DNA of 64,000 nt from Candidatus Hydrogenedentota bacterium (lineage in GTDB: Bacteria; UBA8481; J006): positions 1 to 64,000 of the forward strand of contig RFFU01000002.1 in the NCBI GenBank assembly GCA_003697085.1. Reading direction: 5' to 3'. How positions within the stretch are numbered: position 1 is the first letter of the stretch; every line of letters begins with the position of its first letter. The position numbers and the translations under genes were made by a program. This document shows positions 1 through 64,000 of this stretch, piece after piece. Under the pieces are notes generated by a model, which was not told where the DNA came from, made no database searches, and was given only the letters and a program-made list of their open reading frames with translations.

Positions 1-2
1 GC

Positions 3-152
3 CTTGGCGCGGGCCGCCGCGAGGACGATACAACGTCCGCAGCTGCGCAAGAAGAGCCGGGAGTCGTGAAGGTTTCGAGAATCGGTTTCGACAGAGAAGC
101 CCCTCAATGTTTCCGCGGTTTGAGCGGTCGAGGGGGGGGAAATCGGGGATGA
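3..152 (+). CDS. C-terminal end of an upstream gene (5' truncated), possibly the ABC ATPase partner
   Basis: An open frame enters from the window edge and stops at a TGA that overlaps the ATG of the next gene (ATGA at 149-152). The visible 49 residues are rich in Asp, Glu, Arg and Gly and show no recognisable motif. The overlap implies translational coupling with the permease downstream, so the missing part could be the ATP-binding subunit of that exporter. This is inference from position only; a short intergenic stretch with no gene is the alternative. Confidence 0.4.
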   Translation, partial: LGAGRREDDTTSAAAQEEPGVVKVSRIGFDREAPQCFRGLSGRGGGNRG

Positions 153-1849
153 GGAGCACGAGGGCTTTCCTTGCGGTTTGTCGAGCCGAGGTGCGGAATG
201 CGATCGGTGCCCTGAAGGCGGCCGGCCCCGAGGACCGTTTACGTTTTCTCCTCTTCGGTGGACTTCTCATCGCCTTCCTTGTTTCCGCCGAATACCTCTC
301 CTACCGGCTCTTTCATTCTTTTCTCCGGGTCGGAGGGATTACGGTCGAATTGATTGCACTTGTTCTGATGCGCCGCCTGCTGAGCCTTCTTTTCCTTGTC
401 ATACAAGCGCTTCTCTTCTTCGGAGCGATGATCGCCGCGATCGACACGCTTTATTTCGACGAGGATATCGATTTCCTCGCTTCTTCCCCTCTTTCCCGCC
501 GGGGCCTCTTTTCCCTCAAGAGCCTCTCCGTCTATTTCACGACGGTCTGGGTCGCGTTTCTCATCGTCGTGCCCGTGATGGCGGGTTACACCCGCGCGCT
601 CGGGCGATCTTACGCCCATTTTCCAGTTTCGCTCGGGATTTTCACGCTCTACACCATCCCGCCGGTGCTGGCAGGGATCGTGACCGTTACGTTTCTGATG
701 AAACTGATGCCCGTGGACAAGGCGCGCGGGGGGGTTCTCGCCGCCGGCGCGGTCCTCTCGCTCTTCCTCGTCTCCTTCTATCGGCTTCTTTCTCCCGCGA
801 AACTGATGAAAGTCAAGAATTTTTCCGAGAATTTCGCGGAATTTCTTGGAGAATTGATGCTCCCGGGTAGCCCCAATCTTCCCTTCAATCTTATGACGCG
901 CGCCTTTCAGTCCGCCGTGCCCGGTAAATATGCGGCGGCGGTCGGCGCCGCGAAAGGATTGGGGATGTACGCGCTGGGTGCGATTGTTCTGACAGGGGGG
1001 CTTGTCGGTTGGTTCTACGAGACGGATCGGCCCGTCTCCGCCGATGCCCGAAAACCGTCGTTTCTGGAACGACTCTTTCGCCTCGACAAGGGAGCGCGCG
1101 CTCTTGCGGAACGATTTCCGCGGGGCGTGCGGCTTCTCGTGTACAAGGAGATTATGACGAACGTGCGGGATCCGCTCCAATGGTCTCATCTCGCGCTTCT
1201 TCTTGCCGTCGTCGCGCTTCACCTCGCCAATCTCCGGGAGGTTCCATATTATCTTCATCCCGCCGCGCGGGTGCTGGTGGCGTTCCTCAACCTCGGCCTT
1301 GCCGGTTTTGTGACGGCGGCCGTCGCCGTCCGGTTTGTTTATCCCTCGATATCTCTCGAGGGAAAGCCCTTCTGGACCCTGCAGACCGCCCCTTTGTCGG
1401 CGCGGACATACGTGCTGGTGAAAAGCGGTGTCATCTTCCTGCCCCTGGCTCTCGTTGCCGGGATCGTGGTCAGCGGAGCGAACCTTCTCATACGAATCTC
1501 CGCTCCGCTCTTTCTTCTTTGGCTCGGCGCCACCCTCCTGATCTGCCTCGCCGTTACGGCGATGGGGATCGCCTGCGGCGCGGCGATGCCTGCCTTCGAT
1601 AAGAAGAACGTTTTCGAGATTTCGTCGTCTTTAGGGGGGATCGTCTTTATGCTCTGCTCTCTTCTCTTCGTTACCTCAACGATCGTTCTTCTTGTCCGGC
1701 CCACCTACGCGCTGGCTTTCATGCGAAGCCGTTTTCTTCATCCGCTCAGTCTCGGCTGCGTGATCGGACTCGTCGTGCTTTCCTCCATCGTGACGGCGGT
1801 GTCGTATCGGATCGCCGTTCGTGCGGTGGAGCGGTTGGGGGAGGAGTAG
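149..1849 (+). CDS. ABC-2 type exporter permease
   Basis: This 566-residue protein is hydrophobic with about twelve predicted membrane segments. Six lie in the first half, a soluble stretch at roughly residues 300-350 separates the halves, and six follow. That layout matches large ABC-exporter permeases of poorly characterised families. The start is placed at 149 rather than at an ATG at 107 because a G-rich ribosome binding site precedes it, it overlaps the upstream stop as ATGA, and residues before it look non-coding. No substrate can be named. The required ATPase is probably encoded just outside the window. Confidence 0.75.
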   Translation: MRSTRAFLAVCRAEVRNAIGALKAAGPEDRLRFLLFGGLLIAFLVSAEYLSYRLFHSFLRVGGITVELIALVLMRRLLSLLFLVIQALLFFGAMIAAIDTLYFDEDIDFLASSPLSRRGLFSLKSLSVYFTTVWVAFLIVVPVMAGYTRALGRSYAHFPVSLGIFTLYTIPPVLAGIVTVTFLMKLMPVDKARGGVLAAGAVLSLFLVSFYRLLSPAKLMKVKNFSENFAEFLGELMLPGSPNLPFNLMTRAFQSAVPGKYAAAVGAAKGLGMYALGAIVLTGGLVGWFYETDRPVSADARKPSFLERLFRLDKGARALAERFPRGVRLLVYKEIMTNVRDPLQWSHLALLLAVVALHLANLREVPYYLHPAARVLVAFLNLGLAGFVTAAVAVRFVYPSISLEGKPFWTLQTAPLSARTYVLVKSGVIFLPLALVAGIVVSGANLLIRISAPLFLLWLGATLLICLAVTAMGIACGAAMPAFDKKNVFEISSSLGGIVFMLCSLLFVTSTIVLLVRPTYALAFMRSRFLHPLSLGCVIGLVVLSSIVTAVSYRIAVRAVERLGEE

Positions 1850-1868
1850 AAAGAGGACGCTCTCGCGT

Positions 1869-2636
1869 TTAGAGATCCAGGCGTTTGAATAGCGGCTCCG
1901 GAATCCAACGAATGGCGGTCATGATCGGTTTCCAAAACCACGGCGTGTAAACTTCCTCGGGACCGCTTTCGAAGGAACGAAGAATGTCCGGTGCGATTTG
2001 CTTGGGTTCCACCGCGAGTGGTTTCCTCGCCAGGTTTTCGGTCATTGGTGTCAGAATGAACCCCGGCTTGATGGCGACGACTCGGACTCCCGCGGAATGG
2101 AGTCGATGGCGAAGCCCCTGCAGAAAAACGGTCAGTCCCGCCTTGGCGCTGCCGTACACGTAATTGCTTTTCCGTCCTCGGTCACCGGCCACGCTTGTGA
2201 TCACCGCGATCGTGCCCCGCCTTTGTTTTTCGAAGCGGTTGGCAAGAAGAGTGAGTAGAGAAACAGCGGAAGTGAAGTTCGTTTGAAGAACCTTTTCGGC
2301 TTCCTTCGGATCTTCGACAACACGTGACGGGTCACCGAGAATTCCGTGGGCAAGGAAAGCGATATCGAATTCACCAAAGGTAGCGAAGGCTTCGGAGACG
2401 AGATCGGAATGTCTCGCCGTCTTGGTCAGATCGAGGCATCGTGTCTCGACGCGGGCGGCTCCGCGCGTGCTCAAATCGGCTGCGACGCGATCGAGCCGTT
2501 GTGCGTTCCGGGCGACGAGAAAGAACGAGGCGGAATCAGCGGCGAGCCGACGGCATACGGGAAGGGCGATCGCCGAGGTTGCACCGCAGACGAAGAGGCG
2601 CTTGCCTTTCTCGGCGGGAAAAGACGAGTCCGTCAC
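1869..2636 (-). CDS. dprE2: DprE2-like short-chain dehydrogenase/reductase
   Basis: This is a 255-residue classical SDR. It has an N-terminal nucleotide-binding segment (CGATSAIALPVCRRLA), the catalytic Ser in VITSVAGDRGR and the YxxxK pair in YVYGSAKAG. DprE2 reduces the 2-keto intermediate made by DprE1 to give polyprenyl-phosphoryl-beta-D-arabinofuranose. The assignment rests on the gene starting inside the end of the DprE1-like gene (ATGA overlap at 2633-2636), the same order as in actinobacteria, and on overall resemblance. Alone it could be called only a generic SDR. It is probably a membrane-associated cytoplasmic enzyme. Confidence 0.8.
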   Translation of the reverse strand: MTDSSFPAEKGKRLFVCGATSAIALPVCRRLAADSASFFLVARNAQRLDRVAADLSTRGAARVETRCLDLTKTARHSDLVSEAFATFGEFDIAFLAHGILGDPSRVVEDPKEAEKVLQTNFTSAVSLLTLLANRFEKQRRGTIAVITSVAGDRGRKSNYVYGSAKAGLTVFLQGLRHRLHSAGVRVVAIKPGFILTPMTENLARKPLAVEPKQIAPDILRSFESGPEEVYTPWFWKPIMTAIRWIPEPLFKRLDL

Positions 2637-4006
2637 GGCGAGGTCAAACCGATACGGTCGGAGAAGCGGGAGGCAAAGAGAGGATCGATGTGTTCTCGGA
2701 AGAGGGAATGGTTGGGGAAGGAGTGCCGGAAAAGCGAAGGGGACATACGGGCGTCCTTGGCCGGATAAAGGGCTCCGCCCGATTCGAGGACGATTTGGTC
2801 GATTCGTTCCATCAAGTCGAGAGTGTGGGGGGGGATGTTCGGGAAATCAAGTGCTACGGTGATCCCCGCGCGAGGAAAGGAGAGATAACCGGTGGGGTTT
2901 TTCGAGCCGAAGCGCTTGAGGACGGTGAGAAAGGAGCGTATCGGAGCGTCGAAAAGAACCTTTTCCAACTTCTCCAGAGCGCTCGACGCTTTCGCTTCGG
3001 GAAAGACCGCCTGGTATTGGAAAAATCCTTTCGGGCCATAGAGCAGATTCCAGTTTTCGATATGGTCCAGGGGGAAGAAGAAGGGATCGAAGTGGACGAG
3101 GCCGTTTTCCTTAGAGGAGAGTCTTGTGTGAAGGGTCAGTGAGTTGTAGAGGCTGAGACCGATTTCGGAAAGACAGCGGAGGGGGGGGCGGAAGGGAATT
3201 GTTCCCACATTAGTCGGGGCCCTTTCGAATCGTGCACGCGTGGAGGGGATATCAGCGGTTTCGCGTCCCCGGATAAAGACCCCTCGACCGAAGAGTTTTG
3301 GAGATCGCGATGCCCAGTCGATCCAAGAAACCGTGTACGGCCATTCTTCTGAGGAGGAGCGATCGAGGTCGAGGAAGGTTTCGAGCGAGGAGAAGGGAAT
3401 ATGTTCCTGGAGGAGCCAGGAAGAAGGTATTCGGCGCAGCCGGAAAGTCACGTCCTGGATCAGACCCGTCAGACCGAGGCCTCCGATGGTGGCTCGGAAA
3501 AGGTGGGGGTTCGTTTGAGGTGAAGTTTCGATCGTTCTTCCGTGATGGCGCAATGTAAGAGAAAGAACGTGATTTCCGAAGGAACCGTCCTTGTGGTGGT
3601 TTTTGCCGTGAATGTCATTCGCCACGGCTCCACCGACGGTTATTCCTTTCGTGCCGGGAACGACCGGTGGAAAGAATCCGCGCGGTACGAGGAAGTCGAG
3701 AAGGGCACTGAAACGAAGGCCGGCTTCACAAGTCAGGACCATCGCTTCCGGATCGAAATGAAGGATTCGATCCAGGGAGCGGCAGTCGAGGGCCGTTCCT
3801 TTTTCGCGGGGCAGGCAAACATCTCCGTAACTCCGTCGTTCGCCGACGGCAAGACACGAGGAGGATTCGGTGTGCCATTCCTCATCCACCCAACGGAGTC
3901 GGCGAAGGTGACAACGGGACCGGATCGTTCGCCCCCAAGATTCGAGTGACGTCAACACGAATTCGTTTTTAGCATTCGAAAGACGGCAACTCAAGGCTGG
4001 AAGCAT
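2633..4006 (-). CDS. dprE1: DprE1-like FAD-dependent oxidoreductase
   Basis: This 457-residue flavoprotein has a PCMH-type FAD-binding N-terminus (GERRSYGDVCLP near residues 55-67; VPGTKGITVGGAVANDIHGK near 116-135) and a substrate domain ending in the LYPAKDAR segment. The Lys in that segment (about residue 417) matches catalytic Lys418 of mycobacterial DprE1. The enzyme family oxidises polyprenyl-phosphoryl-ribose at C2'. The position equivalent to Cys387, the covalent target of benzothiazinones, is Ala385 here (GITVALDFP against GWNICVDFP). No convincing ribosome binding site precedes the ATG at 4006; a GTG at 3958 is an alternative start. It is coupled to DprE2 downstream. Confidence 0.85.
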   Translation of the reverse strand: MLPALSCRLSNAKNEFVLTSLESWGRTIRSRCHLRRLRWVDEEWHTESSSCLAVGERRSYGDVCLPREKGTALDCRSLDRILHFDPEAMVLTCEAGLRFSALLDFLVPRGFFPPVVPGTKGITVGGAVANDIHGKNHHKDGSFGNHVLSLTLRHHGRTIETSPQTNPHLFRATIGGLGLTGLIQDVTFRLRRIPSSWLLQEHIPFSSLETFLDLDRSSSEEWPYTVSWIDWASRSPKLFGRGVFIRGRETADIPSTRARFERAPTNVGTIPFRPPLRCLSEIGLSLYNSLTLHTRLSSKENGLVHFDPFFFPLDHIENWNLLYGPKGFFQYQAVFPEAKASSALEKLEKVLFDAPIRSFLTVLKRFGSKNPTGYLSFPRAGITVALDFPNIPPHTLDLMERIDQIVLESGGALYPAKDARMSPSLFRHSFPNHSLFREHIDPLFASRFSDRIGLTSP

Positions 4007-4257
4007 AACAGTGTAAAAGGCTTGTTGTGGCTATAAGAGCGTGAAAACGAGAAAAAGTAGAGGAAGAGAGGAGGCACCAACAATAAAGTGACGTAACCGG
4101 AACAAGAACAAGCCCTAATGGGAATATCCATCGTATTCATTTTCCTGGGAGTGTGTTCCGTCTCCGTTTTCGAAGTGATATTTACAAAAAAGTGTAGGTA
4201 AGGGTGGATAAGACCGGTCATTGACGAACGACGGAGCGACGTGTGAAAAGCGAAATC

Positions 4258-6606
4258 TTAAAGAAATGAGCATTCGACGAAGACAGTGTCTTTTTCCCGT
4301 CGTTCGGAAATGCCGACATCTCTTTCGTTGTCGGCTCTTCGGAAGTGAATCCGATACGTGTCTCCTCGGAAACGCCTTATGACGCGGTATTCCTTCCAAT
4401 CCCTCGGAACTTTCGGTTCGAAACGAAGACCGTCGAAGTCCGCCTTGACCCCGAGGAATTCGTCATAGGCGGCGCGCAGGAACCAGGCCACATTTCCGGT
4501 GAACCACGAAAAGAAGTTCTGTCCGAAGCGGGGATGGCCGGGGCCGCAGTAGAAGTTGCCGGTGCAATAGGGTTCACTTGTCCGTCGCGCATCGAAATTC
4601 TCGGGATTGGTCGGAAGAATCCGCCGGAAGAGATCATAGGCCCGTTCTCCGCGACCGGCGGAAAGTTCCGCGAAGATCTGAAAAGCGACGGCATGTTGAT
4701 ACACGGACCCGTTCTCGAATGTCCCCGGTTCCAATCGTGCGATGCGGCCGACTTCGTCCCCCTCCTCGACGTACGGTGGAGCCAGAAGTGCGGCCCCAAG
4801 CGGCGTCTGCAGATGACGATCAATCGAAGCGAAGATTTTTCGCCGTTTTTCCTCGTCCGCCAGTCCGGTAAAGATGGCCCACGTCTGTGCGTTTAGATGA
4901 ATTCGGCCCTCTTTATTTTTGTGCGAGCCGATCGGCCGGCCGCTTCCCGTGAAGCCGTAAAGGTACCATTCGCCGTCCCAGGCGTGATCGTTGAGAGCCT
5001 GCTTCAATTCCGCGGAACGCCGTCGATATTTCTCGGCTTTAGAGCGGTCTCCGATACGATCCATTAAATCCGCGTAGAGGTTTTGAGCGTGAAAGAGCGC
5101 GATCGTCAACCAAGCTGAGACGGCATCGCCGTCCCGGCTGATCCCCTCCAGGGCATCGTTCCAGTCCCCCTCGCCCGTCAGGCAAAGACCGTAACGCCCG
5201 CGTCTTTCGTAAAGGAGATCGAGGACGCGTTCGACGTGGCGAGAGACGGACTCCGGTTTCGGGTCATCGAGGTAGGGCAGGGGCTCCTCCAGCAACGAGA
5301 AGTCTCCCGTCTCCTTGATCAGATCGAGAAGAGCCCAGGGGATCCAAGTTCCGGAATCCATGAAGAGCCGGAAATCGTGCGGATGGTTCGGACCGAACTT
5401 GGAGAAGTTCCGCGGGCACCGTCCGTCCCGGAGGACGTGTCGGAGGACGAGCAGTAATCGTTCGCGAGCGATTTCCGGTTCCAATAACGTGTAACCCCAA
5501 GCATCCTGTATCGTATCGCGGAAGCCCCAATGGCCCGACCGAGCGTAATGGAAAGTGAGATGAAGTTGGTTTTTAAACCAGACGTTGAGAAAACGAGAGA
5601 GGTTCTTGTCCGGAAGTTCGACGGAGGGGTATTGAATGCGTGTGTTCCAAAAATTTTCGAGATTCCGCCTTTCTTTCCCATAGGTATCGGGGGCGAAATA
5701 ACGGGTACGAAGAACCTCGATTTCCGACGAAGATTCAGTCGCTCCAAGGAAAAAACGTAGGGTTCGTTCTTCTTTTGGGCCTAGGGAAATGTGATCCTCG
5801 AGTCTGGCGTGGGGAAAAAGAAATTCGCGGCCCCGCGTTCCCGCGACGATTTCGGGAGTCACAGAGGTGTTCCGGAGATCGGGAGAGAGGAAGAAGGAAA
5901 AAAGTTCCACGGGAAGTTCGTCGTTGTTTGTGTAGAGGGAACAGCAGTGAGGACTTGTGGAGGTCGTCTGGTGGCGTCCCGGCGTAGAAATGTAGGGGAT
6001 CCCTTCTTCGGCCGTATGGATTCCGAAATGAGCACAACTCCAGATGATCTCCGCGGCTATCCGGAATGCCTTCCGGGAATCGGTGGTATTGCGAACGTGC
6101 AATTCATGACATTCTCCCGGGTCGGTACGAGGAACGAAGAGGGTCCATGAAAAGTGAATCCCGTCATGTTCCGTTTCCAGAGTTGTGAACCCCGGCCGGT
6201 GAGTGCATTTGAGGGAAGGGCCGGAGGAGGTGAAGAGGTCGAGCCACTCTCCGTTCTCTTTTCGATACAAAATCCGTCGCCCATCCCGAAACTCCCGAGG
6301 GAGATAATCAATCGGGTGATCGTAACGCGTGATACGCAAGAGAGTCGTCTTGTAAAACGAGAAGCCGAGTCCTTTGTTCGAGACGACAGCGCCAAATCGA
6401 TCGTTACAGAGGTAATTGAGCCAGGGGCGGGGAGTCTCGGGATTCGTGATCTCATAAGCGGATGTTTCATCGAGGAAGTGCCCGTATCTCTTTTTCGCGG
6501 CGTAGTAATCCGCGGTTGAAACCCAGTACGGAAACGTATCGCAGTCATATTGTGGTCGCGAGTCGTTTTTTGAACATTCAGTCTTGGACCGAAATTTTTT
6601 TTTCAT
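4258..6606 (-). CDS. GH94 family glycoside phosphorylase (cellobiose/chitobiose phosphorylase-like)
   Basis: This protein of about 782 residues carries the GH94 signatures: an N-terminal beta-sandwich region, an alpha/alpha barrel with TGEGDWNDALEG holding the general-acid Asp, and the conserved C-terminal segments SEPYCTGNFYCGP and SWFTGNVAWFLRA. The family cleaves beta-linked disaccharides or oligosaccharides with phosphate to give a sugar 1-phosphate. The exact substrate cannot be read here. The ATG at 6606 was chosen because TGGAG lies about 9 bases upstream; a longer frame to 6750 would run through the tRNA-Glu gene. The gene stands alone and may be served by the tRNA promoter. Confidence 0.85.
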   Translation of the reverse strand: MKKKFRSKTECSKNDSRPQYDCDTFPYWVSTADYYAAKKRYGHFLDETSAYEITNPETPRPWLNYLCNDRFGAVVSNKGLGFSFYKTTLLRITRYDHPIDYLPREFRDGRRILYRKENGEWLDLFTSSGPSLKCTHRPGFTTLETEHDGIHFSWTLFVPRTDPGECHELHVRNTTDSRKAFRIAAEIIWSCAHFGIHTAEEGIPYISTPGRHQTTSTSPHCCSLYTNNDELPVELFSFFLSPDLRNTSVTPEIVAGTRGREFLFPHARLEDHISLGPKEERTLRFFLGATESSSEIEVLRTRYFAPDTYGKERRNLENFWNTRIQYPSVELPDKNLSRFLNVWFKNQLHLTFHYARSGHWGFRDTIQDAWGYTLLEPEIARERLLLVLRHVLRDGRCPRNFSKFGPNHPHDFRLFMDSGTWIPWALLDLIKETGDFSLLEEPLPYLDDPKPESVSRHVERVLDLLYERRGRYGLCLTGEGDWNDALEGISRDGDAVSAWLTIALFHAQNLYADLMDRIGDRSKAEKYRRRSAELKQALNDHAWDGEWYLYGFTGSGRPIGSHKNKEGRIHLNAQTWAIFTGLADEEKRRKIFASIDRHLQTPLGAALLAPPYVEEGDEVGRIARLEPGTFENGSVYQHAVAFQIFAELSAGRGERAYDLFRRILPTNPENFDARRTSEPYCTGNFYCGPGHPRFGQNFFSWFTGNVAWFLRAAYDEFLGVKADFDGLRFEPKVPRDWKEYRVIRRFRGDTYRIHFRRADNERDVGISERREKDTVFVECSFL

Positions 6607-6656
6607 CGAAAACATCTCCAGAGGGAAATTCAAATTTTGGAGTTTGCCGAAAGATT

Positions 6657-6728
6657 TGGCCCCACGGGGAATCGAACCCCGATTACCAGATTGAGAATCT
6701 GGCGTCCTAACCGTTAGACGATGGGGCC
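6657..6728 (-). tRNA. tRNA-Glu (CTC)
   Basis: A full cloverleaf reads on the minus strand. The acceptor stem GGCCCCA pairs with TGGGGCC, the anticodon loop is TTCTCAA with anticodon CTC, and the T arm contains GGTTCGATTCC. It is 72 nt long with discriminator base A, and CCA is not encoded. It decodes GAG. Confidence 0.95.
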
Positions 6729-6746
6729 GTACGAGTGAACGGGGAG

Positions 6747-6775
6747 ACAATGGCTGTAATAAGGGATTTTGTCAA
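6747..6775 (-). promoter_or_regulatory. sigma70-type promoter for tRNA-Glu
   Basis: On the minus strand a consensus -35 TTGACA (6775-6770) is followed after 17 bases by CATTGT (6752-6747), a weak -10. Transcription would begin about 10-15 bases before the tRNA 5' end. Confidence 0.5.
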
Positions 6776-7101
6776 GGCAAAAACCAACCACGGAAGACGT
6801 GGAAGAGGAGGGGAATTATGGAAGACACGGAAGACACGGAAAAAAGAAAGGCAAAAGTCAAAAGGGAAAAGTGAAAAGGTGGAGTGCAGGCATCTTGCCT
6901 GCGAAAGAACGGCGCGGCATTCCGAAGGAATTCGGCAAAGAAACGAAAAACGGTGGACGAAGAACGGTAAACGAAAGGATCACGGAAGCCACGGAATGAC
7001 ACGGGGAGGGGAGGGGAACTACGGAACACTCGGAATGCACGGAAGGGAAGCGACCACGGGAAACGTGGTAGGAACGGGAGGAGGAAAACCTCCTGTCCGG
7101 A
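6776..7101. repeat. Mosaic spacer repeats between tRNA-Glu and atpH
   Basis: No gene is seen in this 326-base spacer. It is built from short degenerate repeats: CACGGAA units (6789-6840 and 6981-7060), a GGCAAAAGTCAAAAGGG run (about 6849-6870), a palindrome GCAGGC-ATCTT-GCCTGC (about 6886-6902), and ACGGTAAACGAA-type units (about 6943-6977). The same modules recur at 8.7 kb and 33.2-33.5 kb. A small inverted repeat AGGAGG-TTTT-CCTCC lies just past the atpH stop and might act as a weak terminator. Confidence 0.75.
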
Positions 7102-7602
7102 TTATTCCAAGGCCGTCTGGCGGAAGGCGGCGAGTTTCGAGCGAACGCTACCGTCGAGGAGGGTATCGCCGATTTTGAGAATCAGTCCGCCGATGATTTC
7201 CGGGTCCTCCGCTGTCGCCAAAGAAACCCGTTTTGCACCACTGAGAGACCGGACGAGGTTTTCGATCAATTTCTTTTTTTCATCAGAAATCGGAACGGCT
7301 GTCGTAATCTCGGCGCGCCGAATACCCGCTCGCTCTTCCGCAATTTCGTGGTACGCGGCGAGAATTTCCGGGAGCAACGCATGCCGTTTTTTTTTGCAAA
7401 GCAATCGAAGAAGGTTTCGGGTGATTGGATCAAGGTGAAGCCCGGAAAGGAGATCGAGGAGTTCCCTTTCATTAAGCAAGGGAAGCTGAAGTCGACGTTC
7501 GATCCGTGGAAGGATCGGTTCGAGTTTGGGAAGGTCGCTCCGACAGTCCGTTGCGTCCGCGAGAGCGCGGGCGTAGCGGCGAGCGAGAAGGGAGTAACGC
7601 AC
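7102..7602 (-). CDS. atpH: F1F0 ATP synthase delta subunit
   Basis: This 166-residue protein has the family pattern: an N-terminal helical bundle beginning RYSLLARRYARALAD and the C-terminal signature EDPEIIGGLILKIGDTLLDGSVRSKLA. Delta links the alpha3beta3 head to the b stalk. It starts with GTG, with AAGGA overlapping the stop of atpF 12 bases upstream. It is the last gene of the operon; tRNA-Glu follows rather than atpA, so the F1 genes must lie elsewhere. Confidence 0.92.
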   Translation of the reverse strand: MRYSLLARRYARALADATDCRSDLPKLEPILPRIERRLQLPLLNERELLDLLSGLHLDPITRNLLRLLCKKKRHALLPEILAAYHEIAEERAGIRRAEITTAVPISDEKKKLIENLVRSLSGAKRVSLATAEDPEIIGGLILKIGDTLLDGSVRSKLAAFRQTALE

Positions 7603-7614
7603 GAAGAAAGGTCC

Positions 7615-8190
7615 TTAGTGAGGGGTGATTTCGCGGACCGTTTCCTCGATGAGCCGTTCATGTTTGGGACGGTCCAGGTCTTCCCGAAGGATTTTGGAAG
7701 CAAGGGAGACGGCGGCCTCGGCGACGGTGGATTTGAGTTCCACGACGGCGGCCTCACGTTCGGCTTCAATCGCCTGGCGGGCCTTCTCGATCGTCTCGGC
7801 GGCGTCAGCCTGCGCTTCCTTCTTCAACCGCGCCGCGATCTCCTCCGCACGTTGCCGAGCATCTACGATTATCTTGTCCGCTTCCGACCGCGCCCGACCG
7901 AGCCGAGATTCGTATTCTTCGAGAAGCCGTTGGGCCTCTGCGCGCGCCTCCTCCGCCTTTCGCACATCGTTCGCTATCTTCTCTTCGCGTTCGTCGAGGG
8001 CCTTTGTGAAGGGACCCCAGCCGTAACGCGAGAGGAAAAAGACGAGAAGGCCGAAGGTAACCCAGGTGGCGATCGTCACGGCGAAATCCGGCGCAATGAT
8101 TGCACCTCCGCCCGTGGCTTCGCCCCCGTGTTCGGCCGCGGCGGTTACGAGGAAAAGAAGCATCGAAGAAGCGTGTGTAATGCCGGTCAA
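7615..8190 (-). CDS. atpF: F1F0 ATP synthase b subunit
   Basis: This 191-residue protein has a membrane segment at about residues 36-58 (FAVTIATWVTFGLLVFFLSRYGW) followed by a long charged coiled coil of Ala, Glu and Arg, the normal layout of subunit b, the peripheral stalk. An additional short hydrophobic stretch (MLLFLVTAAA) near the N-terminus resembles a signal peptide. The start is uncertain: TTG at 8190 lies just after the atpE stop, and ATG at 8163 is an alternative; neither has a strong ribosome binding site. Confidence 0.9.
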   Translation of the reverse strand: MTGITHASSMLLFLVTAAAEHGGEATGGGAIIAPDFAVTIATWVTFGLLVFFLSRYGWGPFTKALDEREEKIANDVRKAEEARAEAQRLLEEYESRLGRARSEADKIIVDARQRAEEIAARLKKEAQADAAETIEKARQAIEAEREAAVVELKSTVAEAAVSLASKILREDLDRPKHERLIEETVREITPH

Positions 8191-8192
8191 GG

Positions 8193-8414
8193 TTACTTCA
8201 GGATGAACCCGATGACGACGATGGCAAAGAGCGTTGCTCCCTCGATCATCCCCGCCGTTATGATCATTTGCGTTTGGAGCTTGCCTGCGATTTCGGGCTG
8301 GCGAGCCGAGGCTTCGACCGAACCGGCTCCAATTCTTCCGATTCCGAGTGCACCGCCGATAAGGACGAGACCAAGACCGATAGCCAGACCCGCGACATCC
8401 GAAAAAAGAGTCAT
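8193..8414 (-). CDS. atpE: F1F0 ATP synthase c subunit
   Basis: This 73-residue proteolipid forms two membrane helices around a polar loop (ARQPE at residues 37-41). The ion-carrying carboxylate is Glu58 in GMIEGATLF. The Glu-Ser-Thr and upstream Gln pattern of sodium-binding c rings is absent, so proton coupling is expected. ATG at 8414 is set by GGAGGG 6 bases upstream and by the normal family length. Within the operon it is separated from atpB by about 440 bases of spacer containing repeats. Confidence 0.95.
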   Translation of the reverse strand: MTLFSDVAGLAIGLGLVLIGGALGIGRIGAGSVEASARQPEIAGKLQTQMIITAGMIEGATLFAIVVIGFILK

Positions 8415-8858
8415 TGTTACCCTCCAGAAATGTTTACAATTTTCTATCGTGCCCCTTGCAAGCGGAAGTGAGTGCTCCGTCGTCTTCCGAGCGAGGGGCA
8501 GACAATGTGCCACAAATCGCGTTCTGAGGCAATAGTGTTGTTTTTCTTTTTTTGAAATTCAGAAAAGTGCAGGTCAAACCTCAGAAAGCGGAAAAGCCCG
8601 AGAGTCGTTCTCACGTTCCTCTTCGACATGCTTTTCTTCCCTTGTCGGTTTGCCCTTTTTCCCCGGGTTTCTCGATTCAACAGGTTGCGCTCGGATACGC
8701 CCCACGTTTTCCTCTTCTCGCACCTCCCGCGTATGCCGAGGGTTCCTCCCTTCGGTGTCATTCCGTGTGTTCCGTGGTTTCCCATTGTTTCCGCGAGTTC
8801 CGTGTGTTCGGTGGTTTTCGAGGGGGGGTCCGCGAGAAGGCGGCTGAGAAAGGTGCGT
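8415..8858. repeat. Spacer with repeats interrupting the atp operon between atpB and atpE
   Basis: No gene is seen. The part from about 8690 to 8830 contains reverse-orientation copies of the CACGGAA family (TTCCGTG units around 8762-8812) with TGTCATTCC. The atpE-proximal part is A/T-rich around 8530-8570 and could contain a promoter for atpE-F-H, but no convincing -35/-10 pair was found. Confidence 0.65.
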
Positions 8859-9656
8859 TCAGTGGTGAGGATTGACGGCCATTCCGAAGAAGATCGCCGC
8901 CAGAATGGTGAAGATCGCGGTCTGGATCATGGCCACGAGGACCTCAAGGAGATAGATGCCCAGCGCAAGAAGAACAGGGCCGGCGGAGAGAAACAACTTT
9001 CCTGCGGGATTGGCGACGTTGGAGAAGATCATTCCGACCATCCCGAGAATGGCGAAGAGGACGAGGTGCCCCGCCATCATATTGGCGGTGAGACGAATGG
9101 CCAAAACGATATGTTTGAGAAACATCCCGGCGAACTCGATGAACCAGATCAAGGGAGCCAAAATCCACGGAACTCCTCCCGGAAGAAAGGATTTGAAATA
9201 GGCCGCCAGTCCGTGTTCACGGGCGCAACAAAAGATGCCATAGACGTAGGTGAGCGAGGCCAAACCGAGGTTGATCCAGAAGTTTCCCGTTGGAGTTCCT
9301 CCGAAGACGAATGGTCCGATGTGGATCGGAGGAATCAATCCGATGAAGTTGGAGACGAGGATGAGGGTGGCGATCGTGAGAAAGAACGGCATATATTTCT
9401 TGCCGTATTTCGGTCCCATTGCGGGGTACACGACTTCTTCCCGAATAAGGACGATGAACTCCTCAACGGCGGCCGCCAATCGGCCGCCCCCCGCCGCGCG
9501 CGCCGCCGCCGCGCGTGCGACGAGAAACACCACAAGCAGCGAGACCACCCACAGCATCATCAAGTGGAGCGTGAAATTGAAGTCCAAGCCCGGCAAATGA
9601 AAGAGCGGGAGCAATTTGCGGTCCAGGACGTGATGGAGAAGTTCTTCCGTACTCAT
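8859..9656 (-). CDS. atpB: F1F0 ATP synthase a subunit
   Basis: This roughly 265-residue membrane protein contains the essential Arg helix (HIVLAIRLTANMMAGHLVLF) and the C-terminal helix ending LAAIFFGMAVNPHH. The a subunit provides the half channels next to the c ring. The ATG at 9656 overlaps the atpI stop as ATGA, which fixes the start; extending to 9773 would only add a translation of the atpI region. The large spacer downstream of it is unusual for an atp operon. Confidence 0.93.
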   Translation of the reverse strand: MSTEELLHHVLDRKLLPLFHLPGLDFNFTLHLMMLWVVSLLVVFLVARAAAARAAGGGRLAAAVEEFIVLIREEVVYPAMGPKYGKKYMPFFLTIATLILVSNFIGLIPPIHIGPFVFGGTPTGNFWINLGLASLTYVYGIFCCAREHGLAAYFKSFLPGGVPWILAPLIWFIEFAGMFLKHIVLAIRLTANMMAGHLVLFAILGMVGMIFSNVANPAGKLFLSAGPVLLALGIYLLEVLVAMIQTAIFTILAAIFFGMAVNPHH

Positions 9657-10000
9657 TGTTCCGAGGTCCAAGATAATACCGAAAAACGGTAGGCTGTCCA
9701 GGCGAAAGCGAGCAGATAGGTTCCGACGAGCGAGAGGAGAAAGGAGCCGGGGGGAAGGCCCTTTGTTCGACAATAGAGGAAACCGAATCCGAGGCCGAGG
9801 AGTTTGAGGAGGAAGCCCGCGGTAAATCCACCGAGAACCCTTTCCGTTTCACTTCCGGCGCGTCTGCAGACCAGAAAATGGGCTGCCATGACGATTCCGA
9901 AACCGATCAACACCGCGGTTCCGGCGACAGGAAACGGCCGGGAACGGAGAAGAAAGAGAGGAGGAAGGATCGATGCGGCGAGAAGAATGGGGATGGTCAC
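9653..10000 (-). CDS. atpI: AtpI-like ATP synthase assembly/accessory membrane protein
   Basis: This is a protein of about 115 residues with four hydrophobic segments, located between atpZ and atpB, the usual place of the weakly conserved AtpI family (c-ring assembly or Mg2+/Ca2+ handling). Its last codons overlap the atpB start. A GTG at 10000, 13 bases after the atpZ stop, is the preferred start; an in-frame ATG at 10075 would overlap atpZ by about 60 bases. Assignment relies more on position and topology than on motifs. Confidence 0.65.
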   Translation of the reverse strand: MTIPILLAASILPPLFLLRSRPFPVAGTAVLIGFGIVMAAHFLVCRRAGSETERVLGGFTAGFLLKLLGLGFGFLYCRTKGLPPGSFLLSLVGTYLLAFAWTAYRFSVLSWTSEQ

Positions 10001-10013
10001 GGAACAAAAAATG

Positions 10014-10256
10014 TCAAGGAGAGGGGGGATTGATGCGGCGGAGCGTGGCGAGAATCGAACCGATGCCCACGGCAAGTCCTAGAAGAAAGCCGGCGACGGT
10101 CGCCCACGGTTTGGTATTGAAATGTCGGTCGATCCACGAACCCAGCCAAGCTCCTCCTCCCACGGCCACCGCCAACTCGAACCCGCAGGAGCTCAGCGTC
10201 GCCGCGGCTATCCAAGGCGACGGTTCGTGCTCTCGTCCGTTCCCTTCGCTCGACAC
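10014..10256 (-). CDS. atpZ: AtpZ-like F0 accessory subunit
   Basis: This 80-residue protein has two transmembrane helices and the family pattern GGGAWLGSWIDRHF...TVAGFLLGLAVGIG, typical of AtpZ (ATPase gene1 family), found at the head of many atp operons and thought to act with AtpI in ion supply or assembly. GTG at 10256 is preceded by GAGGAGG about 10 bases upstream, which supports the start. It is the first clear atp gene of the cluster. Confidence 0.78.
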   Translation of the reverse strand: MSSEGNGREHEPSPWIAAATLSSCGFELAVAVGGGAWLGSWIDRHFNTKPWATVAGFLLGLAVGIGSILATLRRINPPSP

Positions 10257-10332
10257 GGCCCGCGATCCTCCTCTTCTCACGAAGGGACTAAACGAAAGGG
10301 GAACCGGAAAAGCGGCATGGGTGTTTGTAAGG

Positions 10333-10620
10333 TTACTGCTTGTAAACCTTATGCCTCGGTCGGCCCGACAGAATTTCGGATTCTCCCCACTCGGTAACTT
10401 TCCGGAACTCCTCCGACGTAACAAAACTCCGGAAATCTTCCTCCGAATCCCACTCGCTGACGATGACGAACGAGGACGAATTGTCAACATCCCGATAAAG
10501 CCGGGTTTCCTTATGGCCGGGAAAGCCCTTCTTCAAGAGGTCGAAAACGGAGCGAAAGGAAGAAATGAACTCCTCTTCCTTTCCCTCGACGACGTCATAA
10601 TACATTCCAACAGTGACCAT
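10333..10620 (-). CDS. ABM-type (antibiotic biosynthesis monooxygenase fold) small protein
   Basis: This 95-residue protein matches the dimeric alpha+beta barrel fold: VTVGMYYDVVEGKEEEF, a middle strand SSFVIVSEWDSEEDFRSF and a final strand region. Members include quinol monooxygenases and heme-degrading enzymes, but no catalytic signature is clear here, so no reaction is proposed. AAGGAGA lies about 7 bases before the ATG. It sits 76 bases upstream of atpZ on the same strand and may share its transcript. Confidence 0.7.
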   Translation of the reverse strand: MVTVGMYYDVVEGKEEEFISSFRSVFDLLKKGFPGHKETRLYRDVDNSSSFVIVSEWDSEEDFRSFVTSEEFRKVTEWGESEILSGRPRHKVYKQ

Positions 10621-10861
10621 AAATCAGTCTCCTTTCGAAAAAAATTCAGGTAAAAAATGTTACCGAACTAATTCAAGTTGAGAAACAAAAACGCCGCTGA
10701 TTCTTTACAACCGACGACACTAGTAAGGCAGAATGTTAATCCAAATCATCTAAAAAGAAAAAAATTCTTTTGCGAAACGAGAAAAAAGAATACGATGTGC
10801 GCGGCGATTGGGGATTTGAATGTGTCCGATCGTGCGAAATAAATTCGGGGAGGTAAAGGAG

Positions 10862-11116
10862 ATGGCGACTTCTGGGGCGGAAAAGAAATTGCCGGCGGGG
10901 ATTTGTGGGATTCTTCTCGGGAGTTTGGGCGTCCATAAGTTCATTCTTGGTTACACGAAAGAGGGCTTGATCATGTTGGCGCTCACTCTTCTCACGTGCG
11001 GATTCGCGGCGCCTGTGGTCGGGATCATTGGGTTGGTCGAGGGGATCATCTATCTGACCAAATCGGATGAGGAGTTCGTTCAGACGTACATCGAGAATCA
11101 AAAAGGGTGGTTCTGA
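10862..11116 (+). CDS. TM2 domain membrane protein
   Basis: This 84-residue protein has a short soluble N-terminus and two membrane helices around the TM2 pattern: GSLGVHKFILGYTKEGLIML, then a C-terminal helix (VVGIIGLVEGIIYL). The function of bacterial TM2 proteins is mostly unknown. The ATG at 10862 has GAGGTAAAGGAG just upstream; an earlier in-frame ATG at 10820 lacks one. It is divergent from the ABM-fold gene, with an A/T-rich 240-base spacer between them. Confidence 0.8.
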   Translation: MATSGAEKKLPAGICGILLGSLGVHKFILGYTKEGLIMLALTLLTCGFAAPVVGIIGLVEGIIYLTKSDEEFVQTYIENQKGWF

Positions 11117-11390
11117 GAAAACGACCGGGGCGGAGGCGTTGTAAAAAAGCGAAAGGGATCCGAAAGGATGTAATTTTCTTCCTTCATTTGTGGTCGATTC
11201 CCTTAGGGGTGCTGTCCGTCGGGCCCCTCATCAAGAGGGAAAGAGTGGAAACGCCGAACGAGGAGAGAAGAAACGGGTTCCGAACGGCGGGGGTGCCTTG
11301 TTTTCTTCTTCTACCATTTTCTCCACGTGTTTTTCGGCTTTTCCGAAGGCATTCGGCCTTTTCTCGGTATGAAATCGGCGGCTGGAATTC

Positions 11391-13379
11391 ATGATCGCTT
11401 CATTATTGATACTTTCCCTATTGGCCGCCGGTCCTCGGATGGTGATCGAGGCGGACAGCTCGACCTACGACGCGGCGACGGGACGGTTTCATCTTACGGG
11501 AAACGTCGCCGTGACGCGACTTGGGGCGGAAGGTGATTCCTCGATAACACTTTTGGCGGATCGGATGGAGGGGGTCAACGGCGGAGAGATTGCGGCCGTG
11601 GGAAATGTCGTGGTGCTTTACGGGGATCGGGAGGCGCATGCCGCCCGGGGGCGCTATGATCAAATCTGGCGGACAGGAGAATTCGAGGATGTCGATATGG
11701 TCGCGGATTCCTGGTTCCTCGACGCGAGAAGACTGACGTTTTCCGGGAGTGGGCGGTATTCCTTTCAGGATCTGGAATTGACGACGTGCGATTACCTTCC
11801 ACCGCACTATCGTTTTCGAGCGTCACACGGGGTTTTCAAGAACGGGCGCTTGACGCTTTATAACGCCCGAATGTTGATCGGAAAGGTTCCCGTGTTCTGG
11901 CTCCCCTATATTTCGGTTCCGGTCGGAGCGCCACGCCCTCCGTTCCGCCTCCAGTTGGGCAAGACGAATTTCGAGGGGTATTACGCAAAGTTGACCTATC
12001 TTTACGACCTGGGACGTTTCGGACAGGGGGGATTGAAGTTGGATTATCGTTCCCGCCGCGGATGGGGGGGAGGGGTGGAACATACGTTCTTCCTGCCGCG
12101 AGGTTCGATCGACCTCGATCTCTACGGAATCGACGAGCGGGGGCGGGGGAAGCGGAACGTGATTCGACCGCGCTATCGCCAGACGCTGGATGGTCACGAC
12201 CGCTGGCGGGTCGTAGCCGATTATTACAAGGTCAGTGATGCGCAATTCCTTCAAGATTATCGATTTCGGGATTTCACGTCGAAGCCTGAACCGGTCAGTT
12301 TCGGCGCGGTCACGTACCGCGGAGATGCGAAGGCTTTCATGGTACGCGGCGTGGGAAATCCCAACCGAGGGAAGTACGAAGTTACGGAACGGATGCCGGA
12401 GGTGCGGGCGTTGTTTCTTCCGCGCCGTCTTCCCGGCGGTCTCTATGTGGAGGGTGAAGGGAACGTGACGTTATTTCGTACGACATTGCCGTATCTCAAT
12501 GATACGGCCTTGAGGCTGTCTCCGGCGGCTCGGGCGACGGCGTCGCTGAAAAGTTTCGCGCGGGCGGGGGGTGAGGTCACAGTGAAGAGGCCGACGCCGT
12601 TTTTCGGGCGTTGGACGGTGACGCCGTATGCAGGGCTAATGGCGATGGGATACACCGAAGTGGACAGCAGACCGTTGAAGCGCGTGCGGTTCCTGCCGCG
12701 CGTTGGAATGACGATCGGCAATTTCTTCCTCTGGAATCTCGGAAAGCATACCCGCTATATGATCCGTCCCGTGGTCGATGTCAGTGACCGTTCGATTCAC
12801 GGGCCGGCGCCCGGGCAGACCCCCGTGGTTGATCACATCGATCTCGTGCGGGACGAGCGGCCGGTGAAGGTGATTCTCGATCAGGGCCTTTTCCGGCGTT
12901 CCGCTCACGGCTGGGCGGAAAAACTTCGTGTCCGGCTGGACGGGGGCATCGATCTGGACCGGATGAAAGGAAGCAGATATCTGCCGATTCACGGCAAGGT
13001 GGAACTGTGGTGGGGGCGCGAGTCGAAACTGCTTGGGGACCTGGAATACGACCCCAATATCCCACTTTTAACCTCTGTTCGTGCTGTTCTTTTTCACAAG
13101 ACGCGGCTTTGGGAGGTGCGGGGAAATTACTATCTGCAACGGGGCGAGTTCGGTCTGGAGGATCTCGAAAACGTCGGGGGTGACGCGGCGGTTTATCTTC
13201 TTCCGACCTTGAAGATTATGGCCGGCGGGTCCTATGATCTCGAGGATGACAAACTCGATTTCGTCCGCTACGGTATCGAGAAGACTTTTCACGATTGGAT
13301 AGTGGGAATTCAAGTGACGGACCAGAGGCTTGTGAACCGGCTCGATTTCAATGTGAACGTCCAACTTCGGTTGCCGTAA
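11391..13379 (+). CDS. lptD: LptD/OstA-like outer-membrane LPS assembly protein
   Basis: This 662-residue protein starts with a short signal peptide (about residues 1-15), then an OstA-type periplasmic domain (about 17-120: MVIEADSSTYDAATGRFHL, GNVVVLYGDREAHAARGRYD), then a long beta-rich barrel region with alternating aromatic strands. The segment VFWLPYISVPVG is characteristic of LptD. The family inserts lipopolysaccharide into the outer leaflet of the outer membrane. It is somewhat shorter than enterobacterial LptD (about 780). Its presence is the best evidence in the window that the organism is diderm. Confidence 0.85.
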   Translation: MIASLLILSLLAAGPRMVIEADSSTYDAATGRFHLTGNVAVTRLGAEGDSSITLLADRMEGVNGGEIAAVGNVVVLYGDREAHAARGRYDQIWRTGEFEDVDMVADSWFLDARRLTFSGSGRYSFQDLELTTCDYLPPHYRFRASHGVFKNGRLTLYNARMLIGKVPVFWLPYISVPVGAPRPPFRLQLGKTNFEGYYAKLTYLYDLGRFGQGGLKLDYRSRRGWGGGVEHTFFLPRGSIDLDLYGIDERGRGKRNVIRPRYRQTLDGHDRWRVVADYYKVSDAQFLQDYRFRDFTSKPEPVSFGAVTYRGDAKAFMVRGVGNPNRGKYEVTERMPEVRALFLPRRLPGGLYVEGEGNVTLFRTTLPYLNDTALRLSPAARATASLKSFARAGGEVTVKRPTPFFGRWTVTPYAGLMAMGYTEVDSRPLKRVRFLPRVGMTIGNFFLWNLGKHTRYMIRPVVDVSDRSIHGPAPGQTPVVDHIDLVRDERPVKVILDQGLFRRSAHGWAEKLRVRLDGGIDLDRMKGSRYLPIHGKVELWWGRESKLLGDLEYDPNIPLLTSVRAVLFHKTRLWEVRGNYYLQRGEFGLEDLENVGGDAAVYLLPTLKIMAGGSYDLEDDKLDFVRYGIEKTFHDWIVGIQVTDQRLVNRLDFNVNVQLRLP

Positions 13380-13463
13380 AGAAGGGGATGTCGGTTGGTG
13401 AGAGCCGGGGGAAGAGGAAGAGAAGGAGAAGCAAGAGGAGGAGGAGGAGGAGCGGAACCGCGA

Positions 13464-14798
13464 ATGGCGCCGAAAAATGTGACAGTGATTGGAACCGGTT
13501 ACGTAGGGTTGGTTACGGGAACCTGCCTGGCGGAATGTGGACACAACGTGCTTTGCGTGGATAACGATGAATCGAAGGTTCGGCTTCTGCGCGGGGGCGG
13601 GAATCCCATTTATGAACCGGGGCTCGACGATTTGCTGAAGCGCAACACGGAAGCGGGGAGGTTGGCGTTCAGCGGTGAGATAAGGGAGGGTGTCGAGCAC
13701 GGGGAGATCATCTTTATTGCGGTGCATACTCCGCCGCGCCGGGACGGTTCCGCGGATCTTTCCTTCGTGGAGGCCGTATCGCGGGAAGTTGCGACGGTGC
13801 TTTCCTCGCTGGAAGGAGAGCCGTACCGATTGGTGGTGGAGAAGAGCACGGTTCCGGTGCGCACAGGCGAGCAGGTGTTGCGGACGATTCGCTTGCATGC
13901 ACGCGAAGGAGTGACCTGCGATGTGGCCTCGAATCCGGAATTCTTGCGGGAGGGCACGGCGGTGGAGGATTTCCTTCATCCGGATCGAATCGTGATCGGG
14001 GTGCAGAGCGAGCGGGCGGAACGGCTCTTGCGGGAACTCTATGCGCCGATCGAGGCGCCGGTTATCGTCACGGATATTCCGTCAGCCGAGATCATCAAGC
14101 ACGCCTCAAACGCGTTTCTTGCGATGAAGATATCCTTCATCAATTCGGTCGCCAACGTTGCCGAACGAACAGGCGCAGACATCTCCTGCATCGCGCGGGG
14201 CGTGGGGATGGACAAGCGGATCGGAGCGTCGTTTCTCAACGCCGGAATCGGATACGGAGGTTCCTGTTTCCCGAAGGATGTTCAAGCCTTCGAACGGATC
14301 GCGAAGGAGGAAGGTGTTGATTTTGGACTTTTGAGGGAAGTGGAACGGGTCAACGCGAATCAGCGGCGGCTTTTTGTCCAGAAGGTGAAAGAGGCGTTGT
14401 GGGTTGTGAAGGGAAAGACTCTCGGAGTGTGGGGGCTCTCGTTCAAGCCGAACACCGATGATATGCGTTCCGCTCCTTCGATCGATATTCTTCGGTGGTT
14501 GGATGAGGAAGGGGCGATTCTGAAGGCGTACGATCCCGCGGCTGTGGAGAAGGCGCGGCCGTTGTTGCCGGAGGGAGTGTCTTATGCGGATTCCGCCGAG
14601 GAGGCCGCTCGGGGCGCGGATGCGTTGTTGGTGCTGACGGAATGGGACGAATTCCGCCGGTTCACTCTGCAAGATCTGAAGCGACTCTTGGCGCAACCGG
14701 TCGTCGTGGATGGGCGCAATCTCTTCGATCCCAGAGAGATGCGGAAAGAGCGGTTCGTCTATTATTCGATCGGGCGGCCCCCTGTTATTCCGGACTAA
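13464..14798 (+). CDS. UDP-glucose/nucleotide-sugar 6-dehydrogenase
   Basis: This 444-residue protein has an N-terminal Rossmann motif ([20 protein letters not shown]), a central domain with the catalytic Cys in [14 protein letters not shown], and a C-terminal UDP-binding domain ([19 protein letters not shown]). It oxidises UDP-glucose to UDP-glucuronate using two NAD+. The next gene encodes a UDP-glucuronate decarboxylase, which fits this substrate. The ATG at 13464 follows a run of GAGGAGG; codons upstream of it are low-complexity and look non-coding. Confidence 0.92.
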
Positions 14799-14805
14799 AT
14801 CACTT

Positions 14806-15756
14806 ATGAAAAAACGTCGTGCTCTGGTGACCGGGTGTGCCGGCTTTCTCGGAAGCCATCTCGTCGTGCGGCTCCTCCAGGAGGGATTCTCGGTCGTCGG
14901 AGTGGATAATTTGATTACGGGAACGAAACGCAATATCGAACAGATCGAGGGGGATTTCCGCTTCCTGGAACTCGATGTCACGACAGGGCTTTGGTTGGAG
15001 GAGGATTTCGATCGAATTTACCACTTCGCCTCACCCGCATCCCCGGCTGATTACATCCAGTATCCCATCCAGACGCTCAAGGTCGGAGCCTTGGGAACGC
15101 ACAATGTTCTGGGCTTGGCGAAAGCCTGCGGGGGACGTGTTCTTCTGGCTTCGACGTCCGAGGTTTACGGTGACCCGGAGATCAGCCCTCAAACGGAAGA
15201 TTACTGGGGGCACGTCAATCCCATCGGCCCGCGTGGGGTTTATGACGAGGCCAAGCGGTTTGCGGAGGCGATGGTGATGGCCTATCATAGAGTTCACGGT
15301 GTCGAGACGCGAATTGCACGTATCTTCAATACATACGGTCCGCGGATGCGGCGGAACGACGGTCGGGTTGTGCCCACGTTTATCGACCAAATTCTTCGCG
15401 GAGAACCGCTTACGGTTCATGGTGATGGAAAGCAGACGCGTTCCTTCACCTACGTTGATGACACGATTGATGGGATCTTTCGCTTAATGGAATTCGAGAA
15501 TTCAGAGCGGGCGTTCCTTCCCGTCAATATCGGCAGTTCGGACGAAAAGACGCTCTTGGAATTGGCGGCGCTGGTAGCGCGGTTGGCTGGGAGGGATTAC
15601 GAGATTCGCTATTGTCCGTTACCGGTCGATGACCCGAAGGTCCGTCGCCCGGACATCACACGCGCGCGGGAATGGCTCGGGTGGGAACCCCGCGTTACCT
15701 TGGAAGAAGGGCTTCGCAGAACGATCGCCTGGTTTCGCGGGAGGAGCCCCTTCTGA
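14806..15756 (+). CDS. UDP-glucuronate decarboxylase (UDP-xylose synthase type)
   Basis: This 316-residue extended SDR has the motifs [16 protein letters not shown] (NAD binding), STSEVYGDP and [12 protein letters not shown] with the YxxxK pair, and [10 protein letters not shown]. The DP after SEVYG and the EAKR segment are typical of UDP-xylose synthases, which decarboxylate UDP-glucuronate. It lies 7 bases after the UDP-glucose dehydrogenase gene, so the two steps UDP-Glc to UDP-GlcA to UDP-Xyl are co-expressed. The start at 14806 is chosen because the NAD motif follows directly. Confidence 0.9.
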
Positions 15757-15905
15757 AAACGTCTGGTGCTTATGGGGGAAACACGGTTTCTGGGACTTTC
15801 GGGAAAGGTGTGATCCCTGGGAACACAGAGATATCTTGTCTTCTGGAGACGGACCGAAAGCGTGGCGAATTCGAAGCGCCGGTCGGTGGAGCCGGAGACA
15901 CCGTA

Positions 15906-16095
15906 TGTCATTCCGAGGAGGGCGCAACGCCCGACGAGGAATCCCCAACGAGGATTAACCAGGGCTCCGGGGCGGGATACCGGGTGAAGGGGATTCCTCG
16001 CCGACGCTTGGAATGACAAAGCGGGTGCCAATCGGCCCCCGGCGCGGGATACCACCTGGGGGGATTCCTTGGCGCCTGAACGACTCGGAATGACA
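15906..16095. repeat. 190-bp element with 12-bp perfect terminal inverted repeats
   Basis: The element begins TGTCATTCCGAG and ends CTCGGAATGACA, exact reverse complements. Inside are paired segments GACGAGGAATCCCC and GGGGATTCCTCG, and an internal GGAATGACA (to 16018), giving a nested inverted structure. No coding sequence is present. A related copy occurs at 53595-53684. This is a REP/MITE-like dispersed palindromic repeat in the 496-base spacer 15757-16252, which has no gene. Confidence 0.75.
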
Positions 16096-16252
16096 GGCCG
16101 CAAGAAGCGCGGACTGCACGGAAAGAGGGAGGCTTGCGCAGAGGCTAGGGGAGGGGCAAGAGCGTCAGCTGTGGGGGGGCGGAGAGCGATTTTTCCTGAT
16201 ATTACGGAAAGTTTTAACGGTGAGTCCCGACAGATTCACGGAGGTGGAATCG

Positions 16253-17320
16253 ATGGGCCAGTTTCGAAAGTGGAAAAGAAGAGGAGTGGGCTGTGGCGCA
16301 GGGGTTGTTGTCCTGATGGGGATTTTCCTTTCGGGGTCATCGGCCTGCGCCTCGCCTTGGGATCCCGCGTCGCGTGCGGCATCCCGTCCGGCAGTTCATC
16401 GCGGATCGCCTCCGCCGGGTCTGCGCGGGGTCTTTTATTGGAAGACGGACTGGTCGCGGTCGTCTATTGATCTTTCGGAACTGCGGTCGGGAGGGCCTCC
16501 GCGGGACGGGATTCCGCCGATCGATCATCCGGAGTTCGAGAAGAGGGCAGAGGATTCCCGGTGGAGTGACGAGCCGGTGATTGTTCTGGAATTGAATGGT
16601 GACGCGCGCGCCTACCCGTTGAGGATACTTCTCTGGCACGAGATGGTGAACGATGTGGTCGGTGGGGTTCCGGTCACTGTGACGTTCTGTCCGTTGTGCC
16701 ATTCCGCGATCGTCTTCGATCGGCGCGTCGGAGATCGGGTGCTGAGTTTCGGCGTTTCCGGGCTTCTTCGGAAGTCGGACATGGTGATGTGGGATCGCCA
16801 GACGGAGTCGCTCTGGCAGCAGTTTACCGGCCGGGGGATCGTTGGAGAGATGACAGGCGTCCAGTTGCGGATTATTCCAAGTCGAATCATTTCTCGTGGT
16901 GAGTTCGTCCGGAAGTATCCGAGGGGGAAGGTTCTGGCGCCGCCGTCCGAAGTCTTGCGACCTTACGGCCGGAACCCTTACGTTAACTACGCGGAGAAGG
17001 ACCGCAAGCCGTTTCTCTACCGTGGAAGAATTGACAACAGGTACGCTCCGATGGAACGTGTGACGGGGATCATTCGGGGCGACGATGTCCGTGTCTATCC
17101 AATGAGTCGGGTGGCGCGCGAAGGGAGAATTGTGGACGTCGTCGGAGGGGAGACGGTCGTTCTGACGTATCACCCGAACGTTTTGAGCGTTCTGGACAAG
17201 CGCAACATTCGGGATTCCCGGCGTGACGGATCGGTCGAGGTCACGGATGAACAGGGGAATCCGGTTCCTCACCTCGATACCTTCTGGTTCGCCTGGCAGG
17301 CGTTTCATCCTGAGAGATGA
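16253..17320 (+). CDS. DUF3179 domain protein, exported
   Basis: This 355-residue protein has an N-terminal hydrophobic segment with a possible lipobox-like or signal sequence (VVVLMGIFLSGSSACAS), then the DUF3179 domain: PRDGIPPIDHPEFE, LELNGDARAYPLRIL, HEMVNDVVGGVPVTVTFCPLCHSA and QFTGRGIVGEMTG. The family is of unknown function and usually exported. The conserved CPLC motif suggests a metal or redox site, which is inference. ATG at 16253 has GGAGGTG upstream. It stands alone after the repeat element. Confidence 0.8.
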   Translation: MGQFRKWKRRGVGCGAGVVVLMGIFLSGSSACASPWDPASRAASRPAVHRGSPPPGLRGVFYWKTDWSRSSIDLSELRSGGPPRDGIPPIDHPEFEKRAEDSRWSDEPVIVLELNGDARAYPLRILLWHEMVNDVVGGVPVTVTFCPLCHSAIVFDRRVGDRVLSFGVSGLLRKSDMVMWDRQTESLWQQFTGRGIVGEMTGVQLRIIPSRIISRGEFVRKYPRGKVLAPPSEVLRPYGRNPYVNYAEKDRKPFLYRGRIDNRYAPMERVTGIIRGDDVRVYPMSRVAREGRIVDVVGGETVVLTYHPNVLSVLDKRNIRDSRRDGSVEVTDEQGNPVPHLDTFWFAWQAFHPER

Positions 17321-17503
17321 ACACTGCCGGTATTCGAAGAAACAAAGAGGAATCGGATTCGTACAAGTGGTTTCCGAATGAAAATCACCACGGGACCTAC
17401 CGGAAACCCGAAGGAAAAGAGGAACTTGGAAGGGCGCGTTGTCCGATGAAGGGCCGATTTCAGGTAGAAAGTTGCGAAACCGCTGGTTCGAACCGAGCCG
17501 GGG

Positions 17504-17532
17504 TTGCGGTGGCAGTACGAGTAAGTTATACT
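17504..17532 (+). promoter_or_regulatory. sigma70-type promoter placed for a leaderless transcript
   Basis: TTGCGG (17504-17509), a 17-base spacer and TATACT (17527-17532). The -10 ends only 7 bases before the ATG at 17540, so transcription should start at or near the first codon. Confidence 0.55.
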
Positions 17533-17539
17533 TTAAGTG

Positions 17540-17944
17540 ATGAAAGAAGAGATTCTGGAAGCGGTAAAGGCGGTCTTTCTCCCGGAATTGGAGAAATTCG
17601 GGGAGCGTCTGTCCGGTATCGAGGGTATTCTGGGCGAGATGTCGGCGCGGCTTACCGACATCAATCAACACATTATACGTCTTGATAAACGTATCGATGG
17701 GACAAACTCCCGGATCGACGAAACGAACGCCCGGATCGACGAAACGAACGCCCGGATCGACGAAACGAACTCCCGGATCGACGAACTTGAACGATCAATG
17801 ATTGCGCGAATCGATAAGTTGAACACGAGGATCGATCGGCTTTATGAGGTGATCGTCAGGCGGGAAGAGCATGAGCGACTTTCTATTGAGGTCGAGGCGC
17901 TCAGGAAGGATGTCGAAGAGCTGAAACGAAAAAGGGCCGTCTGA
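17540..17944 (+). CDS. Small coiled-coil protein with heptad repeats
   Basis: This 134-residue hydrophilic protein has an N-terminal helix (EEILEAVKAVFLPELEKFGERL) and a central array of five near-identical 7-residue units of the type RIDETNA (about residues 51-85), then a charged coiled coil. Each unit equals one heptad, so the array should form a regular coiled coil. No enzymatic motif is seen. No ribosome binding site precedes the ATG, and a promoter lies immediately upstream, consistent with leaderless translation. Similar small coiled-coil proteins accompany diverse systems, so no role is proposed. Confidence 0.7.
   Translation: MKEEILEAVKAVFLPELEKFGERLSGIEGILGEMSARLTDINQHIIRLDKRIDGTNSRIDETNARIDETNARIDETNSRIDELERSMIARIDKLNTRIDRLYEVIVRREEHERLSIEVEALRKDVEELKRKRAV
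17690..17794 (+). repeat. Five in-frame 21-bp tandem repeats
   Basis: Five 21-base units of the form CGGATCGACGAAACGAACKCC run in frame within the coiled-coil gene and encode RID(E/G)TN(A/S) heptads; the last diverges to RIDELER. Units two to four are almost identical, which indicates recent expansion and possible length variation between strains. Confidence 0.9.
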
Positions 17945-18302
17945 TTTTCCCACGTATTTCTTCATTCGAATTGGACCATTTTTTTCAACGCTGTCGCGGG
18001 TTTCTCTGCGGTTTCTTCCGGAAGAAGCAGCCGGGGCGTTATGTCGATTGAGAAAGTTTTCAACCGCGTTGGAGGCGATATTCAGGCGTTTCAAAATGCG
18101 GGCCGTTGAGGAGAACCGTACGGGATCGGGTTTTTAGGGTGGGGAGTATACCGCGCGGGCGGCAAGTGGCAGAAAGGTGCTTTTCGCTGCGAAGACGATG
18201 AAGTAGAATACAGCGCGTTTTCCGGCTCCGGTATGTCGCGGAGGAAACGCCGCCCGCCGGGTGTCGATGAGTCGTTGAAAAAAAAATTGGAGATCGGAAA
18301 AG
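17945..18302. other. 358-base spacer without a gene
   Basis: No open frame with coding character, RNA gene or clear promoter was recognised between the coiled-coil gene and the first epimerase. The last 20 bases contain an A-rich run and GGAGATCGG that may serve as the ribosome binding site for the gene at 18303. Confidence 0.5.
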
Positions 18303-19241
18303 ATGAACTATCTCGTAACCGGGGGCGCGGGTTTTATCGGGTCGAATATCGTAAGGCGCCTTCTCGAAGAGGAACATTCCGTAACGGTGCTCGACGATTT
18401 TTCCACGGGATTTCGGAGAAACATCGAACCTTATGCTGATCGGGTCCGCGTTGTCGAAGGCGGGGTCGAGGATGAGGAAGTGGTTGACGAATTGGTAGAA
18501 GGGCTCGATGGAATCTTCCACCAGGCGGCCATCCCCTCGGTCCCCCGATCCATCCGAGACCCGTTGAAGACGCATAGGGCCATCGTTAACGGAAGCCTGG
18601 TTCTTTTCGACAAGGTTCGCCTAAGGAATCCGAAATGTCGAATCGTGATGGCCAGCTCCTCGTCCATTTACGGCGAAGGGGAGGGGCTGCCCAAGGTAGA
18701 GACGATGCGTCCTTTGCCTCTTTCCCCCTACGCGGCGGCGAAATTGGTAACGGAAGAGTACGCCCGTGTCTATGCGGAACTCTACGGCATTTCAATCGTC
18801 GCCCTGCGGTATTTCAACGTTTTCGGGCCGCGGCAGGATCCGAGTTCGGAGTACGCGGCCGTGATACCGAAATTTGTGACGGCCGCCTTGAACGGGGAAA
18901 CGCCGACGGTGTACGGTGACGGTTTGCAGACACGCGATTTCACGTACGTCGAGAACGTTGTTGAGGCGAATCTGGCGGCTATGCACAGTGACCTTTCTTT
19001 TTCAATCATGAACATCGCCGCCGGGGAACAAATCTCACTGTTGGATCTTCTGGATACCTTGGCGGAGATCGTGGGGAGGGAGATCAAGCCGCGGTTCGCT
19101 CCGGCGCGGCCCGGCGACATACGCCATTCGTATGCTTCGATCGAGAAAGCGGGACGCGAGATCGGGTATCGGCCGCGCGTTTCCTTCCGCGAAGGCCTTG
19201 AAAAAACGGTCACCTATTTCCGAGACGGAGAAGCATCGTGA
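18303..19241 (+). CDS. NAD-dependent nucleotide-sugar epimerase (UDP-GlcNAc/UDP-glucose 4-epimerase type)
   Basis: This 312-residue extended SDR has TGGAGFIGSNIVRRLL for NAD binding, the catalytic ASSSSIYGEG and PYAAAKLVTEEY (YxxxK), and ALRYFNVFGPRQDPSSEYAAVIPKF, a segment often seen in WbpP-type UDP-HexNAc 4-epimerases. The exact sugar cannot be settled from sequence. It starts an operon of sugar-nucleotide genes; its last codons overlap the next start (19238-19241). Products would feed glycan assembly by the WecA-like transferase downstream. Confidence 0.85.
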   Translation: MNYLVTGGAGFIGSNIVRRLLEEEHSVTVLDDFSTGFRRNIEPYADRVRVVEGGVEDEEVVDELVEGLDGIFHQAAIPSVPRSIRDPLKTHRAIVNGSLVLFDKVRLRNPKCRIVMASSSSIYGEGEGLPKVETMRPLPLSPYAAAKLVTEEYARVYAELYGISIVALRYFNVFGPRQDPSSEYAAVIPKFVTAALNGETPTVYGDGLQTRDFTYVENVVEANLAAMHSDLSFSIMNIAAGEQISLLDLLDTLAEIVGREIKPRFAPARPGDIRHSYASIEKAGREIGYRPRVSFREGLEKTVTYFRDGEAS

Positions 19242-20197
19242 GGGTTTTGATAACGGGAGGAGCCGGTTTCATCGGCAGTCATCTCGCGGACGTTCACATC
19301 GATCGCGGAGACGAGGTGACGGTTCTCGACGATTTCTCGACGGGACAAGCCGCGAACATCGAGCATCTTGAGACACACCCTCGTTTTCGACTGATTGTGG
19401 GTTCGGTTCTGAACAGAAGTCTTCTCGGGGAAGCGATGGCGGGTTGCGATCGGATCTATCATCTCGCAGCCGCCGTCGGAGTGAAGTACATCATCGATCA
19501 TCCGTTGCACAGTCTGCGCGTCAACATCCTGGGGACCGAGACCGTACTCGATCTCGCCAACGAGCGGAAGATCCCCGTTTATATCGCTTCGACGTCGGAG
19601 GTTTACGGGAAAACAGAGAAGATTCCGTTTTCGGAAGGGGACGATCGAGTATTGGGCTCGACACGAGTGAGCCGGTGGGGATACGCGAACACGAAAGCGA
19701 CGGACGAGTTCCTTTCGCTGGCGTATTACCGAGAAAAGGGTCTTCCCGTGATCATTGGCCGGTTTTTCAACACGGTGGGGCCGAGGCAATCGGGCCGGTA
19801 CGGGATGGTGATTCCTCGTTTCGTCAAGGCGGCCCTTCTGGGTCATCCTCTGACCGTTTTCGGAACGGGCGAACAGACGAGGTGTTTTCTCGACGTGGAA
19901 GATGCGGTTCGCTTTGTTCTTGCTCTTTTTGATTCAGGGAATGCCTTCGGAGACGTCTTCAATATCGGTTCGACGGAACGAATCTCGATTCTGGATCTGG
20001 CCTATAAGGTCAAGGAGATGACGGGAAGTTCTTCGGAGATCGAATTCGTTCCGTACGAGAAGGCGTACGAGCAAGGGTTCGAGGATATGCTGCACCGCGT
20101 ACCGGATATGACGAAATTCGAGAATGCTGTCGGTTTGAAACCGAAGTATTCGCTGGAAGAGATACTCGGACGCGTGATCGAATATTACAGACGATAG
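19238..20197 (+). CDS. NAD-dependent epimerase/dehydratase (extended SDR)
   Basis: This 319-residue extended SDR has [28 protein letters not shown] and WGYANTKATDEF with the YxxxK pair, and IIGRFFNTVGPRQSGRYGMVIPRF. It resembles UDP-glucose epimerase / UDP-glucuronate decarboxylase-like proteins of surface-polysaccharide clusters. The substrate is unassigned. Its GTG start overlaps the stop of the preceding epimerase gene by 4 bases, so the two are translationally coupled and may act in sequence. Confidence 0.8.
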   Translation: MRVLITGGAGFIGSHLADVHIDRGDEVTVLDDFSTGQAANIEHLETHPRFRLIVGSVLNRSLLGEAMAGCDRIYHLAAAVGVKYIIDHPLHSLRVNILGTETVLDLANERKIPVYIASTSEVYGKTEKIPFSEGDDRVLGSTRVSRWGYANTKATDEFLSLAYYREKGLPVIIGRFFNTVGPRQSGRYGMVIPRFVKAALLGHPLTVFGTGEQTRCFLDVEDAVRFVLALFDSGNAFGDVFNIGSTERISILDLAYKVKEMTGSSSEIEFVPYEKAYEQGFEDMLHRVPDMTKFENAVGLKPKYSLEEILGRVIEYYRR

Positions 20198-20209
20198 GAA
20201 GGGGAAGAG

Positions 20210-21535
20210 ATGAGCTCGGGAAAAAGGGTGCGGAGGAAGAAAACGCACCGGGAACGGAGTTTTCAGAAGAAAGTCGTCGGTGTCGTGGGGATGGGATATG
20301 TGGGAGTTCCTCTGGCGGTGACGTTCGGCGAGGCGGGGCATCGGGTTGTCGGGTTTGATATCAATGAACAACGTGTCGGCCGCCTGAACGCTGGAGAGGA
20401 TGTCATTCTTGACGTTCCGCGGGGGGCGGTGAAGAGATTGAGACGCGCGAAACGGTTTCGCGCCACGACAAGATTTTCGGCGGTAAGGGAGTGTGACGCC
20501 GTCATCTTTTGTGTCCCGACTCCGTTGGATGAGCATAAGCAGCCGGATCTCGGACCGGTGAAAAGTGCGGTGGAGGCGGTGGTTCCCTTCCTGCGCCGGG
20601 GGCAGGTTTTGGTCTTGGAGTCCACGACGTTTCCAGGGACGACGACGGAGATCATCAAGCCGCGCATTGAGCGGGCCGGCTGGAGGATCGGAAGGGATAT
20701 TTTCCTCGGTTTTTCCCCCGAGCGGGTGGACCCGGGAAATCCGCGTTTTCACACGAAAAACACTCCGAAGATCATTTCGGGGGTTACGGCGGAATGTCTC
20801 CGGCGGGTACGGGCCTTGTATTCCGGAGTCGTGGAAAAATTGGTGGAGGTATCCCGTCCCGAGGCGGCGGAGATGGCGAAACTCCTCGAGAATATCTTTC
20901 GGAATGTGAATATCGCCTTGGTGAACGAACTGATGCTCCTTTGTGATCGTATGGGGCTCGATATTTGGGAAGTCATCGACGCGGCGGGGACGAAACCCTT
21001 CGGATTTATGCCGTTTTACCCGGGGCCGGGTGTAGGCGGTCACTGTATTCCGATCGATCCGTTTTATCTTTCGTGGAAGGCGCGGGAATACGATTTCTTT
21101 ACGGATTTCATAATCCTTTCGGCGGAGGTGAACGACAACATACCGTATTTCGTGGTGGAAAAGACGGTTCGGGAGGCGAACGCGCGGCTGGGGGTCGCGA
21201 TCAGGGGCTTGAGGGTTTTGGTGATCGGCGTGGCCTTCAAACCGAACATAGACGATCCCCGGAATTCACCCGCCGAGAAGATCATCGCGGGACTCGGGAA
21301 ACGGGGAGCGCGGGTCTCGTATCACGATCCCTACGTGCCGCTTTTTCGGGTCGGGGAGAAGACGTTCCGTTCCGTTTCCTTGGCGTCCCGGACGGCTCGC
21401 GAGGCGGACGTGGTGATTATTCACACGAATCATGCCGGAATCGACTGGCGGGAGATCGCGCGGAGAGCGCCCTTGGTGATCGACACGCGCAACGCGACGA
21501 AGGGCCTGCGCCGCCGAAACATCGTGAGGATTTGA
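20210..21535 (+). CDS. Nucleotide-sugar dehydrogenase (UDP-HexNAc 6-dehydrogenase type)
   Basis: This 441-residue enzyme carries the Rossmann motif GMGYVGVPLAVTFGEAGH after a basic 20-residue N-terminal tail, the PTPLDEHKQPDL segment, the catalytic Cys in GPGVGGHCIPIDPFYL, and FKPNIDDPRNSPAEKI. PLDEHKQPDL and GGHCIPIDP place it with WbpA/TviB/WecC dehydrogenases that make uronic acids from UDP-HexNAc, rather than with UDP-glucose dehydrogenase at 13.5 kb. It follows the two epimerases by 12 bases with GGAAGGGGAAGAG as ribosome binding site. Confidence 0.87.
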   Translation: MSSGKRVRRKKTHRERSFQKKVVGVVGMGYVGVPLAVTFGEAGHRVVGFDINEQRVGRLNAGEDVILDVPRGAVKRLRRAKRFRATTRFSAVRECDAVIFCVPTPLDEHKQPDLGPVKSAVEAVVPFLRRGQVLVLESTTFPGTTTEIIKPRIERAGWRIGRDIFLGFSPERVDPGNPRFHTKNTPKIISGVTAECLRRVRALYSGVVEKLVEVSRPEAAEMAKLLENIFRNVNIALVNELMLLCDRMGLDIWEVIDAAGTKPFGFMPFYPGPGVGGHCIPIDPFYLSWKAREYDFFTDFIILSAEVNDNIPYFVVEKTVREANARLGVAIRGLRVLVIGVAFKPNIDDPRNSPAEKIIAGLGKRGARVSYHDPYVPLFRVGEKTFRSVSLASRTAREADVVIIHTNHAGIDWREIARRAPLVIDTRNATKGLRRRNIVRI

Positions 21536-21606
21536 AAATGTCGTGTCGGAGGGGCGTCTCGATAATGACCGCTCGATCATCATAAGAGTACCAAGAGAAG
21601 ATCACG

Positions 21607-22698
21607 ATGAGCGAAATCTTGATGGTTGCCGTCGCAGCGCTTTTGGTTTCCACGGTGATTTCCGCGGCCGCCGTTCCGCTGGCTTCTTCCCTTGCAACGC
21701 GTTTCGGGATCGTCGATCGACCCAACGCCCGCAAGGTCCACACGGTCCCGACTCCGATGTTGGGCGGTCTGGCGGTGCTGCTGGGATATCTCGTCGCGGC
21801 TCTCGGAGCCTACACCTGGGCGATGGGGGCTCACTGGGAGAAATTTCGTCCCTTTCAAGGAATTCTTCTGGGCAGCCTGTTCATCTTTCTCATCGGTGTC
21901 TACGATGATGTCCGCGGTGTGTCCCCTCGAGGAAAACTTGTGGGACAATTATTGGCGGCTCTTCTTCTGATCGGATTCGAGATACGACTCAGCCTCTTTC
22001 TTCAGCAAAATTTTCTGACCACCTTGATCACGATCCTCTGGATCGTCGGGATCATCAATTCCTTCAACCTTCTCGATAATATGAACGGGTTGTCGGCGGG
22101 AGTCGGGACGATCGCGGCCGTTACGTTTGCCTGGATTGCGTACAATCAAGAGGATTTTCTTGTCCTCATCATCGCTGCTTCGCTTGCCGGGGCTCTTTTG
22201 GGATTTCTTCCGTACAATTTTCCGAAAGGGAGGATTTTTTTGGGCGACGGCGGGTCGCTTTTGATCGGATTCGTTCTTGCGGCGGTTTCCGTTCAGGGAA
22301 TCTATCTGGCGAAAACGAAATTGACACATCTGCCGGTCATTACACCGGTGCTCGTTCTCGGCGTTCCTCTCTTTGATACGTTTTCAGTAATGGCGATCCG
22401 TTTTGCGCGAGGATTACCGATCTTCAAGGCCGATAAAAACCACTTCTCTCATCGCCTCGTCGATCTTGGAATGACCCAAAAGCAGGCGGTTCTTCTGATC
22501 TACCTCGTCTCCATCGCGGTCTCGATCCCCGCCGTGCTTCTCTCCCACGTCACGCTTAACGACGCTTTGCTCCTTCTGCTTCAGGAAGCCATCCTGTTCT
22601 TCATTATCGCCGCGCTGATGCGGTACGGGATGGTGCGCGCGGAAAGCCGCTCTCTCGGCGAACCGGAACCGAACCACTCGGGAGACAGGAGCCGGTGA
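21607..22698 (+). CDS. WecA/TagO-like polyprenyl-phosphate sugar-1-phosphate transferase
   Basis: This 363-residue integral membrane protein of the MraY/WecA family shows the conserved cytoplasmic loops: NARKVHTVPTPMLGG, GVYDDVRGVSPRGKL, FNLLDNMNGLSAGV, RIFLGDGGSLLIGF, and the His-containing loop FKADKNHFSHRLVDLG. It transfers a HexNAc-1-phosphate (or similar) to undecaprenyl phosphate to start glycan assembly. It is coupled to the downstream prenyltransferase gene by an overlap at 22695-22698. Sugar specificity is not readable. Confidence 0.9.
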   Translation: MSEILMVAVAALLVSTVISAAAVPLASSLATRFGIVDRPNARKVHTVPTPMLGGLAVLLGYLVAALGAYTWAMGAHWEKFRPFQGILLGSLFIFLIGVYDDVRGVSPRGKLVGQLLAALLLIGFEIRLSLFLQQNFLTTLITILWIVGIINSFNLLDNMNGLSAGVGTIAAVTFAWIAYNQEDFLVLIIAASLAGALLGFLPYNFPKGRIFLGDGGSLLIGFVLAAVSVQGIYLAKTKLTHLPVITPVLVLGVPLFDTFSVMAIRFARGLPIFKADKNHFSHRLVDLGMTQKQAVLLIYLVSIAVSIPAVLLSHVTLNDALLLLLQEAILFFIIAALMRYGMVRAESRSLGEPEPNHSGDRSR

Positions 22699-23615
22699 CG
22701 CCGGTGCGTTGCTGGTTTGATTTGATCAGGGTCCGCCAATGGACGAAAAATCTCCTTGTTTTTGTTCCGCTCTTTTTTGCGGGGCGTTTTCTCGAGAAGG
22801 AGGCGATCCTTTCGGAGATTCTGCTCTTCTTTCTCTTCAGTCTGCTTTCGAGCGGAGTGTACATCATCAATGATCTTCATGATCTCGAAAGAGACCGCCG
22901 CCATCCGCTGAAACGTCGTCGTCCCTTGGTGCGAGGATCAATTTCCCCGGCGGCAGCCGCCGGGGCGGCCTTTTTTTTCATCCTCTTCTCCTGTGGAATC
23001 GCGATTTCGCTTCTTCCTCCCGGGACCATCGTTCTTTTGGCTTCCTATCTTCTCCTACAGGTGCTCTACAATCTCCTGTTTCGGGAGCGCGCGGGAGCGG
23101 ACGTGATCGTGATCGGCCTCGGCTTCGTCCTTCGGGCCGCGGCCGGTGCCGTCACGATCGGCGTACCCGCTTCCGCCTGGTTGATCCTCTGTACCTTCTT
23201 CGGTGCCGTACGGCTGGCTCTGGGGAAGCGACAGGCGGAACTTTTTGGAGGAAAAACCGGTTTTCGTCCTGGCTGGGAAAGTGTCTCACCACAAACACTC
23301 CATCTCTCCGGAGCCCTTTCGAGTGCCGTGCTGCTCTTCAGTTATCTCTCCTATTGCATCTTTTCCGCGACGGCCCGCAGGATCGGCATTCTCGACCTCG
23401 GGCGATTGTTGAGCGATTTTCCACCCTTTCTGCTTGCCGTTCCACCGGCCTTCTTCGGAGTACTCCGGTATGAAATCCTGGCTGCTTCCGGACGAGCGGG
23501 AGAACCGGAGGCTTTGATCTTTCGGGATGCGGAACTCTTCGGGGCTCTCTTCGTCTGGATTCTGATCAATCTCGTTGTTTTGGCTCTCACTTGGTCCGGG
23601 GGGATCGGGCGATGA
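22695..23615 (+). CDS. UbiA-family polyprenyl-phosphate phosphoribosyltransferase-like protein
   Basis: This 306-residue membrane protein begins FDLIRVRQWTKNLLVFVPLFFAG, typical of decaprenyl-phosphate phosphoribosyltransferases (Rv3806c type). The Mg2+/substrate motif is NDLHDLERDRRHPLKRRRPL (NDxxDxxxD), followed by about nine hydrophobic helices. That family adds 5-phosphoribose to polyprenyl phosphate, the step before DprE1/DprE2. With the DprE1/E2 genes at 1.9-4 kb it would complete a polyprenyl-phosphoryl-arabinose route apart from the 5-phosphatase, which was not found. Its stop overlaps a tiny ATGA-started frame. Confidence 0.82.
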   Translation: MTPVRCWFDLIRVRQWTKNLLVFVPLFFAGRFLEKEAILSEILLFFLFSLLSSGVYIINDLHDLERDRRHPLKRRRPLVRGSISPAAAAGAAFFFILFSCGIAISLLPPGTIVLLASYLLLQVLYNLLFRERAGADVIVIGLGFVLRAAAGAVTIGVPASAWLILCTFFGAVRLALGKRQAELFGGKTGFRPGWESVSPQTLHLSGALSSAVLLFSYLSYCIFSATARRIGILDLGRLLSDFPPFLLAVPPAFFGVLRYEILAASGRAGEPEALIFRDAELFGALFVWILINLVVLALTWSGGIGR

Positions 23616-23676
23616 GGAATGGCGAAGACGCGGGGCGGGAATACGGCCTAGAAGACGATCCAAGCGGGGAAAGATC

Positions 23677-24771
23677 GTGAAGGCGAGCGGAAGGAGAAGA
23701 ACATGGACGGATCCACGCGTTCTTCTCGGTATCGCGATTTCGCTAATTGCGATCTGGTGGACGTTTCGCGATGCCGATTTTTCTGCAGTGGGAGGAGAAC
23801 TGGCGCACCTGCGATGGAGATTTCTTTTTGGTGCCTTTCCGCTTTATTTCCTCTCCCTTCTTCTTCGCGGTTATCGCTGGACCTACTTTATCCCTCGCGA
23901 CAATTCCTCCCTCAGGAATCGGTACAACGCCTGCGTGATCGGATTTCTCGCAACCAACCTTTTTCCACTGCGCGTGGGCGAAATCGTGAGGGCTTTTGTT
24001 TTCGCGCGCAGAAGCGGCCGGAGGCTCATCGAGATTCTTGCGACGATCGTGACGGAGCGCATCTTCGACCTTATTTCGCTTCTGATTCTGGCGATCGTCA
24101 GTTTTCCGTTCATTCCGCTGGACCGGATCGCCGCGGAGCTCGGAGCCGATTCCCTCTTCGCGCTCGGCAGAGGTCGGTTGATGGGCTTTGCGGCGGCTTT
24201 GGCTGGCGGCCTGTTGATTGCGTTTATTCTTTTTTGTCTCTTTGGTCGGAGCGTTTTGACATTTCTTCTGGCCCGCCTCCATTGGGAAGGAGGGCGGTTG
24301 GCTCGGTTCCTCAATACGCTTCTCGATGGGCTCGAAACGCCGGTCAAAGAACGGACGCTCTTCAAGGTTCTTCTTTGGAGTGTCGGGATTTGGTTCCTAA
24401 TCTGTCTCACGTATTGGGTGACACTATACTCCGTTCCCGTACCGGTACACGGCTCCTTGGCCCAAATCGTGGGGTTATCCGGCGCGATTTTTATGCAGGT
24501 CGTCATCTGCGCCGGCATCGCCCTTCCCTCCGCTCCCGGTTTCATCGGTGTCTGGCATGCGGCGACCCGTGTCGCCTTCATTCCGTTTCTCGATTCCGCG
24601 CCCGACCTCGAGAGTAAGATCCTCGCTTATGCGGTCGTTGCCCACCTCTATTCTTATCTTCTCACGATTGCCTGCGGATTGGAGGCGTTCGTCAACGAGG
24701 GAATGCGATGGAGCGAGATGCGGGACGTGAGTGAGGGAGGCGACGAAGGAGACGGGGGAGAGCGGAGATGA
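23677..24771 (+). CDS. Lysylphosphatidylglycerol-synthase-type membrane protein (UPF0104, flippase-like)
   Basis: This protein of about 364 residues has about eight membrane helices and the LPG_synthase_TM family pattern: RWRFLFGAFPLYFLSLLLRG, LFPLRVGEIVRAFVFARRSG, TERIFDLISL and SAPGFIGVWHAA. Family members lack the aminoacyl-transfer domain and are suspected of moving lipids or lipid-linked sugars across the membrane, which fits its place after the WecA- and UbiA-type genes. The GTG at 23677 has GGGGAAAG upstream and overlaps the stop of a 22-codon frame; extension to 23575 would overlap the upstream gene. Confidence 0.8.
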   Translation: MKASGRRRTWTDPRVLLGIAISLIAIWWTFRDADFSAVGGELAHLRWRFLFGAFPLYFLSLLLRGYRWTYFIPRDNSSLRNRYNACVIGFLATNLFPLRVGEIVRAFVFARRSGRRLIEILATIVTERIFDLISLLILAIVSFPFIPLDRIAAELGADSLFALGRGRLMGFAAALAGGLLIAFILFCLFGRSVLTFLLARLHWEGGRLARFLNTLLDGLETPVKERTLFKVLLWSVGIWFLICLTYWVTLYSVPVPVHGSLAQIVGLSGAIFMQVVICAGIALPSAPGFIGVWHAATRVAFIPFLDSAPDLESKILAYAVVAHLYSYLLTIACGLEAFVNEGMRWSEMRDVSEGGDEGDGGERR

Positions 24772-25520
24772 AGATCAGCACCGTCTCGGTTTCCGTTCCC
24801 GTATCGGGGCTCCAGAGGAGGGTCTCGATCGGGTTTGCTTCGGATTTCCACATTCGCCGGAAGAAAGAGATCCCCGCGATCATCGAGGCGCTGGAACGCC
24901 TAGACACGGATTGCCTGCTTCTGGGAGGGGATTACTGCGAAGAGGCCGATCTGGTGGAGCCGTTTTTCGCCGAGGTGACGGAATTGAAGCGCCGGGCCTT
25001 CGCCGTCTGGGGGAACAACGATCTTCCCTTCGAGAGGGAGTTGTTGCGGGCCGGACGGCGGTGGAGAGAGGATGATCCGGAGGAGGGAAGGGTTTGCTGG
25101 CTTTTCGACGACCTTCTTCGGCGCGAGGGCTATTTCTTGGCTGGTCTGTCGCATCTGAAGCGGCCCGATCTTCCTGAAAACCGGCTCGTTTTTTCTCAAC
25201 GCCCCTTACTGATTCTTGCTCATACTCCCGACGCGATTCTTCGCCTCAGCAAGACGGAGGACGTGACGCTGTTGGCCGGGCATTCGCATGGAGGTCAAGT
25301 GCGGCTTCCGTTTGTTCCTTGGTGGTGGTCTCACACGAAACTCGGGTATCGCCATGGGGAAGGTCTGTCGCGTAGGGGAAGAAATGTACTTTTCGTGGGA
25401 AGAGGAATCGGGTGTTCGATGTTCGAGATTCGAAATGTTCCGCGTGAGGTGTATCGGATCACGCTGGTGCCGGAGGGGGAATGGGAGAGGGACGGGAAGG
25501 GAGACGGAGGCGGAAGTTGA
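24768..25520 (+). CDS. Calcineurin-like metallophosphoesterase (YkuE type)
   Basis: This 250-residue protein has the two-metal phosphoesterase motifs: ASDFHIRR (DxH), LLLGGDYCE (GDx), WGNNDLPF (GNND), ILAHTPD and AGHSHGGQVRLP (GHxH). It resembles YkuE/LpxG-like enzymes that act on lipid-linked or nucleotide substrates at the membrane; the substrate is not determined. Its ATG overlaps the stop of the flippase-like gene (ATGA at 24768-24771) and its own stop overlaps the next start, so it belongs to the same transcriptional unit. Confidence 0.85.
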   Translation: MKISTVSVSVPVSGLQRRVSIGFASDFHIRRKKEIPAIIEALERLDTDCLLLGGDYCEEADLVEPFFAEVTELKRRAFAVWGNNDLPFERELLRAGRRWREDDPEEGRVCWLFDDLLRREGYFLAGLSHLKRPDLPENRLVFSQRPLLILAHTPDAILRLSKTEDVTLLAGHSHGGQVRLPFVPWWWSHTKLGYRHGEGLSRRGRNVLFVGRGIGCSMFEIRNVPREVYRITLVPEGEWERDGKGDGGGS

Positions 25521-26350
25521 GGAGCGGCAAATCCATTTCGGTAGGGGATGTTCTCGAATTCCTCAACGAGATCTATCCGCCGTCGTTTGCGATGGAGGGA
25601 GACCATTGCGGTCTGTTGTGCGGACGTCGTCGCGTGCCCGTCGGAAGTATCTTAGTCGTTCTCGATCCCGATAGGCGGGCCTTCGCCGAAGCGCGTTCCG
25701 CAGGAGCCGATCTGCTGATCTCTCACCATCCGCCGTGGGCTCCGGGGCGGATTCCCCCAGGTGGCAGAACGCGTCTTCGCGCCGAGCGGGTTCCGCTGAT
25801 CACCGCTCACACAAACGCGGATTTCGCTCCGGGAGGTTTATGCGATCTCCTGGCGGAAGATTTGGGATTGGAGCGGATCCGCCCGCTGATGCAGTGGCAA
25901 GGGCTTCCCGTAGGGAGGGTGGGATTGGTCCGCCCCCCGCGAAGTTGGAGGTTGTTTCGAGGGCGAATCGAACGTTCGAGCGATGATCTTCTTCGGGTTT
26001 CGGGGGTCTTGCCAGCAAAAGTTGGGAAGGTTGCGCTTTGCAGCGGAGCCGGCGGCGATCTCATTCCGGCCGCCTTCAAGGCGGGGGCGGATCTTTTCGT
26101 GACGGGAGACATCAAATATCATTCCGCGCGCAGCGTCTTGGAATTGGCGCGAGGAAGACGAAAGGGATTCGCCGTTGTCGATGCCGGGCATTTTGGAACG
26201 GAGAAGCGATTTATCGAGGCGACGGCGAAGCGTCTGGCGCGTGCCTTTCCGGGGTTGAGAATTCGCCGGTGGGTGGATCGGCGGCCATTCGAACCGTTGG
26301 GGGGCGCCTGGAGTCGGTGTCGGGGAAGGCGAGAGGAGAGCGGGCGATGA
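25517..26350 (+). CDS. Nif3/YbgI (DUF34) dinuclear metal protein
   Basis: This 277-residue protein has the Nif3 pattern: VGDVLEFLNEIYPPSFA, ISHHPPW (metal His pair), ITAHTNADFAPGG, then near the C-terminus CSGAGGDLIPAAFKAGADL, VTGDIKYHSA and VDAGHFGTEKRFIEA. The family forms a toroidal hexamer with two metals per subunit, often linked to GTP cyclohydrolase-like or repair roles. TTG at 25517 overlaps the preceding stop (TTGA), which supports this start over an ATG at 25481 inside the previous gene. Confidence 0.88.
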   Translation: MRSGKSISVGDVLEFLNEIYPPSFAMEGDHCGLLCGRRRVPVGSILVVLDPDRRAFAEARSAGADLLISHHPPWAPGRIPPGGRTRLRAERVPLITAHTNADFAPGGLCDLLAEDLGLERIRPLMQWQGLPVGRVGLVRPPRSWRLFRGRIERSSDDLLRVSGVLPAKVGKVALCSGAGGDLIPAAFKAGADLFVTGDIKYHSARSVLELARGRRKGFAVVDAGHFGTEKRFIEATAKRLARAFPGLRIRRWVDRRPFEPLGGAWSRCRGRREESGR

Positions 26351-27084
26351 GCGAGGAAGAAGCAGGAGCGAAGACGCCGTCGGCCGCGGCATTATCGGAA
26401 ATTGCCAGGATTGATCGGGAGATTCGAGATTTGCGAAGGCGGCTTGAGCCTTTCGAAACACGGTTTCGGGCGGAGAAGGAGCGATGGGAGAAGGAGAATG
26501 AGGCTTGGAGGTCCGCGAAAAAAGCGCTGGAAGAAGCACGGCTCGAGGAGCGCGCCCTGGAGAGGGAACTTTCCGAATGGGAGGAAAAGCGGAATCGCGA
26601 GGAAGCGCGTTATCGTGCGGTGAAGACGGAGTCGGCGGCGAAGGCGGCCGAAAAGGAACTGGGTTTTATTATCGAGAAGATATCGGAAATCGAGGAACGT
26701 GCTTTCGAGGCTCTGGAGTGCGTGGAGCGTTTTGAGAAGGAAGCGGATGCGTTGGAGACGCGCGTGAAGGATCTGGAGGCGAGGTGGCGGAAGACAGGAG
26801 AGGAATTGGAGGCCGAAACGTCGAGAAAGAGGGAGATCGAAGAGGATTTTGTGAGAGAGCGGGACGAATTGTTGGAGAAGTTGCCGGCGGAATGGAGCAG
26901 ACGATATCGGACTCTTGTAACGTCAGGCCGAGTCGAGGATCCGGTTCTGGAAGTCGAGGATACGGGAAGTGGCTGTCCGGGATGCGGTGGAAGGTTATTG
27001 CCGAAGGAGCGGACGGCGTTGGCGGCGGGGCGCCCCGAGTTATGTCGTGAATGTGGAAGAATCCTGATTTCGGTGTTGCGGTAG
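26347..27084 (+). CDS. Zinc-ribbon coiled-coil protein (CT398/YacK-like, C4-type)
   Basis: This 245-residue protein is a long helical hairpin, rich in Glu, Arg and Lys from about residue 15 to 190, followed by a C4 zinc ribbon (CPGCGGR ... CRECGR). This layout is the CT398/Cdsz family, often encoded next to Nif3 as here. Its ATG overlaps the Nif3 stop (ATGA). Proposed roles in the family include RNA or RNase binding and secretion chaperoning; none can be assigned here. Confidence 0.85.
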   Translation: MSEEEAGAKTPSAAALSEIARIDREIRDLRRRLEPFETRFRAEKERWEKENEAWRSAKKALEEARLEERALERELSEWEEKRNREEARYRAVKTESAAKAAEKELGFIIEKISEIEERAFEALECVERFEKEADALETRVKDLEARWRKTGEELEAETSRKREIEEDFVRERDELLEKLPAEWSRRYRTLVTSGRVEDPVLEVEDTGSGCPGCGGRLLPKERTALAAGRPELCRECGRILISVLR

Positions 27085-27151
27085 GCTGGTCGCCGGAATT
27101 TTCAAAGAGGAAGGAAGCGCGGATTCTCGAAAGCTCGAGCCGTTCTTTCGG

Positions 27152-27179
27152 TTGACAAGAGCGGATCGGCGGCTATGCT
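27152..27179 (+). promoter_or_regulatory. sigma70-type promoter upstream of the pyrophosphatase gene
   Basis: Consensus TTGACA (27152-27157), a 16-base spacer, then TATGCT (27174-27179). The predicted start of transcription leaves a leader of about 60 bases before the gene. Confidence 0.65.
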
Positions 27180-27245
27180 CTCGCGGTTACGTTGCCTTCC
27201 GGCGACCTACCGAGAATGTGAAATAAAACTACTCCTGAGGAAGAG

Positions 27246-29573
27246 GTGTTATTCGAAATGGGTTCTTTTGGTTCGTTACCTGGTGTGTTGTTCTGGATAG
27301 CCCCCGCGGGGGCGCTCTTGGCGCTGGCGATGGCGTATGTCTTCTTCCAGCTGATGATCCGGTCGAATCCGGGAAGCGCGAGGATGATCGAGATCGCGGG
27401 GCACGTGAAGGAAGGCGCGATGGCTTACCTCTATCAGCAGTACAAGGTCGTGGGGGCCGTCTTCGTGGTTCTCTTCGTGTTGCTGGGGCTGATGGCGCTG
27501 GCGGGACTTCAGTCCCCGCTCGTTCCGGTGGCGTTTCTCACCGGCGGATTCTTTTCGGGGTTGTGCGGGTTTTTGGGGATGAAGACGGCGACATCGGCTT
27601 CGAACCGGACGGCGCAGGGGGCCAAGGAATCGCTTGACCGCGGGCTCAAGGTGGCGTTTCGTTCGGGCGCTGTCATGGGATTCGTCGTCGTGGGGTTTGC
27701 TCTCGTGGACATTTGCGCGTGGTTCTGGATTCTGCGTTATCTCGCCGTTCACAATGTCAACGCCGCCGGTGATGTCATAGTTTTCGGCATCAATCTCGGG
27801 CATCTTTCTTTGGAAGAGATTACGGTGATTATGCTCAATTTCGGAATGGGAGCCTCGACTCAGGCACTGTTCGCCCGCGTGGGAGGCGGAATTTTCACGA
27901 AGGCGGCCGATGTCGGCGCGGATCTCGTGGGAAAGGTCGAGGCGGGGATTCCGGAGGACGACCCGCGGAATCCGGCCACGATTGCGGACAACGTCGGCGA
28001 CAACGTCGGCGATGTGGCGGGGATGGGAGCGGACCTTTACGAATCGTACGCCGGATCGGTGTTGGCGACGGCGGCATTGGGAGCGGCCGCTTTCCGCGGG
28101 AATCCGAATCTCCAAATCGCTTCGGTTATCACTCCGATGGTCGTGGCGGGAATCGGGACGATCTCGTCCGTGATCGGATGCTTTCTTGTACGGGCGAAGG
28201 AAGGAGCGAGCCAAAAGCAATTGATGGCGGCGCTTTTTCGCGGGATCAATGGAGCCTCGATTCTGACGATTATCGGAGCTGCCGTGACGGTGAAGATTCT
28301 GATGCCCGGCCACTTCGGCCTGTGGTTTTCGATCCTCTCCGGACTCTGCGCAGGAATTTGGATCGCGAAGGCGACCGAGTATTACACCTCGGATGATTAT
28401 CGGCCCACGCAATGGTTGGCGACCCAGTGCAAGACGGGGCCGGCCACGACGATCATCGGCGGGATGGCGGTGGGGATGGAGTCTGTAATGCAGCCCGTTA
28501 TTGCGATCGGGTTGGGAACTATTTTGGCCTTCGCTTTTGCGGGAGGCTTCAGTGAGTTCTCGATGGGGCTATATGGAGTAGGGATTGCGGCCGTGGGGAT
28601 GCTTTCCACTTTGGGAATCACTCTGGCGACGGATGCCTACGGTCCTATCGCCGACAATGCGGGAGGAAACGCCCAGATGACGGAGCAGGAGCCGATCGTT
28701 CGCGAGCGGACGGATGCGCTCGATTCCCTCGGCAACACGACCGCGGCGACGGGGAAGGGATTCGCGATCGGCTCCGCGGCGTTGACGGCGTTGGCCCTTC
28801 TGGCGGCGTATATCGAGGAGATTCGCGTCGCGTTGATTCGGGTCGCGCGGGCGGGCGACGGAACGGTTCTCGTCGGGTACGGCGATCATGCGCGACAGAT
28901 AGGGATCGAGGCGATCCGCCATTTGAGTTTGCCGCAGTTCATGGAGTTTTATCAAGTTCACCTGATGAATCCGAACGTCCTCATCGGACTCTTTCTCGGT
29001 TCCATGATGGCCTTCTATTTCTGTGCCTTGACGATGAAAGCGGTCGGACGCGCGGCGGGGCAGATGGTGGAGGAGGTCAGAAATCAGTTCCGGGAGAAGA
29101 AAGGAATCATGGAGGGGAGGGAGAAGCCCGATTACGCGCGGTGTGTCTCGATCTCCACGCAGGCGGCGCAGAAGGAGATGGTCTTTCCGTCACTTTTGGC
29201 GATCATTTGTCCGATCATTGTCGGTATCCTCTTTGATGTCTCCGGAGTCGTCGGGCTTCTTTCCGGAGCGTTATCGGCGGGTTTCGTTCTCGCGGTGATG
29301 ATGGCCAACTCGGGAGGTTCCTGGGACAATGCGAAGAAGTTTATCGAGAAAGGAAATTACGGCGGCAAGGGTTCGGAGGCACACAAAGCCGGGGTTGTGG
29401 GAGATACGGTCGGTGATCCTTTCAAGGATACCTCCGGCCCTTCACTCAATATTCTCATCAAATTGATGTCGATGGTCTCGATCGTCTCCTGCGGGATCGT
29501 GGCGAAGTATCCGCCGATCGTAAAGATCCTCGGGGACAATCTGGACCGCATCCTGAGGAGCTTCGGTTCCTGA
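27246..29573 (+). CDS. hppA: Membrane-bound ion-pumping pyrophosphatase (K+-dependent type)
   Basis: This 775-residue polytopic protein has the signature motifs [40 protein letters not shown], and the C-terminal [14 protein letters not shown] and [16 protein letters not shown]. It couples hydrolysis of pyrophosphate to pumping of H+ or Na+. The motif GNTTAA (codons about 28731-28748) carries Ala where K+-independent enzymes have Lys, so the enzyme should be K+-dependent; H+ versus Na+ is not decided. GTG at 27246 and ATG at 27258 are both possible starts. It would salvage energy from pyrophosphate released by biosynthesis. Confidence 0.95.
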
Positions 29574-29634
29574 TGGGAAGGTTGCGGGAAGGAACAAAGC
29601 GGGTTTGGAAAATTTTTCTGGAAAGGACGGGGTG

Positions 29635-32069
<2,435 letters not shown>

Positions 32070-32070
32070 G

Positions 32071-32316
32071 ACGAGCCGGCGGGTCAAGGCGCTGATCGAG
32101 GGGTTAACCGCGCTGTGGGGCGAGGAAGCGATAAAGCGGCTTCTTTCCAATCCTCTGACGGCGCGGGAGATCAGTGAGACGGCACGGAGGAAAACTCTTG
32201 CGGAGATTCGCGAGGCGTTGAAGGATGCGCGTGAGGCCGGCGCGGCTCGCTGGGCGTGGGTGGCGAAACGACTGAGAGAGGGGCGGAAGGAATGGCCGGA
32301 ACGAAGAAGGCGGTGA
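32071..32316 (+). CDS. Small helical (HTH-like) protein with no ordinary start codon
   Basis: Between ahcY and the DnaC-like gene a reading frame of about 82 codons has clear coding character: LIEGLTALWGEEAIKRLL, LTAREISETARRKTLAEI and a basic C-terminus ending in RRRR. It ends at TGA 32314-32316, 25 bases inside the next gene. The frame is open from 32023 but has no ATG, GTG or TTG before codon 50. GAGGGG at 32058-32063 lies about 7 bases before an ACG at 32071, which is used here as a tentative start. The helices resemble a winged helix. It may be read by a rare start or by frameshifting out of ahcY. Confidence 0.4.
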   Translation, partial: TSRRVKALIEGLTALWGEEAIKRLLSNPLTAREISETARRKTLAEIREALKDAREAGAARWAWVAKRLREGRKEWPERRRR

Positions 32317-33152
32317 AGAACAGAGCGCGGAAAACCGTACGGAAGGGGACGCGGAAGAGGAAATCCGCGACGTCCAGCGCATCAGGAGAGTTTGAGTCGG
32401 CTCCGCCCGATCTCGAGGCATTGTTCCGCGAAATGATGGAGGCGGTGAAGAAACGCCGGGAGACTGCGGAGACTGTCGCAATGCCTCCCACCTGTGGAAA
32501 GTGCGAGTACGGATTCATTATCGAGAATGGCCGGGCGCGACGTTGCGGGTGTCGAATCCGAGGAGGAATCGGAAATCGCCAAGAAGCATTGGATGAATTC
32601 CTGGCGCGCCATCGCGTCGGAATGCCGCGTCGCCTCCAGAAGGTTTCGGAGTTCACCTATTTGGTTCGGCCGGGCCGGGAGAAGATCAAGACCTTTCTGA
32701 CGAATTATGTGAAGGAACTGGGGCAGGGGAAGCGGTACGGTTTGTACATTTACGGGCCGCCGGGGGTGGGAAAGTCCTTCGCGGCGGCCTATGTTGTCAA
32801 TTCCGTGAAATTCGCTCGAATAATGCCGGCCGCGATGGTCAACTTCGCCCGTATGCTCTCCGCCTTGCGGAACACCTTTCACGATCCGTTGGAGCATCAG
32901 AAACTTCTCTCCGTTATGTATGAGGTACCTCTTCTGGTATTCGATGACGTGGGGATGGAACAGAAGGTTTCCGAGAACCCGGAATTCTCATGGGGTGTTG
33001 CGGAGTTCTACAAAGTGATCGATTTTCGCCGGGACGAGGAGCTCCCGACGATCATTACGACGAACCGAACGATGGAGGAACTGGAGGAGCGAATGGGGGA
33101 GGCGGTAATGAAGCGGATCGAGGATATGACCGTACGGTTGGATATGGCGTAG
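32292..33152 (+). CDS. DnaC/DnaI-like AAA+ ATPase with zinc-binding N-terminus
   Basis: This 286-residue protein has a basic N-terminal tail, a CGKCEYGFI ... RRCGC cysteine cluster, then the AAA+ core: Walker A YGPPGVGKSFAA, Walker B LLVFDDVG, sensor segment ITTNRTMEEL and a C-terminal Arg-rich helix. This order matches replicative-helicase loaders of the DnaC/DnaI type. DnaB, its expected partner, is encoded at 62.6 kb. ATG at 32292 is used; an earlier ATG at 32256 lies within the upstream small frame. Transposon-type IstB ATPases are similar, but no transposase is nearby. Confidence 0.8.
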   Translation: MAGTKKAVKNRARKTVRKGTRKRKSATSSASGEFESAPPDLEALFREMMEAVKKRRETAETVAMPPTCGKCEYGFIIENGRARRCGCRIRGGIGNRQEALDEFLARHRVGMPRRLQKVSEFTYLVRPGREKIKTFLTNYVKELGQGKRYGLYIYGPPGVGKSFAAAYVVNSVKFARIMPAAMVNFARMLSALRNTFHDPLEHQKLLSVMYEVPLLVFDDVGMEQKVSENPEFSWGVAEFYKVIDFRRDEELPTIITTNRTMEELEERMGEAVMKRIEDMTVRLDMA

Positions 33153-33600
33153 GACCGCGAACCACGGAGCACACGGAAAAAGGGAAAGGCAAAAGTCAAA
33201 AGGAAGAAGGCAAAAAGCAAAAGGGAACAGAAGATGTAGCGATCAGTCATCGGTTACCGTTCACCGTTTATCGTTTAACGTTTCAAACTCACCGATCGAT
33301 GTCCAAGGATGAAAAACGGATAACGGTAAACGAAGAACGGTGAACGAAAAAAAACCACGGAAGAGACGGAAAAAAGAAAGGAAAAATTCAAAAGCAAAAG
33401 GCAAAAGGAAAAAGAGAAAGGCAGAAGCCAAAAGGGAAAGGGCAAAAGGAAGAGGGCGAGGGCAAGAAGGGGAAGTCCTGGGAGTGCCGGCATCTTGCTT
33501 CCTCCCTGCGGGCCTGGCCGCTCGCCTCGCGCGGCTTCCGTGCCGCGCGTTCCGCTTGTGCGGAAACGGCTCACGCCCGTTTGAATCCCGACATTTCAAA
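33153..33600. repeat. Mosaic spacer repeats upstream of the tRNA-Asp hairpin
   Basis: No gene is seen. The spacer contains CACGGA units (33160-33180), GGCAAAAGTCAAAAGG-type runs (33185-33225 and 33372-33440), ACGGTAAACGAA/GTTTACCGTT units in both orientations (33251-33350), and GTGCCGGCATCTTGC (about 33484-33498). An inverted repeat of GCGCGGC lies near 33527. The same modules occur at 6.8-7.06 kb. Confidence 0.7.
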
Positions 33601-33637
33601 CGGAAAGCCACCGTCCCTTCGGGACGCCGCCTTTCCG
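33601..33637 (-). terminator. Stem-loop directly downstream of tRNA-Asp
   Basis: CGGAAAG pairs with CTTTCCG and an inner GTCCC pairs with GGGAC around a 3-base loop. It begins 3 bases after the 3' end of tRNA-Asp on the minus strand. There is no clear U-tract, so it may be a processing or weak termination hairpin. Confidence 0.45.
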
Positions 33638-33639
33638 TT

Positions 33640-33713
33640 CGGGGTGGACGGGATTCGAACCCGCAACTTCTGCCGTGACAGGGCAGTGCTCTAACCAATT
33701 GAACTACCACCCC
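33640..33713 (-). tRNA. tRNA-Asp (GTC)
   Basis: On the minus strand the acceptor stem GGGGTGG pairs with CCACCCC, the anticodon loop CTGTCAC contains GTC, and the T arm reads GGTTCGAATCC. The discriminator is G and CCA is not encoded. Length is 74 nt. Confidence 0.95.
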
Positions 33714-33725
33714 TGTTAAGAACCA

Positions 33726-33754
33726 AGGATAGTTTTCAATATCGTTTCTGTCAA
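33726..33754 (-). promoter_or_regulatory. sigma70-type promoter for tRNA-Asp
   Basis: On the minus strand TTGACA (33754-33749) and TATCCT (33731-33726) are separated by 17 bases and end 12 bases before the tRNA 5' end. Confidence 0.65.
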
Positions 33755-34085
33755 GTTATTGAGACAAGGGACCTCGGTTACTGAATGTCACCTGCTGCGG
33801 GAGACAAGGTCGGGAATAATTTCATTTTTGAAGGTTCGAGCGGATGGTGGGGGTGTGCTTTTTTCAAGAGAACACTGTTGACGAAATCCCTCAAAAAATC
33901 TGTGAAAAAATCAGATAAAAAGGGTGGAATTTTTGTGGCGGGTGTAGTAGAAGGTTAAGAAGAAAAAGAGATCCTGGTTGAACCGGTTGTGTACGCGAGA
34001 GGGCACGCCGTGGTTCGAGATTTTTGGTTTGCGATGTTCCTCGGCGAACGCCTCGGGTGGATGAGAGGAAGGTGTCGGACGAAAG
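33755..34085. other. Upstream region of the molybdenum-hydroxylase operon, no gene
   Basis: About 330 bases without a plausible gene. An A/T-rich stretch at 33880-33940 (starting GTTGACGAAATCC) is the likely promoter area of the operon that starts at 34086, but no -35/-10 pair with normal spacing is evident. No operator palindrome was recognised. Confidence 0.4.
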
Positions 34086-34901
34086 ATGATCCGTGAATTT
34101 TCCTATCAAGCCCCTCGGAAGCAGAAGGAACTTCTCGATATTCTCGCGTCGGAAAGAGAGAACGCCCGTGTGTTGGCCGGAGGGACGGACCTTCTCGTCA
34201 ACATTCGGCTCGGTCTCCAGCATCCTCGTATCGTTGTGGACATCAAGAAGATCCGTGAGCACACAGCGATCCGTTTCGATGAGAAGGAAGGGCTTTCGAT
34301 CGGAGCGGCGGTCACGATCAACGAGGTGATGGAGAACAGGGACGTGCAGAAGCATTTTCCCGCCTTGGTGGAGGCCGCGAAGGTTTTGGCTTCCCATCAA
34401 TTACGAAATCGTGCCACGGTGATCGGCAATCTCTGCAACGCTTCGCCCTGCGCGGATATGGCTCCTCCCCTCCTTTGCTTGGACGCTCGGGTCGAGATTG
34501 TCTCGGATTCGGGCCGGAGGAATCTTCCTCTCGAGGCCTTCTTCGCGGGTGTAAAGAAGACCCGTTTAACTCCGGGAGAATACGTCGAACGGATCGTGGT
34601 ACCTCCGAGGTGGGCGGATGCGGGGGGCGGATTCCGGAAGATGAAGCGTGTGCGGGGGCACGATATCGGGGTTTTGAGCGTCTGCCTGACGAAGAAGGGA
34701 CCGTTGCGACGGGTCGCGGTCGGCTCGGCCGCCCCGACGCCGGTATTGGTCGGAGAATTTCGCGGTCGTGTCTCGACGGAGGAAGTCATCAGAAAAGCGA
34801 TGCGGCGGATCAATCCGATCGACGACGTGCGTGGTTCCGCGGAGTTTCGGCGGTTCCTGACACGCCGGTACGTTGCGGAATTGATGAAGGAGGTCCGGTA
34901 A
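34086..34901 (+). CDS. Xanthine dehydrogenase family FAD-binding subunit
   Basis: This 271-residue protein is the medium subunit of a molybdenum hydroxylase: SERENARVLAGGTDLLVNIRLG (FAD pyrophosphate loop), AKVLASHQLRNRATVIGNLCNASPCADMAPPL and the CO-dehydrogenase flavoprotein C-terminal domain. It passes electrons from the 2Fe-2S subunit to an acceptor. It is the first gene of a nine-gene operon with stop/start overlaps, followed by the iron-sulfur and molybdopterin subunits. The substrate of the complex is not given by this subunit. Confidence 0.92.
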   Translation: MIREFSYQAPRKQKELLDILASERENARVLAGGTDLLVNIRLGLQHPRIVVDIKKIREHTAIRFDEKEGLSIGAAVTINEVMENRDVQKHFPALVEAAKVLASHQLRNRATVIGNLCNASPCADMAPPLLCLDARVEIVSDSGRRNLPLEAFFAGVKKTRLTPGEYVERIVVPPRWADAGGGFRKMKRVRGHDIGVLSVCLTKKGPLRRVAVGSAAPTPVLVGEFRGRVSTEEVIRKAMRRINPIDDVRGSAEFRRFLTRRYVAELMKEVR

Positions 34902-35419
34902 TGAAGCGGGCGGAAGCGGGAGAGCCGGTCGAGATTTCGCTTCGCATCAATGGAGAGAAGGTGACGTGCCGCGTGCCGCCCCACGTGACGCTCCTTCGTT
35001 TCCTACGGGAGTATGTCGGTCTGACGGGAACGAAGGAAGGGTGTTCCGCGGGGGAATGCGGGGCCTGCACGGTTCTGTTTAACGGCCGCGCCGTGAACTC
35101 CTGCCTCGTTTTGGCCGTCGAGGCTGACGGAGCGAACATCAGGACGGTCGAGGGGGAATGCCGCAACAACAGACTGTCCCGCCTCCAAGAGCTTCTCGAT
35201 AAACACCACGCCGTCCAATGCGGGTTCTGCACTCCAGGGATGATTATGTCGATCCGAGATCTTTTGGCCCGCCACCCGAAGCCCACGTTGCGCCAGATTC
35301 AGGAAGGGATCGAGGGAAACTTCTGCCGGTGCACCGGGTACGTACAAATCATTGAGGCGATCCTTGAATACACGGGGCAGTTGAAGAAGAAGGGAGAGTT
35401 GAAGCGTGTACGCGGATAA
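34901..35419 (+). CDS. Xanthine dehydrogenase family 2Fe-2S subunit
   Basis: This 172-residue protein carries a plant-type 2Fe-2S cluster (CSAGECGACTVLFNGRAVNSC) and a second cluster domain (CGFCTPG ... CRCTGY), as in XdhC/CoxS-type small subunits. The ATG overlaps the stop of the FAD subunit (TAATG), so the two are coupled. It forms an electron relay between the molybdenum and flavin subunits. Confidence 0.94.
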   Translation: MKRAEAGEPVEISLRINGEKVTCRVPPHVTLLRFLREYVGLTGTKEGCSAGECGACTVLFNGRAVNSCLVLAVEADGANIRTVEGECRNNRLSRLQELLDKHHAVQCGFCTPGMIMSIRDLLARHPKPTLRQIQEGIEGNFCRCTGYVQIIEAILEYTGQLKKKGELKRVRG

Positions 35420-37814
35420 GGACCCTGGTTCCTTGAAGGTTGTCGGCACACCGCAACGCCGGGTCGATGTTCTCGAGAAATTGACGGGGGCGGCACGATA
35501 CACGGCCGATTTGAAGCTTCCGGGGATGTTGTACGCGAAGGTGAAGCGGAGCCCCCATGCTCGGGCGAGGATCATCCGCATCGACACATCCCGTGCGGCG
35601 GCGCTTCCGGGCGTTCGATCGATCATTACGGGCGAGGAACTTCCCTACCGCGTGGGGCTTTACATCGTAGACAAGTATGTGATGGCAAGGGGAGTCGTGC
35701 GGCATTTCGGCGAGGCCGTGGCGGCGGTGGCGGCCGACTCGATCGAGATCGCCCAGAGAGCGGTGGATTTGATCGAGGTGGAATACGAGGTCCTCACGCC
35801 GGTCCTCGATCCTGTCAAAGCCTTCGACAGGCGTTCCCCGCTGGTACATCCGGACTTGGGGGAGTACGAGTACGTCGAAGCGGTCTTTACTCCGGTGCCG
35901 GGAACGAACATCGCGAATCACACGAAATTGAGGAAGGGGAATCTGGCGAAGGGGTTCCGGGAAGCGGACTGGATCGTTGAACGGGAATACACGAATCCTT
36001 CCGTGCAGCACGTACCGATGGAGACTCACGTTGCGATCGGGCAGTGGGGACCGCGAGACCAGGTGACGTTGTGGTCGTCGGCGCAGTCTCCGTTCACGGT
36101 CCGGAACCTCTTCTGTCATGCCTTCAAACTCCCGCACAAGAACGTGCGCGTGATCGTCCCGTACGTCGGAGGAGGATTCGGAGGAAAAGCGGGAATACAT
36201 CTCGAACCACTCGTGGCGTGTCTTTCGAGAAAGGCGGGCGGTCGTCCCGTGCGATTGGTTGCGACACGGGAAGAGGAATTCAGTCTTCTCCCGTGCCGGA
36301 GCGCTTTGACGTATCGGATCAAGACCGGTCTGCGTAACGATGGAAGGATCGTCGCTCAGAAGATGACGATGTTTTGGGATGCCGGAGCCTATGCCGATTA
36401 TGCCGTGAACGTCACGCGGGCGTCCGGCTATTCGGCTTCCGGGCCCTACGAGATTCCGAATGCATGGATCGATGCCTATACGATGTACACGAACAAACCG
36501 TTCGGAACGGCCTATCGTGGTTTCGGTCATGTGGAGTTCTCGTGGGGAATCGAGCGGCATATGGATTTGTGCGCGCGAACGATCGGAATGGACCCACTGG
36601 AGTTTCGGAAAGTGAACGCGTTGCGACCCGGATCGCTCACTTTGACGGGGGAAAGGATCACGGTGAATACGGGAAACGTGACGAAGTGTATGGAGGAGGT
36701 CGCGAAGGCTATCAATTACGGCCGGCTGACGGCTCGGGAGAAGGCGCGGGAGAAACGCACGGGAAAGAAGATCGGGAAAGCGGTGGCGGCGCTGCACAAG
36801 GCTCCCGCGATGCCGCCGTTCACTTCGACGGTCGTCATTCTTCGGATGAACGAAGACGGAACGGTGACGGCGAACTTCTCTCTTTCGGAGATCGGGCAGG
36901 GGACGTACACCTCCGTTGCGCAGGTCATAGCGGAGCGGTTGAAGTTTCCGATGGAGAAGATCCGCGTCTGTCTGGATACCGACACGGAGCACGATCCATA
37001 CGATTGGCAGACCGTGGCTTCCAAGGGACTGGTTCTGACGGGCAACGCGGCGATCCTGGCGGCGGAGGATCTTCTGCGCCGCGCCTACGGGACGGCCGGT
37101 CAAATTCTTCGGGCTCACCCCCGGGATCTGGACCATGACGACGAGAAGGTTTTCCTCCGCCATCACCCGGATCGGAGTGTAACGTTTCGAGAGATGGCCG
37201 TGGGATACGCCTATCCCGACGGCAACGGGATCGGAGGGCAGATTGTCGGTGTGGGGCGATACATCGCTCAAGGCTTGAGCAATCTGAACAAGGAAACGGG
37301 TCAGGGCCATCCCGCGCTCGATTGGACCTACGGCGCGCACGGAATCATTGTGGAGGTCGATCCGGAGACGGGGGAATACAACGTTTTGAAGGTGGCCTCC
37401 GCGTTCGACGTGGGAAAGGCGATCAATCCCGAGTGTGTACGTGGGCAGGCCGTCGGAGGGATGTTGCAGGGGCTGGGGACGGCCGTGTGCGAGGGGTATA
37501 TGTACGACACGGAGGGGCATCTTCTCAATCCCTCCTTTACGGACAACAAAGTTCCGACGGCTATGGACCTTCCTGAGGAAGTAGAGAGTATCGCCGTGGA
37601 GACGCCGCAGATCGACGGACCGTATGGGGCGCGCGGTGTCGGGGAGCATCCGATGATTGCGGTATGCGGAGCACTGGGAAACGCGATCCAAAACGCGGTC
37701 GGCGCCGACCTCACACATATGCCGATGCGGCAGGAAGACGTCTGGAGGGCGTTGAGAAAGAAGACATCGATCAATCATTTCATCACTCGTTGCGGATTCG
37801 GTTGCAAACGGTGA
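35406..37814 (+). CDS. Xanthine dehydrogenase family molybdopterin-binding subunit
   Basis: This 802-residue subunit has the N-terminal YTADLKLPGMLYAKVKRSPH domain, the molybdopterin segment VPYVGGGFGGKAG, the substrate-loop TAYRGFGHVEFSWGIERH and the catalytic Glu in YGARGVGEHPMIA. The loop is of XDH type rather than the CoxL AYRCSFR type, so it hydroxylates a heterocycle or aldehyde, not CO. No MoCo-insertion chaperone (XdhC-type) is present in the operon. GTG at 35406 overlaps the upstream gene by 14 bases. Confidence 0.93.
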   Translation: MYADKDPGSLKVVGTPQRRVDVLEKLTGAARYTADLKLPGMLYAKVKRSPHARARIIRIDTSRAAALPGVRSIITGEELPYRVGLYIVDKYVMARGVVRHFGEAVAAVAADSIEIAQRAVDLIEVEYEVLTPVLDPVKAFDRRSPLVHPDLGEYEYVEAVFTPVPGTNIANHTKLRKGNLAKGFREADWIVEREYTNPSVQHVPMETHVAIGQWGPRDQVTLWSSAQSPFTVRNLFCHAFKLPHKNVRVIVPYVGGGFGGKAGIHLEPLVACLSRKAGGRPVRLVATREEEFSLLPCRSALTYRIKTGLRNDGRIVAQKMTMFWDAGAYADYAVNVTRASGYSASGPYEIPNAWIDAYTMYTNKPFGTAYRGFGHVEFSWGIERHMDLCARTIGMDPLEFRKVNALRPGSLTLTGERITVNTGNVTKCMEEVAKAINYGRLTAREKAREKRTGKKIGKAVAALHKAPAMPPFTSTVVILRMNEDGTVTANFSLSEIGQGTYTSVAQVIAERLKFPMEKIRVCLDTDTEHDPYDWQTVASKGLVLTGNAAILAAEDLLRRAYGTAGQILRAHPRDLDHDDEKVFLRHHPDRSVTFREMAVGYAYPDGNGIGGQIVGVGRYIAQGLSNLNKETGQGHPALDWTYGAHGIIVEVDPETGEYNVLKVASAFDVGKAINPECVRGQAVGGMLQGLGTAVCEGYMYDTEGHLLNPSFTDNKVPTAMDLPEEVESIAVETPQIDGPYGARGVGEHPMIAVCGALGNAIQNAVGADLTHMPMRQEDVWRALRKKTSINHFITRCGFGCKR

Positions 37815-38641
37815 CGGTCCCGGGCGTTTCCGCCGCGGGGGACGTCTTGCAGGCAAGAACGGACGGAGAGGTCGGTTTTTTCGAGAAAGAACTTCGAGGA
37901 ACGGTGGAGGCGCTGTTTCGGACCGGCTTCAGCATTCGGACCGGGAAGGGACTCTTTTGGATTACGCGGGAAAGAGAGCGGCTTCATACCCGAGCCGGTT
38001 TCCTTTCAAGGATGAATTTTCCTGATCCAGCCGTGGGGTGTGCGGTTCTGTTTCGTCCGGGGGAGATATCGTTCGGTGCGCGCCGGTTTCCTCTTTTACG
38101 AACGGTCGTTCCCCCGCGGCGTCTGAAGAGGATCGATCCCGCATTCCTCGAGAGGAACCTCCGTTTCCTAAGGCGAATCGTCACGTTGGCTTTGGGGCAG
38201 AGAGAAAAGGAGAAGGTGCAGCGATACGAGGCGAGTGTCGAAGAGAGAGGACGATCCGGCCTTCTGAGTTTCGAGGATTTCCTTTCCTTGTTCGGAACGG
38301 GACCGGGTTCGACGCCTCTCGCCGATGATTTCTTTACAGGTCTGCTTCTTGGTGATCGCTGGTTTTGCTCGCAAAGAGGGGGAGAGGTAATCATCACGCC
38401 GTTCTTTCTCGAGCGCCTGAGGGAGCGGACGAATCACGTCGCGTGGGCACAAATCGAAATGGCCCGCCGCGGACAAAGTGTAATATTGATTGAACGACTC
38501 TTGGCGGCGATGGGAAGAAAGAATGTTTCCGGGAGTCTGGTCTGGCGTTGCGCACGATTGGGAGCATCGTCCGGTGCCGCGATTTTAAGCGGCCTTTGTG
38601 TTGCGGTATGCCGGAGCATGCGGCGGCGGAAAGCGGCATGA
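37811..38641 (+). CDS. DUF2877 protein (AllH-like, oxamate carbamoyltransferase subunit)
   Basis: This 276-residue protein has SRMNFPDPAVGCAVLFRPGE and the DUF2877 signature GPGSTPLADDFFTGLLLG, as in E. coli YlbF/AllH. AllF, AllG and AllH together form oxamate carbamoyltransferase, which makes carbamoyl phosphate and oxamate from oxalurate. GTG at 37811 overlaps the stop of the molybdopterin subunit (GTGA), and its own stop overlaps the FdrA start, tying the hydroxylase directly to the transferase genes. Confidence 0.83.
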   Translation: MTVPGVSAAGDVLQARTDGEVGFFEKELRGTVEALFRTGFSIRTGKGLFWITRERERLHTRAGFLSRMNFPDPAVGCAVLFRPGEISFGARRFPLLRTVVPPRRLKRIDPAFLERNLRFLRRIVTLALGQREKEKVQRYEASVEERGRSGLLSFEDFLSLFGTGPGSTPLADDFFTGLLLGDRWFCSQRGGEVIITPFFLERLRERTNHVAWAQIEMARRGQSVILIERLLAAMGRKNVSGSLVWRCARLGASSGAAILSGLCVAVCRSMRRRKAA

Positions 38642-40209
38642 CGGTCAAGAAGGGGCTCGTCCATCGTGATCGGTATTATGATTCCGTGACCCTGATGCGT
38701 GTGACCAATGAGGTGCGTTCCCGCGAGGGAGTCTGCGCGGCTGTCGTCGGTATGGGCACCGATTTCAACATCGACAGCCTTAAACGAATGGGTCTGTTTC
38801 TTCCGGAGTTTGATGGAGTCACGCCGAACGATCTTCTCGTGGCGGTGGAAGCGGAGGATGACGCGGCGCTGGAGACGGCACTGGCCGTCGCCGAAGAGGA
38901 GATGACCCGGCGCCGGGTGATCAGCGGGTCCGATTATATTCCGCCGACACTGGAACGCGCCTTGGAGATGAATCCGGAGGCGCAAGTCGTGCTCGTTTCG
39001 GTTCCCGGCCGGTATGCCGCCGGCGAGGCGCGGAAAGCGCTCGAGGCTGGCCGTCACGTTATGCTCTTTTCAGACAACGTCTCGATCGAGGAGGAACGTT
39101 CACTCAAGGAACTAGCCGTGTCCAAGGGGCTCTTGATGATGGGGCCTGACTGCGGTACTGCGATTCTCAACGGCGTCCCGCTGGCGTTTGCCAACGTCGT
39201 CCGTCGCGGTTCGATCGGTGTCGTGGCCGCTTCCGGAACGGGCTTGCAGGAAGTGACTTGCCTGATCGATCGTTTCGGTTTCGGGATTTCCCAGGCTCTG
39301 GGCGTGGGAGGGCGTGATCTTTCGAAAGAGATCGGAGGATTGATGACGATCGAGTGTGTGAAGGCGCTTTTGGAGGATGCGGCGACGGAGGTGATCGTGA
39401 TCGTGAGCAAGCCGCCGGCTCCGGAAGCCCAGAAGAGTCTCTTTCGGGAACTCGAAGGCGCAGTGAAACCGATTGTGATCTACTTTATCGGGGCGGATCG
39501 AGAGCGGATCGAGGAAGCGGGATTCGTGACGGCGGGAGATCTGGAGGAAACGGCGTCCCGGGCGGTCGAGATCTTGACCGGAGAACCTGTCGGGCAACTT
39601 GTTCCCGAGAATCTCGCGAGAGAGATCGTTGCTAATCGAAAACTACCGGGACCATTTGTCCGCGGACTCTATTCCGGCGGAACTTTTTGCGACGAGGCGC
39701 AGAGGAAATTGATGGAAGCGGGATTTGATGTGTATTCGAACACGCCCGCGCCGGGAGCGCGGTGCGTGGAAGACCTCCAGAAAAGCGTCGGGCACACGAT
39801 TCTCGATCTTGGCGACGACGATTTCACGCGTGGAAGAGCGCATCCGATGATCGATCCGGCGGAGCGGATACGGAGGTTGGAGGTCGAGTTTGCGGACGAT
39901 GACGCCGGGCTGATCCTATTCGACGTCGTTTTGGGGTACGGGTCTCACCCGGATATGGGAGGAGCGATGGCGGCGGCTATTCGGGCGGCGCGGGAAAAGA
40001 GCAACCGAGAACCTCTGCTTTTCTGCAATCTTTGCGGAACAGAAAGTGATCCGCAGGGCTTCGATAAGCAACGCAAGGTATTGGAGGAAGCGGGTGTCGT
40101 GGTCTTTCCATCGCACGCGTCGATGCTTCGAACGGCGACGGAACTTCTCTCGGGAAAGAACGCCTTCAAGGGGAAGGCTGCCGATCATGCGGAGGTCGGA
40201 AAAGAATGA
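38638..40209 (+). CDS. fdrA: FdrA (AllF-like, acyl-CoA-synthetase-type subunit)
   Basis: This 523-residue protein resembles succinyl-CoA-synthetase-type proteins: DRYYDSVTLMRVTNEVRS at the start, MGPDCGTAILNGVPLAFANV, ASGTGLQEVTCLIDRFG and, later, GLYSGGTFCDEAQ. It corresponds to E. coli FdrA/AllF, part of oxamate carbamoyltransferase. ATG at 38638 overlaps the DUF2877 stop. The small FdrA-domain protein and the DUF1116 protein follow at once, which is the usual order. Confidence 0.88.
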   Translation: MTVKKGLVHRDRYYDSVTLMRVTNEVRSREGVCAAVVGMGTDFNIDSLKRMGLFLPEFDGVTPNDLLVAVEAEDDAALETALAVAEEEMTRRRVISGSDYIPPTLERALEMNPEAQVVLVSVPGRYAAGEARKALEAGRHVMLFSDNVSIEEERSLKELAVSKGLLMMGPDCGTAILNGVPLAFANVVRRGSIGVVAASGTGLQEVTCLIDRFGFGISQALGVGGRDLSKEIGGLMTIECVKALLEDAATEVIVIVSKPPAPEAQKSLFRELEGAVKPIVIYFIGADRERIEEAGFVTAGDLEETASRAVEILTGEPVGQLVPENLAREIVANRKLPGPFVRGLYSGGTFCDEAQRKLMEAGFDVYSNTPAPGARCVEDLQKSVGHTILDLGDDDFTRGRAHPMIDPAERIRRLEVEFADDDAGLILFDVVLGYGSHPDMGGAMAAAIRAAREKSNREPLLFCNLCGTESDPQGFDKQRKVLEEAGVVVFPSHASMLRTATELLSGKNAFKGKAADHAEVGKE

Positions 40210-40228
40210 GAAAGAGGTTGGCGGTGGA

Positions 40229-40417
40229 ATGAGCGGAATGCGGGAGATTTTCGGGAAAGAGGTTGTCGTAATCAACGTCGGGTTGGATCTCTTTGCCGAG
40301 GAATTGGAGAAGGCTACCGTGCCGGTTCAGCGGGTCGCGTGGCGGCCGCCGGCGCAGGGAAAGAAGAAGGTGCAAGACTTACTTGCCCGCATCAAGAAGA
40401 AGAAGGGAAAGGAGTGA
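40229..40417 (+). CDS. Small FdrA-associated protein (FdrA-domain type)
   Basis: This 62-residue basic protein has the pattern FGKEVVVINVGLDLFAEELE ... VPVQRVAWRPPAQGKK, which I recognise from small proteins often encoded between FdrA and DUF1116 genes in anaerobes. GGTGGA and GAGG precede the ATG. It is short, but its place between fdrA and the DUF1116 gene, and its conserved WRPP segment, make it real. Its function is unknown; it may complete the nucleotide or substrate site of the carbamoyltransferase, which is inference. Confidence 0.72.
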   Translation: MSGMREIFGKEVVVINVGLDLFAEELEKATVPVQRVAWRPPAQGKKKVQDLLARIKKKKGKE

Positions 40418-40422
40418 CCGGA

Positions 40423-41664
40423 ATGGCGGATTATGAGACGGCGAACGCGGAGGCGATCGCCCGAATCCAGAAGGCGCAGCCGGTGTTGAAGGGGATCGAC
40501 GTTGCGGAGAAGGTCGTACCGGGAATGAGGAAGAATCTGATTCTTCACGCGGGACCGCCGATCGAGTGGGAGAAGATGTCCGGCCCGTTGCGGGGAGCGG
40601 TCATCGGGGGGCTGATGTACGAGGGGCTGGCGAAAACGAAAGAGGAAGCCGAAGCCTTGGCGGCATCGGGGGAGATAGCGTTTGAACCGTGGCACGAACA
40701 TTCCGGCGTGGGACCGATGGCGGGAGTGGCCACGGCGCGAATGCCGGTCTTCATCGTCGAGAACGAGACACATGGAAACAGAACCTTTTGTACGTTGAAT
40801 GAAGGGCTCGGCAAAGTCTTGAGGTACGGTGCTTATTCCGAGGAAGTCCTGGAGCGTTTGCGGTGGATGGAGGCGGTTTTGGCTCCGGTATTGGCCGAAG
40901 CCTTGGAGAAACACGGCCCGATCAACCTGAAAACCCTCATTGCGCAGGCGCTTCAGATGGGGGATGAAGTGCACAACCGCAACCGCGCGGGCACATCGCT
41001 TTTCATCCGTGAAATCGCCCCTTTCCTTCTCGAGGGGACGTCTGCCGTGAAAGAGCGCCGGAGGGTCTTGGAGTTCATCAACGGAAACGACCACTTCTTT
41101 CTGAATCTCTCTATGCCCGCGGCGAAGGCGATTATGCAATCCGCGGAATGGATCGAGGGATCGACGATCGTGACGACGATGGCGCGAAACGGCACCGAGT
41201 TCGGGATCCGTGTCGCGGGATTGAAGGAGCGATGGTTCACGGGACCGGCCCAGGTGATCGACGGCCTCTTCTTTCCCGGATATTCGGTGAAGGACGCGAA
41301 TCCCGACATCGGCGACAGCGCCATTACGGAGACGTGCGGTCTGGGAGGGTTTTCGATGGCGGCGGCTCCGGCGATCGTCAAGTTTGTCGGTGGAGCCGCT
41401 TCCGATGCGCTCAACTTTACGAGAAAGATGTACGAGATCACGATGGCGGAGTCGGAGTCGTTCCAGATCCCCGCACTCGATTTCCGCGGCTCGCCCACCG
41501 GCATCGACATAATGAAGGTTTGCGAACTTGGAATTCTGCCGCAGATCAACACGGGTATTGCGCACAAGGAACCGGGCGTGGGGCAGGTCGGAGCGGGGTT
41601 GGTCAATCCCCCGATGGAATGTTTCGAAAGAGCCTTGGAGGCCTACGCGGAGACGTACGCGTGA
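40423..41664 (+). CDS. DUF1116 protein (AllG/YlbE-like, oxamate carbamoyltransferase subunit)
   Basis: This 413-residue protein has the DUF1116 features: LHAGPPIEWEKMSGPLRGAV, FEPWHEHSGVGPMAGV, ENETHGNRTFCTLNEGLG and TGIAHKEPGVGQVGAG. It matches E. coli YlbE/AllG. With FdrA and DUF2877 proteins it should form the carbamoyltransferase. ATG at 40423 has AAAGGAG 9 bases upstream, with 5 bases between it and the preceding stop. Confidence 0.87.
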   Translation: MADYETANAEAIARIQKAQPVLKGIDVAEKVVPGMRKNLILHAGPPIEWEKMSGPLRGAVIGGLMYEGLAKTKEEAEALAASGEIAFEPWHEHSGVGPMAGVATARMPVFIVENETHGNRTFCTLNEGLGKVLRYGAYSEEVLERLRWMEAVLAPVLAEALEKHGPINLKTLIAQALQMGDEVHNRNRAGTSLFIREIAPFLLEGTSAVKERRRVLEFINGNDHFFLNLSMPAAKAIMQSAEWIEGSTIVTTMARNGTEFGIRVAGLKERWFTGPAQVIDGLFFPGYSVKDANPDIGDSAITETCGLGGFSMAAAPAIVKFVGGAASDALNFTRKMYEITMAESESFQIPALDFRGSPTGIDIMKVCELGILPQINTGIAHKEPGVGQVGAGLVNPPMECFERALEAYAETYA

Positions 41665-41779
41665 GAAGGCCCGGAGACTTGCGGAAAAGGGAAAAGGCGC
41701 TTGCGCGCCGGAAAAAGAAATGGTGCCGGGGAATCACGGAGGGGGGGGAAGAAGGAAAAATGAAAGGAGGAAGAGTGAG

Positions 41780-42565
41780 ATGGTAAGAATGTACGATTTG
41801 ACGCAGAGGCTTTCGGTGCACACGCCTCCGTGGCCCAGCTATATGCCGCTTCAGATCCAGTACTTCAAGCGGATCGCGGGAGCGCATATGGGCCAAGGTG
41901 CAAACGGGCAGATTATCAAGACGAGCAACCACGTCGGGACCCACATCGACGGCGAGATTCACTTCCATGCGTGCGGGCGCCCGATCGGGGACGTGCCGTT
42001 GGAGGAACTCTGCGGCGAAGGCGTGGTCGTCGATATATCGGATGCGGTGGAGGATTACTCGCTTTACTCTCCGCAACTTCTGATGGACCGGGCCGAGATT
42101 CGACAGGGGGATATTCTGATCATCAATACCGGCTATCACCGGTATGCGTGGGACCAGCCGGAATCGGACGAGGTGCGATATATGGTGAAGCATCCGGGGC
42201 CGGATCCGGAATTTCACAAATGGGCTTTGGAAATGAAGTTCAAGTGGATCGGTGTCGATTGTGGTTCGGCCGACCACCCCATGAACACGATCCTTCGGGA
42301 CTGGCATCCGAAACTCTTTCAGGAGGCGGAGGCGAAACTTAAGAAGGACCATGGAAAGAGTTGGGATGAGATGTATCCTCCGCAAGAGTATTATCAGGTG
42401 ATGCACATCAAACTTTTTCCGGCGGGACTGATACACGCGGAGAATTTGGGGGGGGAAATCGATGCTTTGAAGAACAAACGGACGTGGATCGGGTGTTTTC
42501 CGTGGAAAGGAATCGAGATGGAATCAAGTATTTGTCGGATTGTTGCGTTCGAATTTGGAGCGTAG
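41780..42565 (+). CDS. Cyclase-family metal-dependent hydrolase (kynurenine formamidase/isatin hydrolase fold)
   Basis: This 261-residue protein contains the metal-binding pattern SNHVGTHIDGEIHF (HxGTHxD) and VDCGSADHPMNT of the cyclase superfamily. Members open amide or imide rings or hydrolyse formamides with Mn2+ or Zn2+. In this operon it could open a ring made by the molybdenum hydroxylase, which is inference. ATG at 41780 has AAAGGAGG 10 bases upstream; a longer upstream frame overlaps the DUF1116 gene and is not used. Confidence 0.85.
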   Translation: MVRMYDLTQRLSVHTPPWPSYMPLQIQYFKRIAGAHMGQGANGQIIKTSNHVGTHIDGEIHFHACGRPIGDVPLEELCGEGVVVDISDAVEDYSLYSPQLLMDRAEIRQGDILIINTGYHRYAWDQPESDEVRYMVKHPGPDPEFHKWALEMKFKWIGVDCGSADHPMNTILRDWHPKLFQEAEAKLKKDHGKSWDEMYPPQEYYQVMHIKLFPAGLIHAENLGGEIDALKNKRTWIGCFPWKGIEMESSICRIVAFEFGA

Positions 42566-42571
42566 AGCGGC

Positions 42572-43459
42572 GTGGAAAAATTTGCAGTCGCCTGCATTCA
42601 AATCGCGCCGAGTCCCAATGCAATCTCGGAAAACACGGAAAAGTGTCTAGCGTGGATCGACGCGGCGGTTCGCGATTTTCGACCGCGTCTCGTCGTGCTT
42701 CAGGAGACCGTCACGACGGGGTTTTCGCCCGGGATGCCGCGCGAGGAATTTTATGACCTCGTGGAACCGATCGACGGGCCTTCGGCCTGCGCCGTGGCGC
42801 GTCTGGCCCGTGATCGAAAAACAGCGGTGCTTTTTCCGATGTACGAAAAAGGGGCGGAGGCCCCTGTCGTTTACAACAGTGCGCTTCTTTTCGACGAACG
42901 CGGAGAGCGTCGCGGCCTTTATCGCAAGACCCATCCCTTTCCGACGGAACGGATCGAGGGAGGAGGTTGGACGACGCCGGGAAATTCTCTCGACGTTTTC
43001 GACCTCGGTTTCGTCAAGGTAGGAGTGACGATCTGTTACGAAGGAGACTTTCCGGAACCGTCGCGGATTCTCTCTCTCAAGGGGGCGGAAGTGATACTGC
43101 GGCCTTCCGCCCTTTTGCGGAGTTTCGAAATCTGGGAATTAACGAATCGAGCGCGAGCCTACGACAATCATGTTTACGTCGTTGGAGTCAACGCGGTCGG
43201 ATCAGATGCGGCGGGGAACCATTATTTCGGGCATTCCATGGTGGTCGACCCGATCGCGAGAAAATTGGCTCAGGCGCGCGGGACGGAAGAGATCATCGGT
43301 GTCGAATTGGATCCGGAGCCGCTCAAGTACGTGACGTACGGTGCCCATTCTCCCATGCTCTTCGACCACATTGAGGATAGGAATCTCGATGTGTACGATG
43401 GCCTCTTAGCCGAGGGGCGTTGTCCATTCGAACCAAGTCGGAGGATTCCGTACCGGTAG
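42572..43459 (+). CDS. Carbon-nitrogen hydrolase (nitrilase superfamily)
   Basis: This 295-residue enzyme has the Glu-Lys-Cys triad in VVLQETVTTG, YRKTHPFPTE and GVTICYEGDFPE. Nitrilase-superfamily amidases and carbamoylases hydrolyse C-N bonds such as ureides, N-carbamoyl compounds and amides. It begins GTG 7 bases after the cyclase gene. Its role is probably the last hydrolysis in the pathway, a ureido or amide cleavage, but the substrate is not readable. The operon ends here. Confidence 0.87.
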   Translation: MEKFAVACIQIAPSPNAISENTEKCLAWIDAAVRDFRPRLVVLQETVTTGFSPGMPREEFYDLVEPIDGPSACAVARLARDRKTAVLFPMYEKGAEAPVVYNSALLFDERGERRGLYRKTHPFPTERIEGGGWTTPGNSLDVFDLGFVKVGVTICYEGDFPEPSRILSLKGAEVILRPSALLRSFEIWELTNRARAYDNHVYVVGVNAVGSDAAGNHYFGHSMVVDPIARKLAQARGTEEIIGVELDPEPLKYVTYGAHSPMLFDHIEDRNLDVYDGLLAEGRCPFEPSRRIPYR

Positions 43460-43579
43460 AGATGCCGGACATCGAATCCGGATCGGAAGGGAGACGAGGT
43501 CTGAATGGGAGGGAGCAAAGGAAATCGGGATAAGATAGACTTCTTTCGGGAGAATGCCCGGGCCCCTTCCATGTCCGCG

Positions 43580-45283
43580 TCATGGGGAAAGAACCAACTC
43601 GACCGCCGGCATGCCGGTCTGAACCGTTATCGTTGAAATGCGGTCACGAATCTTAATCCGTAAATTTTGAAATTCTCTCGATTTGGTGAAAGCAGCCTCG
43701 AGGCGCTTGGCGGCTGCAATCCCTCCTCGGCTTCCGGGATAATGGCCGAGGGAGAGCGCGCGGGCTTGTCTTCCGGACGGAAGATAGCAGTCGAGGAAAA
43801 CGGCGGGGCCGATAAATATCGACCGGCGCAACGCTTCCGTGTCGTTTGTTCCGTTTGGAAGCCTCAGGAGCCGGTATTCTTTACCGAAGGCAACGGATAA
43901 GATTTTGCGCAACGCCGTGTCGAGTGGGGAGAGGCTTTGCGTGGATCGAACCATGACATTTTTTCTGCGAAAAGGAATAGCAGCACCGTAGGAGAGAGGA
44001 TTGGTGCTTTTCCGGTTTCTGAATGCTTTTGGTCTCCCCACGGTGACGCGAAACATCACGATCGGCGAGTCTTCCCGTCCGGAAACGCCTTTTTCTTCCG
44101 CAGCGGGGAGGGAAGGGGGGGGAAAGAGGAGGCGGAAGGAATCAGGAAGGGTTACGCCAATAGTGGCGATGGGGCGTTCTCGTGAAGAGCCGGTAATAAA
44201 GATATGACGCGTGTCGAAGACGATGTCTCGGCTGATCGATGAAGGGAAACGCCATTCGAGAAGTTCCTTCGTTTCGTCGCCGACCCGTTGAGGAAGAAAC
44301 GTGTCGTAACCGGGGACGAGAAAAGCGAAGAGCGTTCCTGCTTGAGAGGGGGAAAGAGTACGGAAGGAATCGTTACTTTGGTTTCGGTCTCTCTGGAGGT
44401 TCGCACTCGGGGAAGCGATTTGTGGTTCGGGATCGACGCGCAAAGTCAAGGTTCCGTCGGCGGAAAGAGACCGCGATTGAAGAAACGGTTTGACCGGCTG
44501 ACTTGCGAAATACTCGATGATTCCACGATAGTAGGCGAGTGCCTCGCGCATCAGCGCGCCGTTCGTTCTCAAAACGTCTTCGTTGCGAGGATGGGAGAGA
44601 TACGAGGGTTCTCCGAGGATCGCGGGGCAGTGGGTCTTGCGGAGGATGAAATAATTTCCGAAGTGAACCGAGGTTGGGAGTCCGAGTAGATTTTCGAATT
44701 CCGCAGCGACGTTCCGAGCCACGGCGGCGGAGGCGTTAGGGCCGAAGAGAGGAAAACGGTAGAAGACCCGGGAGTTGTTGACGGCCGGGTCAGCCGAGGA
44801 GTTGTGATGAATGGAGACGAGGAGGTCGGGATCGAGGAGATTAATATATTTCGCGCGCTGGGCGAGGTCACCGCGGCGTGTGGGAGTATCGACCTCAACG
44901 GTTTCCGTGTGAGCCGTGCGGCGGGTGAGATAAACCCTGGCGCCGCTGGATTCAAGTAGCGCCTGGAGGTGGAGCGCGACGGTGAGGTTGAGGTCCATTT
45001 CGCGAGTTCCCCGAGGACCGATCGCCCCGGGGGCGCTGCTGAAATGTCCCGGATCGAGAACGATCGTTCGACCGGCGAGACTATCATTTGGTCGAATTGC
45101 ATCGTACAACTCGGGAAGGCCCTCGGCGCCTTTGACCACGGAAGGAGCGGGAAGACAGGCCGAGAGAAAGACGACCGCAGAAAGGGCGGGAAGAAACGAA
45201 GACGGAAAAGCGCAAAGCGGGGAACGAAGAATATGGGAAAGGCGAAGAAATGCAGGAGGTCGTTTGGAGATTTGATCATTCAT
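43580..45283 (-). CDS. N-acetylmuramoyl-L-alanine amidase (AmiC type) with extra C-terminal domain
   Basis: This 567-residue protein begins with a signal sequence and a likely lipobox (LSAC near residue 43), then an Amidase_3 domain: TIVLDPGHFSSAPGA with zinc His, LLVSIHHNSSADPAVN and the catalytic Glu in ILGEPSYLSHP. It cleaves the peptide from MurNAc in peptidoglycan in the periplasm. A C-terminal region of about 270 residues has no recognised motif. Its ATG overlaps the Ppx/GppA stop by 8 bases. It is the last gene of a minus-strand operon. Confidence 0.87.
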   Translation of the reverse strand: MNDQISKRPPAFLRLSHILRSPLCAFPSSFLPALSAVVFLSACLPAPSVVKGAEGLPELYDAIRPNDSLAGRTIVLDPGHFSSAPGAIGPRGTREMDLNLTVALHLQALLESSGARVYLTRRTAHTETVEVDTPTRRGDLAQRAKYINLLDPDLLVSIHHNSSADPAVNNSRVFYRFPLFGPNASAAVARNVAAEFENLLGLPTSVHFGNYFILRKTHCPAILGEPSYLSHPRNEDVLRTNGALMREALAYYRGIIEYFASQPVKPFLQSRSLSADGTLTLRVDPEPQIASPSANLQRDRNQSNDSFRTLSPSQAGTLFAFLVPGYDTFLPQRVGDETKELLEWRFPSSISRDIVFDTRHIFITGSSRERPIATIGVTLPDSFRLLFPPPSLPAAEEKGVSGREDSPIVMFRVTVGRPKAFRNRKSTNPLSYGAAIPFRRKNVMVRSTQSLSPLDTALRKILSVAFGKEYRLLRLPNGTNDTEALRRSIFIGPAVFLDCYLPSGRQARALSLGHYPGSRGGIAAAKRLEAAFTKSREFQNLRIKIRDRISTITVQTGMPAVELVLSP

Positions 45284-46205
45284 CGAGAAACAATGCTCCC
45301 CACAAGGAATCGTATTCGCTTACCGTGACTTCGGTCAAACCTGTTGCTTTGAGTGTCTCCTCGAGAATTACAGTTCCCGCGATAACGGTCACGGCGCGTT
45401 CCGGAACCATTCCGGGAAGCGCGCGCCGTTTTTCCAGAGGTAAATGTTCGAGGGTACTTCGCCAGCGGGAGATTGTATCGAGTGAAAGACGATACCCGTG
45501 AATGCGTTCGGGGTCGTATTTTTCAAGAGCGAGATCGAGCGCGGCGAGCTGAGTGACACTGCCGGCCACTCCGATCAGACGGGTCGGACTCAAGTCTCCG
45601 ATTCCTCGTTTGACCAACGCGGCCGTTTCCGCATGCAGAGCGGCGAGTTCTTCGGGAGCCGGCGGATCGGTTCGGAGAAAACGCTCGGTCTGTCGAACGG
45701 AACCCAACGCCAGAGAGCGGGATTGAATCGAATCGGGAGTAGTTGCGTCTCCGGCGATGAACTCGGTCGAGCCGCCGCCGATATCGAGAACAAGCGTCTC
45801 GGAAAGCGGTGTGAAGGCGAGAGTGACTCCGCGGAAAGTGACAGCCGCTTCTTCCGTTCCCGTCAGAACACGGATCGGCCTTCCCGCGGCCTTCTCGATG
45901 ATTTCGCGGATGTCGGAGGCGTTTTTCGCTTCGCGCAGCGCGGCCGTGCCGAAGACCGTAATTCTTTCGGCGTGGAGTTCCCGCGCCTGTTCGGCGAAAC
46001 GGCCGACGGCGGCGGTTGTCCGCGCGGCGGCGTCCGCGGTGATCAGGCCGGTGGAATCGAGCGAGCGGCCCAGGCCCGTGATCTCGAGATTGGAAAAGAC
46101 CTTTCGAGGAGGATGACCGGAGAGATCGGCGACGAGAAGGCGGACGGAATTCGTGCCGATGTCGATCGAGGCCGCGATCGAACCGGAGTGCGCCGGAACG
46201 GTCAT
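45276..46205 (-). CDS. Ppx/GppA-family exopolyphosphatase/pppGpp phosphohydrolase
   Basis: This 310-residue protein has the ASKHA pattern: AASIDIGTNSVRLLVADL, VFGTAALREAKN, the DIGGGSTEFIAGD phosphate-binding loop and VAGSVTQLAAL. It degrades polyphosphate and/or pppGpp; the family cannot be split without more context. ATG at 46205 overlaps the stop of the agmatine deiminase gene. A longer frame to 46268 would lie inside that gene. Confidence 0.88.
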   Translation of the reverse strand: MTVPAHSGSIAASIDIGTNSVRLLVADLSGHPPRKVFSNLEITGLGRSLDSTGLITADAAARTTAAVGRFAEQARELHAERITVFGTAALREAKNASDIREIIEKAAGRPIRVLTGTEEAAVTFRGVTLAFTPLSETLVLDIGGGSTEFIAGDATTPDSIQSRSLALGSVRQTERFLRTDPPAPEELAALHAETAALVKRGIGDLSPTRLIGVAGSVTQLAALDLALEKYDPERIHGYRLSLDTISRWRSTLEHLPLEKRRALPGMVPERAVTVIAGTVILEETLKATGLTEVTVSEYDSLWGALFLDE

Positions 46206-47263
46206 AACGCCTCGCCGCGGACGGCGGGTTGCTGTTGGGTCGAACAGTGAACCGATCCAAAACCCCATGCGAGATCGACCGAGTGAATGCCGACGACTTC
46301 ACGATCGGGAAAGCATTCGGCAATCAATTCCAAGGCTGTTCGATCACGGGGGTCGTTGAAGGTTGGCACGAGCACGACTGAGTCGGCGATGTAGAAATTG
46401 AGGTAGGAGGCCGGGAGGCGGTGTTTTCGGAAAAAGATCGGCTGCGGTGCGGGCACCGTGATAATCGTGGGCCGCCGGCCGTTTTCGAGCCGTGCGGAAC
46501 GAAGACGGAGGAGATTCTCGGCGGCCGCTTCCGCGTCCGCCCCGGAGAGACTTTCCGGGGCCAGTGTCAGGATCGTAGTAGGATTGACGAAACGTGCGAG
46601 TTGATCGACGTGGCCGCCGGTGTCGTCGCCCGCCAGGCCGCGCGCGAGCCAGACGACATTCGGGGCACCGAGAAATCGAGTGAAGACCCTCCGGTAATCG
46701 GTCTTTGAAAAATCCGGATTGCGGGGTTGACGGCGCCTGTCGAGAAGGCATTCTTCCGTCGTCAAGAGAGTCCCTCGGCCGTTGACATCGATGGCTCCCC
46801 CCTCGAGGACGATTGGATGCGATCGAAACGAACATCGAAGGAGCGGCAGGGAGAGTTTGTGTGCGGCGCGCCGCGGGACGGCGGCATCCCGGCGGTAATT
46901 TAAGTATCGACCCCAACCGTTGAAACGGAAGCCCGCGATCACAATCCGTTTCCGTTTTCCCCGAGTTTCCTCCAGGAAGATCGGGCCGTAATCCCGGCAC
47001 CACGAACGGTCGGTGGGGATGGAGAGAAAAGTGATGGGGTCGAGTGGTAGGGAGATATCGGAGATGAGCCGCCGCACGCGCGCCTCCGCCCGGCTGTTCG
47101 GAACCAGTAACGTAACACGTTCGGATCGAATGAGGTGACGAAGGATTTCAAGATAAACGAAGGGGATCGTGGCGAACTTGCCCGGCCAGTCCTCGGAATT
47201 GTGCGGCCACGAGAGCCAGGTGGATTGATGAGGCTCCCATTCCGCCGGAAGGCGAAGACTCAT
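46202..47263 (-). CDS. aguA: Agmatine deiminase
   Basis: This 353-residue peptidylarginine-deiminase-fold enzyme has WLSWPHNSEDWPG, SWCRDYGPIF, VLEGGAIDVNG, GDDTGGHVDQLARFV and the catalytic Cys in GFGSVHCSTQQQPA. It converts agmatine to N-carbamoylputrescine and ammonia. The next enzyme, N-carbamoylputrescine amidase, is encoded just upstream with an ATGA overlap at 47260-47263, so the two form the agmatine-to-putrescine route. Confidence 0.94.
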   Translation of the reverse strand: MSLRLPAEWEPHQSTWLSWPHNSEDWPGKFATIPFVYLEILRHLIRSERVTLLVPNSRAEARVRRLISDISLPLDPITFLSIPTDRSWCRDYGPIFLEETRGKRKRIVIAGFRFNGWGRYLNYRRDAAVPRRAAHKLSLPLLRCSFRSHPIVLEGGAIDVNGRGTLLTTEECLLDRRRQPRNPDFSKTDYRRVFTRFLGAPNVVWLARGLAGDDTGGHVDQLARFVNPTTILTLAPESLSGADAEAAAENLLRLRSARLENGRRPTIITVPAPQPIFFRKHRLPASYLNFYIADSVVLVPTFNDPRDRTALELIAECFPDREVVGIHSVDLAWGFGSVHCSTQQQPAVRGEAL

Positions 47264-48198
47264 CGGCGTTTGGAAGACGAGAAGGAAGGGTCGAGAGACG
47301 ACGAGGAAGGCGGATGAGTGTCGGACCTGAAACGTTGCAGAAGGCCATCGTAGGCGTCGATTCTACGATCCCGCAGGAAAGGCCAGTTCCGCCGTGTCTC
47401 TTCGACCAGGGAGAGGTCGATCTCGGTCATGAGAATCTCTTCGGCGTCGCGAGCAGCCTCGGCCAGAACCCGGCCCTGTGGATCCGAGACGAAGGAACCA
47501 CCCCAAAACTCGATCGACGAATCTTCGATCTCTTCCCTCCCGGCCCGGTTCACCGTGGCCGCGAAGAGACCGTTGGCGATGGCGTGGCCGCGTTGAACGG
47601 TTCGCCAGGCATCGTACTGCGTCTCTCCGAATTCCGCCTTCTCCTGGGGAAGCCAGCCGATTGCCGTCGGGTAGAAGAGGATTTCCGCACCGTCAAGCGC
47701 CGCCAACCTTGCCGCTTCCGGAAACCACTGGTCCCAACAGATGAGGACCGCGATACGGGCATGCGGTGTGTCTACGGCAAAGAAACCGGTATCGCCGGGA
47801 GTAAAATAGAATTTCTCGTAGTAGGAAGGATCATCGGGGATGTGCATCTTCCGGTAGAGCGTTTGGATGTCGCCGGAGGGGGAAAGGATTGCGGCCGAGT
47901 TGTGATAGAGACCGGGGCCGCGTTTTTCGAAAAGAGGGGCGATGATCGTCGTTTCTGTTTCGAGCGCAACGGTTCCGAGACGGTCGACGGTCGGTCCCGG
48001 GATCGGCTCGGCCAGATCGAAAAAGGTCGCGTCCTCCTTCTGACAGAAATATCGGGAACGGAAGAGTTCGGGGAGGCAGAGGATCACGGCCCCCTTAGCC
48101 GCCGCCTCGCGGCACATCCTTTCCGCGCGGAGGAGGTTTGCTTCCGGGTCGTTCTCCGGAGTCGTTTGAATGAGCGCTATGCGAAACGGCTCTGTCAT
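47260..48198 (-). CDS. aguB: N-carbamoylputrescine amidase
   Basis: This 312-residue nitrilase-superfamily enzyme has the triad in LCLPELFRSRYF (Glu), YRKMHIPDDP (Lys) and VLICWDQWFPEA (Cys); these segments, with the neighbouring DPSYYEKFYFTPGD, are typical of AguB. It hydrolyses N-carbamoylputrescine to putrescine, CO2 and ammonia. The ATG at 48198 aligns with the family; upstream codons to 48351 look non-coding. No strong ribosome binding site is seen. It ends with a Ser-rich tail. Confidence 0.92.
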   Translation of the reverse strand: MTEPFRIALIQTTPENDPEANLLRAERMCREAAAKGAVILCLPELFRSRYFCQKEDATFFDLAEPIPGPTVDRLGTVALETETTIIAPLFEKRGPGLYHNSAAILSPSGDIQTLYRKMHIPDDPSYYEKFYFTPGDTGFFAVDTPHARIAVLICWDQWFPEAARLAALDGAEILFYPTAIGWLPQEKAEFGETQYDAWRTVQRGHAIANGLFAATVNRAGREEIEDSSIEFWGGSFVSDPQGRVLAEAARDAEEILMTEIDLSLVEETRRNWPFLRDRRIDAYDGLLQRFRSDTHPPSSSSLDPSFSSSKRR

Positions 48199-48855
48199 CG
48201 GTGAAGAGAACCCCCGATTCGGCCTCTCGGCGGACGGACACCCGCGGCAAACGAAAACGAAGTGTGAAACATAGGAAAGGCTCCTTTCGAAAGAGGTCGC
48301 GGTTGCTCGGAAAAATCGAGCGTGTTCATTCTTCAAAAAACCCTCTTCCAAAACAAGAAAAAAGGTGTCATTCTTACAATTTGACAGTTTCGCGAACGGC
48401 TGATTTTCAAAAGACGGTGACGAATTTCGGCCGCGCCATATTGCACATCGCGTGACGTTTGCGCTTCCGTGCCCGCCCTTCGGTTTCGCAGAATACGGGG
48501 TAGAACCTTCGTTGGAGACGTTCCTATGTGGGAGGTCGGGAACGGGGAGGAGAACGGTTCCTAAGCCGTACCTGCTTTGGTGTCGGCGAAATATCGTCTC
48601 ACCGAAACGGTTGGTTGTGCTTTCGGGAAATTTCCGATCTGTAGCCTTACAACTTCAATTTCTCGCGGCGTCGGACTGTCGAACGTAAGAAGAAAATGGT
48701 TTGGATTCCGGCAAACTCTGATTTCGTTTGGCACAAAAAGTTCGGTTCTTGTTGTCTCCCTCTTGCCTGTTACGACACGGGTTCATAAAGTTTCTGTTGA
48801 CGATGGATGTCGTGTTGGATCGCGATCGATGATCGAAGATAAACGATGGAGAAAA
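48199..48855. other. 657-base spacer between divergent genes, no gene recognised
   Basis: Divergent promoters for aguB (minus) and the arrestin-like pair (plus) must lie here. Short open frames exist on the plus strand (48201-48455, 48452-48688 and the early part of a long frame from 48577) but none has a ribosome binding site or a recognisable protein pattern. No RNA gene or repeat was recognised. Confidence 0.45.
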
Positions 48856-49590
48856 ATGACGCCTTTGAGAGACGGGACGATGAGAATGTATGGGAGTAGC
48901 GCTGCGAGTCCGCGGCGAACAGAGGAGGGATTCGTTTTCGAATATGGTTCCCTCAGCCCCGTCTTTTTTTACGCAAATATGTTGATGAGTGTCCTGGCCC
49001 CTCTCCTGTTCCTTTCGGTTGGGTATTTCGAGGAGAGTGTAATAGCGCTTGTTTTCGGCGCCATTGCGCTTATTTGCAGTCCGTTCTTGTTTCGAAATGC
49101 ACTGGCCGGTTTACGCCTCGGTTCGGCCCGCCTCGTCCTTTCGAAGTGGCCTCTTCGAATGGGAGAGGAGATCGAGGTGGTGTTCTCGCGAGAACCGTGG
49201 TCTCCCGCGCGAATCCAACGACTCGAAGGGGAACTGATTATGGAGGAAAACGCAACATTCGAAATGAAGACTTCGATTCATGCCCTCATTCTGTTCCTGA
49301 AAAGAGAGGGGACACTTTTTGGAAGAAGTTCGGGTACAAGATACTGCGTCGTTACCCATAAGGCGAAGTCGTTTTCCTTGCCCTCCGTCGATCTTCTCTC
49401 CGGTTCTGACGCGGTGGCGCGTTGGAAGGTCGTTATACCGAGAGAAGGGCCCAGCACCTTTCAAGGCCGTTTCAATTCTCTCCAGTGGAGGCTTAAAGTG
49501 AAGACCGTCGCTCAGGGAGTTCAGAATGCTTATTCTTTCTCTCATTTTCCGCTCGTCGTTCTTCCGGAAGTTGTCCGGAGGGCGTCGTGA
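48856..49590 (+). CDS. Membrane protein with two TM helices and an arrestin-like domain
   Basis: This 244-residue protein has two close membrane helices (residues about 32-52 and 59-77) followed by a beta-rich domain. That domain has features of the arrestin-like/Spo0M fold: MGEEIEVVFSR near its start and WKVVIPREGPSTFQGRFNSLQWRLKV near its end. The match is by pattern only. GGAGAAAA directly precedes the ATG at 48856. It is coupled to a second arrestin-like gene by GTGA overlap at 49587-49590. No function is assigned. Confidence 0.6.
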   Translation: MTPLRDGTMRMYGSSAASPRRTEEGFVFEYGSLSPVFFYANMLMSVLAPLLFLSVGYFEESVIALVFGAIALICSPFLFRNALAGLRLGSARLVLSKWPLRMGEEIEVVFSREPWSPARIQRLEGELIMEENATFEMKTSIHALILFLKREGTLFGRSSGTRYCVVTHKAKSFSLPSVDLLSGSDAVARWKVVIPREGPSTFQGRFNSLQWRLKVKTVAQGVQNAYSFSHFPLVVLPEVVRRAS

Positions 49591-49967
49591 TCGGAATCCT
49601 TCTCGACGCGCCCGAAGTCGAGGTGGGTGGAAAGGTCGCGGGAAGGGTCGTCGGTACACCCGAAAAGAAATGGCAAGCCGTTGCGATCGAGGTCGGGTGG
49701 CGGACGGAAGGACGCGGAACCCCTGAACAAGTGACGGTAGCGACCGTAAGGAGAACACCGGAAGAAGATGGGGCATTCATTGCCGGGGCTTCCATTCCCG
49801 TAGACGTTCCTTTCGAGGTGGAGATTCCGTCCGAAGGGCCGATTTCATACGACGGCCAGATTGTACGGTTCATCTGGTGTGTTTCAGCAACGCTCGAAAT
49901 CCCATGGGCGCGGGATGAGAAGAAGGAGGTCGTCTTTCGGGTCGTACCGCGGTTCATCGAAATATGA
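49587..49967 (+). CDS. Small arrestin-like beta-sandwich protein
   Basis: This 126-residue protein looks like one arrestin-type beta-sandwich: EVEVGGKVAGRVVGTPEKKW for the first strands, then PVDVPFEVEIPSEGPISYDG and VRFIWCVSATLEIPWARDEK, ending FRVVPRFIEI. The sequence pattern (IP.EGP.SYDG...V.W.V.A.L) parallels the end of the preceding membrane protein. GTG at 49587 overlaps that gene's stop. The pair probably act together; partner and function unknown. The double-glycine peptide follows 108 bases downstream. Confidence 0.6.
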   Translation: MIGILLDAPEVEVGGKVAGRVVGTPEKKWQAVAIEVGWRTEGRGTPEQVTVATVRRTPEEDGAFIAGASIPVDVPFEVEIPSEGPISYDGQIVRFIWCVSATLEIPWARDEKKEVVFRVVPRFIEI

Positions 49968-50058
49968 CCTTTGGTGGTCTATTTTAATTTAAATGTGAAT
50001 AACTTCACCGTGCTCTGTCGTTAAATTGCTTTCATAATAAATCAAGATGGGAAAACGG

Positions 50059-50070
50059 AAGGAGGTGATC
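50059..50070 (+). promoter_or_regulatory. Extended ribosome binding site of the double-glycine peptide
   Basis: AAGGAGGTGATC is a 12-base match to the complement of the usual bacterial 16S rRNA 3' end, ending 5 bases before the ATG at 50076 (GGAGG to ATG spacing 10). The bases before it (49975-50045) are A/T-rich and contain CATAAT at 50033, but no -35 was matched. Confidence 0.8.
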
Positions 50071-50075
50071 GTAAG

Positions 50076-50228
50076 ATGGAAGATGAGAGGGACGACAAGG
50101 AATTGAACGAAGAAGAATTGGAGAAAACCTCGGGCGGGTCGTTTAACGCCTATGCGTACCACCGGTTGAAGGAAAGGATCAAATTTGATCCGAAGATCTC
50201 GAGGGATTCCGAGGAGCCGAAGAAGTAA
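50076..50228 (+). CDS. Putative RiPP/bacteriocin-like precursor peptide with double-glycine leader
   Basis: This 50-residue peptide has an acidic leader ending LNEEELEKTSGG (residues 10-21), which fits the double-glycine leader rule (hydrophobic residue at -12, Glu at -8, Leu at -7, Gly at -2 and -1). Cleavage after Gly21 would release a 29-residue, basic, Tyr- and Lys-rich core beginning SFNAYAYHRLK, with no Cys. The ribosome binding site is near perfect, indicating strong expression. No C39 peptidase, ABC exporter or modification enzyme lies in the window. It lies between the arrestin-like pair and convergent topoisomerase VI. The core does not resemble a known bacteriocin, so the leader alone supports the call. 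Confidence 0.65.
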   Translation: MEDERDDKELNEEELEKTSGGSFNAYAYHRLKERIKFDPKISRDSEEPKK

Positions 50229-50283
50229 CTGCCGCTGAGGGAACGGTCGAGGATTCGGAGAAGGACCACGGAACGGTCGAGCG

Positions 50284-50304
50284 CGGCGCGGTTCAAGCGC
50301 GCCG
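50284..50304. terminator. Stem-loop between convergent peptide and topoisomerase VI genes
   Basis: CGGCGCG pairs with CGCGCCG around GTTCAAG, a 7-bp G/C stem with a 7-base loop, located 55 bases past the peptide stop and 24 bases before the topoisomerase VI A stop. There is no U-tract, so it is only a candidate terminator. Confidence 0.4.
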
Positions 50305-50327
50305 GGGAGGCGGCGTACGACAACGGT

Positions 50328-51461
50328 CTACGGCAGGAAGGCTTTGGGGTTCTTCAGCTTCCGGGGAAGGTACTCTTCCATCACATAATTGAGTCCCCAT
50401 TTTGCCAGCGCTTGTTGTTCAGCGCGCACTCCCATCTTCAGCAGCAGTTCGAGGGCGCGTTGCCAGGGTTTGTGGTGCAGGAAGAACGGATCGTTCTTCA
50501 AGGCGTCTTTCGCCCGTTTGATGTCCACGTCTTTTAGAGGATGGGTCGGAAGTTTGTAGTCGACGATGTCCTGGGGTGTAACTCCGAGAAAACGAGCGGC
50601 GGGAACGGAAAAGAAGCGGCTGATATGTGCCGCGTTGCCGGAGCCGACCTTGAGGGAACGGTAGATGTTGGCGATTCCGTAGGGGTCGCAATCGACGAAG
50701 GCATAGACGGGGATCTTCTTTTCTTCGGAGAGCCGACGGAGAAACCGCCGGCAGGCGCGGGTCGGAACCCCGCCCATACTCACGAGGATGCAGTTCGCCC
50801 GGCGCCAAAATTTGTGAGCGGCCAGCCTCTGAAACATCCCGCCCGTTTCGATGACGAGAATGAACTTCGCTTTCGTTTCAAATTCCAGATGCTCGACAGA
50901 GGAAGGAACGGAATAGGCCCCCGACCCGAAAGCCGTGCAGTCGATACGAATCTTCTTTCCCGTCTCCCAATCCCGATCGATCACGGTGAGCCGTCCGGCG
51001 ATGTCGCCGCCTTTCTCCTCGGGATAAAACCGGAGATGTTCGCGATTCAAGCCACTGGTCGAAAAGAGCGCCTCGATATCGTCCATCACAGCATCCGATT
51101 CTTCCTGCGCGTCGAACCGCGCCTCCTCCCAGTTCTTCGACTGGTAATAAGCATCTCGCTTCGTCGCGAAATCGTTGGTTTCCACCAACTCCTTCGAAAG
51201 GGCCATCATCCGCAGTGTCTGGGCGAAGGTCCGGACCGTTCCAACGGTGAGGGTTCGTGATTTTCGAGCCCGCCCGATCTCAAAATACCCCTTCCGCACG
51301 TCATAACGAACGTTCGAAAGGGAACGGATGGGGAAGGAGAGTTCCGGTTTCTTCAAGCGGCGGATTCGATTGTAAACATCCCGGGCTTGTTCCGTAATTC
51401 GGTCGATCACCTTCTTGTCGATCGCCGTTTGAGCGGCGGTGCGTCTTCCCCGTCGTGCCAT
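50328..51461 (-). CDS. top6A: DNA topoisomerase VI subunit A (Spo11-like)
   Basis: This 377-residue protein matches Top6A: the 5Y-CAP region with the catalytic Tyr in KRDAYYQSKNWEEARFD, and a Toprim domain with the acidic residues in ILVIETGGMFQRL and VYAFVDCDPYGIANIYRSL. The enzyme makes 4-base-overhang double-strand breaks in an A2B2 complex. ATG at 51461 shares its A with the topoisomerase VI B stop (TGATG) and has GAGG upstream. Topoisomerase VI is mainly archaeal and plant; bacterial copies are patchy. Confidence 0.94.
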   Translation of the reverse strand: MARRGRRTAAQTAIDKKVIDRITEQARDVYNRIRRLKKPELSFPIRSLSNVRYDVRKGYFEIGRARKSRTLTVGTVRTFAQTLRMMALSKELVETNDFATKRDAYYQSKNWEEARFDAQEESDAVMDDIEALFSTSGLNREHLRFYPEEKGGDIAGRLTVIDRDWETGKKIRIDCTAFGSGAYSVPSSVEHLEFETKAKFILVIETGGMFQRLAAHKFWRRANCILVSMGGVPTRACRRFLRRLSEEKKIPVYAFVDCDPYGIANIYRSLKVGSGNAAHISRFFSVPAARFLGVTPQDIVDYKLPTHPLKDVDIKRAKDALKNDPFFLHHKPWQRALELLLKMGVRAEQQALAKWGLNYVMEEYLPRKLKNPKAFLP

Positions 51462-53287
51462 CAGAATTTCCTCGACTTCTCAAGTATCGTCGTCAAGTTC
51501 CGCGTTGCTTTTTTCGTGCTTGCCTCGGAGAGGGATAGGATTTGTTGAAGCGCCAGGGCGACTTGCGGGATATAGGTCTGGATGTACGATCGTTTCTTTT
51601 CCGCATCGGCGATCCGTGCTTTCTTTCGGATGTGGATTCCGAGACGCCGGCCGCATTCTTGAAGGGCCAATCGAATTTCCTTGAGGATCTCGGGATAGGA
51701 GGCGATCGCTTCCTTCGACTCGCTCGTGAACGGAACCCATGCGCTGGCGATGTGCACCGCGATGACGAGCGGCCCTTGCGGCAATGCGGTGCGAGGATGC
51801 GTCAGACCGTAGGCGCGCCAATTCAATCCGACGACCGCTTTCGTGATCGCGCAACCGGCTTGTTGATATTGCAGCGGAACGCGGTTGGCAAAACGGACGA
51901 GGTCGGCGGGGGAATCGGCGTCCCGTCCCTCCACCCCCCAGGCCAGGGCTGCTTCGACAAGAAACGGATTGCCGCGGTACACGGCGGGATTTCGAGAGAC
52001 GGCCGTCGAGAACTCGGCCTTCCCGGCCACGCGTTTCAGCCCGGCCAGCATCAACTCTTCCCCGATCGGCGAGAGACAATTCGTCGGAGGGCGCGGAATC
52101 TTTGTCTTGCGGACGGCCCGGTACAAGGCATCGGCTTCCTGGCGCGCAATCCGGGAGGGGCGGGCCGTGGGAGGCAACTTGGCATTCGCGCAGATCGTTT
52201 CGGCGATCGTCGGGCCCACCCGCGCGAACTCCGTGGTCAGAAACCCCTTCAGATTGCGGGCCCGCGTCGCCTTCAACATCTGCATCAAAAGCCCCAATTC
52301 GATTCCGTGCGGGTGCGGTTTGATCTCCGCCGCTTCAATCGGCAGAATCTCCGTGGCGCGCTTCCGATACATTTCCTGACCGTCCGGCGCCTTGTAGTGC
52401 AATGTGACATGAGGATTCGCGATCAGTACCTGCTCGAGGTATTCCTCGATCGATCGCCGCCCGCGCTGGAAAATCCCCTCCAGATGAATCTCGACACGTG
52501 TCCCGTGTTCCCGGTTCCATTCGACGACTTCGTCCTTGACGACTTCAGGCGCGTTGCGCTTCGTGTCGATGTGGATCTCGAAGTAGTGCGCCGGACGCTT
52601 GGGACCGGTTCGGGAAATGATGCGGCACGACGTGCCGGTGGTGAGTTGGCCGTACATCGCCGCGGCTGAGATACCGATGCCTTGCTGGCCGCGGGACTGC
52701 TTCAAGCGGTGGAACTTCGATCCGTAAAGAAGTTTTCCGAAAATCCTCGGAATCTGGCTTTTTACGATTCCCGGACCGTTGTCCTCTATGACCACCTTGA
52801 ATCGGTCTTGTCCCTCCGGTGTGATCTCCACGAAAACCTCCGGAAGGATTCCCCCTTCTTCGCAAGCGTCGAGCGCGTTGTCCACCGCCTCTTTGACCGT
52901 CGTCAGTAGCGCTTTCTTCGGATTATCGAAACCGAGGAGATGGCGGTTCTTCGTGAAGAACTCGGCCACCGAAATCTCGCGCTGTCGCGTTGCCATCTCG
53001 GCGGCGGATCGCCCGCGCTTTGCCGCAGAGGTTGCCGGAACTTCATTTTTTGGGGATTGTCCTTGCGTGGCGGCTGGGGCCACCGGGGTTCGAGATTCGG
53101 TTTCCGCCCGCCGGTTCTTTATTCCTGTCGAAGGCTCTTGCCTCGAACTCTTTTTCACCTTCCTGGTCTGTTTCGCCTCCCCGGAGGATTTTTTTGCATT
53201 GGAACGGGGAGAACCCGTGGAACGCCTTGCCGTTCGCTTCTTCTTTCCGTTTTTTGGTTTGCTGGCCTTTTTCCCTCGACTCACCAC
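51461..53287 (-). CDS. top6B: DNA topoisomerase VI subunit B (GHKL ATPase) with long basic N-terminus
   Basis: This 608-residue protein has a Lys/Arg/Ser-rich N-terminal tail of about 100 residues, then the GHKL ATPase: [35 protein letters not shown] and [17 protein letters not shown], a transducer domain and a C-terminal helical region. It drives strand passage by ATP binding. The GTG at 53287 has GAGGATAAAC upstream. The basic tail is longer than in archaeal homologs and may bind DNA nonspecifically, which is inference. It is coupled to Top6A by one shared base. Confidence 0.93.
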
Positions 53288-53915
53288 GTTTATCCTCGAC
53301 CTCGCACAGCTTCCCGATCACTGAATTATTCCGGAAAATCACGAGAAGGGAAACGCGCGGAAATGGTTTGGAATTTTTTGAAATATATTTTCTTTTCGGA
53401 AGGGTGTCAACAGGCGGAAGGCGAAAGGAAAAAGGGAAAAGAAGAAAGAAACGAGAGGGCGAAAGGACGGAGAGGGAGAGGAAGGGGACCGAGAGGGAAG
53501 GCGCGGGAGGGAAAGAAGAGAGAGAACGAAGGGGAGGGAGAAGGGAAGAGGGAGAACTCGGGATGACGCCAGTGTGTCGCTTCGCTCCCCGTGGTGTCAT
53601 TCCGAGGAGGGCGAAGTTCGACGAGGAATCCCCTGGAGCGCCGACCAGCCCCTCGGACGGGGTATCGCGTGAAGGGGATTCCTCACAGAGCCTGTCCCGA
53701 GCGAGTGCGAGGGATTCGGAAAGAAATCGCAGGTGCGGGGCGCCTCGCAGATGGAGCGGCGGGCGTCCTGGGCCCTCCAGGTGCCTCACCATGGACCTGT
53801 GTATTTCCCGGAACACGCCATCGGATAGTTGCATTTCAGTGAGCACTGTTTTAGCATCGCATCGCAAATCGCGGTTTTCTGCAGAAAGAGAAACGAGTGG
53901 GGGAGGGTGAAGAGA
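53288..53915. repeat. Purine-rich spacer with second copy of the TGTCATTCCGAG element
   Basis: About 53400-53565 is a purine-rich stretch of GGGAAAAGGAAAG-type repeats. At 53595 an element begins TGTCATTCCGAGGAGGGCGAAG, with the paired segment GGGGATTCCTC ending near 53684; it resembles the 190-bp repeat at 15906 but lacks the right end. An inverted-orientation remnant CTCGGGATGACGC lies at 53555-53567. No gene is seen in the spacer, and the start at 53916 has GGGAGG upstream. Confidence 0.6.
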
Positions 53916-55343
53916 GTGGCGAAGACACGAAAAGCGGCCGGCGGGGTGCCGGCTTCTTGGAAGAAACGGCCTCAAAAAAAGAGTTCCATCGATTCAATCA
54001 TCATCGGAATCACAGTTGCCGCATTCGGTGTCACGCTTTTGGTCGTGGCGGTTGTTCTGATCTTTCTGAAGCTCGAATCGCCTTTTGGTTCGAAGAAACG
54101 ATTGACTGCGGATCTGATGACGACTTCGGAGGAGACAGGGGGATTTCGGTGGCGGGGAAGTTCGGAGCTGAGCAAAGCCTTGGCGAAGAAAGATTGGGTA
54201 GCCGCGGTGCGGATTCTCGAGGCGGAATATCGGAAACACGGAACGAGCGCGGATATTCGGCACGACCTGGGGCAGGCGCATCTCAACGCCGCCCTCGAGA
54301 TTTTGGGAAGGGATGCGAAAGCGAGTGCTCTTTTGAAGAAGGCGTCGCTTCACCTTCAGCGCGCGGCATCTCTTTTGGTCACTGACAAAAGATTAAGTCT
54401 TCGCGTAGCGCAAGCGGAGGCCTCGTTGGGCGTACGGGAGTACGAGACCGGATTGAAGAGCGCCGGAACGGCCCGTGTGGAACGAGCGCTGAGGAAAGCG
54501 GGGACCGATCCTTTTGTCAACTATCTTCGCGGGTACATTTATTATCTGGAAGGGCGGTATCGAAAGGCGGAGCCGTATCTCAAACGAGCGGTCTTCGCGA
54601 AGGAAGCGGATATCCGTAGGGCGGCCCAAGGTATGCTGAGCGAAATCAAGACGGATCTAGCGGAGGAGAAAACCTTCAACGTTGAAGAGACTTCACGATT
54701 TGTGCTGAAGTATCAGGGGCCGGTTCGGCCGGATCTGGCTTCGAAGGTCCTTTCGGCTCTGGAGCGATCCGAGGCGTCGGTGGCGACGATCGTGGGAAGG
54801 GCTCCTCAACGGAAGGTCGTGGTGATCCTTTACACCGGTGCATCGTACAAGAGCGCCCGGGAGATCCCCGACTGGTCCTCGGCCTCTTTCGACGGCCGGA
54901 TTCGTCTCAGCGAGGGCGATATCAATTCTTCTTCCTTCGAGAGGACGGTTCGGCACGAGTACACCCATGCGGCCACATTCGATTATCTCGGACGATCTCC
55001 TCCCGCCTGGCTCGACGAAGGAGCCGCCCAATGTGTCGCCGAGGGGGTCTCGCCGCCGCTGGAAAGATTACGTTCCGAGATCGGAGCGCGCTGGTATTCG
55101 TTGTCTCGGTTGAACGGTTCTTTCTCGAGGTACTCCCGCGCCGACGCCGATCGAGCCTACGCCATTTCTTATGCGGCGGTCGGATATCTTATACGGCGGT
55201 ACGGCAGCGGGATCGTTCAATCGCTGTTGGAGGAGATGAAGCATTCGCGTTCGCTGGATGCGGCCCTTCGTATCCGGACAGGCTTGTCTCTCAACGATCT
55301 CGATCGGGAAACCCAGCGATGGGTCGGGTTTTCGGGTCAGTGA
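53916..55343 (+). CDS. Membrane-anchored metallopeptidase-like protein with TPR-like region
   Basis: This 475-residue protein has a short basic N-terminus, one membrane helix (about residues 29-53), helical repeat-like pairs (ALEILGRDAKASALL, YIYYLEGRYRKAEPYLKRA) and a C-terminal peptidase-MA-like domain with HEYTH (HExxH) and LDEGAAQCVAEG. The HEYTH ... DEGAAQ pair is typical of gluzincin metallopeptidases. The preferred start is GTG at 53916 with GGGAGG 9 bases upstream. The active domain would lie outside the cytoplasmic membrane, by inference. Substrate unknown. Confidence 0.78.
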   Translation: MAKTRKAAGGVPASWKKRPQKKSSIDSIIIGITVAAFGVTLLVVAVVLIFLKLESPFGSKKRLTADLMTTSEETGGFRWRGSSELSKALAKKDWVAAVRILEAEYRKHGTSADIRHDLGQAHLNAALEILGRDAKASALLKKASLHLQRAASLLVTDKRLSLRVAQAEASLGVREYETGLKSAGTARVERALRKAGTDPFVNYLRGYIYYLEGRYRKAEPYLKRAVFAKEADIRRAAQGMLSEIKTDLAEEKTFNVEETSRFVLKYQGPVRPDLASKVLSALERSEASVATIVGRAPQRKVVVILYTGASYKSAREIPDWSSASFDGRIRLSEGDINSSSFERTVRHEYTHAATFDYLGRSPPAWLDEGAAQCVAEGVSPPLERLRSEIGARWYSLSRLNGSFSRYSRADADRAYAISYAAVGYLIRRYGSGIVQSLLEEMKHSRSLDAALRIRTGLSLNDLDRETQRWVGFSGQ

Positions 55344-56662
55344 GGGAAGTCGGACAGCATCTGGAGAAATCCTTTCGCGTTTGAGGAAACGATTCGAAGC
55401 GGCAGGGGGGATTCCGCGCGGGCCTCGTCGAGTGTCACGCCGTCGATGAAGACCTTCTCTTCGTTGAGAAGCACGTCGGGCAGGATCGCCGTGTAACCGG
55501 CGACGTCGTTTCTCTGGTGCAAGACGCGCGCGACGTCTTTCCAACCGAGAAGGCCGGTCACGGTTGTTTCTTTTCCGAAGGTCTCGTTCGGAACGGCGAC
55601 AACCTTCGCCGAAACATCGGAACGGCGGGTGATTCGCCGTCCCAGGCGCTCGATCCACCGGAAGGGCGAACGGCCGGTCAAAATGAGATATTTTCCTTTG
55701 GCCATGTCCGGAAAGGTGAGAGATTCGAATTCGTCGAGCATTCTGCGGACCATTCCGACCCCATTCTCCTCGACCGCCAGATCGGCGTAGTATTCGGCTT
55801 CCGGGGGGTCTTTTTCGAGGATCGAGAACCATTCATCGGCCGCTTGCAGGAAGCCGCGCGGGAAGCGAAGGCCGAGTTGGAGAATCTCGTCCAATGCTTT
55901 GGCGGCGTTGCCTTTCGTCCAGCGTCCGACGCCGCCGGCGTGATAGGCTGTGAGCCCAACGGGAACGACGGCCAATGTCAGCACTCCGGGGTGCCGCTCG
56001 AAGAGCGCTCCGGCCGTTTCAACGAGCACCGTTCCATCGTTGATTCCCGGGCAGAGAACGACTTGTGTGTGAAATTGTATTCCCTCAGCGAGGAGGTGGT
56101 CGAGGAGAGGAAGGATCTCAGCGCCGCGTTTCCGTCCAAGCAAACGAGCTCGAATCGCCGGATCCGTGGCGTGAACGCTGACATAGAGTGGAGAGAGGTG
56201 TTTGTCGACGATTCGGCAGATATCCTCTTCGCGGAGATTGGTCAAAGTGACGTAGTGGCCGAAGAGGAAGGAGTAACGATAATCATCGTCGCGAAGGTCG
56301 AGGCCCGGGCGAAGCGCCTTGTCGTTGGGAGCCTGATCGACAAAACAGAACGGACAGCGATTGTTGCACTCCTTGATGGGAGGCAATTCGAGGAGGAGAC
56401 CGTGGTCCTCGGTATGATCTTTTCTTCGAAACGTCGTCGCGATCCGAGCGTTTCCGCGCAAAAGGACCACTTCCGCCGTCTCCTCGGCGAGGTGATAGAG
56501 AACGTCGATACAATCGGAAAGAGGAAAGCCGTCGATGGAAAGGAGGCGGTCACCGGCACGGATTCCGGCATGTTCCGCCGCGGAGTCGTGACGCACGGAG
56601 AGAACCTTTACTCCGGGAGAGGTTTGCTGTTCGCGGCGGGATTGTCGGGAGAGTATTGTCAT
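55337..56662 (-). CDS. DUF512 radical SAM protein with PDZ-like domain
   Basis: This 441-residue protein has an N-terminal PDZ-like domain (HAGIRAGDRLLSIDGFPLSD), then a radical-SAM-type cysteine cluster CNNRCPFCFVDQ, and a C-terminal DUF512 domain (LAVVPVGLTAYHAGG, GKYLILTGRSPFRW). The family is widespread and of unknown substrate. It is convergent with the metallopeptidase gene (7-base overlap) and divergent from HtpX. No clear ribosome binding site precedes the ATG. Confidence 0.85.
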   Translation of the reverse strand: MTILSRQSRREQQTSPGVKVLSVRHDSAAEHAGIRAGDRLLSIDGFPLSDCIDVLYHLAEETAEVVLLRGNARIATTFRRKDHTEDHGLLLELPPIKECNNRCPFCFVDQAPNDKALRPGLDLRDDDYRYSFLFGHYVTLTNLREEDICRIVDKHLSPLYVSVHATDPAIRARLLGRKRGAEILPLLDHLLAEGIQFHTQVVLCPGINDGTVLVETAGALFERHPGVLTLAVVPVGLTAYHAGGVGRWTKGNAAKALDEILQLGLRFPRGFLQAADEWFSILEKDPPEAEYYADLAVEENGVGMVRRMLDEFESLTFPDMAKGKYLILTGRSPFRWIERLGRRITRRSDVSAKVVAVPNETFGKETTVTGLLGWKDVARVLHQRNDVAGYTAILPDVLLNEEKVFIDGVTLDEARAESPLPLRIVSSNAKGFLQMLSDFPH

Positions 56663-56811
56663 TGTTCGGTGATTGTATCAGAGGGGAGCGCGAAAAGAAA
56701 AAGGAAGGACAGTTGAAGGAAAAAGAAGAGAGACGAACGGGTGTTCCTTTTGATATAATCGAGATTCAGGGAAGGGGGAAATTCGCCGAGTCCGAGGGAG
56801 GTGTGAGCGAG

Positions 56812-57666
56812 ATGATGAATACGATCAAGACGACGTTCCTTATGGCCCTGATGATCGTTTTGCTCATTTTCGTGGGAAACGTCATCGGAGGCCGGGAAGG
56901 AGCGACGATTGCTTTCGGATTCGCGCTGATCTTCAATTTTCTTTCCTACTATTTTTCCGACCGGATCGTGCTCGCGGCCTACGGGGCGCGCGAAGTAACG
57001 CGCGAGGAGATCCCTTGGCTCCACGACGCGGTGGGCGAATTGAGCCGCCGGGCGGGGATTCCAATGCCGCGGCTTTTCGTCATTGATTCTCCGCAACCGA
57101 ACGCCTTTGCCACGGGAAGGAATCCTTCTCACGCGGCGGTTGCCGTCAACCGGGGATTGCTGAATCTGATGAATCGCGAAGAAGTTGTCGGAGTTCTGGC
57201 TCACGAACTCTCGCATATTCTCCATCGGGACACCTTGATCTCGATGCTGGCCGCCGCTTTCGCCGGAGCAATTATGTATCTCGCCTCGATGGCTCGCTGG
57301 GCGATGTTCTTTTATGGAGGGAGAGATCGGGATCGCGGGGGAGGCGGTCTTCTGGAGATGTTGTTAGTGGCGATTTTGGCTCCGTTAGCGGCCCTTCTGA
57401 TTCAGATGGCGATCTCACGTTCGCGGGAGTATGCCGCGGACGCGGGGGCCGCGCGATTGACGGAAAATCCGCTTTCCTTGGCCTCGGCGCTGGAGAAACT
57501 GGCGTATGCCGCCGACCGGATTCCGATGGAGGCGTCCCCGGCGACGGCGCATCTCTTCATCGTCAATCCGCTCTCCGGTGGAGGCGTCGCTTCGCTCTTC
57601 TCGACCCATCCGCCGATCGAGGAACGTATCCGGCGATTGCGTGAGATGGCGGGGGTCGTCGGATAA
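56812..57666 (+). CDS. htpX: HtpX-like membrane zinc metalloprotease
   Basis: This 284-residue protein has two N-terminal membrane helices, the zinc motif in VVGVLAHELSHILHRDTL, further helices and a C-terminal domain with SREYAADAGAARLTENPLSLASALEKL, as in HtpX, which degrades damaged membrane proteins at the cytoplasmic face. ATG at 56812 is preceded by GAGGTGTGAGCGAG; a longer frame to 56656 overlaps the divergent radical SAM gene. The 150-base gap before it must hold both promoters. Confidence 0.9.
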   Translation: MMNTIKTTFLMALMIVLLIFVGNVIGGREGATIAFGFALIFNFLSYYFSDRIVLAAYGAREVTREEIPWLHDAVGELSRRAGIPMPRLFVIDSPQPNAFATGRNPSHAAVAVNRGLLNLMNREEVVGVLAHELSHILHRDTLISMLAAAFAGAIMYLASMARWAMFFYGGRDRDRGGGGLLEMLLVAILAPLAALLIQMAISRSREYAADAGAARLTENPLSLASALEKLAYAADRIPMEASPATAHLFIVNPLSGGGVASLFSTHPPIEERIRRLREMAGVVG

Positions 57667-57703
57667 GTCGGAAGAAAACTGGGATCGTCCCCCCCTCGGG
57701 GCT

Positions 57704-57727
57704 CTGCTCCGGGGGTCGGCGGAGCAG
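57704..57727. terminator. Inverted repeat between convergent htpX and clc genes
   Basis: CTGCTCC (57704-57710) pairs with GGAGCAG (57721-57727) around a 10-base loop in the short convergent spacer. No U-tract is present on either side. Confidence 0.4.
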
Positions 57728-57813
57728 GGGAAAGGACGTTTCGTCGGTCGCTGCCGGAACGAAAAGTAAAATGAAGAGAAAAGGCGAGCGCTGCGCCTTC
57801 ATCCTCGCGGGCC

Positions 57814-59565
57814 TCAAAACTCTTCTTGCACGAGGAGTTCCTTTCGGTAGTGATCCATAATTGTGGATTTGGAAATGAGTCCGAGGAAACGGCCGTCCTG
57901 AGGGGAAACGACGGGGAGACTCCAAAGACGACTCCGGTCGAAGATATCGAAGACTTCCACGAGGTCGTCGTCGGGCGTGACGGTGGGAATATTCGTGTCC
58001 ATGAGTTCCTCAACGAGGACGGTGTGGTAAAGTTCTGTTTCAAAGAGATATTCACGGATATCGTTCAGGCAGACGAGGCCGAGGAAACGGTGCGTCTGCG
58101 GGTCTTCGACGGGAAAATAGTTCCGCGATGTCCGCTTGACCCGTTCGATGAGATCGGCGAGAAACATTCTCGGATGGACCATCTCGCAATCGGTCTCGAG
58201 GAGCTCCGGTATTCGAATTTCGTGGAGAATCTGCCGATCCGTGCGCGGACGCATCAATTCACGACGTTCGAGGAGTTCCTTGTGATAGAAGGAGACGGGC
58301 TCGAAGAGATGGCTGATGGAGAGGCTGACGGCGGCCACGAGCGTAACGGAGACGAGCAGATGATAACTGCCGGTGATTTCGGAGATGAGCAAGATGGCGG
58401 TGAGAGGGGCGTGGAGGACGCCCGTGAGAAGGCCGGCCATTCCAAGAAGCGGGTAATATCCATTGGTCGCCCAAGAGAGATTGGGAAAGAGGCGAAGAAG
58501 CGCGTCCTGGTAGGCGGCTCCGAGAAAGGCACCGAGAACGAGGCAGGGCGCGAAGAGGCCCCCGGTTCCTCCGCTTCCGATCGTCAAGGAGGAGGCGAAG
58601 AGTTTCACGAGGAAGAGGAGGAGCATGAAGAGAAAGAAGGAGGAGAATTCCCCGTGAAGGGTCCGGCGAAGGATGCCGTATCCATCGCCGAGGATTTGCG
58701 GAAACGCGAGACCGAAAAGGCCCACGAGGGTACCGGCGACGAAAGCGCGAAGCGTTCTCCGGGGGAGGTGATTTGAGAGAAAGGAGGCCGTGCCGCGGAG
58801 GGAACGGGAGAAGAGGACGGAGCCGAAGGCGGTCAAGACGGCGAGACCGCATCCGGCGAAGAGGTCGTGGAGAGGCACTCCGGTGATAAGACTTGAGAAA
58901 GGAACTCGATTTCCCTGAAAGAGCCGGCTGACGATGGTGCCCGTGACGGAAGCGATGGCGATGGGAACAAGGTAGGCGGAGTTCCATTCGCCGAGGATGA
59001 CCTCGAGGCTGAAAAGCAGCCCGGCCATGGGGGCGTTGAAGATGGCCGCGATAGCGGCGGCGCCGCCGCCGGCGACGAGACAGATTCGTTCCCGGGTGCG
59101 AAGCCGAAAGAGGCGTCCGACCGCGGAGCTGAGAGCGGATCCGATCACAACCACGGGCGCTTCGGGGCCCGCCGACCCCCCGGTTCCAATCGTCAGGATA
59201 CATCCGATCAGGCGCCCCAGGGCCGTCCTTCGCTTCAGGTACCCGTCCTTTTGTGTGATGGAATAAATGACCTCGGGCACGCCATGTCCGCTGCGATCTC
59301 TTAGGACGCGGGTCAGCAGGACAACGCTGACGGCCGCCCCCAGACCCGGGTAAAGGAAACGCAGAGACGATGAGGGAAGACGATGGAGAAAATCCGCGAA
59401 GACCTCGAGACCGGTATTGAGCAGGAGGGCTGCGGTGGCGCCGGAGAGTCCCGCGAGAAGGGAAAGAACGGGAAGAGCGATACGCTGATCGAGATCGACA
59501 CGAAGTCGGCGGACGAACGGAGGGGGACTCATTGGGTCTGCATGCTTCTTAATCCGAGATGACAT
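57814..59565 (-). CDS. ClC-family chloride channel/antiporter with C-terminal CBS domains
   Basis: This 583-residue membrane protein has the ClC filter segments GHGVPEVIYSI, GTGGSAGPEAPVVVIGSALS (gating Glu as GPEAP instead of GREGP) and GSGGTGGLFAP, then two CBS domains at the C-terminus (MDTNIPTVTPDDDLVEVFDIF and YFPVEDPQTHRFLGLVCLND). It moves Cl- or exchanges Cl- for H+; CBS domains usually bind adenine nucleotides. ATG at 59565 is used; TTG at 59583 overlaps the HTH-PtsN stop (TTGA) and is an alternative. It is downstream of the HTH-PtsN gene in one operon. Confidence 0.88.
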   Translation of the reverse strand: MSSRIKKHADPMSPPPFVRRLRVDLDQRIALPVLSLLAGLSGATAALLLNTGLEVFADFLHRLPSSSLRFLYPGLGAAVSVVLLTRVLRDRSGHGVPEVIYSITQKDGYLKRRTALGRLIGCILTIGTGGSAGPEAPVVVIGSALSSAVGRLFRLRTRERICLVAGGGAAAIAAIFNAPMAGLLFSLEVILGEWNSAYLVPIAIASVTGTIVSRLFQGNRVPFSSLITGVPLHDLFAGCGLAVLTAFGSVLFSRSLRGTASFLSNHLPRRTLRAFVAGTLVGLFGLAFPQILGDGYGILRRTLHGEFSSFFLFMLLLFLVKLFASSLTIGSGGTGGLFAPCLVLGAFLGAAYQDALLRLFPNLSWATNGYYPLLGMAGLLTGVLHAPLTAILLISEITGSYHLLVSVTLVAAVSLSISHLFEPVSFYHKELLERRELMRPRTDRQILHEIRIPELLETDCEMVHPRMFLADLIERVKRTSRNYFPVEDPQTHRFLGLVCLNDIREYLFETELYHTVLVEELMDTNIPTVTPDDDLVEVFDIFDRSRLWSLPVVSPQDGRFLGLISKSTIMDHYRKELLVQEEF

Positions 59566-59579
59566 CGGAGGCCGAATCT

Positions 59580-60263
59580 TCAACGCGGTTGTTCGAAGGA
59601 CGATTCGATCTGTTCCACGCGGGCCAGAATTTCCTTGGCCTCGGCTTGCTCCTTCAGAAGCCCGTAGAATTGTTCATCGTGAAAGAAATGGCTCAGACGC
59701 GCGAGAAAATGGAGATGAGATTTCATCGTTATACTGAAGAGGAAGAAGAGAACAAAAACGGGTTGGCCGTCTATCGCGCCGTAGTCGATCGGATGTTCCG
59801 GGAAGCCGACGGCGATGACACCCGGTTCAGGAATGTCCTGAACGGGATGGCGTGGATGGGGAATGGCGATTCCGCGTCCGATTCCCGTTGAGGCGAGCCG
59901 CTCGCGCTGAATCAGAAGATCAAGAACGAAGGAACGTTGAATCGTGTCCGGAAGGGGAATGAGTTTCAAGCCGTTGGAGAGAATGTCCTCACGGGAGTCA
60001 CCGGGGATTCCGTAATGGATACCGCCTCGCCTTAAGAGCGACCCCAGAGGAACAGATTTGTAAGATCGGCTGTCTCCATTCTGCTGGTAATTCCGGTTCA
60101 AAAAGATGTTGTGATGCCAGCTCCACTTCAGCAATTTTTTTTGATCGAAGAGATATCGGCCGTCCTCGGCTTCCGAGGCGGGGATCTTACCCTCCCTGGC
60201 CCAGCGAAGGATTGTTTGCGGCGGGAGGTCGAGCATCTTGGCGGCATCATCGAGGGTCAGCAC
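59580..60263 (-). CDS. HTH-PtsN fusion: excisionase-type DNA-binding domain plus IIA-Ntr (PTS EIIA)
   Basis: This protein of about 227 residues has an N-terminal MerR/excisionase-type helix-turn-helix (LDDAAKMLDLPPQTILRWAREG) and a C-terminal IIA domain with the phospho-His in GRGIAIPHPRHPVQ, followed by IAVGFPEHPIDYGAIDGQPV, a typical PtsN core. GTG at 60263 is preferred because AAGGAG sits 9 bases upstream; the ATG at 60272 would abut it. It is co-transcribed with the ClC gene. The layout suggests a phosphorylation-regulated DNA-binding protein, which is inference. Confidence 0.85.
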   Translation of the reverse strand: MLTLDDAAKMLDLPPQTILRWAREGKIPASEAEDGRYLFDQKKLLKWSWHHNIFLNRNYQQNGDSRSYKSVPLGSLLRRGGIHYGIPGDSREDILSNGLKLIPLPDTIQRSFVLDLLIQRERLASTGIGRGIAIPHPRHPVQDIPEPGVIAVGFPEHPIDYGAIDGQPVFVLFFLFSITMKSHLHFLARLSHFFHDEQFYGLLKEQAEAKEILARVEQIESSFEQPR

Positions 60264-60337
60264 GTTTGTCATCTCCTTTCCGAGGTAAAAAAAGGGGCGT
60301 CCCGTTTCGAAGGGAGGAAACGAAGACCATTGGAGAC

Positions 60338-60365
60338 ATTATAGTTTTTTTTTCTGAAAGATAAA
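60338..60365 (-). promoter_or_regulatory. sigma70-type promoter for the HTH-PtsN operon
   Basis: On the minus strand TTTATC (60365-60360), a 16-base spacer with an A-run, and a consensus TATAAT (60343-60338). The leader is about 65 bases. Confidence 0.5.
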
Positions 60366-60404
60366 TAGTGACTGTAAATGGCTATTTGTTCCCTCATTCT
60401 TTTC

Positions 60405-60432
60405 TTGCCGAACGCCGGGTTTGTGATAGGCT
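60405..60432 (+). promoter_or_regulatory. Candidate promoter of the rpsF-ssb-rpsR-rplI-dnaB operon
   Basis: TTGCCG (60405-60410), a 16-base spacer, then TAGGCT (60427-60432), similar in style to the pyrophosphatase promoter. It leaves a leader of about 130 bases with no recognised element. This is a weak match and only a candidate. Confidence 0.35.
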
Positions 60433-60569
60433 CAATCCTCGAATTCCGGTTTTATGAAAAACCGCCGCTCCGTGAAAACGGGGCTCCTTCGTGAATGGGC
60501 TCTCCGAAGACGGCGTCGAACCTGTTGTTTCCGGAGAGTCGATGCGAAGAGATCCAAGGAGGTTGGCTT

Positions 60570-61148
60570 ATGGAAGAAGAGAATGTGTCGGTGTCGGATG
60601 ATCGGGATGGTGTAACGGGGGAGGAGAGGAAACCGCTTGCGGAATCGGCGGTTTCGGAAGATCGTTCCGAATCAGCGGTCGCATTTGAGGAAGAAAAGAA
60701 GGGGACGGTTCCGGAAGAGCGGGAGGGGGAAGAGAACGCGGCCGAGAATTCGGATTCTTCCGCCGGAGATCCTTTGTTGCAGAAGGAAGAAGCGGCGGAA
60801 AAAAAGGAGACTCCGGAGAAAATCTCGCGGGTGGTTCCGACAGGTCCGGGACGCGACTATGAAACACTGGTCCTGCTTTCCTCCCGACTGGACACGGAGG
60901 CGGTCAAGAAGGTTGCGGATGAGATTCAAGCCTTTTTGGAATCGAACGGAGCCAACGCCGTGGTTCAGGATCATCGTCTCGGCCGTCGGCGGTTGGCCTA
61001 TGAAATTGGGGATCACACGGAGGGGGTGTATGTAAACTTCACATATCGGGCGTTACCGCCCGTTTTGGGGCTTTTGGATCATTTTCTGAAGATGCGGGAA
61101 GATGTTTTGAGATTCTTGACGACGCTGAAAAGCGGGGAGAAAAGATGA
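60570..61148 (+). CDS. rpsF: 30S ribosomal protein bS6 with long acidic N-terminal extension
   Basis: This 192-residue protein has a bS6 core at about residues 96-192 (DYETLVLLSSRLDTEAVKKV, DHRLGRRRLAYEIGDHTEG and YVNFTYRALPPVLGLLDHFL). The roughly 90 residues before it are highly acidic, Glu/Ser-rich and probably disordered. Usual bS6 is about 95-135 residues. AAGGAGG lies 7 bases before ATG 60570. It heads the operon and its stop overlaps ssb. bS6 binds bS18 in the 30S platform. Confidence 0.9.
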   Translation: MEEENVSVSDDRDGVTGEERKPLAESAVSEDRSESAVAFEEEKKGTVPEEREGEENAAENSDSSAGDPLLQKEEAAEKKETPEKISRVVPTGPGRDYETLVLLSSRLDTEAVKKVADEIQAFLESNGANAVVQDHRLGRRRLAYEIGDHTEGVYVNFTYRALPPVLGLLDHFLKMREDVLRFLTTLKSGEKR

Positions 61149-61549
61149 TGAGCGATTTCAACAAAGTGATTTTGATGGGCCGATTGACGCAGAAGCCGGA
61201 GTTGCGATACACGACCGGGGGTGATCCGGTAGCGACGCTGAATGTCGCCAGCAGTTATCAGTATCGATCGCGGGACGGGGAGGATCGAGAGGATACGTGT
61301 TTCGTGGATGTAGTGGTTTGGCGTCGGCAGGCGGAGACTTGCACGGAATACCTTGTGAAGGGGCAGCGTGTTCTGGTGGAGGGGCGATTGACGCTTCGCC
61401 GCTGGGAGACGGCTCAGGGCGAAAAACGGCGGACATATGAGATCCAGGCTTCGCGGGTAATCTTTCTTGAGAAGCCGCGTGGGGCCGCGGCGGAGGCGCC
61501 GCCCCCGGCGGAACTCGAGGAAGAGGAGGGCGAGGATGTTCCGTTTTAG
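61145..61549 (+). CDS. ssb: Single-stranded DNA-binding protein
   Basis: This 134-residue protein has the OB-fold pattern: [55 protein letters not shown] and [16 protein letters not shown], with an acidic C-terminal tip ending EDVPF that recruits partner proteins. The ATG overlaps the bS6 stop. The linker is short compared with E. coli SSB (178 residues). It works with DnaB, encoded in the same operon. Confidence 0.95.
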
Positions 61550-61593
61550 AGAGGGGAGTCGAAAGGAAGAAAGCGAGGCGGAGGAAGAGAAAC

Positions 61594-61935
61594 ATGAGTG
61601 AAGCATCCGACAACGAGAGGAAGAGTACCGCGCGCTCCGGGCGATCGTCCGGGCACATCCGCGGGTCGCGAACGCGCGTTCGAGGCGCGAACATTCGCCG
61701 GAAGAAGAAGACCTGTCCGTTTTGTCACGATCGGGTTTTGGGAGCGTTGGATTACAAGGCTGTCGATCGGCTGAAGCGTTTCCTTACGGATCGAGGGAAG
61801 ATCGTGCCGCAACGTGTAGCCGGTACTTGCGCCAAGCACCAACGCCGGTTGACCGTTCTGATCAAACGGGCGAGGATGATGGCGTTGCTTCCGTACGTCG
61901 GTAGTTTTCAGCGCGAAGGGAGGGAGCGGTCGTGA
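61594..61935 (+). CDS. rpsR: 30S ribosomal protein bS18 (zinc-binding type)
   Basis: This 113-residue protein has a basic N-terminal extension and a core with [63 protein letters not shown]. The Cys pair CPFC and the later CAKH suggest a zinc-binding (C+) form. It partners bS6 in the 30S subunit. Its stop overlaps the bL9 start. Confidence 0.95.
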
Positions 61936-62384
61936 GGGTGATTTTGAAGGAGAGCGTGGAGAATCTCGGAGTTTTGGGAGACGTCGTGGAGGTGCGGGAC
62001 GGTTACGCCCGCAACTTTCTCCTTCCGAAGGCTTTGGCCGAACCGGCGACGCCGCAGGCTCTGGCGCTTTTGGAGCAGAGGCGAAAGAAGATCGAGCGGG
62101 AGCGGCGAAGTGTCCTTGAGGAAGCGCAAAAGTTGGCCCAGCGCCTTTCGGGGCAGGCAATCAACATCGAGGTCCGCGTCGGCGAGGAGGGGCAGATGTA
62201 CGGCTCGGTGGGGGCCGGCGAGATCGTCTCCCGAATCGCCGAAGAATTGGGAGTGGAGATTGAGAAACGTCAAGTGCTTCTCCCGGAGCCGATTCGAGAG
62301 TTGGGCGTCCACGAGGTGGGAATCCGTTTGCATCCGGAAGTGACGGTGCAGGTCAAGTTCCTTGTCATGAAGGCGGCGAACTGA
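61932..62384 (+). CDS. rplI: 50S ribosomal protein bL9
   Basis: This 150-residue protein begins with the conserved bL9 N-terminal RNA-binding domain ([34 protein letters not shown]), followed by the long connecting helix and a C-terminal domain. It starts with GTG overlapping the bS18 stop. Length is normal for the family. Confidence 0.95.
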
Positions 62385-62552
62385 CGTAAACGCGGGGGAA
62401 GGCATCCGTTTCGGAAATCGGGAGCGCGGGGCGAATGTGTCACGTTTCGTCGGGCAGGGCGGGAGGCAAGAGAGAAACGAGCACCCGAGCGGGTAGGAAG
62501 AAAGAAGGGGGAGAGAGCGGGTTGAAGGCGGAAGCCGGAGGGAAAAAGTGTC

Positions 62553-63911
62553 GTGAGTGAGATGATGTTGCCCCACGCCGAGGAGGCGGAACGCTCGATT
62601 CTCGGAGCAATCCTGATTGATCCCTCTATGGTGAACCTGGCGATCGACCTTGTCTCCCCCAACGATTTCTATCGCGAGGCGAACAGGATCATCTTCGAGT
62701 CGATTCTGGAGTTGGCGGCGAAGGATGTAGCGGCGGACACGATCGCCGTTGCGGATCATCTCCAGAGCCGCGGTCAGTTGGAGCGCGTGGGCGGCTACGC
62801 GTATCTCGGCCAACTTGCCGCGGAAACCGCCACGGCCGCGAATATCGAGTCACACTGTCGGATCGTCGCGGAGAAATCGATCCTTCGCCGGCTTCTTCTG
62901 GCCACGGAGCGGATCCGGAAGGCCGTCCGGGAAGAGGGAAGTTCCGTCCAGGACGTTCTTGAAACGGCCGAGCACGAGATATTTTCGGTGGCGACCGACC
63001 GGTCCCGCAAAGACCCTGTACCCGTTCGGGAAGAGATTCGCGGCGCCCTCACCCGTATCGTGGAACTTCAAAAGAGTCCTACGCGGATGACGGGGGTGCC
63101 GAGCGGATATCCGGATCTCGACCGATTGACGAACGGCTTTCAACCTTCCGACCTGATCATTCTGGCCGGCCGGCCGTCGATGGGAAAGACCTCGCTGGCC
63201 GTAAACATCATCGAACACATTGCGCTGGAGGAGAAACGCCCTGTTTTCTTCTTCTCACTGGAGATGCCTGTTGAATCGGTTTTGCGGCGGCTTCTCGCCT
63301 CGCGGGCCCGCGTGGCGTACGAAAAGATTCTGTCCGGGGACCTTACGGAGGACGAGGTGAGCCGAATCGTGCGCGCGTCCACTCCGTTCTGCTCGGCCGA
63401 CATCTTCATCGATGACTCCTCCAGCCTCACCCCGCTCGAACTGCGGTCCCGTGCGCGGAGGTTGATCTCGCGCGTCGGCGATCCCGGGTTGATCGTCGTG
63501 GATTATCTTCAACTGATGCACAGCGGCCGCCGTATCGACAATCGGGTTCAGGAGGTCACGGAGATTTCACGGATGCTCAAATGCGTGGCGCGTGAGCTGC
63601 GGGCTCCCGTGTTGGCGCTTTCGCAACTCTCCCGCGCTCCCACACATCGTTCCGACCGACGTCCCCAACTCTCCGATCTGCGGGATTCGGGAGCGATCGA
63701 GCAGGACGCTGATCTCGTCGCGTTTATTCATCGGGAAGAATACTATGAAGCCGGAGAGGCGGAGCGCACGGGGGAAGCCGAGTTGTTGATCCGGAAACAC
63801 CGCAACGGTCCCACCGGCACGGTGACACTCGTCTTCATCGGAGAACTGATGCGGTTCGAATCGGCGGCCATGGATATGGAGCCGGACGCCGAGACGTCCG
63901 TGTACGCCTGA
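62553..63911 (+). CDS. dnaB: Replicative DNA helicase DnaB
   Basis: This 452-residue hexameric helicase has an N-terminal domain (PHAEEAERSILGAILIDPSM), a linker, and the RecA-like core with Walker A LAGRPSMGKTSLA, FFSLEMPVESVLRRLLASRARV, Walker B LIVVDYLQLMHSG and ALSQLSRA ... DLRDSGAIEQDADLV. It unwinds DNA at the fork. GTG at 62553 has GGAGGG 10 bases upstream. It follows the ribosomal protein genes, a common arrangement, and would be loaded by the DnaC-like ATPase of the 32-kb region. Confidence 0.95.
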   Translation: MSEMMLPHAEEAERSILGAILIDPSMVNLAIDLVSPNDFYREANRIIFESILELAAKDVAADTIAVADHLQSRGQLERVGGYAYLGQLAAETATAANIESHCRIVAEKSILRRLLLATERIRKAVREEGSSVQDVLETAEHEIFSVATDRSRKDPVPVREEIRGALTRIVELQKSPTRMTGVPSGYPDLDRLTNGFQPSDLIILAGRPSMGKTSLAVNIIEHIALEEKRPVFFFSLEMPVESVLRRLLASRARVAYEKILSGDLTEDEVSRIVRASTPFCSADIFIDDSSSLTPLELRSRARRLISRVGDPGLIVVDYLQLMHSGRRIDNRVQEVTEISRMLKCVARELRAPVLALSQLSRAPTHRSDRRPQLSDLRDSGAIEQDADLVAFIHREEYYEAGEAERTGEAELLIRKHRNGPTGTVTLVFIGELMRFESAAMDMEPDAETSVYA

Positions 63912-63937
63912 GGACCGAGCCGGAAGCCCGGGAGACG

Positions 63938-64000
63938 ATGGAGCCGGACCTATTCGAGGGGCGGTTGGGGGAGTTCGAGCCGCTGGCGCGGAGGATGCGT
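63938..64000 (+). CDS. rarA: Start of replication-associated recombination protein A (RarA/MgsA), truncated by window end
   Basis: The last 21 codons (MEPDLFEG ... EPLARRMR) match the N-terminus of RarA-type AAA+ proteins, where PLA.RMRP precedes the first ATPase helix. GGAG lies close upstream. The gene runs out of the window, so the call rests on a short segment and on its place after dnaB. Confidence 0.6.
   Translation, partial: MEPDLFEGRLGEFEPLARRMR

Follow-up and report, generated by a model that had tools for sequence, protein, structure and literature searches.

An alanine at the benzothiazinone position of a DprE1-like oxidase from Candidatus Hydrogenedentota is the usual bacterial residue

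The DprE1-like gene and its product

The window analysed here, a stretch of 64,000 nucleotides from a Candidatus Hydrogenedentota bacterium (contig RFFU01000002.1), carries near its start an intact open reading frame for a DprE1-like FAD oxidase, which is followed by a gene for a DprE2-like short-chain reductase (Table 1). The ATG at 4006 is the earliest possible start of the oxidase gene, and the true start may be internal. A phmmer search of the PDB aligned residues 19-452 of the protein with DprE1 of Mycobacterium tuberculosis (4fdn, E 2.9e-58), and likeness over the whole length was found to nine distinct solved DprE1 sequences (E 2.8e-58 to 2.9e-53). The NCBIfam equivalog for decaprenylphosphoryl-beta-D-ribose oxidase (NF053785) gave 303.7 bits, and the protein is not filed under this model because its score lies under the cut-off of 500. 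All five non-actinobacterial relatives that were scanned also scored below the cut-off (343.7 to 399.8 bits), and all three actinobacterial relatives scanned scored above it (691 to 797 bits), two of these with Ala at the drug position described below.

Table 1. Coordinates of the DprE1-like gene, its key residues and genes of the putative arabinose pathway in the window
Feature	Position	Strand	Basis
DprE2-like short-chain reductase, 255 aa	1869..2636	-	4 bp overlap with DprE1-like gene; NCBIfam
DprE1-like FAD oxidase, 457 aa, intact ORF	2633..4006	-	Homology, NCBIfam, model fold
Lys417, at catalytic Lys418 position of M. tuberculosis DprE1	2756..2758	-	Alignment; coordinates by ORF arithmetic
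Ala385 (GCA codon), at Cys387 position of M. tuberculosis DprE1	2852..2854	-	ORF and alignments
His133, at His132 position of M. tuberculosis DprE1	3608..3610	-	Alignment; coordinates by ORF arithmetic
UbiA-family, decaprenyl-phosphate phosphoribosyltransferase-like protein, 306 aa	22695..23615	+	PDB match, motif
LPG_synthase_TM membrane protein, 398 aa, candidate flippase	23575..24771	+	Position; TIGR00374 39.8 bits (cut-off 43.2)
Calcineurin-like phosphoesterase, 250 aa, candidate 5'-phosphatase	24768..25520	+	Position only

An AlphaFold2 model of the oxidase, built from an alignment of the window protein with 29 named relatives, had a mean pLDDT of 88.2, and the fold that it predicts is that of DprE1. 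When the model was compared with the PDB using Foldseek, 49 of the 50 best rows were DprE1, with four row titles (4pfa, 4pfd) giving only organism and ligand. In a second structural comparison (VIA), rows 1-31 of the best 50 were mycobacterial DprE1; the best match had a Z score of 47.2 and an rmsd of 2.1 over 404 residues at ~32% identity, and the next family followed at Z 36.0. Assignment of the protein to the DprE1 family of oxidases is therefore supported by its sequence, its fold, its aligned His and Lys and its DprE2-like partner. A search for phage relatives of the protein found none.

Several further features were noted in the window. A gene for a GH94-type protein (Pfam Glyco_hydro_94, E 1.3e-85) at 4258-6750 immediately precedes the DprE1-like gene and is read from the same strand. 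Two A-/G-rich repeats that resemble each other (CACGGAAGACACGGAAAAAAGAAAGG...) lie 26 kb apart at 6826-6876 and 33163-33446, and 17690-17794 is a tandem repeat with a 21-bp step, in which four overlapping 42-nt copies were listed.

Ala385 and the distribution of Cys387

In M. tuberculosis DprE1, Cys387 makes the benzothiazinone adduct and is dispensable for activity, according to passages of PMC6128881. The initial annotation had placed an Ala at the equivalent position and described the catalytic Lys as retained, and both statements were borne out. The phmmer alignment sets GITVALDFP over GWNICVDFP with no gap, so that Ala385 falls on a Cys that is residue 407 in the chain numbering of 4fdn and becomes Cys387 after subtraction of a 20-residue tag, whose length was deduced from chains of 481 and 461 residues. 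The Ala/Cys387 column was the same in separate MAFFT alignments of the window protein with the closest relative examined and DprE1, of 121 rows and of 213 rows; a better alignment that would place a Cys at the drug site was looked for and not found, as every alignment kept this column. The Cys residues of the window protein (positions 7, 32, 51, 64, 75, 93 and 278) all lie away from the drug column, and residues 381-389 form a strand in the AlphaFold2 model.

The residue at this position was then read in five sets of relatives, which were not sampled at random. Set A, the 80 top-ranking relatives among 583 from named genomes, had Ala in 76 rows and Thr in four, while among the 33 matches listed at E <= 1e-60 in a domain-wide sample of 386 genomes (set B, window excluded) there were 30 with Ala, two with Thr and one with Ser. 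Six plasmid loci picked from 123 records (set C) had Cys in Rhodococcus, Nocardia and Tsukamurella and Ala in the remaining three. The actinobacterial phylum (set D) was represented by 296 genomes, 44 of which had a match at E 1e-40, in 45 places, 44 of them newly read; outside one family, f254, these gave 30 Ala, six Thr and no Cys (n=36). Family f254 itself (set E) comprised 251 genomes, 246 of them with a match, from which 48 further loci were read, 28 among the best places and 20 picked by hand, giving 37 Cys and 11 Ala. We infer that f254 corresponds to Mycobacteriaceae in the GTDB sense, because its sequences lie close to DprE1 of M. tuberculosis and share their clade with three named plasmid loci of Mycobacteriales. 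Overall, the 151 rows outside f254 and its named relatives (the window not counted) comprised 138 Ala, 12 Thr, one Ser and no Cys, and the 61 rows inside the mycobacterial-type family, M. tuberculosis included, comprised 48 Cys and 13 Ala. One of the 36 actinobacterial rows outside f254 has Gln at the Lys418 position.

Passages of earlier work describe the Cys as highly conserved in various Actinobacteria (PMC3206020) and as conserved across the species compared with the exception of M. avium (PMC3035642), and a Ser is given for a second DprE1 of Nocardia brasiliensis (PMC4608729). The first of these statements, as far as it is set out in that source, contrasts with the absence of Cys from all 36 actinobacterial rows outside f254.

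A FastTree tree of the DprE1 relatives, built with the residue-387 column removed, united all 48 Cys rows in one clade with a support of 100, the sister of which comprises further actinobacteria, every one of them with Ala or Thr. Fitch parsimony placed Cys at the root of this clade with four changes to Ala inside it, where some inner branches are weakly supported. Scored as Cys against not-Cys, the whole tree required five changes, compared with 39 to 47 in 20 shuffles of the labels. Given the survey counts and this single Cys clade with so few changes, Ala is the default of the family and Cys most likely a derived state, as far as the sequences sampled here can tell.

The rest of the drug pocket was compared using the 14 inhibitor contacts of Table 2 of PMC6128881, 12 of which are identical in the window protein. 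The two that changed are Ser228, replaced by Val226, and Asn385, replaced by Thr383; Tyr314, which is absent from that table, is replaced by Phe310. The pocket thus differs beyond Cys387. Each of Ser228, Asn385 and Tyr314 is present in 61 of 61 mycobacterial-type rows, the 13 Ala rows included, whereas outside that family these positions are mostly Val, Thr and Phe. The window protein shares Ala at the drug position with the M. avium and M. abscessus enzymes, as described in passages of PMC3206020 and PMC9765218, but, unlike the 13 of 13 Ala rows of the mycobacterial clade, it does not keep Ser228 and Asn385, and the pocket around Ala385 thus differs from that of those 13 rows. In sum, it resembles M. 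tuberculosis DprE1 (Rv3790; 4fdn, 6hez) in homology over its whole length, fold, the residues aligned with His132 and Lys418 and the 12 shared contacts, and differs from it in four residues (Ala for Cys387, Thr for Asn385, Val for Ser228 and Phe for Tyr314), in an identity of only ~32% and in a score under the NCBIfam cut-off.

A different Cys of the window protein, Cys64 (3815-3817), lies two residues past an RSYGD motif. It is found in 73 of the 80 named rows, in eight of 32 rows of the domain-wide sample and in none of the 36 other actinobacterial rows; 59 of the 61 mycobacterial-type rows have Ala there. Cys64 was considered as a substitute for the drug-site Cys and rejected, since it is out of alignment with the drug column.

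Neighbouring genes and a predicted arabinose pathway

The DprE2-like protein scored 210.5 bits (E 3.1e-62) against the DprE2 equivalog NF053786, below its cut-off of 250, and 296.5 bits against the short-chain reductase model PRK07102, above its cut-off of 267. Approximately 19 kb from this pair, on the opposite strand and in a separate cluster, lies the gene for a UbiA-family protein whose only PDB matches were the DPPR synthases 8j8j and 8j8k (best E 1.3e-30). It scored 173.3 bits against the equivalog PRK12324.1-4 (cut-off 207) and contains the motif N59-D60-x2-D63-x3-D67 (NDxxDxxxD), residues that matter for synthase activity according to passages of PMC11127046. This motif, together with likeness to the Rv3806c-type DPPR synthase, identifies it as a putative homologue of decaprenyl-phosphate phosphoribosyltransferase. 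The two genes that follow are candidates for a flippase and a 5'-phosphatase. The wider region (18303-25520), which encodes sugar-nucleotide epimerases, a dehydrogenase, a GT4 (WecA-like) protein, the UbiA protein, the flippase-like protein and the phosphoesterase, looks like a set of surface-glycan genes.

A DprE2-like protein is encoded in the relatives' loci in 75 of 80 cases in set A, 31 of 33 in set B and six of six in set C, and a UbiA-like protein in 69 of 80, 13 of 33 and three of six, respectively. The other genome examined from the phylum also has a DprE1/E2 pair; a search of that genome, which is 86% complete, returned no convincing DPPR synthase (best E 3e-4). A GtrA flippase was found in neither of the two genomes examined from the phylum, and their 14 and 16 matches to PMT_2 (GT-C-like) include none tied to arabinose.

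Passages of PMC11127046 associate homologues of DprE1 and DprE2, when accompanied by a PPPR synthase, with glycans containing arabinofuranose in other bacteria, so a pathway of this kind outside mycobacteria is already known. As in the Gram-negative polyprenyl-P-pentofuranose systems described there, a UbiA-type synthase and a DprE1/E2-like pair occur in one genome; unlike in those systems, as far as they are described in these passages, the synthase here is encoded far from the pair and has no fused phosphatase domain by Pfam. On the basis of the overlapping DprE2-like gene, the DPPR-synthase-like UbiA protein and this published association, the DprE1-like protein is predicted most likely to act in the synthesis of lipid-linked arabinose, at the step that oxidises C2'. 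In such a pathway, the 5'-phosphate would be taken off by a phosphatase, with the calcineurin-like protein as a candidate, C2' of polyprenyl-phospho-ribofuranose would be oxidised by the DprE1-like enzyme using FAD, and the DprE2-like reductase would reduce the resulting 2'-keto group to give the arabino form. The predicted product, polyprenyl-phospho-arabinofuranose, would be the lipid-linked donor for a surface glycan.

Alternative readings and the meaning of Ala385

Taken jointly, these results are best explained by a gene for the oxidase half of a polyprenyl-phospho-ribose 2'-epimerase in which Ala385 is an ordinary ancestral residue, a reading to which we assign a probability of about 0.85. 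Were the protein instead a DprE1-fold oxidase acting on another lipid-linked or free pentose, the comparison with the drug target would be structural only. Its score under the curated DprE1 cut-off would be in keeping with this, as would a fold that is common to alditol and lactone oxidases, but the five non-actinobacterial relatives scanned fall under the same cut-off, the catalytic residues and most drug contacts are kept, and a DprE2-like reductase is encoded by an overlapping gene, in a genome that also encodes a DPPR-synthase-like protein; a different pentose is thus unlikely.

Far less credible still is the proposal of real natural resistance, in which Ala385 would have been selected as an adaptation to a benzothiazinone-like or nitro-aromatic compound occurring in nature. 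There is precedent for a link between the residue and the drug: passages of PMC3206020 attribute natural benzothiazinone resistance to the residues found in M. avium (Ala) and M. aurum (Ser), and those of PMC9765218 report that M. abscessus has Ala and that covalent benzothiazinones are inactive, while a non-covalent inhibitor works. The association of Ala with insensitivity is therefore already known for M. avium and M. abscessus. Against an adaptive origin in the present lineage, however, the great majority of relatives outside the mycobacterial-type family have Ala and none has Cys, parsimony makes Cys the later state, and no trace of a loss of Cys is seen, the closest relative examined, by taxonomy, having Thr. 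Sister lineages with Cys, which would favour an adaptive change, did not turn up among the sequences read. As Ala is the default in both the survey and the tree, this proposal was rejected.

The natural benzothiazinone tolerance predicted in the initial annotation stands insofar as Ala leaves the drug site with no thiol, where, by the known mechanism, a covalent adduct would be unable to form. It finds no support as a notable trait, given that 0 of 151 outside relatives have Cys, and tolerance, as anticipated from the residue, would be true only trivially. Because Ala or Thr is normal in all relatives read outside the mycobacterial-type family, Ala385 is uninformative on drug exposure or resistance. 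The observation is correct but ordinary: Ala is the usual bacterial residue, and Cys is special to the tuberculosis bacterium's own group.

For the organism, these results would extend the likely range of the lipid-linked arabinose pathway to a little-sampled phylum, represented here by two genomes. For the family, they turn the question around, as it is the presence of Cys in mycobacteria that needs explaining and not its loss. Cys387 is probably a novelty of single origin in the Mycobacteriaceae-like clade, acquired in a pocket that was also remodelled at three positions (Val to Ser228, Phe to Tyr314 and Thr to Asn385), with Cys alone having reverted approximately four times. A literature search of listings and passages, which cannot prove absence, found no statement that Cys387 is derived. 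If this history is true, the known naturally insensitive mycobacteria would represent returns to the ancestral residue, while the window protein would show the unremodelled state. The covalent action of benzothiazinones depends on a pocket Cys that a single bacterial clade carries and that is non-essential, as passages of PMC6128881 indicate, and a non-essential Cys confined to one clade would fit both the narrow spectrum of these drugs and a target site that may be cheaply lost.

Follow-up and report, generated by a model that had tools for sequence, protein, structure and literature searches.

A small, unannotated open reading frame on the forward strand of the window (the whole 64-kb stretch of DNA analysed here) encodes a peptide, MEDERDDKELNEEELEKTSGG|SFNAYAYHRLKERIKFDPKISRDSEEPKK, which reads as a double-glycine leader followed by a short core. 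The locus raises the question of what kind of peptide this would be, and which partner could process and export it. A preliminary description had pointed out that no modification or export gene is adjacent, leaving two options: a partner elsewhere, or a new kind of system. Of these, the first has held up, as a strong candidate partner, an NHLM operon, is encoded on another contig, C106; the second has not, the HlyD, the C39-ABC and the second ABC protein of that operon all scoring above curated cut-offs. We conclude that the product is probably an orphan double-glycine precursor peptide, exported through a C39 peptidase-containing transporter and probably not modified.

The gene itself occupies positions 50076-50228, with an ATG start, 50 codons and a TAA stop. 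The 50-residue peptide first proposed is borne out by this reading frame, its perfect Shine-Dalgarno sequence and its codon score. The feature had been delimited as 50059-50228; the end of that interval is correct, but 50059 marks the start of the Shine-Dalgarno sequence, the ATG being located at 50076.

Leader, core and candidate exporter

The predicted leader, MEDERDDKELNEEELEKTSGG, is 21 residues long (50076-50138, forward strand) and terminates in KELNEEELEKTSGG, after which 29 residues follow. C39 peptidases recognise the pattern L(-12)-x3-E(-8)-L(-7), with Val at position -4, ahead of Gly-Gly (PMC6363468). The window leader has Leu at -12, Glu at -8, Leu at -7 and the two glycines, with Thr at -4 in place of the preferred Val or Ile; this Thr is also its one deviation from the older consensus (R/K)ELx3E(I/L)x2(I/V)xG(G/A), quoted in PMC3140520. 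LahT150 can cleave a very diverse set of leaders and requires no more than their final 13 residues (PMC6363468). Two bacteriocin models match the peptide in its leader only and below their cut-offs: the bacteriocin leader model TIGR01847 with 14.7 bits (15.0 in the genome search; cut-off 15.7) and TIGR03949 with 16.2 bits (cut-off 21.5).

In the genome_contigs scan a single relative was found, in the Clostridiales MAG RUG11935, and the match spans the leader only. The leaders of the tandem genes concerned, such as ELNEEELEQISGG and ELNEEELEEVSGG, match that of the window peptide, their ELNEEELE.[IV]SGG being nearly identical to it, while the part after the Gly-Gly, which from its sequence appears to be a LysM-like domain, is unrelated to the window core. 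These Clostridiales genes form a tandem array (L002:3158-5847) of near-identical sequences in which double-glycine leaders are fused to the LysM-like domains. An independent leader HMM, built from four Clostridiales leaders alone, finds the window peptide with an E-value of 3.6e-5 in a six-frame translation of this genome (314,000 residues). Together with KELNEEELEKTSGG and the residues at -12, -8 and -7, this result confirms the double-glycine leader of the preliminary description. A conserved core lacking a conserved Gly-Gly leader, named there as one observation that would speak against such a peptide, did not turn up; the single external match is confined to the leader.

The predicted core, SFNAYAYHRLKERIKFDPKISRDSEEPKK (50139-50225, forward strand), has 29 residues and is basic (pI 9.6), with three Ser and no Cys or Thr. 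Its length, basic character and lack of Cys agree with the first account of it, which overstated the core as Tyr-rich, since only 2 of the 29 residues are Tyr. No relatives of the core were found in genome_contigs, viral contigs, plasmids, the PDB or 97 other genomes, the contig scans requiring an exact eight-residue match that distant relatives would escape. Weak matches in relatives (L004-L008, E-values of 0.03-0.4) are not credible as core homologues; the best of them, L004, sits in an ordinary dehydrogenase-type operon, and L005-L008 were judged on E-value alone. No Pfam family matched the 50-residue peptide, and its predicted structure is of low confidence (pLDDT 61), with helices at residues 12-15 and 25-34 only.

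A search of the host genome (3.2 Mb in 145 contigs, 94.6% complete) for C39-peptidase ABC transporters, as had been proposed, identified one C39 peptidase gene, at C106:34385. It is the ABC1 gene of a complete NHLM (NHLP/Nif11-type) export operon (C106, 32437-39438). The operon encodes the NHLM HlyD protein (TIGR03794, 348 bits; cut-off 156), ABC1 with its C39 domain (TIGR03796, 1027 bits; cut-off 853), ABC2 (TIGR03797, 876 bits; cut-off 709) and a TIGR03896-like cyclic-nucleotide protein that falls short of its cut-off (132 bits; cut-off 161). The C39 domain of ABC1 aligns to LahT150 (PDB 6mpz, 6.7e-45) and keeps the catalytic motifs Q-x5-C, NHF and NDPA. The peptide gene and the exporter operon are on different contigs. 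NHLM ABC2 exceeds its cut-off in one of 98 sampled genomes, and that same genome alone has the peptide, a co-occurrence that fits pairing of the two and, with one positive genome, is consistent with it rather than proof of it. We infer that the C106 exporter is the cognate partner of the window peptide.

In the mechanism that we propose, the acidic leader would bind, as a helix, in the groove of the C39 peptidase domain of ABC1, which would cleave the precursor behind Gly21; ABC1/ABC2 and the HlyD-like adaptor would then carry the basic core of 29 residues out of the cell. In leaving unmodified, the core would resemble class II bacteriocins or small secreted proteins of the EbfG type known from Synechococcus. 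Export without modification is the most likely course because the core contains neither Cys nor Thr and no modifying enzyme is encoded nearby. Translation, pairing with the C106 exporter, cleavage, secretion and any activity are all predicted steps.

Other double-glycine precursors and modifying enzymes

The genome contains at least four further double-glycine precursors, at scattered sites. One is a Nif11/mersacidin-type lanthipeptide precursor (C120:13325-13714; L036:1501-1890) with a Nif11 domain and a Cys-containing core, scoring 32.5 bits with the Nif11 model TIGR03798 (cut-off 32.3) and 61.8 with the mersacidin/lichenicidin model TIGR03898 (cut-off 23.5). A LanM gene (L040:12242-15511; TIGR03897, 811 bits) lies about 2.5 kb from it. 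The two probably constitute a class II lanthipeptide cluster, which has no C39 transporter of its own, the only one in the genome being that on C106.

The TIGR01847 search identified two more, P2 and P3, and reading downstream of P3 revealed P4. P2 is a lone 60-residue double-glycine peptide, MSQEQQQENKDAKTLSAENLKKVQGG|SKIDDQKQTRRFRSRTQQTRNISSDTARYGDILG, encoded on the reverse strand (C23:3385-3567; L059), its neighbours apparently being purU and recA; it has the leader LSAENLKKVQGG and, as best partial match, the leader of the EntF induction factor (E-value 0.015, below cut-off). P3 (C106:25173-25319; L038:18674-18820) has 48 residues and an unrelated core of 12 residues, RLFGNSIAGRVL. It is in tandem with P4 (C106:25390-26076; L061:1391-2077), a 228-residue protein in which a double-glycine leader precedes a weak Hint/intein-like domain, and the tandem is situated some 6 kb upstream of the C106 exporter operon. 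The leaders of P3 and P4 are conserved (24 of 36 residues identical), as are the 45 bases upstream (39 of 45 identical), and the sequences after the Gly-Gly are unrelated. P4 matches Hint_2 with an E-value of 0.0023 (below cut-off), intein_Nterm with 0.033, and hedgehog and DnaE intein entries of the PDB with 0.06-0.14; its structure model (pLDDT 40) is unusable. Such a fusion of leader and Hint-like domain in the vicinity of an NHLM exporter may merit a separate look.

Over the last 12 residues, the window leader agrees at six or seven positions with each of four other leaders of the genome, the ends being unrelated. With a 15-residue profile of these four leaders the window peptide ranks first among non-members, at a non-significant E-value of 1.3, so common descent of the leaders of this genome is not claimed as proven. 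The paralogous leaders that the preliminary description suggested looking for were found to the extent that further double-glycine leaders with unrelated ends are present, but the profile made from them does not establish the relationship. No convincing promoter motif common to the double-glycine genes was detected.

Peptide-modifying enzymes, for which a search had likewise been suggested, are represented by the LanM on C120 and by three SPASM proteins over cut-off, on contigs C39, C58 and C62, all unlinked to the peptide gene. The window peptide could in principle be a RiPP precursor that one of them, LanM or a radical SAM/SPASM enzyme, modifies before export, and the distance is no obstacle, since Haft et al. 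noted precursors distant from both modification and export genes (PMC2887384). We nevertheless regard such a modification as improbable. A lanthipeptide needs Cys plus Ser or Thr in its core; with Cys and Thr absent and just three Ser available for dehydration, lanthionines are excluded and heterocycles are unlikely. The SPASM genes have no convincing double-glycine gene beside them in the stretches of about 3 kb that were scanned. The window leader is also short and differs in type from the Nif11 leader of the LanM-linked precursor: the peptide matches no Nif11 or nitrile-hydratase-like leader domain, the one N11P match in the genome is on C120, and no NHLP match is over cut-off.

Leader specificity, coding potential and genomic neighbourhood

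The Gly-Gly could also be coincidental, in a small acidic/basic protein that stays inside the cell and has nothing to do with export. The Thr at -4, the lack of homologues and the E-value obtained with the genome's own leaders fit such a protein, which the motif and length of the leader, the strong Shine-Dalgarno sequence, the leader-only match to double-glycine proteins elsewhere and the intact-looking C39 exporter in the genome make quite improbable. The combination of a strong Shine-Dalgarno sequence and a leader of the form [LM]xxxE[LM]xx[VILMTA]xG[GA] occurs in two genes in 323 kb of the genome and never in 20 Markov resamples of that stretch. A strict DNA pattern for EEL-E...SGG, derived from the window peptide itself, has one match in 3.2 Mb and none in the control. 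Looser patterns lose this discrimination: a looser leader pattern gave 10 matches against 15 in the control, with none in short open reading frames, and the leader expression with a looser Shine-Dalgarno sequence gave 17 against 19. Because the latter did no better than the control, only the top-scoring double-glycine genes are claimed here.

Translation of the 50-codon frame is likely from its sequence features. The Shine-Dalgarno sequence, AAGGAGGTGATC (50059-50070, forward strand), ends 5 nt before the ATG and complements the usual 16S rRNA tail in full. It is the sole copy in the window on either strand, and its first nine bases likewise have no second copy on either strand. The codon score of the frame is 0.45, against a mean of -0.05 (standard deviation 0.16) for 118 shadow open reading frames of similar size, none of which reaches it, and it exceeds 97% of 50-codon pieces taken from long open reading frames. 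The Glu/Lys-rich composition contributes to this score; the synonymous-codon part by itself is weak (0.09), and the antisense frame reaches 0.36. An untranslated chance reading frame, for which this weak synonymous signal and the length of only 50 codons might be cited, is very unlikely given the codon score above all shadow frames, the leader motif and the position of the window's only perfect Shine-Dalgarno sequence.

Upstream, on the same strand, two overlapping genes (48577-49967) are present, one encoding an Arrestin_N (E-value 3.2e-7)/Spo0M-like protein and the other a protein that probably has membrane helices and that matches no Pfam family. A 108-bp AT-rich gap separates this pair from the peptide gene; the part preceding the Shine-Dalgarno sequence (49968-50058) may contain a promoter of its own, although no sigma-70 consensus was found on its forward strand. 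Downstream, no small same-strand gene, and hence no adjacent immunity-like gene, precedes the convergent gene for topoisomerase VI A, which ends at 50328. The A and B subunits of this archaeal-type enzyme (50328-53287) occur here in a genome that also has bacterial NHLM and LanM genes. A genome of the same order, G001, retains both subunits, the A subunit being 79% identical; the stretch beside them is unrelated and there is no peptide in it. That the peptide and the arrestin-like pair, offered in the preliminary description as the only nearby candidate partner, form a new secretion or signalling module is suggested by adjacency on the same strand but is very unlikely, as nothing found links them across the gap, they share no family, the pair is of Arrestin_N/Spo0M type only, the compared stretch of G001 is unrelated and peptide-free, and an ordinary exporter exists in the genome.

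Relation to known export systems

An exported, unmodified peptide would fit alongside several described systems. The host genome has the same three-gene exporter (TIGR03794/03796/03797) as the NHLM/NHLP-type export system (Haft et al. 2010, PMC2887384), and as in the NHLP/N11P systems the precursor is far from the exporter and its leader ends in Gly-Gly with a TIGR01847-like motif (PMC2887384). Unlike NHLP/N11P precursors, the window peptide has a leader of 21 residues that includes neither a Nif11 nor a nitrile-hydratase domain, and its core lacks both Cys and Thr. With class II bacteriocins (TIGR01847/TIGR03949) it has in common a short acidic leader of the form E-L-x3-E-L-x4-GG and a small basic core; it differs from them in having no adjacent immunity gene, no core similarity and scores below both HMM cut-offs.

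Unannotated double-glycine precursors that belong to neither the Nif11 nor the NHLP family are common: of 290 cyanobacterial precursors, 150 make up an "other" class, and annotation had missed 46 of the full set (PMC3140520). These "other" precursors, and EbfG1-4 with PteB, are likewise small, often unannotated Gly-Gly peptides of no known RiPP family that are exported by C39 transporters (PMC3140520, PMC4997328). EbfG1-4 are a co-transcribed group, the last gene of which is numbered next to pteB, whereas the window gene stands alone (PMC4997328). Because there is no adjacent immunity gene, and because the double-glycine peptides of the EbfG/PteB system of Synechococcus can serve biofilm formation (PMC4997328), a bacteriocin and a signal or matrix peptide are about equally open as roles. 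A more specific proposal, in which the dispersed double-glycine substrates of this genome (orphan unmodified peptides, the lanthipeptide and the leader-Hint-like fusion) all leave through the single NHLM exporter and the window peptide, once secreted, acts as a signal or as part of a matrix and not as a bacteriocin, is speculative and on balance unlikely.

Most likely, the window peptide is of a known kind, a secreted bacteriocin-like or signal peptide, with an orphan core. A double-glycine peptide need not represent a new system when no exporter adjoins it; here a candidate partner is encoded elsewhere in the genome. The pairing is amenable to test, as cleavage of the precursor by the exporter's C39 domain can be assayed directly. 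The peptide adds an unannotated, Cys-free candidate for secretion from a lineage whose order is represented by just one other genome in the sample.
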